From the NCBI GenBank assembly GCA_012033595.1, contig JAAUQL010000037.1, forward strand, positions 1-49,766: DNA of 49,766 nt. Direction: 5' to 3'. Under the pieces are notes generated by a model. That model ran no database searches, was not told the DNA's origin, and saw only the letters and a program-made list of their open reading frames with translations. This DNA is from Cyclobacteriaceae bacterium (GTDB lineage: Bacteria; Bacteroidota; Bacteroidia; Cytophagales; Cyclobacteriaceae). Of the stretch, positions 1 through 49,766 are shown piece by piece (the first letter of the stretch is position 1; every line of letters begins with the position of its first letter). Made by a program: the position numbers and the translations under genes.

Positions 1-147
1 GCTCATCTGACAAAGATGGGAGCTCATCCGGCAAAGATGGGAGCTCATCTGACAAAGATGGGAGCTCATCTGACAGAGATGGTAACTCATCTGACAATGA
101 TGGTAACTCATCTGACAAAGAAAGGACAATATCTGACAGAAAAAGGA
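1..147. repeat. 21-bp tandem repeat, seven copies, open at the left edge
   Basis: Seven consecutive 21-bp units with consensus GCTCATCTGACAAAGATGGG plus A. The first four units are nearly identical and the last three diverge progressively. Because 21 is a multiple of 3, the + strand stays open in frame 1 from the window edge to a TAA at 178-180, reading as a heptapeptide repeat (A/T-H-L-T-K-M-G/V). This could be the C-terminal tail of a protein cut by the window edge, or a noncoding minisatellite that happens to be open. There is no start codon or flanking domain to decide. The progressive decay toward the right end is typical of the edge of a tandem array. Confidence 0.85.
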
Positions 148-180
148 TCGCGTAAATACACCCCCTCACAGTTTTCCTAA
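1..180 (+). CDS. possible C-terminal end of a heptad-repeat protein (partial)
   Basis: The + strand is open in frame 1 from the window edge to TAA at 178-180 (59 codons). It is made of seven heptapeptide repeats followed by a short non-repetitive tail ending in Gln-Phe-Ser. The stop lies inside the first copy of the palindromic hairpin (164-193), so the tail may be read-out into repeat DNA, not a true protein end. No family is recognised. The frame is preserved mainly because the unit length is divisible by three, so coding potential is weakly supported. Confidence 0.25.
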   Translation, partial: AHLTKMGAHPAKMGAHLTKMGAHLTEMVTHLTMMVTHLTKKGQYLTEKGSRKYTPSQFS

Positions 181-193
181 GGAAACGCTGAGG
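164..193. repeat. CCTCA...TGAGG hairpin, solitary copy 1
   Basis: A 30-nt imperfect palindrome starting CCTCACAGTT and ending AAACGCTGAGG. It is the same family as the hairpins at 352-382, 568-597 and 2495-2524. It is followed by GGCTT and ACAGGTCGATT, sequence shared with the copy at 2495-2524, so the repeat unit extends beyond the hairpin on this side. Confidence 0.7.
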
Positions 194-851
194 CTTAGGA
201 ACAGGTCGATTCCCCTCCAGGCTCACAATAGGGCGATTTGACAAATGGTTGATAATTCTATTAACTTTATCGCATGTCGACTAATTTTCAACACACGGCG
301 AAAGGCACCTTTTTTTTGTAACCTTTACTTGTTATCGGTGGCGTTTTCCCTCCTCAGCGATTCCTGCGGATAACGCTGATGGAGGCTAGAAAATTCGAGC
401 ATCTGAAGCATTAAATTCTCTATAAAGACATAAGAGGTGAAATCTTACGTCCCTGAAAGGGTCAAATGTTTGTGCAACGATAAAGCGTATATTCATAGGA
501 CCCCATCGGGGTCGAGCAGTAGCTTTGATATCATTTCTATAAACAGTAAATCCCTTTGGGATTAATTCCTCAGCGTTTCCTGCGGATAACGCTGAGGGAG
601 GTTAGCTGCCAAAAACCGCTGTGATCTTCAATATACAAAGGCCTTTTTCGAGGTAGTTGTTGCACAACAGTGAATTCCTTTCCACAATACCTGGCACGCT
701 GCAAGCCCCCCATCTATATCTGAAAACCACATTCAATTGGCATAATTTTTTTTAGTAACCGAATATAAAAATCTCATACTGGACAAAAATCATTTTAGGT
801 ATGAATCATTCATAGTAGCTACATTTTTTAAAACACACAAATTGTAAAAAC
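181..851. other. gene-free stretch filled mainly by dispersed palindromic repeats
   Basis: No credible coding region. It holds the end of the first CCTCA...TGAGG hairpin (164-193), a GGCTT...ACAGGTCGATT segment also found after the hairpin at 2495-2524, and the complete repeat element at 352-597. From about 600 to 851 nothing beyond AT-rich sequence was recognised. Confidence 0.6.
352..597 (+). repeat. dispersed palindromic repeat element, copy A
   Basis: Bounded by two hairpins in the same orientation. One is at 352-382. The other, at 568-597, has perfect 10-bp arms CCTCAGCGTT/AACGCTGAGG around the loop TCCTGCGGAT. Between them lie three short palindromes: CCCTGAAAGGG at 451-461, GACCCCATCGGGGTC at 499-513 and AATCCCTTTGGGATT at 549-563. 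Their centres (456, 506, 556) are exactly 50 bp apart. The same element lies in inverse orientation at 44402-44620, with most of the sequence alignable. There is no open reading frame inside, so it is a non-autonomous repeat or a structured regulatory or RNA element. The element class is not recognised. Confidence 0.85.
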
Positions 852-2383
852 ATGTTCACTAAATCCTTTTGGAACGAATTTGCTTCTATTTACGATTACC
901 CGGCTCTGGACAAGGATATAAAGGTCGATGTGGCAATAATTGGAGCCGGAGTTACAGGAATTTCCACTGCCACGCTACTGGCCAGAGTCGGTTATACAGT
1001 AGCGGTGCTCGAAAGCCTGAAAGTAGGCGGTGGCACAAGCAGCCACAGCACCGGCAACCTCTACTTTACGGTAGATAAAAATCTTGGCCACCTGCACGAC
1101 AAATACGATAAGGAAACAATTCTGAATCTGGTAAAATCCCGTGCGGCTGCATTAGACCAAATGGAAACCTGGGTGAAGGAATTTTCACTGGATTGCGACT
1201 TTAATCGACAGCCATGGTACCTCTATTCCGGTTCCGAAGTCAATGATAAGTTGATTGATGATGAATTCAAATATGCTCAAGAGGCAGGTGTGTCCATAAA
1301 ATGGGCAGAAAAATCCGATTTTCCACTTAATGTATCCAAAGCCGTGAAAGTAGATGGCCAGGCTCAGTTGAACCCCATGCGTTATGTGCAGGAACTGACC
1401 AAATCAGTCGCCTCAGATAAACTTCAGATATATGAGTGCACACGCGTAACAGATGTGGATGAGGACGATGGACAGGTGACAATCAAAACCACAGGCGGCA
1501 CGGTCAGGGCAAAATATGCGGTACATGCCACCCACATTCCCAAAGGCGTGATGGCAGTGCAGGCGGCCCTTTCTATGTACCGCGAATATGGAGTGGCCTT
1601 TCGTACGGAACATATTGACTTTCCCCCGGGGATATTCTGGGGATACCACGGCGAAGCAAATAAGTATAGTTCGCGCCTTTATCAGCGTGGCGGAAAAAAT
1701 ATGTAATGGTCATTGGCGAATCCCACCGGGTAGGACAAGCGGAAGACAACATTGAAAATATCAAAAAGCTGGAAGCTTTTGCCAAAGAACAGTACGGATT
1801 GGAAAACGCCGTGTATCGCTGGGGCGGTCAACACTACAAGCCCGCAGACCTCATTCCCTATATCGGTCCCAAAAAAGGAGGTAGTCATGTCTTTATAGCC
1901 ACAGGCTTTTCCACTGACGGCTTAGTCTATGGTACTCTTGCCGGAATGCTCATCGCAGATGCTATAGAAGGCAAAGAAAACCCCTGGGTCGATATGTATA
2001 AAGCCCATCGCTTCAGTCCCCTGAAGTCTGCCAGCAACTTCATCGAAGAAAGCATCAACACAGCCAAACAATACTTGAACATCCTCCCCGGAAAAGCAGA
2101 TAAAGCGGATTTTGAGCATGTGAAAAACGGTCAGGGAGCTATTGTGGAACAAGACAATGAAAAAATAGCTGCCTATCGCGATGAAGAGGGCAAGCTTACC
2201 TTGACCTCGGCGGTATGCCCGCACATGAAATGCATAGTGAACTGGAACAATGCCGAAAAAACCTGGGATTGCCCCTGCCATGCCAGCCGCTTCCAACCCG
2301 ATGGAACTGTACTGGAAGGACCTTCGTACCATCCGCTCGCCAGCATAGAAATGATAGGGGGGGAAATTAAAAAAGAAAAATAA
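852..2383 (+). CDS. FAD-dependent oxidoreductase with C-terminal Rieske [2Fe-2S] domain (frameshifted)
   Basis: Reconstructed length is about 510 residues. The N-terminal half is a DAO-type FAD-binding oxidoreductase, with GAGVTG at residues 31-36 and an acidic residue ending the second strand. The C-terminus is a Rieske domain with the ligands C-P-H at about 456-458 and C-P-C-H at about 474-477. This is the architecture of YhfW-like proteins, whose physiological substrate is not firmly known. As written, translation stops at TAA 1704-1706 and continues from 1706 in the -1 frame. Adding one A to the A6 run at 1694-1699 restores a continuous protein across a conserved region, so both halves belong to one gene. 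The run reads A AAA AAT in frame, a possible -1 slippery heptamer, but a one-base deletion is simpler. A terminator-like hairpin follows at 2442-2470. Confidence 0.85.
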
Positions 2384-2441
2384 TGGATATTGCAGAAGCC
2401 ATATTCATAGGAATAGGCATAATGGCACATTACTCCCCTCT

Positions 2442-2470
2442 GGCGCAAGTGTTTTCCACTTGTGCCTTTT
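2442..2470 (+). terminator. rho-independent-type terminator after the Rieske oxidoreductase
   Basis: Arms GGCGCAAGTG and CACTTGTGCC pair with one wobble around a TTTTC loop and are followed by TTTT. It lies about 60 bp past the stop codon at 2383. Confidence 0.6.
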
Positions 2471-2494
2471 CTCAGCCTACATAACATTACTCCC

Positions 2495-2524
2495 CCTCAG
2501 AGTTATCCGCAGGAAACGCTGAGG
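2495..2524. repeat. CCTCA...TGAGG hairpin, solitary copy 2 (inverse loop orientation)
   Basis: Arms CCTCAGAGTT and AAACGCTGAGG surround ATCCGCAGG, the reverse complement of the loop in the 568-597 copy. It is followed by GGCTTTAACAGGTCGATTT, a tail also found after the hairpin at 164-193. This shows that the hairpin can occur without the 50-bp-phased core. Confidence 0.7.
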
Positions 2525-2669
2525 CTTTAACAGGTCGATTTGACAATGGGTAAGTAATCTATCTGCAGAGCCGGCAATCGTGGCTTAAATTTGACTTCGG
2601 CTCTATGCTACCCGCTTATTTTTTTGAGCTCAATTTTTGACCTTAAAAGTTGACAAATTGGGAATGAAG

Positions 2670-2700
2670 TTTAATCGAATGCTGTTTTTAACTAGATTTG
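2670..2700 (+). promoter_or_regulatory. candidate Bacteroidota-type promoter for the DUF1080 gene
   Basis: TAGATTTG at 2693-2700 matches the -7 consensus TAnnTTTG, with TTTA at 2670-2673 at the -33 position and a 19-bp spacer. It lies about 190 bp before the preferred start at 2893, which would leave a long leader. Confidence 0.4.
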
Positions 2701-2892
2701 TATAGTGGACATGCGTTTTAACTAACTAAGTGTCTGTCCGGAATGTCCAGACAAACACCTATTATCAAAAATCAAAAGAAGATGCTCAAAGCCCTTTGGA
2801 TTCTAAATTTTCAATATTTGAGGCTTGTATCTGGGATTTTAGAATTTTCTCATGAGCCTATTTTACAGACATACTTTAATCATAAACTTATC

Positions 2893-3879
2893 ATGAAAAA
2901 TTTACGAATTATCTTTTTTCTATTTGTTTTCACAATGGCTGGTTTTACTTCTACTAAAGCTCAGCGTGTAGAAAGTGAATCGCCATTGATTGGCAGGTGG
3001 GATCTTACCATTAACATGACGGAAGATCAATTAAAGAATCTCGGCATTTTCCGACATGGTTTAATGGCATCGGATGGTTTTCCGGGATGGCTTGAAGTTA
3101 AATTGTCCGGTTTATCGACCCTTGTCGGATATTATGTAGGATACGAGGGAAGTGCAAGACCCATCGCCGAAGTTCATTATTCAGCCGATGACGACAAATA
3201 TCACTTTACTATTCCTCCCCAATGGATGGATATTGATGATATTTATTTTGAATTCACATTAAAAGACGACAAGCTTTCGGGCTATGAGGTGCTCGACGGA
3301 AATAAACTTAAATTCACCGGAGTGCGTGCGCCAAGTTTAACAAGAAGCGAACCTCCGGTGTGGGGAAATCCCATTAATTTGCTTACCACCAATATGGATC
3401 GTTGGATCATTCCGGCAAATAATAAATTTGCAATGATTGAAGGTATAATGGTGAACAAAGAAAAAGGGGGCAACTTGATTAGCACTCAAAAATTCGATGA
3501 TTTCAAACTCAGTATAGAATTTAGGTATCCGGAAGGAAGCAATAGCGGAATTTATCTTCGTGGCCGCCATGAACTTCAGATCGAAGACTCAAAGGGCAGA
3601 ACAGACAAAGTAAGCATAGGAGGCATTTATGGATTTATTGAACCCGCAGTTTACGCGGCAAAAAAACCAGGAGAATGGCAAACTTACGAAATAACCTTAG
3701 TAGGGCGACATGTAACCGTCGTACTCAATGGTATTGAGGTTATTTCGAACCGTCCGATCCCGGGGATCACCGGCGGATCGCTCGACAGTAACGAAGGAGA
3801 GCCAGGTCCTATTATGATTCAGGGAGATCATGGCCCGGTTGAATTCCGTAAATTTGTGATTACGCCATCGATGAACTAA
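2893..3879 (+). CDS. secreted DUF1080 / 3-keto-disaccharide hydrolase-type protein
   Basis: The preferred start at 2893 gives 328 residues beginning MKNLRI, with a hydrophobic core and a cleavage-like T-K-A-Q at about 21-24, a typical Sec signal peptide. The frame is open upstream to 2743, but that extension is basic and not signal-like. The C-terminal part (about residues 170-328) has the DUF1080 concanavalin-like fold pattern: D-F-K-L-x-I-E-F-R, then S-N-S-G-I-Y-L-R-G and E-L-Q-I-E-D-S. Members act in glycan or keto-sugar catabolism or as secreted carbohydrate-binding proteins. The N-terminal 130 residues form a separate beta-rich domain that I do not recognise. It appears monocistronic, between a candidate promoter (2670-2700) and a bidirectional terminator (4009-4046). 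Confidence 0.8.
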   Translation: MKNLRIIFFLFVFTMAGFTSTKAQRVESESPLIGRWDLTINMTEDQLKNLGIFRHGLMASDGFPGWLEVKLSGLSTLVGYYVGYEGSARPIAEVHYSADDDKYHFTIPPQWMDIDDIYFEFTLKDDKLSGYEVLDGNKLKFTGVRAPSLTRSEPPVWGNPINLLTTNMDRWIIPANNKFAMIEGIMVNKEKGGNLISTQKFDDFKLSIEFRYPEGSNSGIYLRGRHELQIEDSKGRTDKVSIGGIYGFIEPAVYAAKKPGEWQTYEITLVGRHVTVVLNGIEVISNRPIPGITGGSLDSNEGEPGPIMIQGDHGPVEFRKFVITPSMN

Positions 3880-4008
3880 AATGGAAATAGCAGGCATTTG
3901 AGGTATTTTCCTTTAAAATGTCCGGATCTATGTCGTAAAAAATGAATTGCAAAATCTACTTTTTACGACTAATCACAAACGCTCTTAAAGCTTCAGGCCG
4001 CGAGCAGA

Positions 4009-4046
4009 AAAAAAGCCTTCAACATCACGGATATTGAAGGCTTTTT
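4009..4046. terminator. bidirectional terminator between convergent genes
   Basis: Arms AAAGCCTTCAA and TTGAAGGCTTT pair perfectly around an 11-nt loop, with an A-run on the left and a T-run on the right. It can therefore end both the + strand DUF1080 transcript and the - strand transcript whose stop codon is at 4068. Confidence 0.8.
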
Positions 4047-4067
4047 TGAATACATAGCTTAAAATTT

Positions 4068-5567
4068 CTAATCTGATTGCTTATAATTTCTAACGGTAGC
4101 CAGTACATTTTCCCAAAGCATTTCGTATGGCACGACTTCAAAGTCTATAAATGATTCACCGGCCACTTCCGATTCCATAAGTTTATCCTGAAGGTACTTG
4201 CTCTTTTGAATAATCGTTTCATATTCCCTGTTGTGAATAGCGATTTTGTGCAATAGCTTACAAAACGTCTTTGTCCGCTTGCTGTAGCTGTTGTTCAGAA
4301 ACTTGCTGACGTAATCATCTATGGCATTTAATTTCGTATAGAGTTTAGACAATTCATCGCTGGTTTTATTCATTGTTTGCAATATCAGAATCGCCACATG
4401 GTAGCCGGCATTTTCTTTAGAGAACTCCGGCGTTTTCTCTACAAATTGGTGATAATCAAATTTTTTAATGATTTTCTTGTTATTGGTCAGAAAGTATAGA
4501 TAGCTTCTATAAATATTCCACCTTAGTAAGTCCTTTTCTTCCAGGTCTCCAAAAGTTTTGTTGCTAGCCACCCGGAAGAATATATCAGATGCTTTTTCGA
4601 ATTGCTTGTTTTGTATATACAGGATCACAAATTTTTCGGCAAAGCCATACCAAGATTTAGAGCTGCTGTCCACCTCGTTGAGCATGCGCTCCAGAAATTC
4701 GCTACCCTCCTCGTGCTTGCGCAATTTTATCAATGCATTTCCTTTGGCAAAATTGACAAATAAGCTATCGAACCTCTTTTGATTTATTTTGCCGTTTAAA
4801 AAATCTTGCTCCACTTTTGAAATGGTAGATAGCACCTGATCAAACTCTCCGGTTAGTTCAAGATACCAAATTTCAAGTTTGAGATAACGTTCAAAAATAT
4901 TATATGAATGCGTTTTTTCGTAAAGGCTTTTCAGTTCAGCAATTGCCTTTTTAAAAGGTTCAAAGCTCTTTTTTCGGTTGTTTACCGTGCTATTGATGCT
5001 AAGTCTGTATTCCTGAAATATGGTTTCTGCTTTTTCCTCCAGTCGTTCCAAGGCCTCGGTGTCTTCGAGCTGTTTTTTGATGTTCTGGAATAGTTTTGGC
5101 CGGTATGTTTTTGCATACACTTCGCGAAGTTCGCGCAAGCAGTCTATCGACACCACAGTAAACTCGCCTTCCCTGGCCAAATCCATGGTTTTATAGAGCA
5201 GTTTTGTGCCTAATTTGGTCTCATCAATATTGAGCAACATCCGCGAAAAATGCAGGTAGTCAAGAGCTTCCTGGTATAGGTTGGCGGCTTTGGAATGTCT
5301 TTGGCTGGAGAAATCCATGAAAAACAGGTGGTTGAGCAATTTCCTGCTCAGTCGCGATTTCAACATTCTGAATTTGAAATCGACCTCTTCACTTCCGTAA
5401 ATACCACTCGAAGCTTCCACATCGTCATTGAACTCCCCGTTTTTAATCCCCAAAAACAAGTTAATCTCCTTGTTGCCGTTTTGATGCAGGTTTTTGAGAT
5501 CCAACAAAGGCAGGTTGCGCCGTGTGTGATCGGTTACTATTTTTATCAAATCCTTTATTTCATCCAT
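4068..5567 (-). CDS. hypothetical protein, all-helical, possibly TPR-like
   Basis: 499 residues with no signal peptide or membrane segment, rich in Lys, Leu, Glu and aromatic residues in a pattern of repeated amphipathic helices. This would suit a degenerate tetratricopeptide-like solenoid. No catalytic motif is visible and I do not recognise a named family. It starts MDEIKDLIKI at 5567 and ends just past the bidirectional terminator at 4009-4046. The gene stands alone, with a 550-bp gap upstream and a convergent neighbour. I infer a cytoplasmic scaffold or protein-interaction role from composition only. Confidence 0.75.
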   Translation of the reverse strand: MDEIKDLIKIVTDHTRRNLPLLDLKNLHQNGNKEINLFLGIKNGEFNDDVEASSGIYGSEEVDFKFRMLKSRLSRKLLNHLFFMDFSSQRHSKAANLYQEALDYLHFSRMLLNIDETKLGTKLLYKTMDLAREGEFTVVSIDCLRELREVYAKTYRPKLFQNIKKQLEDTEALERLEEKAETIFQEYRLSINSTVNNRKKSFEPFKKAIAELKSLYEKTHSYNIFERYLKLEIWYLELTGEFDQVLSTISKVEQDFLNGKINQKRFDSLFVNFAKGNALIKLRKHEEGSEFLERMLNEVDSSSKSWYGFAEKFVILYIQNKQFEKASDIFFRVASNKTFGDLEEKDLLRWNIYRSYLYFLTNNKKIIKKFDYHQFVEKTPEFSKENAGYHVAILILQTMNKTSDELSKLYTKLNAIDDYVSKFLNNSYSKRTKTFCKLLHKIAIHNREYETIIQKSKYLQDKLMESEVAGESFIDFEVVPYEMLWENVLATVRNYKQSD

Positions 5568-6119
5568 CGCTTTCGATAAGTTTAAAATACGTTAAACATA
5601 CAATCCATCCCTTCCATAAGGTGTCTGTCTGTATTCATAAAAAAATTGGGAGCCAAAAGCATAACTTTCCACTCAACACTATCCTCCAAAAAAAAAGTAG
5701 CCATGGTTTTTGACGTTGCGAAGTTTGTCGTCAACTCTACTGTCCAATAAAAGACAATATTTCATTCAAATGTGAAAATTATTTGTTTCATATATGCAAG
5801 TATTCTGTAACCTTGGCATATGTGTAGACAGACAGGTCAAATCTTTCGACTAATGATTTTTGACTTTCATAGGAAATTGATCTTTGAATAAAAAAGTTCG
5901 GCTTGTTTTTGCATGCATGTTGAAGGCGGCTGCGAATGGATGAGCATGGAAACAGTGATCTAAACTGCGGTAATGATCATGTCGACTTGGCCGCCTTGAA
6001 GGCTGTTTTTGAATAAATATGTCCTTGTCTTTTTGTTGCGACTGAAATGGATGAGAAAGGGAGTTTACTAAATAGTATGGATTTTTACAAAAGAAAATAA
6101 TATGCTAAAAACAGTTTTT
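5568..6119. other. 550-bp intergenic stretch, no gene supported
   Basis: AT-rich sequence upstream of the helical protein gene and downstream of xerD. The only structure noticed is an 8-bp inverted repeat, AAGGCGGC (5923-5930) and GCCGCCTT (5990-5997), with a 59-nt loop. No start codon with coding-like continuation was found on either strand. Confidence 0.5.
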
Positions 6120-7019
6120 TCAACTTCTGGGATGATATTCTTCGATGATCTGCTTCAAATACTCACGGTCTAAGTGCGTGTATATTTCAGTGGTGGTAAT
6201 CGATTCGTGGCCAAGCATTTCCTGAACCGCTCTCAGGTCGGCACCACCTTCCACCAAATGAGTTGCAAAGGAATGCCGAAAGGTATGCGGACTCACCGAC
6301 TTTTGGATGCCGGCCTTTTTTGCCAAATTTTTGATGAGGGTAAACACCATGACCCTGGTAAGACCCCGACCCCGCCGGTTTAAGAATACATAGTTTTCAT
6401 ATCCTGGTTGTATGGCCGTATGTACTCTGATTTCTTCCATATAAATCCTGATGTATTTGATGGCTTCTTTACCAATAGGCACCAGCCGTTCTTTGTTGCC
6501 CTTACCCACTATGCGCAGAAAACCAATGTCAAAATACACCTGGTTTATTTTTAAATTGATGAGCTCCGACACACGCAAACCCGAACTGTACAGTGTCTCC
6601 AACATTGCCCGGTTTCTGCCGCCTTCGGCAGTAGATAGGTCTATAGCTGCCAACAGTTTTTCGATTTCGAAAAAATTAAGCACATCTGGGAGCTTGCGGC
6701 CCAGCTTAGGCGCTTCAATAAGCGTGGAAGGATTGTCGGATATAAGTTGTTCATATTCCAAGAAAAGATAAAAGGACTTGATACCCGAGAGTATCCTAGA
6801 TTGGCTGTAGGCCGACAGCTCCAATCCGGCGATTTCTTTGAGCAGATCCTCTATCATTTTGCTACTGACCTGTGTAGGTCCGGTCGGATTATTGGAGTTC
6901 TCGACAAACTGTTTTAGTTTTACAACATCCCGGACATACGCCTGAATTGAATTGTCTGACAATGATCTTTCAAGCTTGAGGTAGTTGGCAAATTGACGTA
7001 TGAGGATGTCCCAATTCAT
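6120..7019 (-). CDS. xerD: tyrosine recombinase XerD
   Basis: From the Met at 7019 the product is 299 residues, matching the roughly 298 of XerD. The frame also allows a start at 7040, seven codons upstream, but that would extend into aroQ. The N-terminal SAM-like DNA-binding domain is at about 1-90. The catalytic domain shows R149 (G-L-R-V-S-E-L), K173, H245 and R248 (H-T-F-R-H), H271 (L-G-H-E) and nucleophile Y280 (E-I-Y-T-H-L). The protein resolves chromosome dimers at dif with XerC and FtsK. No integron or prophage surrounds it, supporting the housekeeping Xer assignment. The XerC/XerD distinction rests on overall similarity and is less certain than the family. It is divergent from aroQ with only 14 bp between the two start codons, so promoters must overlap the coding sequences. 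Confidence 0.93.
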   Translation of the reverse strand: MNWDILIRQFANYLKLERSLSDNSIQAYVRDVVKLKQFVENSNNPTGPTQVSSKMIEDLLKEIAGLELSAYSQSRILSGIKSFYLFLEYEQLISDNPSTLIEAPKLGRKLPDVLNFFEIEKLLAAIDLSTAEGGRNRAMLETLYSSGLRVSELINLKINQVYFDIGFLRIVGKGNKERLVPIGKEAIKYIRIYMEEIRVHTAIQPGYENYVFLNRRGRGLTRVMVFTLIKNLAKKAGIQKSVSPHTFRHSFATHLVEGGADLRAVQEMLGHESITTTEIYTHLDREYLKQIIEEYHPRS

Positions 7020-7033
7020 GGAATTATAAATAA

Positions 7034-7453
7034 ATGGCAATATTAATCATAAACGGGCCAAATTTAAATTTGCTCGGCACACGCGAGCAAAGTATCTATG
7101 GGTCTCAGGGCTTTGAGGCTTATCTTACAAAGTTGCAGGAGTGGTATCCTCAGGCTGGACTTCAGTATTTTCAATCCAATTCCGAATCGGAAATCATAAA
7201 CAAAATACACGAGGTAGGATTTGAGATCGGTGGTATCATACTCAACGCGGGGGCTTTTACCCATACCTCTATTGCCATACGCGATGCCATAGCAGCCGTG
7301 ACCAGCCCGGTGGTAGAAGTTCATATTTCCAATGTACATGCCCGTGAAGCGTTTCGGCACAAGAGCTATCTTTCTGCTGTCTGCAAAGGGGTGATATTGG
7401 GTTTTGGATTGGATAGCTACAGATTGGCGGTGGAGTACTTTATCAAATCATAG
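7034..7453 (+). CDS. aroQ: type II 3-dehydroquinate dehydratase
   Basis: 139 residues, a usual length for the type II enzyme, which converts 3-dehydroquinate to 3-dehydroshikimate in the shikimate pathway. The N-terminus shows G-P-N-L-N-L-L-G-x-R-E with the catalytic loop Tyr in S-I-Y-G. The catalytic and anion-binding elements L-N-A-G-A-F-T-H-T-S and E-V-H-I-S-N-x-H-A-R-E-x-F-R are complete. It is the first gene of a + strand run (aroQ, marC, rnhA, trmN6) with 18-bp and 1-bp gaps between the first three, suggesting one transcript. The start overlaps the region just upstream of xerD. Confidence 0.96.
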   Translation: MAILIINGPNLNLLGTREQSIYGSQGFEAYLTKLQEWYPQAGLQYFQSNSESEIINKIHEVGFEIGGIILNAGAFTHTSIAIRDAIAAVTSPVVEVHISNVHAREAFRHKSYLSAVCKGVILGFGLDSYRLAVEYFIKS

Positions 7454-7471
7454 GTTTACCATTGTTGAGTT

Positions 7472-8041
7472 ATGCTCAATTTCAAAGAAATCGCATCAGT
7501 TACGCTCATCCTTTTTTCTATCATCGATGTGCTGGGGTCTATTCCTATCATCATCGATCTGAGGAAGAAGAATGGTCAAATTGAGTCAGGTAAAGCCACC
7601 ATAGTAGCGGGGGTCATCATGATCGCGTTTCTTTTTATTGGTGAAGGCATACTCAAACTCTTTGGCATCGATGTGGAATCATTTGCTATAGCCGGAGCCA
7701 TCATTATTCTGATTATCGGCATGGAAATGATTCTTGACCGTTCATTGTTTAAGCAAGATCCCGGGTTTACCAATGCAGCTTCCATTGTTCCTCTGGCTTT
7801 TCCGCTCATTGCCGGTGCCGGCTCACTCACCACCATACTTTCGCTCAAAGCGGCTTATGGGCAGACCAACATACTTATTGGCATCATTGTCAATCTGGTC
7901 TTTGTGTATATTGTCCTTAAGTCATCGGTATGGCTCGAAAAAAAGCTGGGCCAAAGCGGCTTCAATATTCTCAGAAAGGTTTTTGGCATCATTCTATTGT
8001 CATTGGCCATCAAACTATTAAAGGACAATTTGCTGACATAA
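7472..8041 (+). CDS. MarC family integral membrane protein
   Basis: 189 residues with about six hydrophobic helices. Recognisable family segments are an N-terminal F-S-I-I-D-V-L-G-S-I-P helix and a P-L-A-F-P-L-I-A-G-A-G-S motif in the middle, the MarC/YhgN signature. It resides in the inner membrane. The biochemical role of the family is unknown, and the historic link with multiple antibiotic resistance was not confirmed. It lies 18 bp after aroQ and ends one base before the rnhA start, so co-transcription is likely. Confidence 0.9.
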   Translation: MLNFKEIASVTLILFSIIDVLGSIPIIIDLRKKNGQIESGKATIVAGVIMIAFLFIGEGILKLFGIDVESFAIAGAIIILIIGMEMILDRSLFKQDPGFTNAASIVPLAFPLIAGAGSLTTILSLKAAYGQTNILIGIIVNLVFVYIVLKSSVWLEKKLGQSGFNILRKVFGIILLSLAIKLLKDNLLT

Positions 8042-8042
8042 T

Positions 8043-8496
8043 ATGGTAGTGATGTATACAGATGGTGCTTCGCGGGGCAATCCGGGCCCGGCGGGTATGG
8101 CACAGTGTTGAAATATGGCCAATTTCGCAAAGAGCTGTCGGAAGGGTATAGAAAAACCACCAACAACCGAATGGAGCTGCTTGCGGTCATTAAAGGCCTG
8201 GAGGCATTGACCAGGGATGGACTGGACGTAACGATATATTCTGATTCTAAATATGTAGTAGAGGCCGTAGAAAAGGGATGGCTTTGGGCTTGGGTAAAAA
8301 GGGCTTCAAAGACAAAAAAAATCCAGATCTCTGGCAACGATTTATACCGGCTTACCACAGGCAACGCGTCAGATTTAAGTGGGTGAAAGGACATGCCGGC
8401 AACCAGGAAAATGAAAGGTGCGACCAACTTGCCGTGCAGAGCGCCCTGGCTCCAGACCTTCAAATTGACCACGGTTTTGAATCACAAACAACATAA
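8043..8496 (+). CDS. rnhA: ribonuclease HI (two apparent single-base deletions)
   Basis: Reading three successive frames gives one continuous protein of about 151 residues, the normal RNase HI size. All four acidic catalytic residues are present: Y-T-D-G-A (frame from 8043), N-R-M-E-L and Y-S-D-S-K (frame of 8105-8300), and R-C-D-Q-L-A (frame of 8305-8496). The first break is near 8096, where GGTATGGC lacks one T of an expected Gly-Tyr-Gly. The second is in the A5 run at about 8298-8302, where Val-Lys-Lys-Gly-Phe needs one more A. Each repair inserts one base. RNase HI removes RNA from RNA:DNA hybrids. Conservation of every catalytic residue on both sides of the breaks argues for assembly error over decay. 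It starts one base after marC. Confidence 0.85.
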
Positions 8497-9208
8497 AACT
8501 ACCGGGGGGTCGTTTACTTTCAGGCAATTTGCAGTGAAGCAAGACCAATGCGCCATGAAGGTGACCACCGTGGCCTGCGTGCAGGGGGCATGGCTGCCAG
8601 ACGTGGAGCCCAAGGCCATACTAGACATAGGGGCGGGAACGGGCATTTTGTCATTGATGGCGGCTCAAAAATACACCTGTCCCATAGATGCTGTAGAAAT
8701 AGATTTGGATGCCTTTGGGCAAATGAAGGCAAACGTAAAGGCATCGCCATGGCCGACTCAAATCTCAATCTACCATGCAGATATAAGGGATTTTGCCCAG
8801 AGACAATGCAAAAAATATGATTTGATCATCAGCAATCCACCGTTTTACAGTAACCAATTAAAATCGGACAACGCCCGGTCTAACTGTGCCAGGCATGGCA
8901 CCAGCCTCGATCACCGCCAATTGGTAGAAGTCTGCCACAACCTCATTAGTGAGCATGGTCGCATTTCGATGTTGCTTCCTCCTTCAGAAAGTGCACGTAT
9001 CACTGAGCTGTTTGGCGCGGTGGGGATTCATCTATCCGACCAGCTTCATATTATAGACACACCGGGTAGGGCACCTAAGACGATGGTGTCCATCTTCGCC
9101 GCCACACAAGCGCCAGTGCAAATACACCAATTGGTCATAAAAGAACCAAGTGGCGCATACACCCCTGAATTCAGCACATTGCTTCGAGACTACTACCTGT
9201 ATTTGTGA
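8477..9208 (+). CDS. trmN6: tRNA1(Val) (adenine-N6)-methyltransferase, TrmN6/YfiC family
   Basis: About 240 residues, matching E. coli TrmN6 at 245. Motifs are the SAM-binding I-L-D-I-G-A-G-T-G, the catalytic N-P-P-F, and the family start F-R-Q-F-x-V-x-Q-D-x-C-A-M-K-V. N6-methylation of A37 in tRNA-Val is the known activity. The start is unclear. A TTG at 8477 is possible. Alternatively, one base missing after ACAT near 8494 would create an ATG overlapping the rnhA stop and giving M-K-T-T-G-G-S-F, consistent with the one-base losses nearby. The frame extends further upstream inside rnhA, but that part is rnhA shadow. It is the last gene of the aroQ run. Confidence 0.88.
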   Translation: MNHKQHKTTGGSFTFRQFAVKQDQCAMKVTTVACVQGAWLPDVEPKAILDIGAGTGILSLMAAQKYTCPIDAVEIDLDAFGQMKANVKASPWPTQISIYHADIRDFAQRQCKKYDLIISNPPFYSNQLKSDNARSNCARHGTSLDHRQLVEVCHNLISEHGRISMLLPPSESARITELFGAVGIHLSDQLHIIDTPGRAPKTMVSIFAATQAPVQIHQLVIKEPSGAYTPEFSTLLRDYYLYL

Positions 9209-9522
9209 TATATCTCCCGGACGGCAAAATTATAGCATACCCGTAGCCAAATAGCATTTTTCAAATAGGGCAGCAATAGCGAAGCAGCGACCAAAACACC
9301 AAAAGGAAAGAAGCGCGTTCCTAAAAAGTTTAAAAAATTATATTATATTTCGTCAAATAGTTTTATTCCTGTATTAGGACAATTTTTTATTTTAAAAAGA
9401 TAAGATTTGCAGGACATAAAATCGGTGGGACCTGTTTTGTGAACCTGACTTTTACCAGCACACTCAATTTAGCATTTAAAAAATTTAACGAACAATATAC
9501 GCTTGGGTAAAAAAGTATAACC
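9209..9522. other. intergenic region upstream of the cheR operon
   Basis: About 310 bp of AT-rich sequence, especially at 9320-9420. No gene, clear terminator or perfect TAnnTTTG promoter was found, although the promoter of the following signalling operon should lie here. Confidence 0.4.
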
Positions 9523-10347
9523 ATGCAGGAGATACATATTGTAGATATAAGGAAAATTACGGATATCATCAAGACCAAATATGGTTATGATTTTACGAAT
9601 TATGCCATTTCCTCCTTTAAGAGGCGGATATTGAGAATTTTGGAACTCTACAAATTCAACAGTGTAGATGCCCTGGCCAAAAAGATAAGTGACGACCCTG
9701 CCTTCTTCGAAGAGTTCATTTCCGAAATCACAGTCAACGTGACTGAAATGTTCCGCGATCCTTCATTTTGGAGGATTCTGCGCGACAAGATCATCCCCAA
9801 CATCCTGCTCAATCATAAAAAAGTAAGCATTTGGCATGCAGGCTGTTCCTCAGGCGAGGAAGTGTATTCTATGGCCATACTTCTGCGTGAAATGGGCATA
9901 TTGGAAGATGCCAAGATAATAGCCACAGATATCGATGACCAGATTCTTGAGCGAGCTCGGGGCGGAGTTTATACCGTCAAAAACATGGAGCTCAATGAAA
10001 AGAACTATGTAAGATTTAGAGGGGAGAATGAACTTAATAAGTACTTCGAGGTCAAAAATGGACTGGCCTATATGGATAAGTCACTTGTAAAAGATGTCTC
10101 GTACCGAAGGCATGATCTGGTGAATGGAATTGTATTCAACAAATTTGACATTGTGCTATGCCGAAATGTGATGATTTACTTCAATCAGAACCTGCAAAAC
10201 GATGTGTTGAAAAAATTGCATGAGAGCATTTTCAAATACGGTTACCTGGCTATTGGGTCTAAAGAATCGCTAATATGGTGTGAAATAGCCAACAAGTTTA
10301 TTGTGGTAAACAATGAAGAGAAAATCTATAAAAAAATAAAAGAGTAA
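9523..10347 (+). CDS. CheR-type protein-glutamate methyltransferase
   Basis: 274 residues. The N-terminal helical CheR_N region (about 1-65) contains the basic F-K-R-R-I-x-R. It is followed by T-E-M-F-R-D (74-79, counterpart of the usual T-x-F-F-R-D), the SAM pocket A-G-C-S-S-G-E-E (106-113), A-T-D-I-D near 135, and C-R-N-V-M-I-Y-F. Family members methylate glutamates of chemoreceptors using SAM. No classical chemoreceptor, cheA or cheW lies nearby. It is paired with a stand-alone CheB domain 15 bp downstream, a pair that elsewhere works on non-flagellar sensory proteins. The substrate here may be the sensor phosphatase encoded at 11849, which is an inference from position. Confidence 0.92.
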   Translation: MQEIHIVDIRKITDIIKTKYGYDFTNYAISSFKRRILRILELYKFNSVDALAKKISDDPAFFEEFISEITVNVTEMFRDPSFWRILRDKIIPNILLNHKKVSIWHAGCSSGEEVYSMAILLREMGILEDAKIIATDIDDQILERARGGVYTVKNMELNEKNYVRFRGENELNKYFEVKNGLAYMDKSLVKDVSYRRHDLVNGIVFNKFDIVLCRNVMIYFNQNLQNDVLKKLHESIFKYGYLAIGSKESLIWCEIANKFIVVNNEEKIYKKIKE

Positions 10348-10361
10348 GCGCAGATAGCAGA

Positions 10362-10963
10362 TTGAAAAGCATGAAATTTCCAGACTTAAATACTAATTTC
10401 AAAGCTATCGTGATAGGGGGCTCGGCTGGTAGTTTCCAGGGTATTGCCAAAATACTCGCACAGGTACCAGAAGACTTTCCGCTACCGATCATCATGTGCT
10501 TGCACCGCCTGAAACATGTACGCAATGGCTTTATCGAAGCATTGTCGATAAAAAGCATAAAAGAAGTAATTGAGCCTTACGACAAAGAATCGATCAAAAG
10601 GGGTAAAGTTTACCTGGCTCCTGCCAACTATCATTTGTCAATAGAGTTGGGTCATTATTTCAGTTTGTCAACCGAAGACATGGTCAATAATTCCCGGCCC
10701 TCGATCGATATCACCCTCGAAACAGCGGCATTTACTTATAAGACCAAACTAATAGGTATATTGCTGTCGGGTGCAAATAAAGATGGTGCCTTCGGCATGA
10801 AAAAATAAAAGACAATGGTGGGATCACCATTGTGCAAGACCCCGCCGAATGCATGATAGACACCATGCCAACAGCGGCTCTGAACATGACCCAGATTGAC
10901 TATACCTTGAGTATTGATAACATAATTCATTTTTTATCTGAAATTCATAAACTGTACAAATAA
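10362..10963 (+). CDS. stand-alone CheB-type methylesterase domain protein (frameshifted)
   Basis: Reconstructed length is about 200 residues. The catalytic triad is intact: Ser21 in G-G-S-A-G-S, His48 in C-L-H-R, and Asp141 in S-G-A-N-K-D-G-A. There is no receiver domain, so it is not a standard response-regulator CheB. The written sequence stops at TAA 10806-10808 after G-M-K-K. Adding one A to the A-run at about 10800-10805 continues into I-K-D-N-G-G and Q-D-P-A-E-C, exactly the CheB C-terminal pattern, to a stop at 10961-10963. It hydrolyses glutamyl methyl esters or deamidates Gln. It sits 14 bp after cheR and 3 bp before the GAF gene, clearly one operon. Confidence 0.88.
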
Positions 10964-10966
10964 TTT

Positions 10967-11821
10967 ATGAAATCGTTTTATAACAAGTTAAACGTCATTT
11001 TCACCGCATTCTTTGTACTTGGCGCACTGCTCTCAGCATACAACCTGTACAACCTTCCCGTCAAAATGGAGATGAACTCCGGCAGCATAGACCTCAACGT
11101 CATTAAGGAACTTGACCCGGTATTTACTCAGACCTATCTCATTGTAGGGCTTACGCTCGTCTTGGGACTTGGAGCCATCATTTTGGGCCTTTACCTGCTC
11201 AATTATACCAAAACAGCCGAGAAGATCATTTATGTGGAAAAGTCAGAAACCCACAAAGAAGATGAGGAACAAAAAGAACGACAGAACCAGCGCGACAATC
11301 TTGATCTGCAGGTAGCACAATTGTGGTCTGGTGCAAACGCCATTAGCGACCCAAAAAGGAAATTCGAAAAAGTACTCTCAGACTTGTGCATGAAACTGGA
11401 GGCCAGTCAGGGAATACTCTATACGGTGAAAAAGGAAAATGGCCAGCGATACATCGAATTGTTCGCCACCTTTGCCTACAACCTGCCCGAAAGCAAAACA
11501 GTAAAATATGAGTTTGGTGAAGGCCTCGCCGGGCAGGTAGCCAAAGAAGCCAAAAAGATCAACATCAAGGATATTCCAAAAGGCTACATAACTATTGTTT
11601 CTGGTTTGGGCGCTTCGTCGCCAAACCACCTGGCCATATTGCCGGTGAAGTCGGGCGAGGAAGTGGCCTATGTGGTGGAAATAGCATCTTTCAAAGAGAT
11701 AAGCAGCACCAATGAAGCATTGATAGAAGAAGTACTATCGAAAGGCATACAGACAGGCAAAGCTGAAAAACCGGCAGCCGGCTCAAAAGGACAAGAGGCC
11801 AAAGAAGAGAAAAAAAAGTGA
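10967..11821 (+). CDS. membrane-anchored GAF domain protein
   Basis: 284 residues: two membrane segments at about 8-29 and 54-79, a charged probable coiled coil at 88-110, a GAF domain at about 112-262, and a Lys/Glu-rich tail. The GAF domain resembles the one in the next gene, sharing the E-G-L-A/V-G-Q core, a Tyr-x-T-I-x-S-G segment and a V-V-E-I/F-A ending. This suggests duplication and perhaps the same ligand. There is no output domain, so it may act as an accessory sensor in complex with the phosphatase encoded 27 bp downstream. The ligand is unknown. Confidence 0.85.
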   Translation: MKSFYNKLNVIFTAFFVLGALLSAYNLYNLPVKMEMNSGSIDLNVIKELDPVFTQTYLIVGLTLVLGLGAIILGLYLLNYTKTAEKIIYVEKSETHKEDEEQKERQNQRDNLDLQVAQLWSGANAISDPKRKFEKVLSDLCMKLEASQGILYTVKKENGQRYIELFATFAYNLPESKTVKYEFGEGLAGQVAKEAKKINIKDIPKGYITIVSGLGASSPNHLAILPVKSGEEVAYVVEIASFKEISSTNEALIEEVLSKGIQTGKAEKPAAGSKGQEAKEEKKK

Positions 11822-11848
11822 TTTTTTATATAAAGAAGAAGAATTTAG

Positions 11849-14800
11849 ATGTTTAAGCGGATTAACATAAGAGGTAAACTAACAACCCTGATACTTTTTC
11901 TTGTCGTTGTTACGATTTGCACATCGGGCTATATTTCCTATTCTATCAGGAAAAACATGTTGCAGGAAAAGTACCTACAAAACCTGGGGGCGCTTGCAGA
12001 TGTCAAAAAAGACAAAATCCAGGACTTCATCCATGCTGCTGAAGGCGATATCAATTTAATATCCACGTTAGAACTTTTTCAGAATGTGAACGAGGAAGAA
12101 GTGACCATGGATGAAATGGCAATGTTCGATGAAGACACTATCGAAATGGCCATGGATGGTTTCAACACGGAATTACTCGACTTGTCTGAAATAGAACAAA
12201 CTTTAAAAACCATTAGAAAGTCGATTGATGCAGAAAAAATAATTATTACCGATAAAAACGGGAATATCATCGTCAACACCGGTTCAGACGACGCCACCAA
12301 TATCAAACAGATCATCAAAGCTACCGATGATGTATTTATAGATGCAGCCAAAGAAGGCATAACCTTTGGCCAGGTATTCAAATCTGGTGAAAGCCACCAT
12401 ATCGCCATAGGAGCTTATATTGGCGATATCAGTTCGAGCCGTGCCTTGTGTTTCATTATTACGAGCATAGACAATATCTACGAAGACCTGGCACAGGATA
12501 TGGGTCTGGGGGAATCTGTAGAAATCATTATTGCCGAAAAACGCGACAATATTGCCCTGTTTCTCAATCCGATAAAATTTGATGAAAATGCAGCCCTCAA
12601 CAGGGCCATAACCCTGGGTAGCAATGAAGCCATCGCCATGCAACAAGCCGTAGCCGGCAACGAGGGAATTGGGTATTCGGTAGATTATCGAGGCATAGAA
12701 ACCCTGTCGGTGTGGAGCTACATCCCAGTGCTCAATTGGGGTCTTGAAATAAAGGTAGACCAGAAAGAGATAAGCGACCAGGCCTTTGTGGTGGTGAAAA
12801 AATTTGCATTCTGGGGTGGACTTATCTTATTGTTTTCAGCGCTGATCTCCCTGCTTTTTGCCCAATATTTTATCAGCCCCCTGCTATCGCTAAAGGACTC
12901 ACTGATCTCCGTTTCGCAGGGTATTTTGCCCGATAAGATCGATAAAAAATACGATGATGAAATCGGCCAAATGGCCGAGACCACCGACGATCTGGTGCAG
13001 TCGCTCAAGCGCACTGCCACATTTGCTGAAAAAATAGGTAAGGGAGACCTCAAGGCAGACTTTAAGCCCTCAAGCAAAGGAGATATTCTGGGTAATGCGC
13101 TCATCGATATGCGCAAGAGTCTGGTAGAAACCGAACAGCGCGATACAGAGCGCAACTGGATTGTGACCGGGGTGGCAGAGATCAGCGAAATATTAAGATC
13201 GCACGACACCATAGACAAGTTGGGCGATGCGGTTATTGCTTACATCACCGAGAAGATCGATGCCATTCAGGGGGCATTTTACGTGGTAAACGACGACGAT
13301 CCGACTGACAAGTTTATCGAAATGAAGTCGGCTTATGCTTATCACAAAAAGAAATATATGCAGTCCAGCTTCCGGTTTGCAGAGGGTCTTGTAGGCCAGG
13401 CAGCAGCAGAAAAGGACTATATATTGCGCACAGAAATCCCGGGCGACTATGTGACCATTACCTCCGGTATCCTGGGCGATAAGAGACCCACCAGCATTTT
13501 GATTACTCCTTTGATCACTGAAGAAAAGGTGTTTGGAGTGGTGGAGTTTGCAGGTTTTCATCGATTTAGCGAAAGCCAGATCAAATTTGTACAAGAGATC
13601 AGTCTCATCCTCGCGCGCACTATTTTCAATATCAAAGTGAATGAGCGCACCAGGAACCTGTTGGAAGAGTCTCAGAAAATGAGTAACGAACTTCAGGAAC
13701 AGCAAGAAGTGCTAAGGCAAAATGCCGAAGAAATGGCTGCTACTCAGGAGGAGCTTAAGCGTACCAACCAAAGGCTCGAAGATCAGATCGAAGAAGTAAA
13801 CCGCACTCAAAACAGGATGCAGTTATTGCTCGAAAATGCATCGGAGGTTATTTCCATTTATGAAAAAGAGGGCACCATACGCTACATCAGCCCATCTGTA
13901 GAGCGTATTCTAGGGTATGCTCAAAATGACCTGATCGGCATCAATGACAAGATACACATAAGCCCCGAAGGTGTGGCTAATTTTGAGGATATGTTCCAAA
14001 GGGTCATCGAAAATCCGTTCGAGTCGGTCACTATTCAGTATGAATATATCAAAAAGGATGGTGATGCTATTTGGCTGGAAGCCACCGCCACCAACTTACT
14101 GTCCGATCCTGCCATACAAGGTATCATCCTCAACACACGTGACATCACGGAGCGGCGACGAGCCGAGCGTGAGGAACGCATGAAATCAAAAATGCAAGCC
14201 TTGTCCGAAAATTCACCCGATCTCATTACCAGGTTTACTCAAGAGGGCGAAGTCTTCTATATCAACCCGATGATCGAAAACTACACCGGTCACAAGCCCA
14301 GTGACATACTAAACAAGCGGATCAATGAAGTAGAAGTAGAGGAGGTGATCAAGAAAGAATGGATTGACATTCTCAGGCAGGTAGAAGCTGAAAATGCCAA
14401 GGTGGCCAAGGAAATGGATTTCCCCTCTATTTTGGGCGACAGGGTAATGCAGGTAAACGCCATTCCGGAATATGACGAGGAAAATACATTGGAGTCTGTG
14501 CTGGTAGTATCGCATGATATCACCGAACGCAAGCAAATAGAACTGGAAATACAGTCAAAAAACCGCAAGATCACCGAGAGTATCAATTACGCCAAGCGGA
14601 TACAAGGTGCCATATTGCCCAACAATGCCGTCATCAGGCAAATCTTGCCGGATTCATTTATTCTGTACAAAGCCCGGGATGTGGTAAGCGGTGATTTTCC
14701 TTGGTTTATCAATATGGGCGATATCATCTATTTCGCCGCTGTAGATTGTACCGGCCACGGAGTACCAGGCGCCCTCATTTCTCTGATTGGCTACTTCCTG

Positions 14801-15322
14801 CTCAACGATATAGTAAAAGGAAGAAAAATAAGCGACCCGGGCGAAATCCTCGACCAGCTTGATAAAAGTGTGACCAAGACCTTAAGGCAAGATACAGACG
14901 AATCGCAAACCAAAGACGGAATGGATATCGCACTGTGTAAGATCGATCTCAAGAACAATGTGGTCGCCTATGCCGGAGCGCACAGGCCACTGTACTATAT
15001 GAACGATTCAGAGCTCGAAGAAATCAAAGGCAATAAATTCCCAATAGGTGGGGGGATATATAAAAACCAAACCAAATTTACCAGTACCGTACTACAGGTA
15101 AACAAAGGAGATTCGATATTCTTCTGTTCCGACGGTTTCCCCGATCAGTTTGGTGGTCCGGACAACAGAAAATATGGGCCTAAACGCCTTCGGGATGCCA
15201 TTGTTGCCAACCATAAAAAGTCCATGGCCGAAATATATCAGGAGATAGACAAAGACTGGAGCGAGTGGAAAGGGAAGCAAAAACAAACAGATGATGTATT
15301 GCTTATCGGCGTACGTTTTTAA
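11849..15322 (+). CDS. multi-sensor SpoIIE/PP2C-type serine phosphatase, SiaA-like
   Basis: 1157 residues. Order: TM1 at about 13-33, a large extracytoplasmic sensor (probably Cache-like) to about 315, TM2 at about 318-340, HAMP to about 395, a GAF domain at about 440-597, a coiled coil at 597-655, PAS at about 660-770, a second PAS at about 785-897, and a SpoIIE phosphatase domain at 907-1157. Acidic metal ligands of the phosphatase are seen in V-V-S-G-D-F, V-D-C-T-G-H-G, S-D-G-F and T-D-D-V. Such proteins dephosphorylate an anti-sigma-antagonist or SiaC-type protein on Ser/Thr. siaB and siaC follow directly, so SiaC is the likely substrate. The upstream CheR/CheB pair could modify its coiled coil, which is untested. 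Confidence 0.9.
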   Translation: MFKRINIRGKLTTLILFLVVVTICTSGYISYSIRKNMLQEKYLQNLGALADVKKDKIQDFIHAAEGDINLISTLELFQNVNEEEVTMDEMAMFDEDTIEMAMDGFNTELLDLSEIEQTLKTIRKSIDAEKIIITDKNGNIIVNTGSDDATNIKQIIKATDDVFIDAAKEGITFGQVFKSGESHHIAIGAYIGDISSSRALCFIITSIDNIYEDLAQDMGLGESVEIIIAEKRDNIALFLNPIKFDENAALNRAITLGSNEAIAMQQAVAGNEGIGYSVDYRGIETLSVWSYIPVLNWGLEIKVDQKEISDQAFVVVKKFAFWGGLILLFSALISLLFAQYFISPLLSLKDSLISVSQGILPDKIDKKYDDEIGQMAETTDDLVQSLKRTATFAEKIGKGDLKADFKPSSKGDILGNALIDMRKSLVETEQRDTERNWIVTGVAEISEILRSHDTIDKLGDAVIAYITEKIDAIQGAFYVVNDDDPTDKFIEMKSAYAYHKKKYMQSSFRFAEGLVGQAAAEKDYILRTEIPGDYVTITSGILGDKRPTSILITPLITEEKVFGVVEFAGFHRFSESQIKFVQEISLILARTIFNIKVNERTRNLLEESQKMSNELQEQQEVLRQNAEEMAATQEELKRTNQRLEDQIEEVNRTQNRMQLLLENASEVISIYEKEGTIRYISPSVERILGYAQNDLIGINDKIHISPEGVANFEDMFQRVIENPFESVTIQYEYIKKDGDAIWLEATATNLLSDPAIQGIILNTRDITERRRAEREERMKSKMQALSENSPDLITRFTQEGEVFYINPMIENYTGHKPSDILNKRINEVEVEEVIKKEWIDILRQVEAENAKVAKEMDFPSILGDRVMQVNAIPEYDEENTLESVLVVSHDITERKQIELEIQSKNRKITESINYAKRIQGAILPNNAVIRQILPDSFILYKARDVVSGDFPWFINMGDIIYFAAVDCTGHGVPGALISLIGYFLLNDIVKGRKISDPGEILDQLDKSVTKTLRQDTDESQTKDGMDIALCKIDLKNNVVAYAGAHRPLYYMNDSELEEIKGNKFPIGGGIYKNQTKFTSTVLQVNKGDSIFFCSDGFPDQFGGPDNRKYGPKRLRDAIVANHKKSMAEIYQEIDKDWSEWKGKQKQTDDVLLIGVRF

Positions 15323-15323
15323 T

Positions 15324-15353
15324 ATTGAAATAGTGTATAATTGATTAGTTTTG
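15324..15353 (+). promoter_or_regulatory. candidate promoter upstream of siaB
   Basis: TAGTTTTG at 15346-15353 fits TAnnTTTG, with TTG at 15325-15327 near the -33 position and an 18-bp spacer. It falls in the 102-bp gap after the phosphatase gene and would allow siaB-siaC to be expressed independently of the sensor. Confidence 0.4.
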
Positions 15354-15424
15354 TGGTAATCAACAATTTAATTCACATAATATATAATATCGAAATCAGG
15401 TATAAAAATAATTAACAAAGTACG

Positions 15425-15970
15425 ATGAAATATATTTATGACATGCATCAAATGATGCTTAAGAACAACATCATTCTGGTTTACGAAGGAGAATTCACCC
15501 AAGAAATCACAAAGTCGGTTTTGGCCATGGCCGAGCGCAATATGGATTCTATAGGTGAAGAATCAGGGATAAAGCGGAAGGTGTTTAACGTAATGGTGGA
15601 GTGTCTCCAAAATATTGTAAAGCATGGCGAGGAATATATTTCTGGTGAGAAGCAGATCAATACCGCAATCTTTATGATAGGCAAACACAAAGACTCATAC
15701 ATTATTACCTCCGGCAACCCTATCCGCAACGATCTGGTCGAAAACCTAAGAGAAAAACTCGACATGATCAATAGCCTGGACAAAGAGGGTTTGAAATCAT
15801 TGTACAAAGACATCATCAAGAGCGGTACCGGACTTACGGAAAAGGGAGGCGCCGGCTTGGGATTTGTTGATATGGCACGAAAATCTGGTCAAAAACTCGA
15901 ATATGGCTTTGAGCCACTGAAAGGTGACCACTCGTTTTTTTCTTTGAAAACCACCGTACCAAGAGGATAA
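15425..15970 (+). CDS. siaB: SiaB family protein kinase (DUF6272)
   Basis: 181 residues of the GHKL-like anti-sigma-kinase type. The N-box region is V-M-V-E-C-L-Q-N-I-V-K-H-G, and the glycine-rich lid is near T-E-K-G-G-A-G-L-G-F. In Pseudomonas aeruginosa SiaB phosphorylates SiaC on Thr68 and the phosphatase SiaA reverses it. The two partners flank this gene here (phosphatase 102 bp upstream, siaC 31 bp downstream), giving strong contextual support. Cytoplasmic, with no membrane segment. The symbol is by homology to the Pseudomonas system. Confidence 0.88.
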   Translation: MKYIYDMHQMMLKNNIILVYEGEFTQEITKSVLAMAERNMDSIGEESGIKRKVFNVMVECLQNIVKHGEEYISGEKQINTAIFMIGKHKDSYIITSGNPIRNDLVENLREKLDMINSLDKEGLKSLYKDIIKSGTGLTEKGGAGLGFVDMARKSGQKLEYGFEPLKGDHSFFSLKTTVPRG

Positions 15971-16001
15971 ACTAGTATTAAATCAGAAAAGAAATACCAA
16001 A

Positions 16002-16364
16002 ATGGAAATAATTAATTTAGAAGGAACAGAAGATACCCCAAAAATAATATTGGATAAGACCAACAAGATTTTTGAGATTTCAGGAAGGTCTCTCCCGGAA
16101 GATTCGGCGGAATTTTATCAGCCTATACTCGATTGGCTGGCTGAATATGCCAAAGACCCGCTGCCTGAAACTATTTTTGATTTCAAACTGGAATATTTCA
16201 ATACCGCTTCATCAAAACTGATACTCGATGTGCTCACCTCTCTGGAAGATATAACAAATGCCAAAGTACACTGGTATTTTTACGAAGAAGATGAAGATAT
16301 GGAAGAAGCAGGCGAGGAATTTTCAGAGCTGGTAGATGTAGAGTTTGAACTGATGCCATACTAG
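16002..16364 (+). CDS. siaC: SiaC family regulatory phosphoprotein (DUF1987)
   Basis: 120 residues, a STAS-like small partner-switch protein. The conserved L-E-Y-F-N-T-A-S-S-K segment places the Thr at residue 68 when counted from this start, the same number as the phosphorylated Thr68 of P. aeruginosa SiaC. In that system unphosphorylated SiaC binds and activates the diguanylate cyclase SiaD. No GGDEF gene occurs in this window, and the next gene is a TerB-ABC-permease fusion, so the effector must be different or encoded elsewhere. The C-terminal part is very acidic (E-E-D-E-D-M-E-E). Confidence 0.9.
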   Translation: MEIINLEGTEDTPKIILDKTNKIFEISGRSLPEDSAEFYQPILDWLAEYAKDPLPETIFDFKLEYFNTASSKLILDVLTSLEDITNAKVHWYFYEEDEDMEEAGEEFSELVDVEFELMPY

Positions 16365-16470
16365 CAGTACACCTGGTGCTAAACCAATATATCAAGCAAC
16401 CATTTTTTTGGCTCTTGCCTTTTAAGGCTTTAAGGGTTGTTGCTAGTTAAGTTAATCTGAAGATTAAAAA

Positions 16471-19400
16471 ATGAGTGAGGAAATTCTAAAAGCTTTAACT
16501 CAGCTTTTTGCGATCATTACCAAGCAAGATGGGGGTGTCACAGAAACGGAGCGGGATTTTGTAATAAGCATCTTCAAAGAAGACTTAGATCACGACTCTA
16601 TCAAAGAATACCTGGCGCTCTACGACGAGTTTGTCGGATATGGCAAAGAGGTGGTCGCCACTGAAAAGAAAAAGCTGACCTCGGTAAAAGACTCCGTAAA
16701 AACACTTGCCATTTGTCGCAAGATCAATAAAACCCTTACCCAAAAACAAAAAGTCGTTGTTCTGATCAAATTGCTCGAACTGGTGGGTTCTGACCGCAAT
16801 TTCTCTTCGCAACGCATGGAGATAATCAATACGGTCTCCGAAGTGTTTAATATTACCACCGAAGAGTCAAAACTGGTCGAAGCATTTATTCTGCATACTT
16901 CCGATGAAACCCTCGACAAAGAAGACCTGTTATTTGCCCGCAAAAAAACAGGTCAGGAGGTGGTGCTTGCCCATGAAATAGAAGCCAATATCACTGGCGA
17001 ATTGATGTTTTTGAGAGTGAGGAGCGTCGATATGTACTTTGTGCGCTACCTCGGCCATGAAGAAATACTGCTCAACGGTTTCATCATCAAACCAGGGCTC
17101 ACCTATCAGTTTTCGCATGGTAGTACCATTAAAACGCCAAGTGGCGATGCGCTCTACTACAGCGACCTGGTCAGGCATTTTCTCTCCGAATTCGAAACAG
17201 TAAAGCTGTCCTTTATTGCCAAAGACCTTCAGAAAAAATTTCCTAATGGCACTATCGGTCTGCGCGATATCAATATCTCCGAAGGCCCGGGAAAACTCAT
17301 TGGGATAATGGGGGCAAGTGGAGCGGGAAAACCACCCTGCTCAATGTGCTTGCAGGCATAGACAAACCCAGCTCGGGTAGTTTGAAGATAAACGGTGTGG
17401 AACTGTTTTCGGATAGCAACGAAAAAACCAAAGGTGTAATCGGCTACATCTCTCAAGATGACTTGCTCATCGAAGAGCTCACCGTTTACCAAAACTTATA
17501 CTACAACGCCAAGCTGTGTTTTGCCGATATGGGTGAAGAAGAGCTTGCCACGCGTGTGATGAACACCCTTACCAATCTGGGTCTGGACCAGCGCAAAGAT
17601 TTGCGTGTGGGTAGTGTGTTGGACAAAACCATAAGCGGCGGCCAGCGCAAAAGGCTCAACATCGCTTTGGAACTAATACGCGAACCAGCAGTCCTTTTCG
17701 TGGATGAGCCCACATCTGGCTTGTCTTCCCGAGATTCAGAAAATGTGATTGATTTGCTCAAAGAGCTCACGCTTAAGGGCAAATTGATTTTTGTGGTCAT
17801 ACACCAGCCATCGTCAGATATTTACAAAATGTTTGACAAGATGATGATCATGGATGTGGGCGGATATCCGGTCTATTACGGACCGCCAGTAGAGGCTGTC
17901 ACCTATTTTAAGTCGGCAAGCAACCAGGTTGGTGCCGACAAAGGGCAATGCCAAACGTGCGGAAACGTAAATCCAGAACAGATATTCAACATTATCGAAG
18001 CCAAAGTGGTGGACGAATATGGTGAATTTACCAAAAAGCGAAAGGTAAACCCTGTACAATGGAAGGCCTTGTATGATGAAAATTTTTCACAAGAGCACAT
18101 AAAGGAAATCAATGAGCTACCGCCACGCTCGCTAAAGATCCCCTCCAGATTTAAACAGCTCATAATTTTTGCCAAAAGAGATACTTTATCAAAGTTGAGC
18201 AATACACAATACATGCTCATCAACTTGCTTGAAGCACCCTTGCTGGCTTTTATCCTGGCTTTTTTGATCAGGTACAAAAGTGGCCCGGAAGGGCAGGAAT
18301 ATGTTTTCAGGTTCAATGAAAACATACCGGTATATATCATGATGGCGATTATCGTCGCCTTGTTCATGGGGCTAACCGTGAGTGCAGAGGAGATCATAAA
18401 AGACCGGAAGATATTAAAACGAGAATCGTTTCTCAACCTGAGTTGGAACAGCTATTTACTTTCCAAAATATCTATCCTATTTGTGCTTTCAGCTATTCAG
18501 ACCATCATTTTTACGGTATTGGGCAACCTGATATTAGGAATACATGGGATGACACTTACCTATTGGCTGGTACTCTTTTCTATATCTTGCGTAGCCAATA
18601 TCATAGGCCTCAATATTTCATCGGCATTCAATTCTGCTGTTACGGTGTACATTCTCATACCATTGCTTATTATTCCGCAGATGGTGTTGAGTGGTTTGTT
18701 ATTTAGTTTCGACAAGCTCAACGAAGTGGTAAGTACAAAAGGAAAAGTACCGGTAGTGGCAGATTTCATGGCTTCTCGGTGGGGGTACGAAGCGGTGGCG
18801 GTGCGGCAGTTTATGGAAAATGCCTACGAAGATAAATTTTATGAATTTGAAAAAAATGAATTGCAATCTGATTTTAAATCGTCGTATTGGACAAAAGAAT
18901 TGAAGAGCAGAATTAACTATGTCAAAGACAATATCGGCACAGAGGATGAAGCCAAAATCAAGAAAATTGATCGCTATCTCAATGTAGTAAAAAGGGAATT
19001 GATAGAAGATGCAGGCACGGAGGTAGTCAATGACATCAATTTGCGAAAGGCCCTCGAAAGGTCTGCCTTCACCCCTGAGGTAGCGGACGATTTGAACGCA
19101 TACCTTGATGCCTTGTTCACCAAATATCTCAATGAATACAATTTGGCTGTTCAGAAAAAAGAGAAGTTGATCTATGCCCTGGAAAACAATTTCAAATATG
19201 ATCTGAGCACCATGAAAGACAAGCACTACAATGAAAGTCTGTCTGATCTGGTGCGCAATCTAAATGTGAAAGAGCGGGTGATCGAATTTGAAGGTGAATT
19301 GCTTCAAATCGTTGATCCCATTTTCAATGATCCAAAAAATCCTGAAAACTTACTCGACTATCGGACACATTTTTTTGCACCCAAAAAACATCTTTTTGGA

Positions 19401-19550
19401 GTTTACTTCGATACCTATTGGTTCAATTTGGTTGTGATTTGGCTTATGGCGGTGGTTTTGTACATCGCATTGTATTTTGAACTGCTCAAAAAGGCCATTG
19501 CCTCATTTGAAAGCCTGGCAGGGAAATTAAAGGATAAGGAATCCAATTAA
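16471..19550 (+). CDS. TerB-like domain fused to ABCG-type ABC transporter ATPase and permease (frameshifted)
   Basis: Reconstructed length is about 1026 residues. An N-terminal TerB-like helical domain (about 1-150) is followed by a beta-rich linker (about 165-235). The ABC ATPase domain (about 245-480) has Walker A G-A-S-G-A-G-K, signature I-S-G-G-Q-R-K-R-L-N near 388, Walker B V-L-F-V-D-E-P near 407 and an H-loop I-H-Q-P. Membrane helices lie at about 583-745, then a helical soluble insertion of some 220 residues and a last helix near 982-1003. The break is inside Walker A: GGGAAAACCACC lacks one A, so the frame turns to K-P-P and stops at 17359-17361, while the next frame continues L-A-G-I-D-K. 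It lies 106 bp after siaC and probably exports or extracts a hydrophobic substrate. Substrate unknown. Confidence 0.88.
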
Positions 19551-19592
19551 ATAATAGGTGTAATAAACTAGGCATAATTGCTTGATTTACAG

Positions 19593-19623
19593 TTTTATTA
19601 TCATTTTGATATTTATATTTTTG
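19593..19623 (+). promoter_or_regulatory. candidate promoter for the lipoprotein gene
   Basis: TATTTTTG at 19616-19623 matches TAnnTTTG, with TTTT/TTTA at 19593-19597 as a -33 element about 19-20 bp upstream. The start codon at 19643 follows 20 bp later. Confidence 0.45.
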
Positions 19624-19642
19624 TTCAGTTAAAATTGATATC

Positions 19643-20538
19643 ATGAAAAAATTAGTGCATTATTTTTAGTATTAATCGTATTTGCCTGCGGCCCGGATAA
19701 AAAATCTGACGAGCAGGCATTTCTTGACAGTCTGGACAATATCACCCTGGATGCTCCGATGATTTCCGAAGAAGTAATCACCGATATTATCCAACAGGTG
19801 CCTTCTCCTTTGGAAATATCCTATTTGCTCAAGGATGCCGGCACGCAGTACGATTTCAATATCCTGAATTCGCCAGGCAGCTATACCAATTACAACAGCA
19901 ACTTCAATAAGGCGCTAAACCTGGGAATATATGGTACCGATCTGGGCTATGCCAATATTTATGAAGAAAACCAGGATGCAATTTTGTATCTCAATTCCAT
20001 CAAAGGATTGGCTAATGACCTGAGCATTGGTCAGTTTTTCGATTTTGGAACGATTGCCAGGTTGGCCACCAATAGCAAAAATCTCGACTCACTGTTGCTT
20101 ATCACTACTCAAAACTTCAACAGCATCAATACTTATCTACAAGAAAATAAGCGGTCGAACTTAAGCGTGCTGATACTCACCGGAGGCTGGCTTGAGGCAC
20201 TACATGTCACTTGTCAGGTAGCGCAGAAAAATCCGGGCAATGAAAAATTGATAGAGAAAATAGGAGAGCAAAAGATTATTTTGGACAACATCAAGCTGAT
20301 GCTAGAATTTTATACCAAAGATCCATACATCGCCGATTTGCATAAAAATATCCTGGAACTCGAAAAAGCCTTTTCGCAAATAGAAATCATTTACACTTAT
20401 GCGGAGCCTACCATGCAGGAAGTCGATGGCATGATCGTAGTAAAGGACAATAGTACCACCACCATCAACATTACCAAAGAAAATGTGGATACTATTCGGG
20501 AGCAGGTAATCAGTATAAGGGAAAAGATCATTAGCTAA
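19643..20538 (+). CDS. lipoprotein of unknown function (frameshifted near the signal peptide)
   Basis: Reconstructed length is about 298 residues. The ATG at 19643 begins M-K-K-L-V and is followed by a hydrophobic stretch and the lipobox V-F-A-C-G, but only if one base (probably G) is added near 19654-19660. As written, the frame ends at TAG 19667-19669. The first Met of the downstream frame (19759) lies past the lipobox and is not the true start. The mature part is helical, with no catalytic motif recognised. It is likely anchored in the periplasm or outer membrane. It follows the TerB-ABC fusion by 92 bp, behind its own candidate promoter, and precedes a small secreted protein gene by 16 bp. 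It may be a partner or substrate-binding protein for the transporter, judging by position only. Confidence 0.75.
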
Positions 20539-20554
20539 AAAATATATTTTTTGT

Positions 20555-20989
20555 ATGAGACAGGTAATCAATATCCTAGGAATAACATTCATCGCATTCG
20601 TATTCGCTGCAAGCGTGGCCAATGCACAGTGCGATGCCGAAGCCCACGCCAATGCGTGCATTTCAAAGCTCCAAGATGGATTCACGTTCTTAAAAACTTT
20701 TAAAGTGGACGGACAAGGCGGAGCAAAAGCCAAAGTAGAATATTCGTACGTTTTTAGTAAAGACACTCAATATTTCCTCAATATTTGCAACAGTGGCGCC
20801 GACACTGACGGCATCGTGGTAACCATGTACGATTCGAAACGACAAATGGTATCGACCAACTTTAACAAAGGCAAGTTTTATCCGGGACTGGTGTATCCAT
20901 GCAATGCGACGGGGATTTATTACATCACCTTTACGTTCCAGGATTCTCAAAATCACTGCGGAGGCAGCGTCCTTGGATTTAAGCGCTAG
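20555..20989 (+). CDS. small secreted protein, unknown
   Basis: 144 residues with a clear Sec signal peptide (hydrophobic core, then A-N-A-Q at about 22-25). The mature domain is beta-rich with five Cys (C-D-A-E, N-A-C-I-S, N-I-C-N-S, Y-P-C-N-A, N-H-C-G-G), suggesting at least two disulphides and a periplasmic or extracellular location. The pattern Y-F-L-N-I-C-N ... G-I-V-V-T-M-Y-D resembles pre-peptidase or lectin-like jelly-roll domains, but I cannot assign a family. It lies 16 bp after the lipoprotein gene and is followed by a terminator at 21012-21035, so it closes the signalling cluster. Confidence 0.8.
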   Translation: MRQVINILGITFIAFVFAASVANAQCDAEAHANACISKLQDGFTFLKTFKVDGQGGAKAKVEYSYVFSKDTQYFLNICNSGADTDGIVVTMYDSKRQMVSTNFNKGKFYPGLVYPCNATGIYYITFTFQDSQNHCGGSVLGFKR

Positions 20990-21011
20990 TCAGCAGGTAT
21001 CAAAAATTTGA

Positions 21012-21036
21012 AAAGCAGGCAGACCCTGCTTTTTTT
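21012..21036 (+). terminator. terminator directly abutting the next start codon
   Basis: Arms AAAGCAGG and CCTGCTTT around the loop CAGAC, followed by a T-run to 21036. The next ATG is at 21037, with no space for a separate ribosome binding site. Readthrough, or the hairpin acting as attenuator, would control the esterase gene. Confidence 0.65.
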
Positions 21037-21674
21037 ATGGAAAAGAAAAACGCAAAATTTACCATTGACGCCCCCTATTACAAGCTGGGCGACATCGGCT
21101 CGCACACCAAAAAGATCTGGCTGATTTTTCATGGATATGGGCAACTGATCGACGACTTTGCCGAACCCTTTGCCTCCTTTGAGCAAGAAGACCACTGCAT
21201 ACTTTTTCCTCAGGGTCTTTCAAAATTTTATCTGAAAGGTATAGATCAAAAAATAGGCGCAAGCTGGATGACAAGCCACGACAGGGAAATGGACATTGCC
21301 AACTACATCAATTATCTCAATTTTATATTCGAACAGGAAATACAACCTTTTGCCAATAAAATATTGCTCAATGTACTTGGCTTCTCGCAAGGAGGGCACA
21401 CCGCCAGCCGCTGGATCGCCAAAAGCCATGTGAAATACGATAAGTTGATCCTTTGGGGGTCTTCACTGGCTGCTGAGATTGGCAGTGAGGAAGTGAAAAA
21501 CCACTTTGGGAATGGCAAAACATCGTGGTGGTGGGCGATCAGGACAAGTACGTGACAGGTGAGCAACTACTATTGAACAGAGAAAGGTACGCGAAAGCCG
21601 GTTTCAAATACCAGCTACTCGAATACCATGGCGGACATAGCCTAGACCCCGATGTATTGCGGAGTCTTATCTAG
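21037..21674 (+). CDS. alpha/beta hydrolase, phospholipase/carboxylesterase type (frameshifted)
   Basis: Reconstructed length is about 212 residues. The oxyanion-side H-G-Y-G, the nucleophile elbow G-F-S-Q-G-G, the acid V-G-D-Q-D, and the His in G-G-H-S are all present, but the last two lie in a second frame. The written frame ends at 21553-21555 after G-K-T-S-W-W-W. Inserting one base (for example A) near 21526-21530 gives V-V-V-G-D-Q-D-K and continues to TAG at 21672-21674. The family hydrolyses short-chain or lysophospholipid esters. The final TAG overlaps the stop of the convergent SDR gene in the palindrome CTAG at 21671-21674. Confidence 0.82.
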
Positions 21675-22429
21675 TCTCCAATCCGGTTAATCATAGATGC
21701 CGAAGCTTGAGCGGTCGGAAAAACGAGTGTTTCCGCAATGTTGACATGTGCCGGCCTGGTAGCGATAAAGTAGATGACTTCGGCAATGTCTTTGGCAGAC
21801 AGGGGTTTGAAACCGCGATATACCTGATCGGCCTTTTCTTCATCGCCTTTGAATCTGACCGTGGAAAACTCTGTATTCACTGCTCCAGGGTTTATTTCCG
21901 AAACTTTTATCCCAAATTTGTTCAGGTCTAGTCGCATCGATTTGCTGATGGCGTCCACAGCAAATTTGGAGGCGCAATACACATTGCCTTTGGGATATAC
22001 TTCTTTGCCAGCCACGGATCCTATGTTGATGATGTGTCCTTTTTTGCGCTCAGTCATGCCAGGAATAATGGCCTTCGACACGTACAAGAGGCCTTTCACG
22101 TTGATGTCGATCATGGCATCCCAATCTTCGGTGCTGCCTTCGTCTATGGTATCGAGACCATGCGCATTTCCAGCATTATTAATGAGGATATCAATATTTT
22201 TGAATGCCGTCGGAAGAGAGTCGATTTTGGCAAATACTTCCTCTTTATTTCTGACGTCGAATTCAAGAAGTTCAATGTTTGATCCGGTATCGAGTTTTTC
22301 TTTTAGTTGTTTCAAACGGCCTGTCCTACGTCCGCATATCACTACTTTAAAACCATTTTTGGCGAAAATTTTGGCCGAGGCTTTGCCTATGCCGGAAGTG
22401 GCTCCGGTGATAAAAACTGTTTGTTCCAT
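21671..22429 (-). CDS. SDR family NADP-dependent oxidoreductase, YdfG-like
   Basis: 252 residues of a classical short-chain dehydrogenase. The cofactor motif T-G-A-T-S-G-I-G is at 8-15 and G-R-R (favouring NADP) follows strand 2. N-N-A-G, the Ser in I-G-S-V-A-G, and the catalytic Y-C-A-S-K are all present. The closest described type is YdfG, which oxidises L-allo-threonine and 3-hydroxy acids. The exact substrate cannot be read from sequence. The - strand run continues upstream with porT (6-bp gap) and ubiE, so it is probably in the same transcript. Its stop shares CTAG with the esterase stop. Confidence 0.93.
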   Translation of the reverse strand: MEQTVFITGATSGIGKASAKIFAKNGFKVVICGRRTGRLKQLKEKLDTGSNIELLEFDVRNKEEVFAKIDSLPTAFKNIDILINNAGNAHGLDTIDEGSTEDWDAMIDINVKGLLYVSKAIIPGMTERKKGHIINIGSVAGKEVYPKGNVYCASKFAVDAISKSMRLDLNKFGIKVSEINPGAVNTEFSTVRFKGDEEKADQVYRGFKPLSAKDIAEVIYFIATRPAHVNIAETLVFPTAQASASMINRIGD

Positions 22430-22435
22430 GTTTGC

Positions 22436-23173
22436 TTAATCTGAAAATTGCAAATATAAGGTGACTACATTCATCCGCAACGATTCTATGCCGTCGCTAT
22501 ATCCATATTTGTCTTGCTTTAGCAAGTTGGGGAGGCCTTTGGAGAATCGGATTTCGGGGCTGAATTTGAACAGGGGATAGTACATATCTATGCCCATGCC
22601 CAGCTCTATATTGAGGTTGAGGTCTTGCGTAAGCAGGCGGTCGTCCGATTGTTCCTTGCGTTTTTTGCCCGACACTTCCATGCCCGGTGCTATGCCTCCC
22701 ACAAAATATACTCTGAAATTTTTGTGTCTTTCCGATTTGTATTTGATCAATATCGGTATTTCCACGAAAGTGGCTTCGATCAATTGTTTGTCTATTCGCC
22801 CATCGGTATAGTTGTAGTCGACCGGGAATTCGAAAAAAGAAACCTTGGGCAACACCCTTACGGTAAATTGTTCTGCAAGTCTGAAGTCAGTGATAAAACC
22901 CAGCGAAAACCCAAAAGCATTGGCTGGCATAATGGAGTGAACGGTATCCATTTGCTGGGATACAAACTTGTCGGAATACTTGAGCTGAAAACTGGAAGAA
23001 TGTAAGCCAATGCTAAATCCATAGTGCAGCCACTTGGCATCAGAAAATGGCAGGTTGTACTGAAATGCCTCCTGACCATGGGAGTACATGGGGAGGAAAA
23101 GGGCAAGAACAGCCAGCCGCGCTATTTTATTCCGGTATAAATGGAGCAAATGCCGAATGTAAGTGGGAACCAT
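22436..23173 (-). CDS. porT: PorT family outer-membrane protein of type IX secretion
   Basis: 245 residues with an N-terminal signal peptide (hydrophobic A-V-L-A-L-F-L-P, then S-H-G-Q) and an outer-membrane beta-barrel pattern with alternating hydrophobic strands to a C-terminal V-T-L-Y-L-Q-F. PorT is required for the T9SS and lies next to ubiE in other Bacteroidota, as here. The N-terminal codons overlap the 3' end of ubiE by 52 bp, so translational coupling is likely, or the true start is a few codons inside. The alternative is a generic PorT-like barrel protein. The ubiE linkage and the nearby PorE-like gene favour the T9SS role. Confidence 0.82.
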   Translation of the reverse strand: MVPTYIRHLLHLYRNKIARLAVLALFLPMYSHGQEAFQYNLPFSDAKWLHYGFSIGLHSSSFQLKYSDKFVSQQMDTVHSIMPANAFGFSLGFITDFRLAEQFTVRVLPKVSFFEFPVDYNYTDGRIDKQLIEATFVEIPILIKYKSERHKNFRVYFVGGIAPGMEVSGKKRKEQSDDRLLTQDLNLNIELGMGIDMYYPLFKFSPEIRFSKGLPNLLKQDKYGYSDGIESLRMNVVTLYLQFSD

Positions 23174-23850
23174 TCTGTTTGTTTAAATCCAGTGTCTTTT
23201 AATATTTGTATAAAATCCTGACCATCAGGAAATGCCTGAACCGACTCGGGCAGATAAGTGTATGCAGCGTTGTCTTTCGAGATTATGTTGCCGATGATAG
23301 GCAAAATAGAGTTAAAATAAAAATTGTATAATTGCTTGAATGGAAAAACAAATGGCTTGGAAAATTCAAGGATCACCACCCTGCCCCCACTATCCAACAC
23401 CCTGTACATGCTTGCTAAGCCGTTTTCCAAATGTTCAAAATTGCGTACTCCAAATGCAACGATGACGGCATCGAAATTATTATCGTCAAAACGCAGGTTT
23501 TCCGAATCGCCATGCTCCAGTTCAATGATGTGCTCCAGGTTCTTTTTCTTGATTTTTTCTCGGCCAATATCCAGCATACCATCAGAAATATCTACTCCTA
23601 CCACCTTATGCGGCCTGAGTGAAAGCGATTGTATGGCAAAATCAGCCGTGCCGGTCGCTACATCAAGGATGCGTTGTGGCTTGTGAGCCTGAAGCAGCTT
23701 TATGGCTTTTTTTCTCCAATACACATCGATGCCAAGGCTGAGCAAGTGGTTGAGCAAATCATATCTCTTACTGATGTTGTCGAACATTAGCGCCACCTGG
23801 TCTTTTTTGCCCAATTCTTTTTCTTTATAAGGCCGTATTTCCTTGTTCAT
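23122..23850 (-). CDS. ubiE: demethylmenaquinone methyltransferase
   Basis: From ATG 23850 the protein has 242 residues, the UbiE/MenG length. The frame is open a further 60 codons upstream, but that extension is low-complexity and lies outside the family. Motifs are D-N-I-S-x-R-Y-D-x-L-N-H-L-L-S, the SAM site I-L-D-V-A-T-G-T-A, G-V-D-I-S-D-G-M-L, and V-A-F-G-V-R-N-F. It performs the last methylation step of menaquinone synthesis, the quinone used by the NQR complex encoded at the other end of the window. It overlaps porT by 52 bp. Confidence 0.95.
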   Translation of the reverse strand: MNKEIRPYKEKELGKKDQVALMFDNISKRYDLLNHLLSLGIDVYWRKKAIKLLQAHKPQRILDVATGTADFAIQSLSLRPHKVVGVDISDGMLDIGREKIKKKNLEHIIELEHGDSENLRFDDNNFDAVIVAFGVRNFEHLENGLASMYRVLDSGGRVVILEFSKPFVFPFKQLYNFYFNSILPIIGNIISKDNAAYTYLPESVQAFPDGQDFIQILKDTGFKQTEWFPLTFGICSIYTGIK

Positions 23851-24071
23851 AAATGTATCTTCGATATTTTTCCGTTCAGGAACTTGCTGGCAAATATACA
23901 CAAGGCGCTTGCAAAAAATAATAAAATACCGCGGGGTAGGCAAAATGGAACTAGTTGCTTCGCCTGGCTCCCCGGCAGTTGTGGCTTGTTGCCGGCTAGA
24001 GCATTCGCGTGCTTTGGCAGTGAATCTCACATGAAGCCTGTAGAAATAGGCAATCTGAAAATGGCCAGGGG

Positions 24072-26120
24072 CTACTGTTTGAACTGCAACACCCTAAATT
24101 CCACCCGCCTGTTGAGCTCACGACCCATCTCTTCATCGTCGTTGCTGGCCAGCGGTCGCTCTTCTCCATATCCTTCTACCAGAAAGCGTCCCTCGCTCTG
24201 TCCTTTGCGAACCATATAGTCCACAATGGCTTGCGCCCTGCGCTTCGAAAGCCACAAGTTGAAATCTTTGCCGCCGATGTTGTCGGTATGGCCAGCTATC
24301 TCAATGATGTACCTGGGGTTTTCTTCCAACACTTGCAGCAGTTTATCCAACTCCGGGTTTGAAGTGGACTTGAGCCGGGCAGTGCCAAAGTCGAAATAAA
24401 TGTTGCGGATCACCTGGCTATAGCCGACTTGTATTTTGTCCAGGGATATTTGTTTGGCAATTTTACCGGCCTTGTTACTCATGGGTGGCACATCGATACG
24501 CACGTTTTTATACATATAGCCCGGTCTTTGCGCCACAATGTTGTACTGAAGAGCACTTTCATTTTCAAATTGAGCCTGGTAGAAGCCTTCATTAACTTTG
24601 AGTACAGCTACAGGGGTGTTACTATTGGCACTGGTTATGGACACGTCCACGTCCAAAGGGGAGTTGGTTTGTGCGTCAACTGTTTTCAATACCAAAGTGA
24701 CGGGGATTTTTTCTTCCTTTACAGGCTCGACGACGATTGGTTTTTCAGGTTCGGTTGGTTCTACCTTTTTGGCTTCTACTTTTTTTGGAGGTGCTTCGAG
24801 ATCTGCCAGCCTGATGTGGTAAATGTCGGTAAAGCCCAGACCATCTGCCTTGGCCGAAGCATAGTAGCCACGTTGGCCATCGCGGGTACTTACAAAATAT
24901 ACGTCGTTGTCGGGTGAATTCATGGGGTATCCCAGGTTGATGGGTTCTGACCAGGTGTCGTTGGCTTCGTCATACACAGACTTATAAATATCGTAGCCTC
25001 CCATGCCTTTGTGCCCTTTGCTGGAAAAATAGAGTGTTTTACCATCATAATCGATAAATGGGCCATCTTCATCAAAGGGTGTGTTGATAACCTCCCCGAG
25101 GTTTTTGGCTGCACCCCATTCGCCTTTTCGGTCTTTTTTGGAATAATAGATATCCAAATCGGTTTTGTCAGCAGAAATTGGTCTGTCGCTGGAGAAATAC
25201 AAGGTATTGCCGTCAGGCGAAATGGAAACGGAGTTTTCGGAAAAGGTGCTGTTGATGTTGGAATTGAGCGCTACGGGCTCAGACCAGCTGCCGTTAGGAT
25301 TTTTTGTGGATAGAAAGATGTCTCCGCCGTTTTGGCTTTTATATAAGTACAGCTCACTACCATCGGCGCTTATGGCCAGGTTGGAAGAGTGGTACATGAT
25401 GTTGATCGGCGGCCCTATATTTTTTGCATAAGACCACTTTCCGCCATTCTTATCTGAGTAAAACACGTCTTCGTAATAGAGGTTGTCTTCGAAAACGTCG
25501 GCATTGGTGTTGCCATCCTGCCTGCGGGTGGTAAAGGCCATGAAGGTCTCGTCGGCGGTGACTACCGGAGCAAAGTCATCCCACTCAGAGTTGATCGTCG
25601 GTCCAAGGTTTTCGATGATGTAGTCGCGCGGAGTGTTTACATACTCTATTCCATTCTGACATTCGAATATACGGCGCTTCACATCCTTTTCCTGGGTAAA
25701 GTCTTCACCGCTTTTTTTGGTATTCTGCTGCATTTGCAGCAGGTATTGATTGTAATAATCCATGGCTTTTTCAAACTGCAAACCATATTGATAGCCTTGG
25801 CCTATGAGGTACAAAATATTGAATTTATAATTTGGATCGATATTATATACGCGTAGCAGGTATTTTGAAGCGTTGGCTTTAGAATTGGTTTCCAGGTAGG
25901 TGCGTCCTGCCATATAGTTGGCTTCGAGGTTTTCCGGATCCAGTTCTGCGGCCTGCACATACTGCTCGTTCGCGATCAATATTACCTTTAGATTGAAATA
26001 CGCATCGTTGGCTATTTCTACAATTTGTTGGGCAGCTTCTTTATTTTCGTCTTGCCCATAGGCAGTTATAAAAAAGGAGGTAAAAAGTGCCAGAATGAAT
26101 AATTTACGGTAAATCCGCAT
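24072..26120 (-). CDS. PorE-like TPR/PD40/CRD/OmpA protein, probable T9SS component
   Basis: 682 residues with a signal peptide ending A-Y-G-Q. Domains: TPR-like helices (about 25-150), a WD40-like PD40 propeller (about 185-430, with repeated G-x-x-L-Y-F-S-S and D-I-Y), a Pro/Glu/Lys-rich linker, a carboxypeptidase-regulatory-like beta sandwich (about 475-560), and a C-terminal OmpA peptidoglycan-binding domain with E-I-A-G-H-T-D-N and N-R-R-V-E-F. This is the same four-domain order described for PorE of Porphyromonas gingivalis, which anchors the T9SS machinery to peptidoglycan. It lies 221 bp upstream of ubiE-porT on the same strand, strengthening that reading. A generic OmpA/PD40 protein cannot be excluded. 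Confidence 0.82.
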   Translation of the reverse strand: MRIYRKLFILALFTSFFITAYGQDENKEAAQQIVEIANDAYFNLKVILIANEQYVQAAELDPENLEANYMAGRTYLETNSKANASKYLLRVYNIDPNYKFNILYLIGQGYQYGLQFEKAMDYYNQYLLQMQQNTKKSGEDFTQEKDVKRRIFECQNGIEYVNTPRDYIIENLGPTINSEWDDFAPVVTADETFMAFTTRRQDGNTNADVFEDNLYYEDVFYSDKNGGKWSYAKNIGPPINIMYHSSNLAISADGSELYLYKSQNGGDIFLSTKNPNGSWSEPVALNSNINSTFSENSVSISPDGNTLYFSSDRPISADKTDLDIYYSKKDRKGEWGAAKNLGEVINTPFDEDGPFIDYDGKTLYFSSKGHKGMGGYDIYKSVYDEANDTWSEPINLGYPMNSPDNDVYFVSTRDGQRGYYASAKADGLGFTDIYHIRLADLEAPPKKVEAKKVEPTEPEKPIVVEPVKEEKIPVTLVLKTVDAQTNSPLDVDVSITSANSNTPVAVLKVNEGFYQAQFENESALQYNIVAQRPGYMYKNVRIDVPPMSNKAGKIAKQISLDKIQVGYSQVIRNIYFDFGTARLKSTSNPELDKLLQVLEENPRYIIEIAGHTDNIGGKDFNLWLSKRRAQAIVDYMVRKGQSEGRFLVEGYGEERPLASNDDEEMGRELNRRVEFRVLQFKQ

Positions 26121-26463
26121 ACTTAAAAGTTAGTTGTAGTATCCAAATTCAAATAACATACTTTGAACGTTGAATTTAAAATTCATTTTCTGCAATAACA
26201 AATGGTTGTAATATATTTAGTCTATTGCTTTAATGTCTTATATTCAAATTGTTGCTAAACAAACATTTATAGAATTTTTGTTAGCATCAAATGGAATCAA
26301 AATATCACTTTGGGGCAGAAATCTATGAAAGGCGGGGTTTTTATGTCTATTAATGATAGCCTATCAAAAAGCCCGATTTTTCAAAAGGATGTAATAATTA
26401 TGCGCAATGATCAATAAAAGCTATTTATTTGCAAGCGAAATAGGCTAAAAACAACGGTTTTAT
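26121..26463. other. divergent intergenic region between the PorE-like gene and engB
   Basis: About 340 bp of AT-rich sequence that must contain promoters for both divergent genes. I could not identify a convincing -7/-33 pair. No small gene or terminator was noticed. Confidence 0.4.
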
Positions 26464-27066
26464 ATGCAAATCAAGAAATCAATCTTTGTAACAAGCAATT
26501 CAGAAGCCGCCAAGTGTCCCCCACCCGACAGGCCGGAGTTTGCCTTTATTGGCCGGTCTAATGTAGGAAAGTCTTCACTCATCAATATGCTTACCGGCCG
26601 AAAAGGCCTCGCCAAAACTTCTTCGAAGCCGGGTAAAACCCAGCTTATCAACCATTTCGAAATAGACGATAGCTGGTACCTTGTAGACTTGCCCGGCTAT
26701 GGCTGGTCTAAAGTGAGTAAACAAAAGAAGGCCGACTGGGGCCTGATGATAGAAGAATACCTGCTGCAAAGGCAAAATCTGGCGTGTTTATTTGTGCTTA
26801 TAGATTCCAGGCTCGAGCCGCAAGAAATCGATTATGAATTTATTGCCTGGTTAGGCGAAAAGGAAATACCATTTGCCATGGTTTTTACCAAGACGGATAA
26901 ACAATCGAAAAATAAGTTTCATCAGATCAGGTCAAAGCACATCAGAAAAATAAAAAGTCAATGGGAAGAAATGCCGATCATTTTTGAGAGTTCGGCAATC
27001 GACCAGCACGGAAAGGTAGAAATACTGGCTTTTATCGAAGAAATTAATTCGAACTTCGTGCGCTAA
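26464..27066 (+). CDS. engB: ribosome biogenesis GTP-binding protein EngB (YihA/YsxC)
   Basis: 200 residues of a small TRAFAC GTPase with G1 G-R-S-N-V-G-K-S (30-37), the G2 region K-P-G-K-T-Q, G3 D-L-P-G-Y-G, G4 T-K-T-D and a G5-like S-S-A-I-D. EngB assists late assembly of the 50S subunit and is usually essential. Length is normal and the frame is intact. It is divergent from the PorE-like gene and 53 bp before the DUF5606 gene, which has its own candidate promoter. Confidence 0.97.
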   Translation: MQIKKSIFVTSNSEAAKCPPPDRPEFAFIGRSNVGKSSLINMLTGRKGLAKTSSKPGKTQLINHFEIDDSWYLVDLPGYGWSKVSKQKKADWGLMIEEYLLQRQNLACLFVLIDSRLEPQEIDYEFIAWLGEKEIPFAMVFTKTDKQSKNKFHQIRSKHIRKIKSQWEEMPIIFESSAIDQHGKVEILAFIEEINSNFVR

Positions 27067-27070
27067 TCTT

Positions 27071-27102
27071 TTTCATATTCGCACTTAATTACTTTAAATT
27101 TG
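27071..27102 (+). promoter_or_regulatory. candidate promoter for the DUF5606 gene
   Basis: TAAATTTG at 27095-27102 is an exact TAnnTTTG -7 match, with TTTC at 27071-27074 as -33 and a 20-bp spacer. The start codon follows at 27120, leaving a leader of about 10 nt. Confidence 0.5.
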
Positions 27103-27119
27103 CCCCAAAATCATAAGCA

Positions 27120-27632
27120 ATGGAATTAAAAGATATCGCATCAGTATCGGGAAAACCAGGACTTTTTAAGGTATTAAAACAAGCGCGCACCGGTCTGGTA
27201 TTGGAAAGTCTCGACGAGCACCAAACTAAAATCGTGACCGGTCCAAACCACAGGGTTTCTATACTTAGCGAAATCTCCATTTATACCACCGACTATGATA
27301 AGACCATTCCTTTGCAGGAAATATTCACCAAAATTAAAAATGAATTTGGCGATGACCCAGGCGTAGATGGCAAGTCGGAACCGGAAGAACTCAAAGCCTT
27401 TTTGGGTCATGTAGCTCCTGACTACGACACAGAACGTGTGTATGTATCGGATATGAAAAAGCTGGTAAGCTGGTATCTGATCTTAATTACCAAGGCTCCC
27501 GAAGTGTTGGTGGCACCGGAAGTGGAAAAAGATGAAGAAACTCCGGAGGACAATACTGTCGAAGAAAAGGCCGCCGATGAGCCCAAGTCCGAAGCCAAAA
27601 AGCCAAAAAAAGCTCAGCCAAAAACAAAATAG
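27120..27632 (+). CDS. DUF5606 domain protein
   Basis: 170 residues. The first ~140 form the DUF5606 domain beginning M-E-L-K-D-I-A-S-V-S-G-K-P-G-L-F, a small conserved cytoplasmic protein of Bacteroidota with unknown function. The C-terminal ~35 residues are a Glu-rich then Lys/Ala/Pro-rich low-complexity tail, probably disordered and able to contact nucleic acid or acidic partners. It is commonly found near housekeeping genes, and here it follows engB. It converges on the SNF2 gene 85 bp downstream. No terminator was seen between them. Confidence 0.88.
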   Translation: MELKDIASVSGKPGLFKVLKQARTGLVLESLDEHQTKIVTGPNHRVSILSEISIYTTDYDKTIPLQEIFTKIKNEFGDDPGVDGKSEPEELKAFLGHVAPDYDTERVYVSDMKKLVSWYLILITKAPEVLVAPEVEKDEETPEDNTVEEKAADEPKSEAKKPKKAQPKTK

Positions 27633-27717
27633 CAGCTAAGCCTGAGCACGAAACGTGGTTTTCCTCATGTCAGAAATCCGGATTGCTGCCTGCTAGCTGA
27701 ACAATGCTGTGATATCA

Positions 27718-30700
27718 TCAAGTGACAAGTTTTTTTACAAAACTTTCTTCGGCTTGAATGATGTCGTCGGCCACAGCTTTCTTTTTATGTTGATAGCTCA
27801 CAATTTTCTCCTCAATGGTGCCTTTGCAGATCATCCTGTAAGCGAACACTTTTTTGTCTTGACCAATGCGATAGCAACGGTCTATGGCCTGCGATTCTAC
27901 GGCGGGGTTCCACCAGGGGTCGACGATAAAGACATAGTCAGCGGCTGTGAGATTGAGACCGGTGCCACCAGCCTTGAGGCTGATCAAAAACACCCTGCAA
28001 TTTTCTGTGGATTGGAAGCGATCAACACTGTCTCTTCGTTGCTTGGGCGATGATTTGCCGTCTAAGTATTCGTAATTGACCTTGTCCTTGTCCAGTTCGG
28101 CTTTGATTAGTGCGAGCATACCAACGAATTGCGAGAATACCACGATCTTGTGATTGCCGGTTTTTTCTTCGATGTTCCGCAGCAGTTCCACGATCTTCAC
28201 CGATTCCGATCCATATTCTTCATCGCCAGGGAGCAGCTTAGGCGAGTCGCAAATCTGACGCAATTTCATTAAGCCTTCGAGCACATAGATCTTACTTTTT
28301 TCTAGTCCGTCTTCATCTATTTTACCGAGTAGCAAATCCCGGTATTTATGCTTGAATGCATCATACACTGATTGTTGCGCTTTTTCCATGTGGCAATAGA
28401 GTATCTCTTCGGTCTTGGGAGGCAGTTCAGTGGCGACTTGCTCTTTGGTGCGACGAATCATGAAGGGCTTTATCATTTTTCGCAGTTCCTCAGCGCGCTC
28501 TTTGTCGCCATCTTTATCTATTGGCGTGCTAAAATTATCTTTGAAAGCCTTTGCATTGCCAAGCAAACCCGGATTGGCAAAGTGCATCTGTGCATAGAGG
28601 TCGAAGGTGTTGTTTTCGATGGGCGTGCCCGTCATCGTGATCCTGGTCTTGGCCTGTAGCAATCCTACTGCCTTAAAGCGCAGGGATTGTGGGTTTTTGA
28701 TGGCTTGCGATTCGTCGAGGATCACGTAGTGAAATGGGTATGCTTTGAGCCATTCGATGTCGTTGATCACCAGGCCATAGGTAGTGATTACCAGGTGTAC
28801 ATCGTCAAAACCCTCGTGGTCTTTGTTGCGGTTTTGCCCATAGTGGAAATGTACTTTTAGCGAAGGGCAAAATTTGGCGATTTCATTTTCCCAGTTAAAC
28901 ATTAGGGTGGTTGGCACCACAATCAGACTGGCATTTTTGGTCTTTTTTTGGGCAAGAAAGGTAAGAATTTGCAGGGTTTTTCCCAGACCCATGTCATCAG
29001 CCAAAATGCCGCCCCAGCCAAACTCATCGAGGAAGTTGAGCCAGTTGAGTCCCTCTTTTTGATAGCTGCGCAGTTCTGCCTTGATCTGCCTGGGCACCTT
29101 GGTGCTTTTGAGCTCGGTAAATTCCTCTAATTTGCGCTTTTTTGCGTTCAGTTCCTTTATCAGACCCAGGTCGTCGATATCCTCCAGCAGCTCATCAATG
29201 ATCATGAATTTTCGGCTGGATATTGTTATTTTTTCGTTCTTCAATTCACCTTGTCGAAAGATGCGTGAAAACTTTGGCAGCCATTCTTCGGGCAATATAC
29301 CAAGGGAGCCATCGGATAGTCTGATGTACTTGTCGTTTCGCAGTACCGATTTGCGAACATCAGCCAAGCTCACTTTTTCCTTGCCAAATGAAACCACTAC
29401 ATTCACATCGAACCAGTCCTGGCCAGAGGATATCTGGGAAGTGATCCTGGCTCGCTGCGTGCTGAATTTGAAGTTTTTCAGTTCATTGAAACCTAATACT
29501 TCTACGCCGTCTTTGTCGAGGCGTTCGAAAGCACTAAAAAACCATTGATCGTGCATCAGTTCGTTGATATCCAGATAAAAAAATTCATCAGGAAACTGCT
29601 TTGCAAACTTGTGATGAAGGCTTTTGAGCAAATAATAATATTTACTTTCAAACTCGGTATCACGCTCCAATAATGTAATCACTTTATCTTCGAGGGTGAC
29701 ACAAGAGCCAGTTTTCAGTATGTTTATTTCCTTATTTTCTTCATAGCAATGGTGGGTCGGAACATCACAAACTGGCCTATTCCAGAAACATAAAGCTTTT
29801 TTTTCATTGGTTTGGGGCTGCTGTGTTCAAGACTGTATCCTTCTATTTTTTCTAAATTGACATGATGGTTTTCCATTAATGGAATGACAAATTCCGCAAG
29901 AAATTCTTCGGTATGATTTTTCACCATCTTTTGAACAGGATTTTTCAGGTAGCCAATCAAAGCCGAAATGGCGGCCATATTACGAGCTGGGTAAATGTAG
30001 TCTGCATCCCGTGCAAAATACACACTGGGGAAATGCTTTTCTATGGACTCTGAGCTGATCCTGATGCGCTTTTCTTCTATTTTTAAAACCAGGTGCAAAT
30101 AGACGAAATTTTGGTCACTATACACATCGAATTCCATATCGAATGGAGCGCCATTCACATGCAAGGGCTGCAATTCCGATTTCTTGGGTTTTGTATCGAG
30201 AGAATAATGATAGCCAGTCTCATGAATAAAAACATGACTATCTTCATTCAGCAGGTTAAAAAGGATGGTCAGATGATTATGACATTCGTGTGTAAAGGCA
30301 TATTTGTTTAGTTTTAAGGTGCTCAACCTATTGTATCGTGTGGCAAGTTCGAGGATTTGTTTTTCCCGCTCGCTGATATCAGGGAAATCCTCCAGCTTTT
30401 CGTACTGGAAATGTGACACCAATTTATCGCCTTTTTTGTTGAGCCGGGCGGTGCAGCACTGCAAGGTGAGCCATTGAGATTGTTCTCCCATTAAGGTAAA
30501 TATCAGTCCAAAACCCCGGTCAGGTTCTGCCTCGTTTTGCATGGTGATTGGAAGGAAATTGATAGGGGAGTGTAGTTCGCGGTAGGCTAATGACAACATT
30601 TCCTTTTTTTTCTTACGCGATTCTTCACCCACCGGTAATAAATCAGCGTATTTAGGGCTCAGCTCATACACAAGTCTGCCATCCCGCATTGCAACGCCAC

Positions 30701-31440
30701 AGCATTGTCGATTGATTTAATATCGCTAAGGCCGTAAATAGCAGCAAATTCTTTTTTCCTGGCTATTCTAAAGTCCTTTTCCAACAAGCGGAAAAAATCA
30801 GGTTTTTTTTCTTCATTAATCAGATAAAACAAAACTGCTGCTATATGCTCGCAATATTTGTGTGCTTTGCAGCTACAATCTATGGAAAGCTCATCTTTTT
30901 CCAGTTGGAAGCTCACGTATTCATGGTCTGAGTAATAGTTATGGATTATGTCTCGTACCGAAAATTTTATCTCCGAGCTATTGTTATATGCGAATATGGA
31001 TACTTTCCCTTGGTAAAACCTGCTTTGTTGGTAAGTTTTGGTGCCTACCAGGTCTTCAATCTGCTCGGGATTGAGCTCCTGATAGTTGATGATGTTCATG
31101 TTGGGAGCAGGTTCAATTTCTTTTTCATCATTTGGTTTTTCTTCATAGACGATATCCATATTTTTTCACCTTCCTCATCATATTTCAAGAGCACAGCCAC
31201 TTCGTGCTTGCACAAGCCCGGGTAGTTGTAGGGACAATTACAACTGGACGATATACCATTTTTTTGCGATAAGTTGATTCTGACGTCATATGGCCAGTTG
31301 CCCAAGACCTTTGCCCGAATCATTTTTTGTTGAGGGAAAAATTTCATGGAAATGATCATTTTCCTGATCAAAATTTCCTTAGCACGTTGAATTGTGGCCA
31401 GACTGGCATTTTTAGATATGTATTCATGAATAGTGCTCAT
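27718..31440 (-). CDS. SNF2/Swi2-type ATPase with two SWIM zinc fingers (three apparent single-base deletions)
   Basis: Four consecutive reading frames join into one protein of about 1241 residues when one base is added near 31160 (A-run), 30692 (CAATGC to CAAATGC) and about 29733. The N-terminus carries a SWIM motif C67-x-C69...C77-x-H79 and a second C189-x-C191...C197-x-H199. A mixed middle region follows. The C-terminal helicase core has A-D-D-M-G-L-G-K-T, D-E-S-Q, and the RecA2 motifs L-K-A-G-G-T-G-L-N-L and Q-A-I-D-R-C-Y-R-I-G-Q. Such proteins translocate on duplex DNA and may act in transcription recycling or genome defence. It appears monocistronic, with a TATTTTTG -7-like element upstream. 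Confidence 0.88.
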
Positions 31441-31878
31441 GCCATGCGATGGTAGGTCGAAAAAAAAGTCCTTGGTGCAAAAATAAATATTGAGGATCGA
31501 TTTTACTTAAAAGGTATTTATGCAATTATAAATTTATAGATGGCTTATTCGACCAGGGCTATAAATTCGAGAGAAAACGGTAATTCCAGGTCGCTTTCTT
31601 TTCATCAAACAAAAACAAGTAAGAAGCATGACCTCTCAGGCCAAATATGGGTTGAAAGAAGTATATTGATTGACAGCTGGAATAATAATATTTGTTTCTC
31701 GTCACAGGTTTGGTTGCAAGCTTTAACCGCCAAATGTCCGAATATCCATTCAAAAAACGTCAAAAAAAGCTAAACCCTGGTGAATTGCCCCGAAACACGA
31801 TAATTGGAGTTATTCAACATACTCGAAATAAAAATAAGTACGCCTTTTCCCGGATTTTTTCAGTTGGTCAGAAATTAA
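31441..31878. other. 440-bp intergenic stretch, no gene supported
   Basis: It lies upstream of the SNF2 gene and downstream of the glycosyltransferase. Open frames here have no recognisable composition or motif, and apart from the -7-like element nothing stands out. Confidence 0.45.
31478..31485 (-). promoter_or_regulatory. possible -7 element for the SNF2 gene
   Basis: On the - strand TATTTTTG matches TAnnTTTG, 38 bp before the start at 31440. No good -33 element at the expected spacing was found. Confidence 0.3.
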
Positions 31879-33126
31879 TCACAGGTCATTGCGCAGCCGC
31901 TCATAAATGCGGTTAAAATCCAATATTCCCTGCTGTAGCGAAAAGTGCTGTATAGCCGTTTGGCGGATTTTTGATGGGTCGGTTTGGAGCGGTATGCGGG
32001 CTATGCTTTTTTGATAGTAGCGTGTTTCAAGATTTTCTATCAGTATTCCGTTTTCACCATCTATGATTTCATCTACATCGCCCCATCCACTGTTGGTGAT
32101 CACAGGCTTACCCATGGCCATAATTTCGCCCATTTTGGTGGCCGCAGAGGCCTTTTTGGAAAATGTGGGTATAATGAAAAAAATAGCCGCATGGCAAATA
32201 GAGATGAAGGAGGGTACTTGCTGCCGGTCGCACGAGGTGAGTATGACTTCGCCCGGCTGATAGTGGCGGTTGGCCAGGGCGCGGTTCAATACCTCCCGGT
32301 CTTTAGTCACGAACAGGAAGCGGAAGCCTGAATTAACTTTCAAAACTTCGAAAAAATCCAGCATTTCATCCAACATGTACCAGGTGCCCAATGAACCGAG
32401 ATAGAGTAAGATGCGATCATTTTCTTCAATGCCCAACGACTTGCGCAGTTGACATTGCCGGCTTATAGATACTTGATCTGCCGAAAAAAGATCGAGGTCG
32501 GCGCAGGTCGGTATTACAGATATTTTGTCAGAAGACAACATTTCTTTGGGAGAGACGTCACTGAAATTCCAGGTACAAATTTCCTTTTTGGCATTTCTGG
32601 TGAGCGAAATCACCGCATCGGCCTCACTGATCAGTTCCTTTTCTTTTCTTTTAAAATAGCGGTAAATCATCGCAAAAAGAGGGTTTTTCAGGTTCCACAC
32701 CCCTCCTTCCACGCGTTCATCGGGCCAAAAGCCACGCATATCAAAGACAAATTGCACTCCAAATCGGCGCCTTGCCCACAGCCCGATAAGCGCTGTCACA
32801 TAACTGCGGCAATGAACTATGTCGATCTGGCTCGCAGCGGTGGCATGACGGACTGGGGCGTTGAGCATTTTGGTGACTAGCCTGCGGAGTAGATACAAGT
32901 CATACAAGGTAGATAGCACCGGCGGCCACTTGTGATACGTCAGATGTACTGTTGTTAGCTTGCCGCTAGTTTGCCTGGCCGATCCTTCCGGCTTTTTTCC
33001 CTTTTCAAAACCAACCACTGTGATGGTGTGCCCAAGATCGGCGAGTCCTTCCAGATAAGGTAAAATCTGCGATTTTCCCAGTGGGTCGTTTAGTCCATCG
33101 TAGCTAAGATAGAGAATATTGGCCAT
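31879..33126 (-). CDS. glycosyltransferase, GT-B fold, family 4-like
   Basis: 415 residues. The N-terminal Rossmann half begins M-A-N-I-L-Y-L-S-Y-D-G-L and includes the G-K-S-Q-I-L-P-Y acceptor loop. The C-terminal half carries S-V-I-P-T-C-A-D-L-D-L-F, L-L-Y-L-G-S-L-G-T-W-Y, and a donor-site segment K-M-G-E-I-M-A-M-G-K-P-V-I near 330. It transfers a sugar from a nucleotide donor, probably for exopolysaccharide or O-antigen. No other polysaccharide genes are adjacent, so it is an orphan. Acceptor and donor are unknown. Confidence 0.9.
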   Translation of the reverse strand: MANILYLSYDGLNDPLGKSQILPYLEGLADLGHTITVVGFEKGKKPEGSARQTSGKLTTVHLTYHKWPPVLSTLYDLYLLRRLVTKMLNAPVRHATAASQIDIVHCRSYVTALIGLWARRRFGVQFVFDMRGFWPDERVEGGVWNLKNPLFAMIYRYFKRKEKELISEADAVISLTRNAKKEICTWNFSDVSPKEMLSSDKISVIPTCADLDLFSADQVSISRQCQLRKSLGIEENDRILLYLGSLGTWYMLDEMLDFFEVLKVNSGFRFLFVTKDREVLNRALANRHYQPGEVILTSCDRQQVPSFISICHAAIFFIIPTFSKKASAATKMGEIMAMGKPVITNSGWGDVDEIIDGENGILIENLETRYYQKSIARIPLQTDPSKIRQTAIQHFSLQQGILDFNRIYERLRNDL

Positions 33127-33289
33127 AGATCATTTTTAATTCCCGGCATCAAAATGCCAAAGGTAACTTAAAATGGTATGGATTTTCCCCAATTCGAGTT
33201 GGACAAGACATATTTCTTTCCGCAAAAAAGGTTTTAGCAGAAACAAAAAATGCAATAAAAGCCAAATCAAAAACTAAGGTTTCCCTCGC

Positions 33290-33628
33290 TTAATCTTCTT
33301 CTACTTCAATTGGTATTTGCTTGATCAATTCTTCGTTTTGCTCGCTTTCGTAATTGTAAGCCATGGTCAAGGTGCCTTTTACACCATCGTTGGCTTCAAT
33401 GGCAAAAAGCACACTTTGATCGGAAGGATTAGTCATTCCTTCAAATCGGTAGGTATGCACTATTTTCAACTCATGGGGTTTATATTCTTTTTTGCCATAT
33501 ACGGCTTTGATGCTGTGTTCTCCTGCTTTGAAATCGTCCGTATAGCCTTTTTTTACCAGTTTATTGCTTACCTGAGACAGGGTAGCCTGATCATTGCTTT
33601 TCATATGCTGTTTGGTTTTAATACTCAT
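33290..33628 (-). CDS. small conserved Bacteroidota protein (often labelled phosphoribosylpyrophosphate synthetase-like)
   Basis: About 112 residues from M-S-I-K at 33628. A start three codons upstream is also possible. The centre reads V-H-T-Y-R-F-E-G-M-T-N-P-S-D-Q-S-V-L-F-A-I, then G-V-K-G-T-L. This pattern belongs to short Bacteroidota proteins that databases sometimes name phosphoribosylpyrophosphate synthetase. There is no PRPP-binding or ATP-binding motif, so that name is doubtful and I regard the function as unknown. It is a cytoplasmic, stand-alone gene. Confidence 0.75.
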   Translation of the reverse strand: MSIKTKQHMKSNDQATLSQVSNKLVKKGYTDDFKAGEHSIKAVYGKKEYKPHELKIVHTYRFEGMTNPSDQSVLFAIEANDGVKGTLTMAYNYESEQNEELIKQIPIEVEED

Positions 33629-33872
33629 GAAATACACTATTCATAACGAGCCAGAAAAATTGTTGTTTCTGTTTTTTCCATCAGGGCTACAGTGCTTCGG
33701 GCAGTTACAGGTGACCTCTTGAGCCCGACTGCGTGCCACGTAAGCCTTTGATCAATTGAAAAGCGATGTTAATTATGCACAAAACCGAAGCCTGGATCAC
33801 TAAAGCCATATCTGGTTAAAACGGGTATTTTTCCATTTATGGGTCTTTCTATTTAAAAAATATTTCCTCAAA

Positions 33873-35908
33873 TTAACTGCCCACGTCCAGCACTTTTACT
33901 TCCACCCTGCGGTTTTTTGCCCGGTTTTCTTCGGTGTCGTTTGGGGCTATAGGTCGTGAGCTTCCATAACCTATGGTTTCTATGCGTCGGCGGTCAATGC
34001 CAAATCCCACGAGAAAGTCTTTGATTTTTTCTACCCTCCGAAAAGATAGGTTCTCCTTGGGACCTGAAGAGCCAAGACCATCGGTATGCCCGGCCAGTTC
34101 TATTTTCAGATTTGGGTTTTCGAGCATAATGCCTACGAGTTTTTCCAGTGAGGGGTAGGATTCATCCAGAAGGGTGGGTTTGCTGCGCTCGAATAGCAGG
34201 TCATTGAGCGTGAATACCTGGTCGGCGGCTATGGGCATCAGGTAGATGTTTTTATAACTTTGCTCGTTTTCTCCAGTTCCGGCAAAGCTGAGATTTTCTA
34301 CAAAGGTGATGTATCCGGGCGCTTTTACGACAAATTCAAACGATTGCTCCCGGGGCAGGTAGATCAGGAAATTGCCGGTGAGATCATCTGATCTGGCACG
34401 AAATGCCTGGTGTTTATCATTTTCTTCCAATATGATATCTGCACTCAGGGGTGCGTGTGTCAATGCATTGAAGGTGCGCCCCTGAAAAGCGACCAGCTCT
34501 ACGGAAGGTGTTGGCGCGATGTCCTGAATCAGCGGAATGCGATATATATTTTCTTCGCCGTTGCGAGCACCTTCAGACGATACAAAATAGGCAAAATCAC
34601 CTGAGGCGGTTATGCTGAAGTACCCTTCCCAGCTCGATGTGTTGATTGCCGGTCCGAGGTTTTGGGGTTTTGTCCAGCTTTGCCAGGTTTCATCGAGGCG
34701 CTTGGTCTTGAATATATCACTCTCACCGTAGCCGCCATGGCCATCGGAGGCAAAATAGAGGGTGGTATTGTCGGGTGAAAGGAATGGGGCAAATTCTGCT
34801 CGTGTGGTGTTGATGCCCAGGCCAAGGCTGATGGGGCGGGAATAGCTTTTGGGTCCGTTTTTTATACTTACGTAAAGATCCTGATCGCCGTAGCCATCGT
34901 GCCTTTCTACCGCCATCATGAGCACTTGCTCATCGGCTGATAAAAAGAAATCCTGAAATTCACTATTGTTTTCGTAGCCGCTGATATCCAGGCTACTGGG
35001 TTCTCCCCAGCCGATGGCGGTTTTGTACGATATCGAAACTCCGGGTGCTATGGAGCCATCGGCCTGGTAGCCATTGATGACCAAAAGCTTTTTGCCATCG
35101 GGCGAAATGGAGCAAACGCCATTGGCAAACTGGTCGTTGAGCGGGGCGCCTACATTTTGGGCTTCGCTCCACAGGCCATTTATAAAATGCGATACGTAGA
35201 TGTCTTGCGGATCGGTCTTGCCACCGGTATTGGACGGGTGAAATAGCCTCGAAAAGTAAAGGGTGTTGCCATCATGAGACACCAGCGGCTTGGCCTCGGC
35301 GTAGCGCGAGTTGATTTGCTGATGAAGGTTTTCTTTTTTGGCCGTAAAGCTCAGCGCTTGTTGTACATTGTAGTTGGCACCTGACAGAATATTGCGCACG
35401 TCGGCCACACTGGCATGGTCGAGCAGACCCACAGCGTCAATCTGGCTATAGCCCGGTGCAGCGATGCTATTGAGGTTGATCTCGACATATTTCACTTTGT
35501 AGTCTGTTCGTGGTACGCTTAGTACCAGGGTGCGAAACCTGTCAGAAACGGCTTGCGCTTCTTGCTGGTAAACGATATAGTTAAAGCCTTTTTCATCGAT
35601 CAGTTTTACCTGTACCACACGGCCGGGGTCGTTGTTTTCTATTATGATTATCTGCTCAATGTGCTGCGGAAGGTCATAGCCAAGCTTCACGGTGCCAAAG
35701 GCTGCGGTCTCAGCCAGCCTGAAGGCGTTCACATGAATTTTTCCGGGAGGAAAAGCATCCGGAGACCCCAAAGCCTGCAGGCCGGCATAAGTGCTCTCCT
35801 GATATTGATTGAATTGATACTCCAGGCTCGATGCCCATTGTATTTTTTTATTTGGCCAAATGCTGCAATTGACCACAAGCAACAAATAAAGACTATTGAT
35901 CTTTTCAT
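33873..35908 (-). CDS. PD40/OmpA family outer-membrane protein (frameshifted near the signal peptide)
   Basis: Reconstructed length is about 678 residues. ATG 35908 encodes a proper signal peptide (M-K-R-S-I-V-F-I-C-C, ending A-F-G-Q) that leaves frame in the T7 run (on +) at 35843-35849. Adding one A (coding strand) joins it to the long frame beginning I-Q-W-A-S-S-L-E-Y-Q. The in-frame ATG at 35921 would give a non-signal N-terminus and is rejected. Domains: a galactose-binding-like sandwich (to about 190), a PD40 propeller (about 205-455), a CRD-like sandwich (about 470-560) and an OmpA domain with E-L-A-G-H-T-D-G and N-R-R-V-E-V. It resembles the protein at 24072-26120 but lacks TPRs. It lies 88 bp after the cohesin-like T9SS cargo gene. 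Confidence 0.85.
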
Positions 35909-35996
35909 GGTGTTTATCCATTATTTGTGCTGTGTCTGGACTTAGCAGGTAGAATAGTATAAACCTGCCAAAGCATCAAAAATAATGAATAATGCC

Positions 35997-37787
35997 CTAT
36001 TTCGATAATTCCTGCTTGATTTTACGCTGGTATATTTTTCCTTTGCTACCTATTTTAATAAAATAAAATCCATTGGATGAGCTACTTAAACGTACGTTTA
36101 TAAACTGTTTGTTTATAGCATTATTTTCGTGAATAAGGCGCCCTTGTGCATCAAAAATATGGATAAAATCAAGATTTTCGCCGGAATGAGATATCGAAAA
36201 CTCCCTTGCAAAGGGATTGGGATACAGACTTAAGCCCTGGTTTTTGAGATCATCTAATCCTGTGATGCCAAAATAGACCGCCTCCGATTTGGAGAGGCAA
36301 TTGTATTCATTCCTAACGGTAATGGTATAATAGCCGGATTCTTCCGGAACCAGACTTGCACCGGTTTGTTGCAAATAGATATCGTCTTTAAACCAATTGG
36401 CCCGATCATCGTCCGATAACAGGGTGGCACCTTCCAATCTCACCTGGGCTTCTTCATAAATTTCCTCTTTGGCCACGTTCACGGTTTGCTGTGCATGGCA
36501 CTCCGATAATGTATCGATGACCCATGCGGTGTACAAACCGTCAGCGATTCCGCTATAGGTGCGGCCCGAAAAGAGGGATTTGCTGATATCCAGGGCTTCG
36601 TTGCCGGCAAACCAATAATACCGAACATGAGGCAGGACTGGCTCTACAACGGTGGCCGAGCCGTTTTTGCCATCTTTACAATAATTATTTGGTGTAGTTT
36701 CCACAGCTAATTGCAAGGTAACGGGTTGATAGGGAACGTTTGCCACCAAATAGCTTTTACAGCCGCTAGATTTGTTTTCAACCATAACCGAATATTGAGC
36801 AGCCGGTAGTTTTTCGGCGTTGAAGGCATCTTTGGCCATAGTCCATTCTACCCCCTCTGCCACTTCACCCTGCCACCACCATATCGAAAAGGAACCCGTG
36901 GTCTGTGAATCGTTGATGTTAATCTCCAAGGCGCCAGTTTGTTTTTCCGCCAGGTCGCTGCAATGCGTTTGAGCCGATGTGGAAACCAGCTCGATCTGAT
37001 CCGATTGATAATTGGATTGGTCAGCTACACTGGTGGCCAGTGACTGCACAAAGATATTCTTGGCATCATCTAATACCTGAAGGGTATATTCCCCGGCAAT
37101 CACTCCATCGAAACGGTAACCTTCATGGTCAGGGGTGTCCTTTACCTCATTACCCGCATACCATCGAAAGGTGTAGTGTGTCGAATCGCCATCGACCGAG
37201 GCTTTGAGGCTTCCCAGAGGTTCCAGCATGTCGCACGAAGTATCAGCAGAGGATGAAATAACAAGCAGGTCGGCATTGTGAGCCCTTGCTTTCACTATAC
37301 CTGCTGTGGTATTTAAGGGAAGTATTTCGTAGTCATCATTGGCAAATTCGTTGACATAGGGCGTGGTGGAGCTAAGGTCTGTGAAGCCTATGGTGATATC
37401 CTGATTTTGTCTGGCCACCACCTGAAATACCGCTCTGAAAATGATGGTACTGTCGGGCAGGGAGAGTGGAAGGGCATCGCTTGGATCCCAAGAAAAACGC
37501 AAATGCCCAAGATTAGTAGTGCTGGTACCAAAATCGCCTTCGTCGAGAAACTTGATGCCATAATAAGAAATGCTTTTGTACATGAGTAGCTCCGGGTTCC
37601 AGTTGAGCGATGCCTGAAAGGCAATAATATTTTCGAAACCATTTACTTTCAGTTCTACCGATACCTCTTCGGCTGGTTTGGCGATTTTGCCTGGGATGTA
37701 CAGATCGACAGTGTTGTTCTGGGCAAAAAGACCAGCAGACGAAGCAGCCAGAAAAAGCAATAGAAAAAGCAGAATAGTGCGCGACAT
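35997..37787 (-). CDS. cohesin-like secreted protein with T9SS type A sorting domain
   Basis: 596 residues. The signal peptide ends G-L-F-A-Q. The N-terminal domain (about 24-165) resembles cohesin/CBM-like sandwiches, with G-F-E-N-I-I-A-F-Q-A-S-L-N-W-N-P and G-H-L-R-F-S-W. The middle holds repeated Ig/SprB-like modules, each with W/F-x-W/Y-x-x-N/G-E patterns around Cys pairs. The C-terminus (about 515-596) is a type A CTD: L-Y-P-N-P-F, I-F-D-A-Q-G-R-L-I, and G-F-Y-F-I-K-I ending in a Lys-rich tail. The T9SS exports such cargo and cleaves the CTD. No catalytic domain is seen, so an adhesive or surface role is likely. Confidence 0.87.
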   Translation of the reverse strand: MSRTILLFLLLFLAASSAGLFAQNNTVDLYIPGKIAKPAEEVSVELKVNGFENIIAFQASLNWNPELLMYKSISYYGIKFLDEGDFGTSTTNLGHLRFSWDPSDALPLSLPDSTIIFRAVFQVVARQNQDITIGFTDLSSTTPYVNEFANDDYEILPLNTTAGIVKARAHNADLLVISSSADTSCDMLEPLGSLKASVDGDSTHYTFRWYAGNEVKDTPDHEGYRFDGVIAGEYTLQVLDDAKNIFVQSLATSVADQSNYQSDQIELVSTSAQTHCSDLAEKQTGALEININDSQTTGSFSIWWWQGEVAEGVEWTMAKDAFNAEKLPAAQYSVMVENKSSGCKSYLVANVPYQPVTLQLAVETTPNNYCKDGKNGSATVVEPVLPHVRYYWFAGNEALDISKSLFSGRTYSGIADGLYTAWVIDTLSECHAQQTVNVAKEEIYEEAQVRLEGATLLSDDDRANWFKDDIYLQQTGASLVPEESGYYTITVRNEYNCLSKSEAVYFGITGLDDLKNQGLSLYPNPFAREFSISHSGENLDFIHIFDAQGRLIHENNAINKQFINVRLSSSSNGFYFIKIGSKGKIYQRKIKQELSK

Positions 37788-37999
37788 AGTCCAAAAGGGA
37801 TTTAGTGCAAATATACGCTTATTGACTAAATGAATAATCAGCTTAGTGGATTAGGATACCTATTGTCGATTTGCCCCCGATCCACTATTTGACTGACCAC
37901 AACTGAAAAGCGGTCAAGAACGCTGCTACTGGTCAACCTGAAGGAAACAAAAATTTCCACTCACATACAGGGCAATACAGCGCAACTGACCCGGCAAAT

Positions 38000-38036
38000 A
38001 AAAAAAAAGCCTAAGGCACCATTCCCACCAAGGCTT
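38000..38036 (-). terminator. terminator overlapping the 3' end of elbB
   Basis: On the - strand, AAGCCT and AGGCTT arms enclose an 18-nt loop and are followed by a run of at least eight T. The left arm lies inside the last codons of elbB and the stop codon is within the hairpin. Confidence 0.65.
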
Positions 38037-38693
38037 CTATGGCTTTCTGCACATTATTCCTCACTTGCATAATATCCGCTTCCATCATATAGCATGGGGC
38101 GGTCACTATTTTATTATGGTGATCAATGGATATCTCGTCGATGGTTTTCATCTCTGTAGTGGCTCCGGTTTTTTCCATACCTTGGCTTATGGCATCTATA
38201 TCATAGGGAGACGGCGCGTTGGTGCTACCGATGGTAAGGGTGGACGAAATGCCACTTTTTCCAGTGCCTTGGCGATTACCGTTGGGCCCATGCACAAACC
38301 TGCAATGGGTTTTTTGGCCTTCGCCATAGATAGTATGGCTGCTTTTACCTGCGCGTTGATTTCTCCTTCCGGTCCGGAAAATGCCCATTTCGTCAGGTTT
38401 TTGGCGGCGCCAAATCCGCCAGGAAGCACCAGTGCGTCCATCTTGTCTGCATCAAATAGAGCCAGATCATGGATATCGCCCCGGGCGATACGCGCGGCCT
38501 CCACCAGCACATTGCGCGTTTCGGGCATTTCCTCACCCGTTATGTGGTTGATGACATGGTGCTGATCGATGTTGGGTGCGAAGCAAACCGCCTCTGCTCC
38601 TGCTTTTTTGATGGCCAGCAGGGTGAAGACCCCTTCGTGGATTTCGGTGCCATCGTACACACCCGAACCTGAGAATATCACTGCTATTTTCAT
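38011..38693 (-). CDS. elbB: ElbB, DJ-1/PfpI family isoprenoid biosynthesis glyoxalase (frameshifted)
   Basis: Reconstructed length is about 227 residues, near the 217 of E. coli ElbB. Family hallmarks are G-S-G-V-Y-D-G-T-E-I-H-E at the N-terminus and the nucleophile elbow G-L-C-M-G-P near residue 133. The frame breaks after A-L-E-K: the A5 run (T5 at 38256-38260 on +) needs one more base to continue S-G-I-S-S-T-L-T-I-G to the true stop. ElbB has glyoxalase activity in vitro and an unclear link to isoprenoid synthesis. It stands alone, with a terminator at its 3' end. Confidence 0.88.
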
Positions 38694-38852
38694 TGTTGCT
38701 AAGGATTAGTAGAGCAGCAAGTTAAAAAAAATGCGCCGGAAAACAGGAAGCTTTCATCGGCTTATGAGCATAATCGATAAACAAAAAGCAGCCATTGGAA
38801 ATGGATGATTTGCATATTCAATTTTGCAGCAATCGAGCTTGTGTTGGGAATT

Positions 38853-39080
38853 TTAAAACCCGCTGTGCTCAAAATGATGACTTTCTCCTCTGATGTGCTC
38901 AAACCAAAAATCGTATTGATCGTAGAGCACACAGTTTTCGAGTGTCTTTGTGTTACTGCGTAGCTTTAGGATGTCGGTTTCTACAATCCATTCTTTAAAG
39001 TGAACCATTTGATCAAATGGCAGATCAGATAAGTGTAGATAGGTGTATCCTTGAATGTGTCGTGGCCTTACCTTGTTCAT
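38853..39080 (-). CDS. small hypothetical protein
   Basis: About 75 residues from M-N-K-V at 39080. A start three codons upstream is also possible. The composition is protein-like, with G-Y-T-Y-L-H-L-S-D-L-P, a basic-acidic middle and an aromatic F-W-F-E-H end. No family was recognised and no signal peptide or membrane segment is present. It is transcribed alone on the - strand between elbB and the AraC gene. Support comes from coherent composition only. Confidence 0.5.
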   Translation of the reverse strand: MNKVRPRHIQGYTYLHLSDLPFDQMVHFKEWIVETDILKLRSNTKTLENCVLYDQYDFWFEHIRGESHHFEHSGF

Positions 39081-39375
39081 ATAGTTCAAGTTTACAATTT
39101 TGATGTTACTTCCACTTTACGGGTGGTTTAAACTTACATGATCATTGGCACAATGTGGCCCGAAAAAGCTTGACTTTCAGTTAAATCACAACGAAAAAGT
39201 AAGGAGTGGTACCATAGCCCGGGTAGGGCTTTGGCCAAAAATGAAAACTTAAAAGCCATGTTTTCAGTTAATTCCATTATTTTAGATTCAACGCTTCCGC
39301 CTAAGCAGGTCATGTGCCTGCTATGTGTGGAACGAGTCGGGCACCAATGTTTAAGATCAACTACACCAAAATCAG

Positions 39376-40530
39376 ATGACCACCATTATTATCATTGGCT
39401 TTGTGCAGGCAGTCTTCTTTGCCACATTGGCCATTACCAAAAAGAAAAAAGAAACCGCAGATTATATCCTGGCCACCTTGTTTTTGGTCTTAAGCGTGCA
39501 GATTGGGGTCAACTATGTGGTGGTCACCGACCATAAATACCAGTTTCCGCACCTAATTGGCACCGCGGGTCCGCTATCTTTTCTTTATGGTCCGCTGTTG
39601 TTTTTTTTTATAAAGAATTATATCTCTGAAAAACAGCCCTTCAAAGCGAAGTATCTTTGGCATTTGCTTCCATTTATGGCGGATGTCATTTATCATTTCA
39701 GTCATTTCTATTTGCAATCTGGTCAACAAAAAATCACGGAGTTGCAGCACATAGTTGACGGAACACCAGGCACCAACATGTCCATTTCCATGATCGCCGC
39801 ATCCATCTCTCCGGTCGTGTATTGCTTTTGGGCCGTGGGCATACTTTCGTCGCACAGGCACAGCCTCAAAGGTCTTTATTCATTTACCAGTGGCAACCTA
39901 AAGCTTGAGTGGTTGTGGTATCTGACCTGGAGCATGTTGGTCGTTGGCATCAGCGCAATGGCCATCAATATCACCATTGTCTTTTTCGAGGTTGCCGATT
40001 GGGTAGAGCTTAGGCTTATTCTGTTGACCATCGCCTCATTGTGGGTGTTTTTCCTGGGCTACTACAGCATCAAAAAGACCCCTTTTTACCGGTCTTACCA
40101 TTGCCCCGGGATGGACACCCTCGAATACGCCACACTGCAGAAACAACCGGAAAAGTATGAAAAGACCAGGCTGAAAGAAGAGGAAATCCCCGGCCTCAAA
40201 AAAAACCTGCTTGACTATATGGTGCAGACCCGACCATACCTCAACCAAAACCTGACAATTGGCGAATTGGCCGAATTGCTCCACATGCCTACCTACCAAC
40301 TCTCGCAGTTGATCAACGACCAGCTTGGGCAGTCGTTTTATGAATTTATCAATACGTACAGAGTAGAAGAGGTAAAACTTCGCTTTTTCGATCCAAAGTA
40401 CAGCCACCTCACCCTGCCGGGCATTGCCATGGAATGCGGCTTCAGCTCCAAAGCCTCCTTCAACAGAATATTTAAACAAATGACCGGACTGACTCCGACC
40501 GAATACATCAAGAATGAAGAAGCTGCCTGA
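39376..40530 (+). CDS. membrane-bound AraC family transcriptional regulator
   Basis: 384 residues. The N-terminal ~235 contain about six or seven hydrophobic helices with short loops, including a G-P-L-S-F-L-Y-G-P-L-L-F-F-F-I-K segment typical of Bacteroidota 7TM-AraC regulators. The C-terminal ~100 residues are an AraC HTH domain: T-I-G-E-L-A-E-L-L-H-M and I-A-M-E-C-G-F-S-S-K-A-S-F-N-R-I-F-K. This type senses a membrane or extracytoplasmic signal and regulates nearby genes. Its last 17 bp overlap the next gene, and the following two genes (nuclease-family protein and phosphoesterase) are likely targets. Confidence 0.92.
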   Translation: MTTIIIIGFVQAVFFATLAITKKKKETADYILATLFLVLSVQIGVNYVVVTDHKYQFPHLIGTAGPLSFLYGPLLFFFIKNYISEKQPFKAKYLWHLLPFMADVIYHFSHFYLQSGQQKITELQHIVDGTPGTNMSISMIAASISPVVYCFWAVGILSSHRHSLKGLYSFTSGNLKLEWLWYLTWSMLVVGISAMAINITIVFFEVADWVELRLILLTIASLWVFFLGYYSIKKTPFYRSYHCPGMDTLEYATLQKQPEKYEKTRLKEEEIPGLKKNLLDYMVQTRPYLNQNLTIGELAELLHMPTYQLSQLINDQLGQSFYEFINTYRVEEVKLRFFDPKYSHLTLPGIAMECGFSSKASFNRIFKQMTGLTPTEYIKNEEAA

Positions 40531-41581
40531 GATCGTACATGGGGTAGGGCGAATATTTGCTTTGTTTAGCGGGATACTTTGTGCTTTTGCCCTGTCGTCC
40601 AAGGCTCAATCTTTACCCGACAGCAGCGGCAACGACCACACATACAGGGTCATGTTCTACAATGTCGAAAACCTCTTTGATACCTTCGACGACCCGGCCA
40701 CCAACGATGATGAGTTTACCCCGGATGGGAACAAACGCTGGACATACTTTCGCTATCGTGAAAAGCTAAACCACATAGCCAAAACCATAATTGCGGTAGG
40801 AGCCTGGGAGCCGCCAGCGGTAGTGGGTATGTGTGAAGTGGAAAATTTCCAGGTTTTGCAAGACCTGACCAAAGAAACCATGCTGAAAAAATTTGACTAT
40901 CAGATGGTGCATGAAAACTCCCCCGATCTTCGCGGTATCGACAATGCCATAATATACCGCAAAGATAAACTTGTAGAAATATCTCACCGCGCCATATCAG
41001 TTAGTGTAGACCAACACCGCCCTACCAGGGATATTTTGTATGTATCTTTTCTGATCGCAAGGCAGGATACCCTGCACCTATTTGTCAATCACTGGCCTTC
41101 GCGCTTTGGAGGTAAGGAATTTACGGAAGAGAAAAGGCAACTGGCTGCCACTGTCTTGCGACAACAGGTAGATTCCCTTTTTGCGATAAGCAACCTGAGC
41201 AAAATTTTGATTATGGGCGATTTCAATGATGAACCCTTAGACAACAGCCTCACAACCTCCCTGGGTGCGATCACGGATAACAGCGACCCTGCACCGGGGA
41301 AATTATACAATTTGTCTGTTCCCGACCTGCGCACAGGCATCGGCACGCTGGTGTACAAAGAAATCGACATTAGCTGGTTTCTTTTTGACCAAATGATCGT
41401 TTCCGGGGGGTTGATGGTCGGCGATCGCTTAATTTGTTCGGAAAGCAAAAACAACATCTACACGGCTGCATGGCTTCTGAAAAAGAACCGGCCATTCAGA
41501 ACCTACCAGGGGCCAATATATCAGGGCGGATTTAGTGATCATTTGCCAATTTTTATAGATTTGCATCATCACGGAAAATAA
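40514..41581 (+). CDS. secreted endonuclease/exonuclease/phosphatase family protein
   Basis: 355 residues. The start at 40514 overlaps the AraC gene by 17 bp and gives a good signal peptide (G-I-L-C-A-F-A-L-S-S-K-A-Q). Fold motifs are M-F-Y-N-V-E-N-L-F-D, G-M-C-E-V-E-N, the catalytic H-W-P-S-R-F-G-G, I-M-G-D-F-N-D-E-P, and a final S-D-H-L-P. These are the metal and catalytic residues of the DNase I-like fold. It hydrolyses phosphodiesters of DNA, RNA or lipids and is probably periplasmic or extracellular. The start was chosen for the signal peptide and translational coupling. It is followed after 9 bp by the metallophosphoesterase. Confidence 0.9.
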   Translation: MKKLPEIVHGVGRIFALFSGILCAFALSSKAQSLPDSSGNDHTYRVMFYNVENLFDTFDDPATNDDEFTPDGNKRWTYFRYREKLNHIAKTIIAVGAWEPPAVVGMCEVENFQVLQDLTKETMLKKFDYQMVHENSPDLRGIDNAIIYRKDKLVEISHRAISVSVDQHRPTRDILYVSFLIARQDTLHLFVNHWPSRFGGKEFTEEKRQLAATVLRQQVDSLFAISNLSKILIMGDFNDEPLDNSLTTSLGAITDNSDPAPGKLYNLSVPDLRTGIGTLVYKEIDISWFLFDQMIVSGGLMVGDRLICSESKNNIYTAAWLLKKNRPFRTYQGPIYQGGFSDHLPIFIDLHHHGK

Positions 41582-41590
41582 ATTCAGCGT

Positions 41591-43501
41591 ATGCCACAAC
41601 TTATAAAAAACCAACTGATTATTTGGCTGATACTGGCGGGCATTTTTTCAGGCCAAATGGCCACATCGCAGGAGTTGCTGGAAGCCTATAGCTATCCGCT
41701 AAGCCACGATAAGCTTGGGCGCGACGACTTTGGCGATTTTTTTATGGTCAACGGCAAAAAATACTATCAGGCGATATTGGCCAAAGGCCATGGTTTACCG
41801 TCCATGATGGGCAGCCCGACCGGCACTTCAGATGGCATAGCGTTCGATTTTCAGGATTCATTGCTCTATGGCACGCTGCTGTATGGGTTTATTCCCTACG
41901 GGGACTCACGACATCCGCAACCCGTATATTTCCGGAGCCCGGAGCCCATTGTGGCCGGAAAAGCGACTATATCGATATCGGCAATGGGTGGACGCTACGA
42001 TATGATCGGCTGGGGCGCCAAAGGGAAAGGCACCCTTGGCTACAGAATTGTTGATGACAGGGGCAGCATGATATACAATGGAATCATTTCCTTTAAGGGC
42101 ACCGGGCCATTCGAAATAGACGATTCTATAGTAGAAGGACCCTTTGTAAGCCTGCTCAATGACCAGGGCGCCACCATATTTTTTAAAACCAACAAAGAGT
42201 TGAAGGCGGAGGTAGTAGCCGGCGGCAAAACATTCAAAGGAAAAATGGGCACAATCCATGAGATTGAAATCAAAGGCCTGGATCCGGAAACCACCTATGA
42301 CTATACGGTAAATTATGGCGACAATAGTCAAACCTATCGTTTTAAAACGGCTCCAAAACCTGGAACCCGCAGCAAGTTCACCTTCTCCTATGCCAGCGAT
42401 TCCCGGTCGGGAAATGGCGGCGGCGAGCGTGACCTTGGTGGTGTAAATGCCTATATTATGAAAAAAATAATGGCGCTCAATGCCCAGACAGGCGTGGCTT
42501 TTATGCAGTTTACCGGTGATATGATTACCGGATACAAAACGTATATGGACGAGATAGAGCTGGAATATGCCAATTGGAAACATGCCATACAGCCCTTTGC
42601 CCACTATTTTCCGGTCATTTCGGGCATGGGAAACCATGAGGCCCTCTCCAATATTTATTTCAATCAGGAAACCGGTCAACACATCGATGTGGATAAATTT
42701 CCATTCAAAACACACTCCGCCGAATTTGTGTATGCCAAAGAATTTGTGAATCCAAAAAATGGCCCGACAAGTGAAGATGGCGCCAGTTACGATCCCTCCT
42801 CAACGACCGAAGACTTTCCGCCATACGACGAAAATGTATTTTACTATACCTATGACAATGTCGCCATGGTGGTGCTCAATTCCGACTACTGGTATGTGCC
42901 TTCGCGGCAATATATACAGCATGTAGGAGGTAATCTGCACGGATATATCATGGATATGCAATTAAAATGGTTGGAAAAAACCATAGCAAGGCTCGAAAAA
43001 GACAAAGACATCGATCATATATTTGTCACCCAGCATACCCCCATGTTTCCTAACGGTGGCCATGTACAAGACGACATGTGGTACAACGGCAACAACGACT
43101 ACCGCCCCTATGTGGCAGGCAAAAGACTGGAAAAAGGGATCATCGAAAGACGTGACGAACTACTGGAAATAGTAGTGAACCAAAGCACCAAAGTGCGAGC
43201 GGTACTCACCGGAGATGAACACAACTATTGCAAAACCGAAATAGGCCCTGCCACAGAAAGGTATCCGGAGGTCTATCTTCCCAAAAGAATTGAATTGACA
43301 CGAACCATTTACCAAATCAACAACGGCGCGGCCGGGGCACCGTACTACGCTCAGGAGCAAACTCCCTGGACGCCATTTACCTCAGGTTTTACAACCCAAA
43401 ACGCACTGGTATTTTTTCATATCGAAGGCAAGCAGATTCTGATGGAGGTGATCAACCCCGATACCCTGGAGAAAGTGGACAAGCTCGATTTGACGAAGTA
43501 A
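41591..43501 (+). CDS. secreted calcineurin-like metallophosphoesterase with purple-acid-phosphatase-type N-terminal domain
   Basis: 636 residues. The signal peptide ends A-T-S-Q. An N-terminal beta domain is followed by an FN3-like purple-acid-phosphatase domain (about 195-260, with G-L-D-P-E-T-T-Y-D-Y). The catalytic domain carries metal ligands in Y-A-S-D-S-R, F-T-G-D-M, G-M-G-N-H-E, V-T-Q-H-T-P and G-D-E-H-N-Y. It should release phosphate from esters outside the cytoplasm. With the neighbouring nuclease-family protein it forms a two-enzyme set suited to scavenging phosphate from nucleic acids, an inference from co-location. It is convergent with the aminotransferase gene. Confidence 0.92.
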   Translation: MPQLIKNQLIIWLILAGIFSGQMATSQELLEAYSYPLSHDKLGRDDFGDFFMVNGKKYYQAILAKGHGLPSMMGSPTGTSDGIAFDFQDSLLYGTLLYGFIPYGDSRHPQPVYFRSPEPIVAGKATISISAMGGRYDMIGWGAKGKGTLGYRIVDDRGSMIYNGIISFKGTGPFEIDDSIVEGPFVSLLNDQGATIFFKTNKELKAEVVAGGKTFKGKMGTIHEIEIKGLDPETTYDYTVNYGDNSQTYRFKTAPKPGTRSKFTFSYASDSRSGNGGGERDLGGVNAYIMKKIMALNAQTGVAFMQFTGDMITGYKTYMDEIELEYANWKHAIQPFAHYFPVISGMGNHEALSNIYFNQETGQHIDVDKFPFKTHSAEFVYAKEFVNPKNGPTSEDGASYDPSSTTEDFPPYDENVFYYTYDNVAMVVLNSDYWYVPSRQYIQHVGGNLHGYIMDMQLKWLEKTIARLEKDKDIDHIFVTQHTPMFPNGGHVQDDMWYNGNNDYRPYVAGKRLEKGIIERRDELLEIVVNQSTKVRAVLTGDEHNYCKTEIGPATERYPEVYLPKRIELTRTIYQINNGAAGAPYYAQEQTPWTPFTSGFTTQNALVFFHIEGKQILMEVINPDTLEKVDKLDLTK

Positions 43502-43550
43502 GAAGCAATCAAATTGCCACTTTTGCGCATGGGGAACACTATGCCTGTGC

Positions 43551-44384
43551 TTATCTGCCGACGGCACTTTCCAGGTACTGATCGTACAATTGCTGCAATT
43601 TTGTGGTCACCGCACCGGGTTTTCCATCGCCTATGGGCATTTCATCTATTTGCACTACGGGCATCACCTTTTTGGTGGTTCCTGTTATGAATGCCTCTTT
43701 GGCCTGTCCCAGCTCTTTCATGAAAATATCCCGTTCCAAAACTTCAAAGTGATCTCTTGCCACTGTGATGGCGTGTTTGCGATTCACCCCTTTCAATATA
43801 CCATGGGCGGGGGTCAGTATTCTGTTGTATTGATCAACAATAAAAAAATTGCTTCGCGTCAGTTCCGATACTTTTCCTCTCCAATGATAGAGCGTGTCCA
43901 CAGCGCCCACAGATCGCGCTTCTGCCAATTTGTATATACCTGTCAGGTAGTTGATGGTCTTCACTTCTGGTATATCGCGCATGTATTCGTGGCTGATCAG
44001 TTTGATGCCATTGTCGAAATGGCTTTGTGGCAAGGGATTGATCGCCTCATTTAGCACAAATAGCGTTGGCGTGCCGATATCAAATCCATTGGGCGATTCG
44101 CCTCCCGTCAGCACCATCCTGATCCCGGAATCGGGCAGGTTGTTGTGGGTGATCAAATCCAATATCATGGCTTTGAGTTCATCATACCCCAGCGGACAGG
44201 GGAGCCGGAGTGTAGAGGCAGAAGACATGAATCGGGTGAGGTGGTCATCGAAAAAGAGGGGCTTTAAGCCAGTCAGGCGAAAAAAATCGAATATGCCATA
44301 AGCGCGCAAAAGCGCCAGGTCGCTCACATGAACATAGGCTTTGTCCTGATCGATGATCTTGTCGTTCAAAATACATTTTATCAT
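43551..44384 (-). CDS. aminotransferase class IV (branched-chain or D-amino acid type)
   Basis: From ATG 44384 the product is 277 residues. The frame extends 13 codons further upstream to 44423, but that part runs into repeat element B. PLP-fold features are V-S-D-L-A-L-L-R-A-Y-G-I-F-D-F, the catalytic Lys in E-V-K-T-I-N-Y-L, S-E-L-T-R-S-N-F-F, and a phosphate-binding region near T-G-T-T-K-K. The family includes IlvE, D-alanine aminotransferase and aminodeoxychorismate lyase (PabC). The sequence alone does not decide, although T-I-N-Y-L-T resembles the branched-chain branch. No partner gene is adjacent. Confidence 0.88.
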   Translation of the reverse strand: MIKCILNDKIIDQDKAYVHVSDLALLRAYGIFDFFRLTGLKPLFFDDHLTRFMSSASTLRLPCPLGYDELKAMILDLITHNNLPDSGIRMVLTGGESPNGFDIGTPTLFVLNEAINPLPQSHFDNGIKLISHEYMRDIPEVKTINYLTGIYKLAEARSVGAVDTLYHWRGKVSELTRSNFFIVDQYNRILTPAHGILKGVNRKHAITVARDHFEVLERDIFMKELGQAKEAFITGTTKKVMPVVQIDEMPIGDGKPGAVTTKLQQLYDQYLESAVGR

Positions 44385-44401
44385 GGGCCAAAAATAGAAA
44401 A

Positions 44402-44620
44402 AACGCTGAGGAATTAATCCCAAAGGGATTTAATGTCTATAGAAATTATATCAAAGTTTTGTTCGACCCCGATGGGGTCGTAGGAATATACGCTTTATCG
44501 TTGCTACAAAAATTTGACCCTTTCAGGGTCATGTGTTTTCACCCCCTATGACTTAATAAAGAATTTAATGCTTCAGATTCTCGAATTTTCTACCCCCCCC
44601 TCAGTGCTATCCGCAGGAAT
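44402..44620 (-). repeat. dispersed palindromic repeat element, copy B (inverse orientation)
   Basis: The reverse complement of this stretch aligns along its length with 361-577. The palindromes AATCCCAAAGGGATT (44416-44430), GACCCCGATGGGGTC (44465-44479) and GACCCTTTCAGGGTC (44516-44530) have centres 49 and 51 bp apart. Both terminal hairpins are halved: the left end starts with AACGCTGAGG and the right end finishes CCTCAGTGCTATCCGCAGGAAT. This copy is therefore a minimal unit, while copy A carries a full hairpin at each end. Confidence 0.85.
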
Positions 44621-44850
44621 ATTTTTTGCTATGGCCACTTCCGGTACCACTGCCTTTGGAAAATATTACCGCTAAGATCAAAGTCCACGGGATCCGATGG
44701 GTCATGGCCACACACGCCAACCGTGAGCTGCAAGCGGCATCAACACCAGGGTTCAACTCAAATCAGGTCTATTCTGCCGGTGTGCAACATGATGGTTGAG
44801 GGCATTGGTTTTTTAGATGAATATGCCCAAAAAGTATGTAACGGATAATG
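44620..44850 (+). pseudogene. possible decayed gene fragment beside repeat B
   Basis: Directly after the repeat edge, frame 1 is open to about 44799 and reads like protein, including V-H-G-I-R-W-V-M-A-T-H-A-N-R-E-L. A second frame from 44792 continues M-M-V-E-G-I-G-F-L-D-E-Y-A-Q-K-V-C to a TAA. Joining them needs a +1 change, opposite in sign to the other breaks in the window. There is no start codon and I do not recognise the family. It may be the 3' end of a gene cut by insertion of the repeat, or chance. Confidence 0.25.
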
Positions 44851-44868
44851 TATTAAATAAAATTTGGT

Positions 44869-44876
44869 TATTTTTG
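44869..44876 (+). promoter_or_regulatory. possible -7 element for the nqr operon
   Basis: TATTTTTG matches TAnnTTTG, 37 bp before the nqrA start. No convincing -33 element lies 19-21 bp upstream. Confidence 0.35.
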
Positions 44877-44912
44877 CGCTTTAAAAATTAGGATTAAAAT
44901 ACAATTCTTAGA

Positions 44913-46277
44913 ATGTCACATACACTAAAGCTTAAAAAGGGTTTTGATATAAACCTTTCGGGAAAAGCGGAGAAGAAACTTGCAGCATGTGACCAGCCAA
45001 AAACTTTTGCTCTCAAACCAACTGATTTTGTCGGCATTCAGCGACCCAAGGTAATGGTGGCCGTTGGAGATACCGTAAAAGCAGGCACGCCGCTTCTGTT
45101 TTGTAAAATGATGGAAGAGGTAAAATACTGCGCTCCGGTAAGTGGGGAAATCATTGAAATAAAAAGAGGCGATAAGCGCAAATTGCTGGAAATCATCATT
45201 CTTGCCGACAAAGAAATAGTTTCTGAGCCTTACAAGAAGTTTTCTGCTGCAGAAATCCAGCAAGCAGAAAAGAGTGAGCTAGTCAATCTGATGATCAATT
45301 CAGGGGTTTGGCCCAACATCATCCAGCGTCCCTATGGCGTGGTGGCCAATCCTGCCGACACACCTAAGTCTATTTTCGTCTCTACTTTCGATACCAGTCC
45401 CCTGGCTGCTGATATTTCTTTTGTGCTCAAAGGCGAAGAAAAATTCTTTCAGGCGGGCATCGACATGCTCAAAAAACTAACCCCCGGCAAAGTAAACATC
45501 GGGGTGAATGCTGACGTGTCGCAAGATACCTTTTCCAGGATCAACAATGCCGAAATTCACCCGGTGAGCGGCAAGCACCCGGCAGGCAATGTTGGCGTGC
45601 AAATACACCACATCGATCCCATAGCCAAAGGGGATCTGGTATGGACTGTAAGTGCCTATGGGGTTGCGCAAATAGGCAAGCTATTTCTGGAAGGAAAATA
45701 TGATGCCTCTAAGGTAATAGCCCTGGCAGGCTCAGAAGTGAAAAATCCGCAATATTATAAAACCTATACGGGCGCCTGCATAAACAAATTTGTTGAACAA
45801 AATGTAACTGGTGACGAAGTGAGGTTTGTAAGTGGCAATGTGCTGACCGGCGAAAAGATTAAATCGGACGGCTACTTGGGCTTTTACCACCAGCAGGTCA
45901 CGGTCATCCCCGAAGGAACGCACAGTGAATTTCTAGGTTGGATACTGCCCACGACCAAAAAGCTAAGCTTCCACCGGGCATTCGGCTTACTTTCGTTTAT
46001 GAACGGCAATAAGAAAGAATATGTAGTGGATACCAATATGATGGGCGAACACCGGGCATTTGTGCAAACTGGGGTGTTCGAAAAGGTGACGCCCATGGAC
46101 ATACTGCCCACCTACCTCATCAAAGCTATTTTGGCGGAAGATTTTGATGAAATGGAGAGCCTCGGTATATACGAGATGATAGAAGAAGATATCGCACTTT
46201 GTGAATTCGTGGATGTTTCCAAAAACAACTTGCAGCAGCTATTAAGGGAAGGTTTGACACTAATAAAAAACAGCTAG
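44913..46277 (+). CDS. nqrA: Na+-translocating NADH:quinone reductase subunit A
   Basis: 454 residues, typical NqrA length, soluble and without membrane helices. It starts M-S-H-T-L-K-L-K-K-G-F-D-I and contains the biotin-like K-A-G-T-P-L-L segment, V-S-G-E-I, and R-P-Y-G-V-V-A-N-P-A-D-T-P-K-S-I-F. NqrA is the peripheral cytoplasmic subunit of the complex that couples NADH oxidation and quinone reduction to Na+ export. It is the first gene of nqrABCDE, 6 bp before nqrB. The menaquinone methyltransferase ubiE is encoded elsewhere in the window. Confidence 0.97.
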   Translation: MSHTLKLKKGFDINLSGKAEKKLAACDQPKTFALKPTDFVGIQRPKVMVAVGDTVKAGTPLLFCKMMEEVKYCAPVSGEIIEIKRGDKRKLLEIIILADKEIVSEPYKKFSAAEIQQAEKSELVNLMINSGVWPNIIQRPYGVVANPADTPKSIFVSTFDTSPLAADISFVLKGEEKFFQAGIDMLKKLTPGKVNIGVNADVSQDTFSRINNAEIHPVSGKHPAGNVGVQIHHIDPIAKGDLVWTVSAYGVAQIGKLFLEGKYDASKVIALAGSEVKNPQYYKTYTGACINKFVEQNVTGDEVRFVSGNVLTGEKIKSDGYLGFYHQQVTVIPEGTHSEFLGWILPTTKKLSFHRAFGLLSFMNGNKKEYVVDTNMMGEHRAFVQTGVFEKVTPMDILPTYLIKAILAEDFDEMESLGIYEMIEEDIALCEFVDVSKNNLQQLLREGLTLIKNS

Positions 46278-46283
46278 TATCAC

Positions 46284-47486
46284 ATGAAATTCATTAAAGA
46301 TATTTTTGATAAAAATAAACCAGCGTTCGAAAAAGGCGGCAAATTCGAGAAGTTGATGCCACTTTTCGAAACCTTCGAGACGCTGTTTTTTGTACCGGAT
46401 CACGTCACACCGGCTAAGGGGGCACAAATACGCGACGCCATAGACCTGAAACGGATGATGATGACGGTAATCATCGCGATGATCCCCTCCCTGGTATTTG
46501 GTATTTGGAACGTAGGGTATCAGCATGCGCTGGCTACTGGCCAGGCGATGGACTTTGGACAACAAATATGGCTCGGCACGCTGGTGGTATTGCCCATCGT
46601 TATCGTTTCTTATGCCTCTGGTCTAACAGTAGAATTTATTTTCGGTATCAGAAAAGGCCACGCGCTCAATGAAGGCTTTCTCGTTTCAGGCATGCTTATT
46701 CCGCTGGTGGTGCCGCCAACCATTCCACTGTGGCAGGTGGCCATTGCCACTGTATTTGCCGTGTTGATTGGTAAAGAAGTATTTGGAGGAACAGGAATGA
46801 ACATTTTCAACGTGGCCCTTACCGCCAGGGCATTTTTATACTTTGCCTATCCATCGCAGATTTCAGGCAATGTGTGGACCTACCTTGGAGACAAGAACCC
46901 GGTGGACGGATATACCGGAAGCACCATACTGGCCATAGCCAACGAAGCCTCCGTGACTAAATCGGGTAGTGTGGTGGAGGTGCTTGCCAATTCCAATACA
47001 ATTATCAGTGCCGATTTCTTTAGTTTCACCAATATGTTTTTGGGATTTATTCCCGGTTCTATTGGCGAAACGTCCACCTTGATGGTGCTGATTGGCGCCG
47101 TGATACTTATCGCAACGGGCGTAGGGAGTTGGAAAATCATCACCGGAGTGTTTGCCGGCGCTTACCTTACCGCACTCATGTTCAACATGATCGGTGCCAA
47201 TGGATTTATGCTCATGCCCGCACATTACCACTTGGTGATTGGCGGACTGGCTTTTGGAGCGGTATTTATGGCTACAGACCCGGTTACCGCTACACAAACC
47301 GAAAGAGGAAAATGGATTTACGGCATATTGATAGGTATTCTTACCATTGTGATCAGGGTGTTTAACCCGGCCTATCCGGAAGGTATCATGCTTGCCATAT
47401 TATTGATGAATGCATTTGCACCACTTATTGATTTTTACATAGTTAAAGCAAACAAACAAAGGAGGATTCAACGTGCAACAGTCTAA
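46284..47486 (+). CDS. nqrB: Na+-translocating NADH:quinone reductase subunit B
   Basis: 400 residues with about nine membrane helices after a soluble N-terminus. The covalent FMN site is in G-Y-T-G-S-T-I-L with Thr214, the counterpart of Thr236 in Vibrio. The C-terminal F-M-A-T-D-P-V-T-A segment is family-typical. It is the central membrane subunit for Na+ transport and riboflavin/FMN electron transfer. Its last 14 bp overlap nqrC, whose ribosome binding site lies within this gene. Confidence 0.97.
   Translation: MKFIKDIFDKNKPAFEKGGKFEKLMPLFETFETLFFVPDHVTPAKGAQIRDAIDLKRMMMTVIIAMIPSLVFGIWNVGYQHALATGQAMDFGQQIWLGTLVVLPIVIVSYASGLTVEFIFGIRKGHALNEGFLVSGMLIPLVVPPTIPLWQVAIATVFAVLIGKEVFGGTGMNIFNVALTARAFLYFAYPSQISGNVWTYLGDKNPVDGYTGSTILAIANEASVTKSGSVVEVLANSNTIISADFFSFTNMFLGFIPGSIGETSTLMVLIGAVILIATGVGSWKIITGVFAGAYLTALMFNMIGANGFMLMPAHYHLVIGGLAFGAVFMATDPVTATQTERGKWIYGILIGILTIVIRVFNPAYPEGIMLAILLMNAFAPLIDFYIVKANKQRRIQRATV
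47458..47475 (+). promoter_or_regulatory. strong Shine-Dalgarno deciding a GTG start for nqrC
   Basis: AAAGGAGG at 47458-47465 stands 7 nt before GTG at 47473. Such a strong anti-SD match is unusual in this window, where most starts have none, and it lies inside the nqrB coding end. Confidence 0.7.
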
Positions 47487-48240
47487 TACATACATTATCG
47501 TTTTTTCCGCGGTATTAACTATAGTACTTGGCGGACTGCTTTCATTGGCCAATCAGGGATTGAAGCCCATGCAGCAAAAATCAGTGGAACTGGACACAAA
47601 GAAAAAAATTCTAAGTGCCGTTACAGATCTTCAGGAGAAAAAAGGAGATGAAATCATTGACTTGTATGGCCAAACCATAGAATCGGTCGTGGTAAATATC
47701 GATGGCGAGATTCTGGAAAAAGACAAAGATGGCAACCCGCTGATCGCAGAAAATATCGATATCGCCAAAAATTATAAAATGGCTCCCGAAGAACGCCTGT
47801 ACCCGGTATTCAAATATCACCAGGCAGGCAACAAAGAGGCAGTCGAAGCCTATATTTTCCCGATCTATGGCAAAGGGCTTTGGGGTCCTATCTGGGGATT
47901 TATAGCATTAGAAACCGATCTCAATACCGTAAAGGGGGTTTCATTCGATCATAAATCAGAAACACCGGGTTTGGGAGCGCGAATCACCACCGCTGAGGTG
48001 AGCAACCGATATGTCGGAAAAAAGGTGTACAACGATGGTAAACTTGCCTCTGTTGTCATGCTCAAAGGCGAAAACAATGCTGCATCCAACCTCGACGAGC
48101 ATCATATCGATGGATTGTCGGGTGCGACACTTACGGCAAAAGGTGTAAATGAAATGCTTGAAAACTATTTCATTTATTATAAAGAATACATGAACAAAGC
48201 GAAAACCAACGCTACCGAAAAAGTAGCCTTATTGAACTAA
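47473..48240 (+). CDS. nqrC: Na+-translocating NADH:quinone reductase subunit C
   Basis: 255 residues with one N-terminal membrane helix (about 7-27) and an extracytoplasmic FMN-binding domain. The covalent FMN motif S-G-A-T-L-T appears near residue 216-221, and G-L-W-G-P-I-W-G-F and E-T-P-G-L-G-A-R are conserved. The start is GTG at 47473, supported by a strong ribosome binding site, and overlaps nqrB by 14 bp. FMN attachment needs the ApbE transferase, which is not in the window. Confidence 0.97.
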   Translation: MQQSNTYIIVFSAVLTIVLGGLLSLANQGLKPMQQKSVELDTKKKILSAVTDLQEKKGDEIIDLYGQTIESVVVNIDGEILEKDKDGNPLIAENIDIAKNYKMAPEERLYPVFKYHQAGNKEAVEAYIFPIYGKGLWGPIWGFIALETDLNTVKGVSFDHKSETPGLGARITTAEVSNRYVGKKVYNDGKLASVVMLKGENNAASNLDEHHIDGLSGATLTAKGVNEMLENYFIYYKEYMNKAKTNATEKVALLN

Positions 48241-48254
48241 GAACCAATAGCGAT

Positions 48255-48923
48255 ATGAGTACGCAAACAGTAGAAAAAATGGTGGAAAAAAAGCCGGCAG
48301 AACCCGTGCTTTCCAAGCGACGCAAAAAATTTGTAAGCGATCCACTAAATGATGACAATCCAATAACAGTGCAGGTACTTGGAATATGCTCTGCGCTGGC
48401 TGTCACCACCCAGATGAAACCAACGCTCACTATGGCCATTTCGGTGATCATGGTAGTGGTATTTGCCAACCTGATCATTTCGCTGATCAGATCGCTGATA
48501 CCTTCGCGGGTGAGGATTATCGTACAGCTTGCCTTGGTAGCTACCCTGGTTACGCTGGTGAGCGAAGTGCTCAAAGCCTATCAGTACGATATGTACAAAG
48601 AGTTATCTGTCTTTGTTGGTCTGATTATCACTAACTGTATCGTAATGGGTCGTCTCGAAGCTTTTGCAATGGCCAACAAACCCTGGGATTCGATCTTGGA
48701 TGGTTTGGGAAATGGACTGGGCTATAGCTGGATAATATTGGCAGTGGCCTTTTTTAGAGAGGTACTTGGCTCGGGCAAAGTATTTGGTTGGCCGGTGTTT
48801 GAAGCCATAGGCATTCAAAATTTCCCAACCAACGGACTGATGGTGACTCCGGTAGGTGCCTTTTTTATCCTCGGAATCATCATATGGGTACAGCGCACCA
48901 AAACAGGATACGTAGAACACTAA
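48255..48923 (+). CDS. nqrD: Na+-translocating NADH:quinone reductase subunit D
   Basis: 222 residues with six hydrophobic helices. Typical features are K-R-R-K-F-V-S-D-P-L-N-D-D-N-P, a C-S-A-L-A-V-T segment, I-I-T-N-C-I-V-M-G-R and A-F-F-R-E-V-L-G-S-G-K. The conserved Cys in the two related half-helices (here C-S-A-L and N-C-I-V) help hold an Fe centre with NqrE. Slightly longer N-terminus than the ~210 of Vibrio, with an extra Lys/Glu-rich lead of about 15 residues. It is 14 bp after nqrC. Confidence 0.96.
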   Translation: MSTQTVEKMVEKKPAEPVLSKRRKKFVSDPLNDDNPITVQVLGICSALAVTTQMKPTLTMAISVIMVVVFANLIISLIRSLIPSRVRIIVQLALVATLVTLVSEVLKAYQYDMYKELSVFVGLIITNCIVMGRLEAFAMANKPWDSILDGLGNGLGYSWIILAVAFFREVLGSGKVFGWPVFEAIGIQNFPTNGLMVTPVGAFFILGIIIWVQRTKTGYVEH

Positions 48924-48935
48924 AAAATTTGAACG

Positions 48936-49553
48936 ATGGAATTAGTTAATCTGGGAATAAAGTCAATTTTTATAGAGAACATGATATTCGCCTATTTTTT
49001 GGGCATGTGTTCTTACCTTGCTGTTTCTAAAAAAGTGAGTACCGCGCTTGGGTTGGGCATGGCGGTCATCTTTGTGTTGCTCATTACCGTGCCGACCAAC
49101 TGGCTGCTTACCGAGTACATTTTGAAGGAAGGCGCTTTGGCCAACACCTTAAAGATGCCCAGCCTGGCAACTGTCGATCTCACCTTCCTCAGTTTTATCA
49201 TGTACATAGCCGTTATCGCTGCCATGGTACAATTGGTAGAAATGATTATTGAGAAATTTTCACCGGCACTTTATGGTTCGCTTGGTATATTTTTGCCACT
49301 GATCGCCGTGAACTGTGCTATTTTGGGTGCATCGCTCTTTATGGCTGAGCGCGACTATAGCCTTGCAGAAGCCACAGTGTTTGGCTTTGGTTCAGGTATT
49401 GGCTGGTTGTTGGCCATCATTGCACTTGCAGCTATCCGTGAAAAATTAAAATATTCTGACGTGCCTCCGGGACTCAAAGGTCTGGGAATCACCATGCTTT
49501 TGACCGGCCTGATGGGCATCGCCTTTATGTCTTTTATGGGCATCACTTTATAA
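48936..49553 (+). CDS. nqrE: Na+-translocating NADH:quinone reductase subunit E
   Basis: 205 residues with six membrane helices, paralogous to NqrD in inverted topology. Conserved parts are [35 protein letters not shown] and A-A-I-R-E-K-L. The Cys in F-L-G-M-C-S and V-N-C-A complete the shared Fe site with NqrD. It is 12 bp after nqrD and is the last gene before a strong terminator. nqrF does not follow within the remaining 210 bp. Confidence 0.97.
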
Positions 49554-49572
49554 AAAAAATGTAATAAATAGG

Positions 49573-49603
49573 GCCTGATCAGTATTTGATCAGGCTTTTT
49601 TTT
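49573..49603 (+). terminator. strong rho-independent terminator after nqrE
   Basis: Perfect 9-bp arms GCCTGATCA and TGATCAGGC with a GTATT loop, followed by eight T. It stands 20 bp after the nqrE stop and should end the operon transcript. Confidence 0.9.
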
Positions 49604-49766
49604 GCCCTGGCCAAACCGCCACCGTTGTTCATACTTTATCCCAACTTGCACCGGAAGGGCATCGAAAACACAAATTTTAAGATATTTTCTTGTACAAATC
49701 ATGTACTGCGTGCTGGAATCGGGGTTTTGTGTTTAGAAAGTCGATTGTAGTGATGTATGGTATTTG

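Follow-up and report, generated by a model that had tools for sequence, protein, structure and literature searches.

A Sia-type partner switch with a TerB-FHA-ABCG transporter as candidate output in a Cytophagales bacterium

The window analysed here is a stretch of 49,766 nt from a Cytophagales draft genome (Cyclobacteriaceae bacterium, GCA_012033595.1, contig JAAUQL010000037.1). It contains, in this order, cheR, cheB, a membrane GAF gene, a SpoIIE-type sensor phosphatase gene, siaB, siaC, a gene for a TerB/FHA-like/ABC-ATPase/permease protein, a lipoprotein gene and a gene for a small secreted protein (Table 1). Profile search of the window proteins confirmed the genes, order and coordinates given in the initial annotation, and Pfam matches bore out that CheR and a receiver-less CheB lie upstream with the membrane GAF protein and the phosphatase. 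Conservation was read from a locus scan that took the best 80 of 447 confirmed SiaC candidates, referred to below as the best 80 loci.

Table 1. Features of the locus and the evidence for each.
Feature	Coordinates	Strand	Evidence
CheR methyltransferase, 274 aa	9523..10347	+	PF01739 148.3 bits, PF03705 39.7 bits
CheB methylesterase domain without receiver	10362..10961	+	PF01339 109.5 bits on first 148 aa
Membrane protein with GAF domain, 284 aa, weakly conserved	10967..11821	+	PF13185 25.6 bits, just below cut-off 28.6
SiaA-like sensor phosphatase, 1157 aa: dCache, HAMP, GAF, coiled coil, two PAS, SpoIIE/PP2C	11849..15322	+	PF07228 74.2 bits
SiaB-family kinase, 181 aa	15425..15970	+	PF19788 149 bits vs cut-off 26.6
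SiaC, 120 aa, Thr68 in Y-F-N-T motif	16002..16364	+	PF09345 131.5 bits vs cut-off 24.5
TerB domain, transporter residues 1-145, all helical	16471..16905	+	PF05099 33.1 bits vs 24.4; model pLDDT 81.2
FHA-like domain, about transporter residues 150-242	16918..17196	+	Foldseek
ABC ATPase and ABC-2 permease, ABCG type	17346..19550	+	PF00005 65.3, PF01061 69.4 bits
Lipoprotein, about 299 aa in relatives	19642..20538	+	72/76 testable loci (best 80 of 447 candidates)
Small secreted protein with signal peptide, 144 aa, 5 Cys	20555..20989	+	69/74 testable loci (best 80 of 447 candidates)
Terminator-like palindrome past last gene	21011..21033	.	Palindrome scan

Three frames are broken in the window, those of cheB, the transporter and the lipoprotein start, each at a run of 4-6 A. 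Because the breaks sit at A runs, sequence error is likelier than decay, and all three are probably errors of this kind. The cheB frame is interrupted near 10800 with the remainder open in another frame (148 aa in the window versus 195-205 aa in 67 relatives), and that of the lipoprotein near 19646. The transporter is divided into frames 16471-17361 and 17346-19550, with the break at about 17328 in the Walker A region. In 78 relatives its frame has a median length of 1028 aa, a set that includes some lengths cut by contig ends, one frame broken at 682 aa (L102) and one with an internal stop (L084). The TerB-ABC-permease fusion of about 1026 residues described initially is thus a single frame in relatives but two frames in the window, and its FHA-like domain had been overlooked. 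We discarded programmed frameshifting at Walker A, as a similar split in L270 sits in Ns and relatives have one frame. The broken frames could also suggest an accidental linkage within a decaying gene set. With the breaks at A runs, the relatives intact and the gene linkage conserved among them, we consider this extremely improbable. Evidence for a terminator is weak, since the stretch holds 17 such palindromes against 11.3 +/- 3.6 expected in shuffles.

Pfam matches and solved SiaA, SiaB and SiaC chains support the initial assignment of phosphatase, kinase and SiaC to a Sia set. In the phosphatase, the SpoIIE, two PAS and GAF domains score above their Pfam cut-offs, and dCache and HAMP below theirs. 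Its best solved relative is the PP2C domain of SiaA (6k4e, E 7.2e-35), and it carries the SiaA-type PP2C motifs SGD, DCTGHG, SDG and TDD at 947, 965, 1094 and 1147, which we take to be the metal-binding Asp sites, presumably including the catalytic residues. The phosphatase gene is present in 75/78 testable loci and siaB in 80/80 (both among the best 80 loci). SiaB is nearest to the solved chain 6kko_A (E 7.1e-14), and its Glu59 aligns with a Glu in that chain, which would be E61 should the numbering be offset by one. The SiaB of one relative, L079, matches the SiaB family kinase model NF038262 (178.6 versus a cut-off of 85); against the NCBIfam SiaB and SiaC equivalogs, the L079 proteins fall below the cut-offs (83.4 versus 225 and 80.3 versus 150).

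SiaC is closest to the P. aeruginosa chains 6kko/6k4f (E about 6e-12), and its Thr68 aligns with their Thr, as the initial annotation had it. None of Y65, N67 and T68 varies across 13 aligned sequences, and the [YF]xNT motif occurs in 80/80 of the best 80 loci. We predict Thr68 to be the phospho-acceptor. Threonine phosphorylation has been described for SiaC homologs (PMC8457831, PMC7647112), and in P. aeruginosa SiaC residues Y65, N67, T68 and S69 contact the effector helices, a contact that phospho-T68 blocks (PMC8457831). SiaC is also found with other extensions, joined to SiaB in L276 and to a part with coil and membrane segments in L277.

Upstream, cheR and cheB occur together in 67/71 testable loci and the membrane GAF gene in 71/74, a few of which may be phosphatase GAF matches (both among the best 80 loci). 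The cheR-cheB linkage makes it plausible that methylation tunes the sensor, as originally proposed, but the phosphatase coil gave no support for it. The phosphatase coil (residues about 600-660) is highly conserved, with N.EEM..T.EEL in 63/69 sequences. A consensus for receptor methylation sites gave 3 matches across 69 phosphatases, none with the coil letters, and a relaxed form matched in 4/69 coils. On this ground, and because the coil persists in L157, a locus without cheR/cheB, a methylation helix in the coil was set aside as no more than possible. Profile search found no MCP signalling domain in the source genome; 19/59 surveyed genomes have one.

Turning to the transporter, PF05099 is matched by its TerB domain in 54/54 alignment members at E <= 1. 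The domain that follows may share the FHA fold: most of the best 50 Foldseek rows are FHA structures, the best being 5yyz (E 2.7e-3, probability 1.00), with none at E <= 0.001 among the rows listed. The Pfam FHA family is absent from the 25 of 35 families listed for the 54 members. No Arg is conserved in this domain, the best being R182 (33/54), and K221 is Lys in 52/54 and Arg in the other 2; S185 is kept in 49/54 and N202 in 53/54, as read from sequence columns with no residue-level fold alignment. The ATPase precedes the ABC-2 permease in one chain, as is typical of the ABCG type, and ABCG2 chains match the protein of 17346-19550 with an E of 1.8e-35 over residues 10-458. The ATPase-permease part is present in 75/77 testable loci among the best 80.

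The lipoprotein signal and Cys are seen in relatives. No Pfam family scores above its cut-off among the matches listed for the window copy. Its predicted fold, all-helical with a short beta part, had no match at E <= 0.001, so that the fold as modelled is new; with the best match at 1.4e-1, reading a function from the fold was rejected. The small secreted protein has no Pfam match. Both proteins had been noted initially, although 'Cys-rich' amounts to 5 Cys in 144 residues.

Within the order, TerB lies directly downstream of siaC in 78/80 of the best 80 loci, on the same strand and with a median gap of 105 bases, a linkage far beyond chance. Among 38 transporter regions from 37 genomes (taken from 46 others with a transporter match), siaC adjoins in 33. 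One genome inside the order, G012, has no SiaC but still encodes the transporter, the lipoprotein and the secreted protein. TerB-FHA-SiaC forms a single polypeptide beside the transporter in two relatives at a greater distance, G099 and G172. Against the TerB-FHA profile, the two fusion heads reach 59.3 and 35.4 bits, where 200 shuffles of each give at most 8.4; the SiaC parts score 70.6 and 66.0 bits, and hhalign gave an E of 3.9e-12 for the fusion. A third fusion, in L267, is degenerate (hhalign probability 11.8, FHA part within the shuffle range), and the arrangement is rare, at 2/61 genomes of that family. With SiaC joined in one chain to domains that duplicate the regulatory head of the pump, the fusion suggests that the switch controls the pump, and it points to a docking domain.

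Across 59 genomes, 44 have both SiaC and transporter, 3 the transporter only, 2 SiaC only and 10 neither. Listed in this way, the counts are 30/2/0/5 for the source family (p 4.8e-5) and 14/1/2/5 for other families of the order (p 0.004). For the class, 395 genomes divide into 189 with both SiaC and the TerB-FHA head, 9 with the head only, 24 with SiaC only and 173 with neither, so that one is present without the other in 33/395 and 9/198 genomes with the head are without SiaC. These searches recovered 198 genomes with the head and 213 with SiaC at differing E-value limits (1e-5, 1e-3), and the class test was repeated with the source genome included. Gene positions in the co-occurrence surveys were read among the matches listed. 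Co-occurrence is confounded by shared ancestry.

The conserved linkage, fixed inside the order, becomes patchy outside it: SiaC is near the TerB-FHA head in 15/24 top-ranked loci and in 2/20 systematic picks (3/21 with L176). In L171-L178 from other orders, which were picked because SiaC was near, the lipoprotein and transporter genes are followed by siaC-siaB tail to tail; we do not regard this as the usual arrangement there, given the systematic 2/20. The share of conserved TerB columns retained is 0.35 in 13 heads from genomes without SiaC versus 0.67 in 20 SiaC-linked out-of-order heads, and that of ATPase columns 0.84 versus 0.91. Heads without SiaC are more divergent throughout, ATPase included (p 8.8e-5), so the drop in TerB columns partly reflects general divergence; L179, without SiaC, keeps 0.80 of them.

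That SiaC acts on the transporter is a prediction well supported by the sequence comparisons. The initial proposal that SiaC phosphorylation controls the transporter or its cargo is favoured by linkage, co-occurrence and fusion, with the patchy linkage outside the order on the other side. Alternatively, SiaC could have another effector, the operon merely co-expressing the switch with a transporter because both take part in one response. SiaC paralogs are present in most surveyed genomes with SiaC, and 0/20 paralogous loci have TerB nearby (SiaB in 9, PP2C in 7), which indicates that SiaC has other outputs too and led us to drop TerB as its general partner. The transporter, moreover, can occur without SiaC and mostly stands apart from it outside the order. 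Against this alternative, which we judge unlikely though worth serious weight, are the fixed adjacency, the TerB-FHA-SiaC fusion and co-occurrence even where the genes stand apart.

A Pfam search of the operon confirmed that no GGDEF gene follows siaC. Nor did profile search find PF00990 in the source genome, which at 97.24% completeness does not prove absence. SiaC might still drive a diguanylate cyclase encoded elsewhere, as with P. aeruginosa SiaD, given that the SiaABC set itself is present and that 4/59 genomes have a GGDEF match: G001 (E 9.0e-28) and G005 (1.2e-47), both of the same genus, and two others. The search for such cyclases therefore came out negative for the source genome but positive for 2/6 same-genus genomes. 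With GGDEF missing from the source genome and from 55/59 genomes, and SiaC in 46 of the 59, we hold this to be very improbable.

Our preferred reading, which we consider reasonably probable from the sequence evidence, is a Sia partner switch whose output would be the TerB-FHA-ABCG exporter, SiaC docking on the TerB head. The SiaA-like phosphatase and SiaB kinase would set Thr68 phosphorylation. SiaC with free Thr68 would dock on the helical TerB head and set exporter activity, and phosphorylation would release it, the sign of the switch being carried over from P. aeruginosa. Transport would be in the export direction, the lipoprotein may work with the exporter in the envelope, and the sensor side is the probable methylation target of CheR and CheB, which would tune its sensitivity.

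The FHA-like domain could instead read phospho-Thr68, in which case phosphorylated SiaC would be the transporter's active ligand. Binding to phospho-threonine peptides is a general property of FHA domains, and 5yyz, the top fold hit, shows an FHA domain together with one. FHA domains typically need a conserved Arg, and none is conserved in the 54 members; the families listed for them include no Pfam FHA match, and the columns lost without SiaC sit in TerB more than in FHA. SiaC homologs are indeed threonine-phosphorylated (PMC8457831, PMC7647112), but phosphorylation abolishes effector binding in P. aeruginosa (PMC8457831). We regard a phospho-reading role as quite improbable. We tentatively propose, as a possibility short of even odds, that the switch gates the exporter directly, with SiaC as a detachable regulatory subunit of the TerB-FHA-ABCG transporter, and that CheR/CheB methylation would give the phosphatase a chemotaxis-like memory in bacteria that have no chemotaxis receptors. 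Export would then adapt when a stimulus stays constant.

In an order where GGDEF signalling is scarce, these results identify a specific, conserved neighbour of SiaC, and they turn the role of many Bacteroidia SiaC proteins into a testable question. In line with the initial annotation, no described system of this combination was found in the open-access literature. Sia genes in Pseudomonas form a phosphorylation switch for biofilm formation. As in P. aeruginosa SiaABCD, a SpoIIE/PP2C phosphatase, SiaB kinase and SiaC with Thr68 share one operon; here, however, the place of siaD is held by the transporter, lipoprotein and secreted protein, the Sia genes are preceded by cheR, cheB and the GAF gene, and the sensor has additional GAF and PAS domains. 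SiaC partner switches have been described to date as diguanylate cyclase regulators in P. aeruginosa (PMC8457831), and the authors of that paper suggest that DUF1987 proteins elsewhere modulate adjacent proteins. The cyanobacterial slr1658/slr1659 regulators (NCBIfam names) are weak profile relatives of SiaB and SiaC, which score below those families (37.2 and 16.6 bits versus a cut-off of 100).

The CheR and CheB methylesterase families are those of the chemotaxis pair, whereas here CheB has no receiver and the source genome has no MCP signalling domain match; the operon would be a case of CheR/CheB working outside chemotaxis. The transporter shares its ATPase and ABC-2 permease chain with ABCG-type (White family) exporters, ABCG2 and CDR1 being the closest among solved structures. 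It differs in the TerB and FHA-like domains that form its head at the N terminus and in a long permease insert; the L079 transporter scores 246.7 bits against TIGR00955, far below the cut-off of 736.35. In mycobacterial Rv1747-like FHA-ABC transporters, a regulatory FHA domain precedes an ABCG-type exporter and is tied to Ser/Thr phosphorylation. The system described here has its FHA-like domain at the corresponding place, and differs in that this domain is without a conserved Arg, TerB is added and phosphorylation is of the Sia type.

The gene list of the initial annotation, a SiaABC-type partner switch joined to CheR, CheB and a TerB-ABC fusion, is right, since gene content, Thr68 of SiaC and the matches to solved structures agree. 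The phosphatase, a protein of 1157 residues, is built in the order dCache, HAMP, GAF, coil, two PAS and SpoIIE; the closest solved relative of its phosphatase domain is the SiaA domain 6k4e (E 7.2e-35), and that of SiaB is the SiaB chain 6kko_A (E 7.1e-14). SiaC has Thr68, which in the alignment coincides with the Thr of the P. aeruginosa SiaC structure. An esterase-like frame of 172 aa, which looks cut short, follows the operon. Among relatives, the next gene downstream is esterase-like at 45 of the 71 loci that could be tested. Elsewhere in the same genome, contigs C221 and C194 (loci L192 and L193) carry two more siaC copies, with neither siaB nor TerB detected beside them. Contigs C76 and C30 (L073 and L074) encode paralogous TerB-ABC transporters, one with a relative of the lipoprotein upstream and both with no siaC nearby.

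Coordinates of the operon and of related features in the window and in loci of relatives (L-numbers; G-numbers are surveyed genomes)
Feature	Position	Strand	Description
cheR-to-secreted-protein gene set	window 9523-20989	all +	CheR, receiver-less CheB, membrane GAF protein, phosphatase, SiaB, SiaC, TerB-ABC transporter, lipoprotein, small secreted protein
Esterase-like frame	window 21037-21555		after the operon
Sensor gene upstream of cheR	L145:521-3385		HAMP, GAF and PAS domains
TerB-FHA-SiaC fusion, G099	L167:9868-10989	+	374 aa, directly before transporter
TerB-FHA-SiaC fusion, G172	L168:8501-9631	-	377 aa, directly before transporter
TerB-FHA-SiaC fusion with degenerate head, G276	L267:8275-9375	-	367 aa, directly before transporter; family other than that of G099

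Three frames are broken in the window: cheB (at 10800), the transporter (17328) and the lipoprotein at its start (19646). All three breaks lie at runs of 4–6 A, a pattern that suggests systematic length errors of the assembly, and we took them as sequence errors; the siaC copy on C221 is also broken, in two frames. At 67 loci of relatives cheB encodes 195–205 aa. The median transporter length over 78 loci is 1028 aa; contig ends truncate some of these frames, one copy is broken (L102) and one has an internal stop (L084). The proposed TerB-ABC fusion holds as a single frame in the relatives and is broken in the window itself. Between TerB and the ATPase of the transporter sits a β-rich domain. 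Most of the 50 matches listed in a Foldseek search with a predicted structure of residues 1-280 (mean pLDDT 81.2) are FHA structures; the best of them, 5yyz, has E 2.7e-3 at probability 1.00, and no match reaches E ≤ 0.001. Pfam TerB was matched in 54/54 alignment members, and the 25 families listed for them, out of 35, include no FHA family. We refer to TerB and the FHA-like domain together as the head.

A scan of a SiaC alignment against GTDB genomes confirmed 447 candidates, and we used the best 80 of these. These loci are mostly labelled Cytophagales or families that we take to belong there; some labels are generic and three are odd (Bacteroides, Chitinophaga, Thalassobius). Around these 80 genes, SiaB was found in 80/80 testable loci, TerB in 78/80, the ATPase/permease in 75/77, the phosphatase in 75/78, a GAF protein in 71/74 (a count that may include the phosphatase's own GAF domain at some loci), cheR and cheB each in 67/71, the lipoprotein in 72/76 and the secreted protein in 69/74. 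The neighbourhood survey thus bears out the arrangement within the order. Exceptions are L112 and L135, with siaB-siaC alone, L148, which lacks the upstream genes, and L157, which lacks cheR and cheB. Median intergenic gaps range from -0 to 105 bases. From the transporter side, 47 of 59 genomes had a match, and siaC adjoined the transporter in 33 of 38 regions from 37 genomes (absent in L061, L062, L063, L069 and L070).

SiaC and the transporter occur together in 44 of the 59 genomes, with the transporter only in 3, SiaC only in 2 and neither in 10 (own family 30, 2, 0 and 5; other families of the order 14, 1, 2 and 5). Across 395 genomes of the class, 198 have the head and 213 SiaC: 189 both, 9 the head only, 24 SiaC only (including G324, whose weak SiaC match is under the cut-off) and 173 neither. 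The significance of the co-occurrence in both sets is inflated by shared ancestry. Outside the order, SiaC is adjacent in 15 of the 24 head loci ranked 5-28, either co-directional, divergent or tail to tail. Among the nine without it, three lie on contigs shorter than 7 kb and a fourth on a contig filled with Ns. Eight loci (L171-L178), chosen for that arrangement, have tail-to-tail siaC-siaB. In a systematic sample of 20 lower-ranked loci, SiaC was nearby in 2 and a lipoprotein relative lay upstream in 17; the lipoprotein is therefore the transporter's constant companion. The proposed SiaC-transporter linkage is thus conserved within the order and patchy outside it: in one lineage SiaC has a fixed place beside the transporter, and in the other the two mostly lie apart, though still in the same genomes.

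No MCP signalling domain was found in the own genome, and such domains occur in 19 of the 59 genomes, so the operon's CheR and CheB cannot generally serve chemotaxis receptors. That both hold a fixed position in the operon suggests the GAF protein or the phosphatase as their target. The phosphatase coil before the first PAS is very conserved; it does not match the consensus of receptor methylation sites. A further sensor gene lies upstream of cheR in 23/67 loci (domains were scanned for L145), and the window carries a methyltransferase gene in that place.

A cyclase gene, noted initially as missing from the operon, was not found in the own genome either: PF00990 (GGDEF) has no match there. Since GGDEF matches occur in 4/59 genomes, two of the same genus, and SiaC in 46/59, a cyclase is unlikely as the general output. 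Three Cytophagales genomes (G038, G047 and G050) have 13-19 SiaC matches each, hence many parallel partner switches. In a paralogous Sia cluster of G047 (L202), cheR and cheB again lie upstream and there is a second cheR; the TerB transporter is lacking.

SiaC is found fused to a TerB-FHA head, and domain fusion of this type is classically taken to indicate direct contact. Against the transporter-head profile, the fusion heads of G099 and G172 score 59.3 and 35.4 bits (maxima of 200 shuffles each, 8.4 and 8.1), and their SiaC parts 70.6 and 66.0 bits against the SiaC profile; hhalign of the two heads with transporter heads gives E 3.9e-12 (probability 97.6). In G276 the SiaC part is clear (106.4 bits); the head reaches 27.0 bits versus 2.2 in shuffles (hhalign probability 11.8), with an FHA part at 1.2 bits, not above shuffles. 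The full fusion occurs in 2/61 genomes of G099's family. Other fusions are SiaB-SiaC in one 329-aa frame (L276) and a SiaC extended by a coiled, probably membrane-bound part (L277).

Comparing 13 heads from SiaC-less genomes (three from one genome) with 20 SiaC-linked heads from outside the order, conserved columns are kept at 0.35 versus 0.67 in TerB, 0.62 versus 0.85 in the first helix, 0.57 versus 0.70 in FHA and 0.84 versus 0.91 in the ATPase. The greatest drop is in TerB, partly through general divergence since every region drops; L179, without SiaC, keeps 0.80. From sequence comparison, it is well supported that SiaC would control the transporter.

In P. aeruginosa, according to PMC8457831, T68 and its neighbours insert between SiaD helices and phosphorylation blocks this insertion; the same source suggests a role for DUF1987 proteins in modulating proteins adjacent to them. 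By analogy, the all-helical TerB head would be a fitting partner for SiaC docking. Our search of the open-access literature yielded P. aeruginosa work on SiaABCD and no account of a SiaC-linked transporter or of TerB-FHA-ABC. The operon is a real, deeply conserved variant of the known switch, with what is probably a new output.
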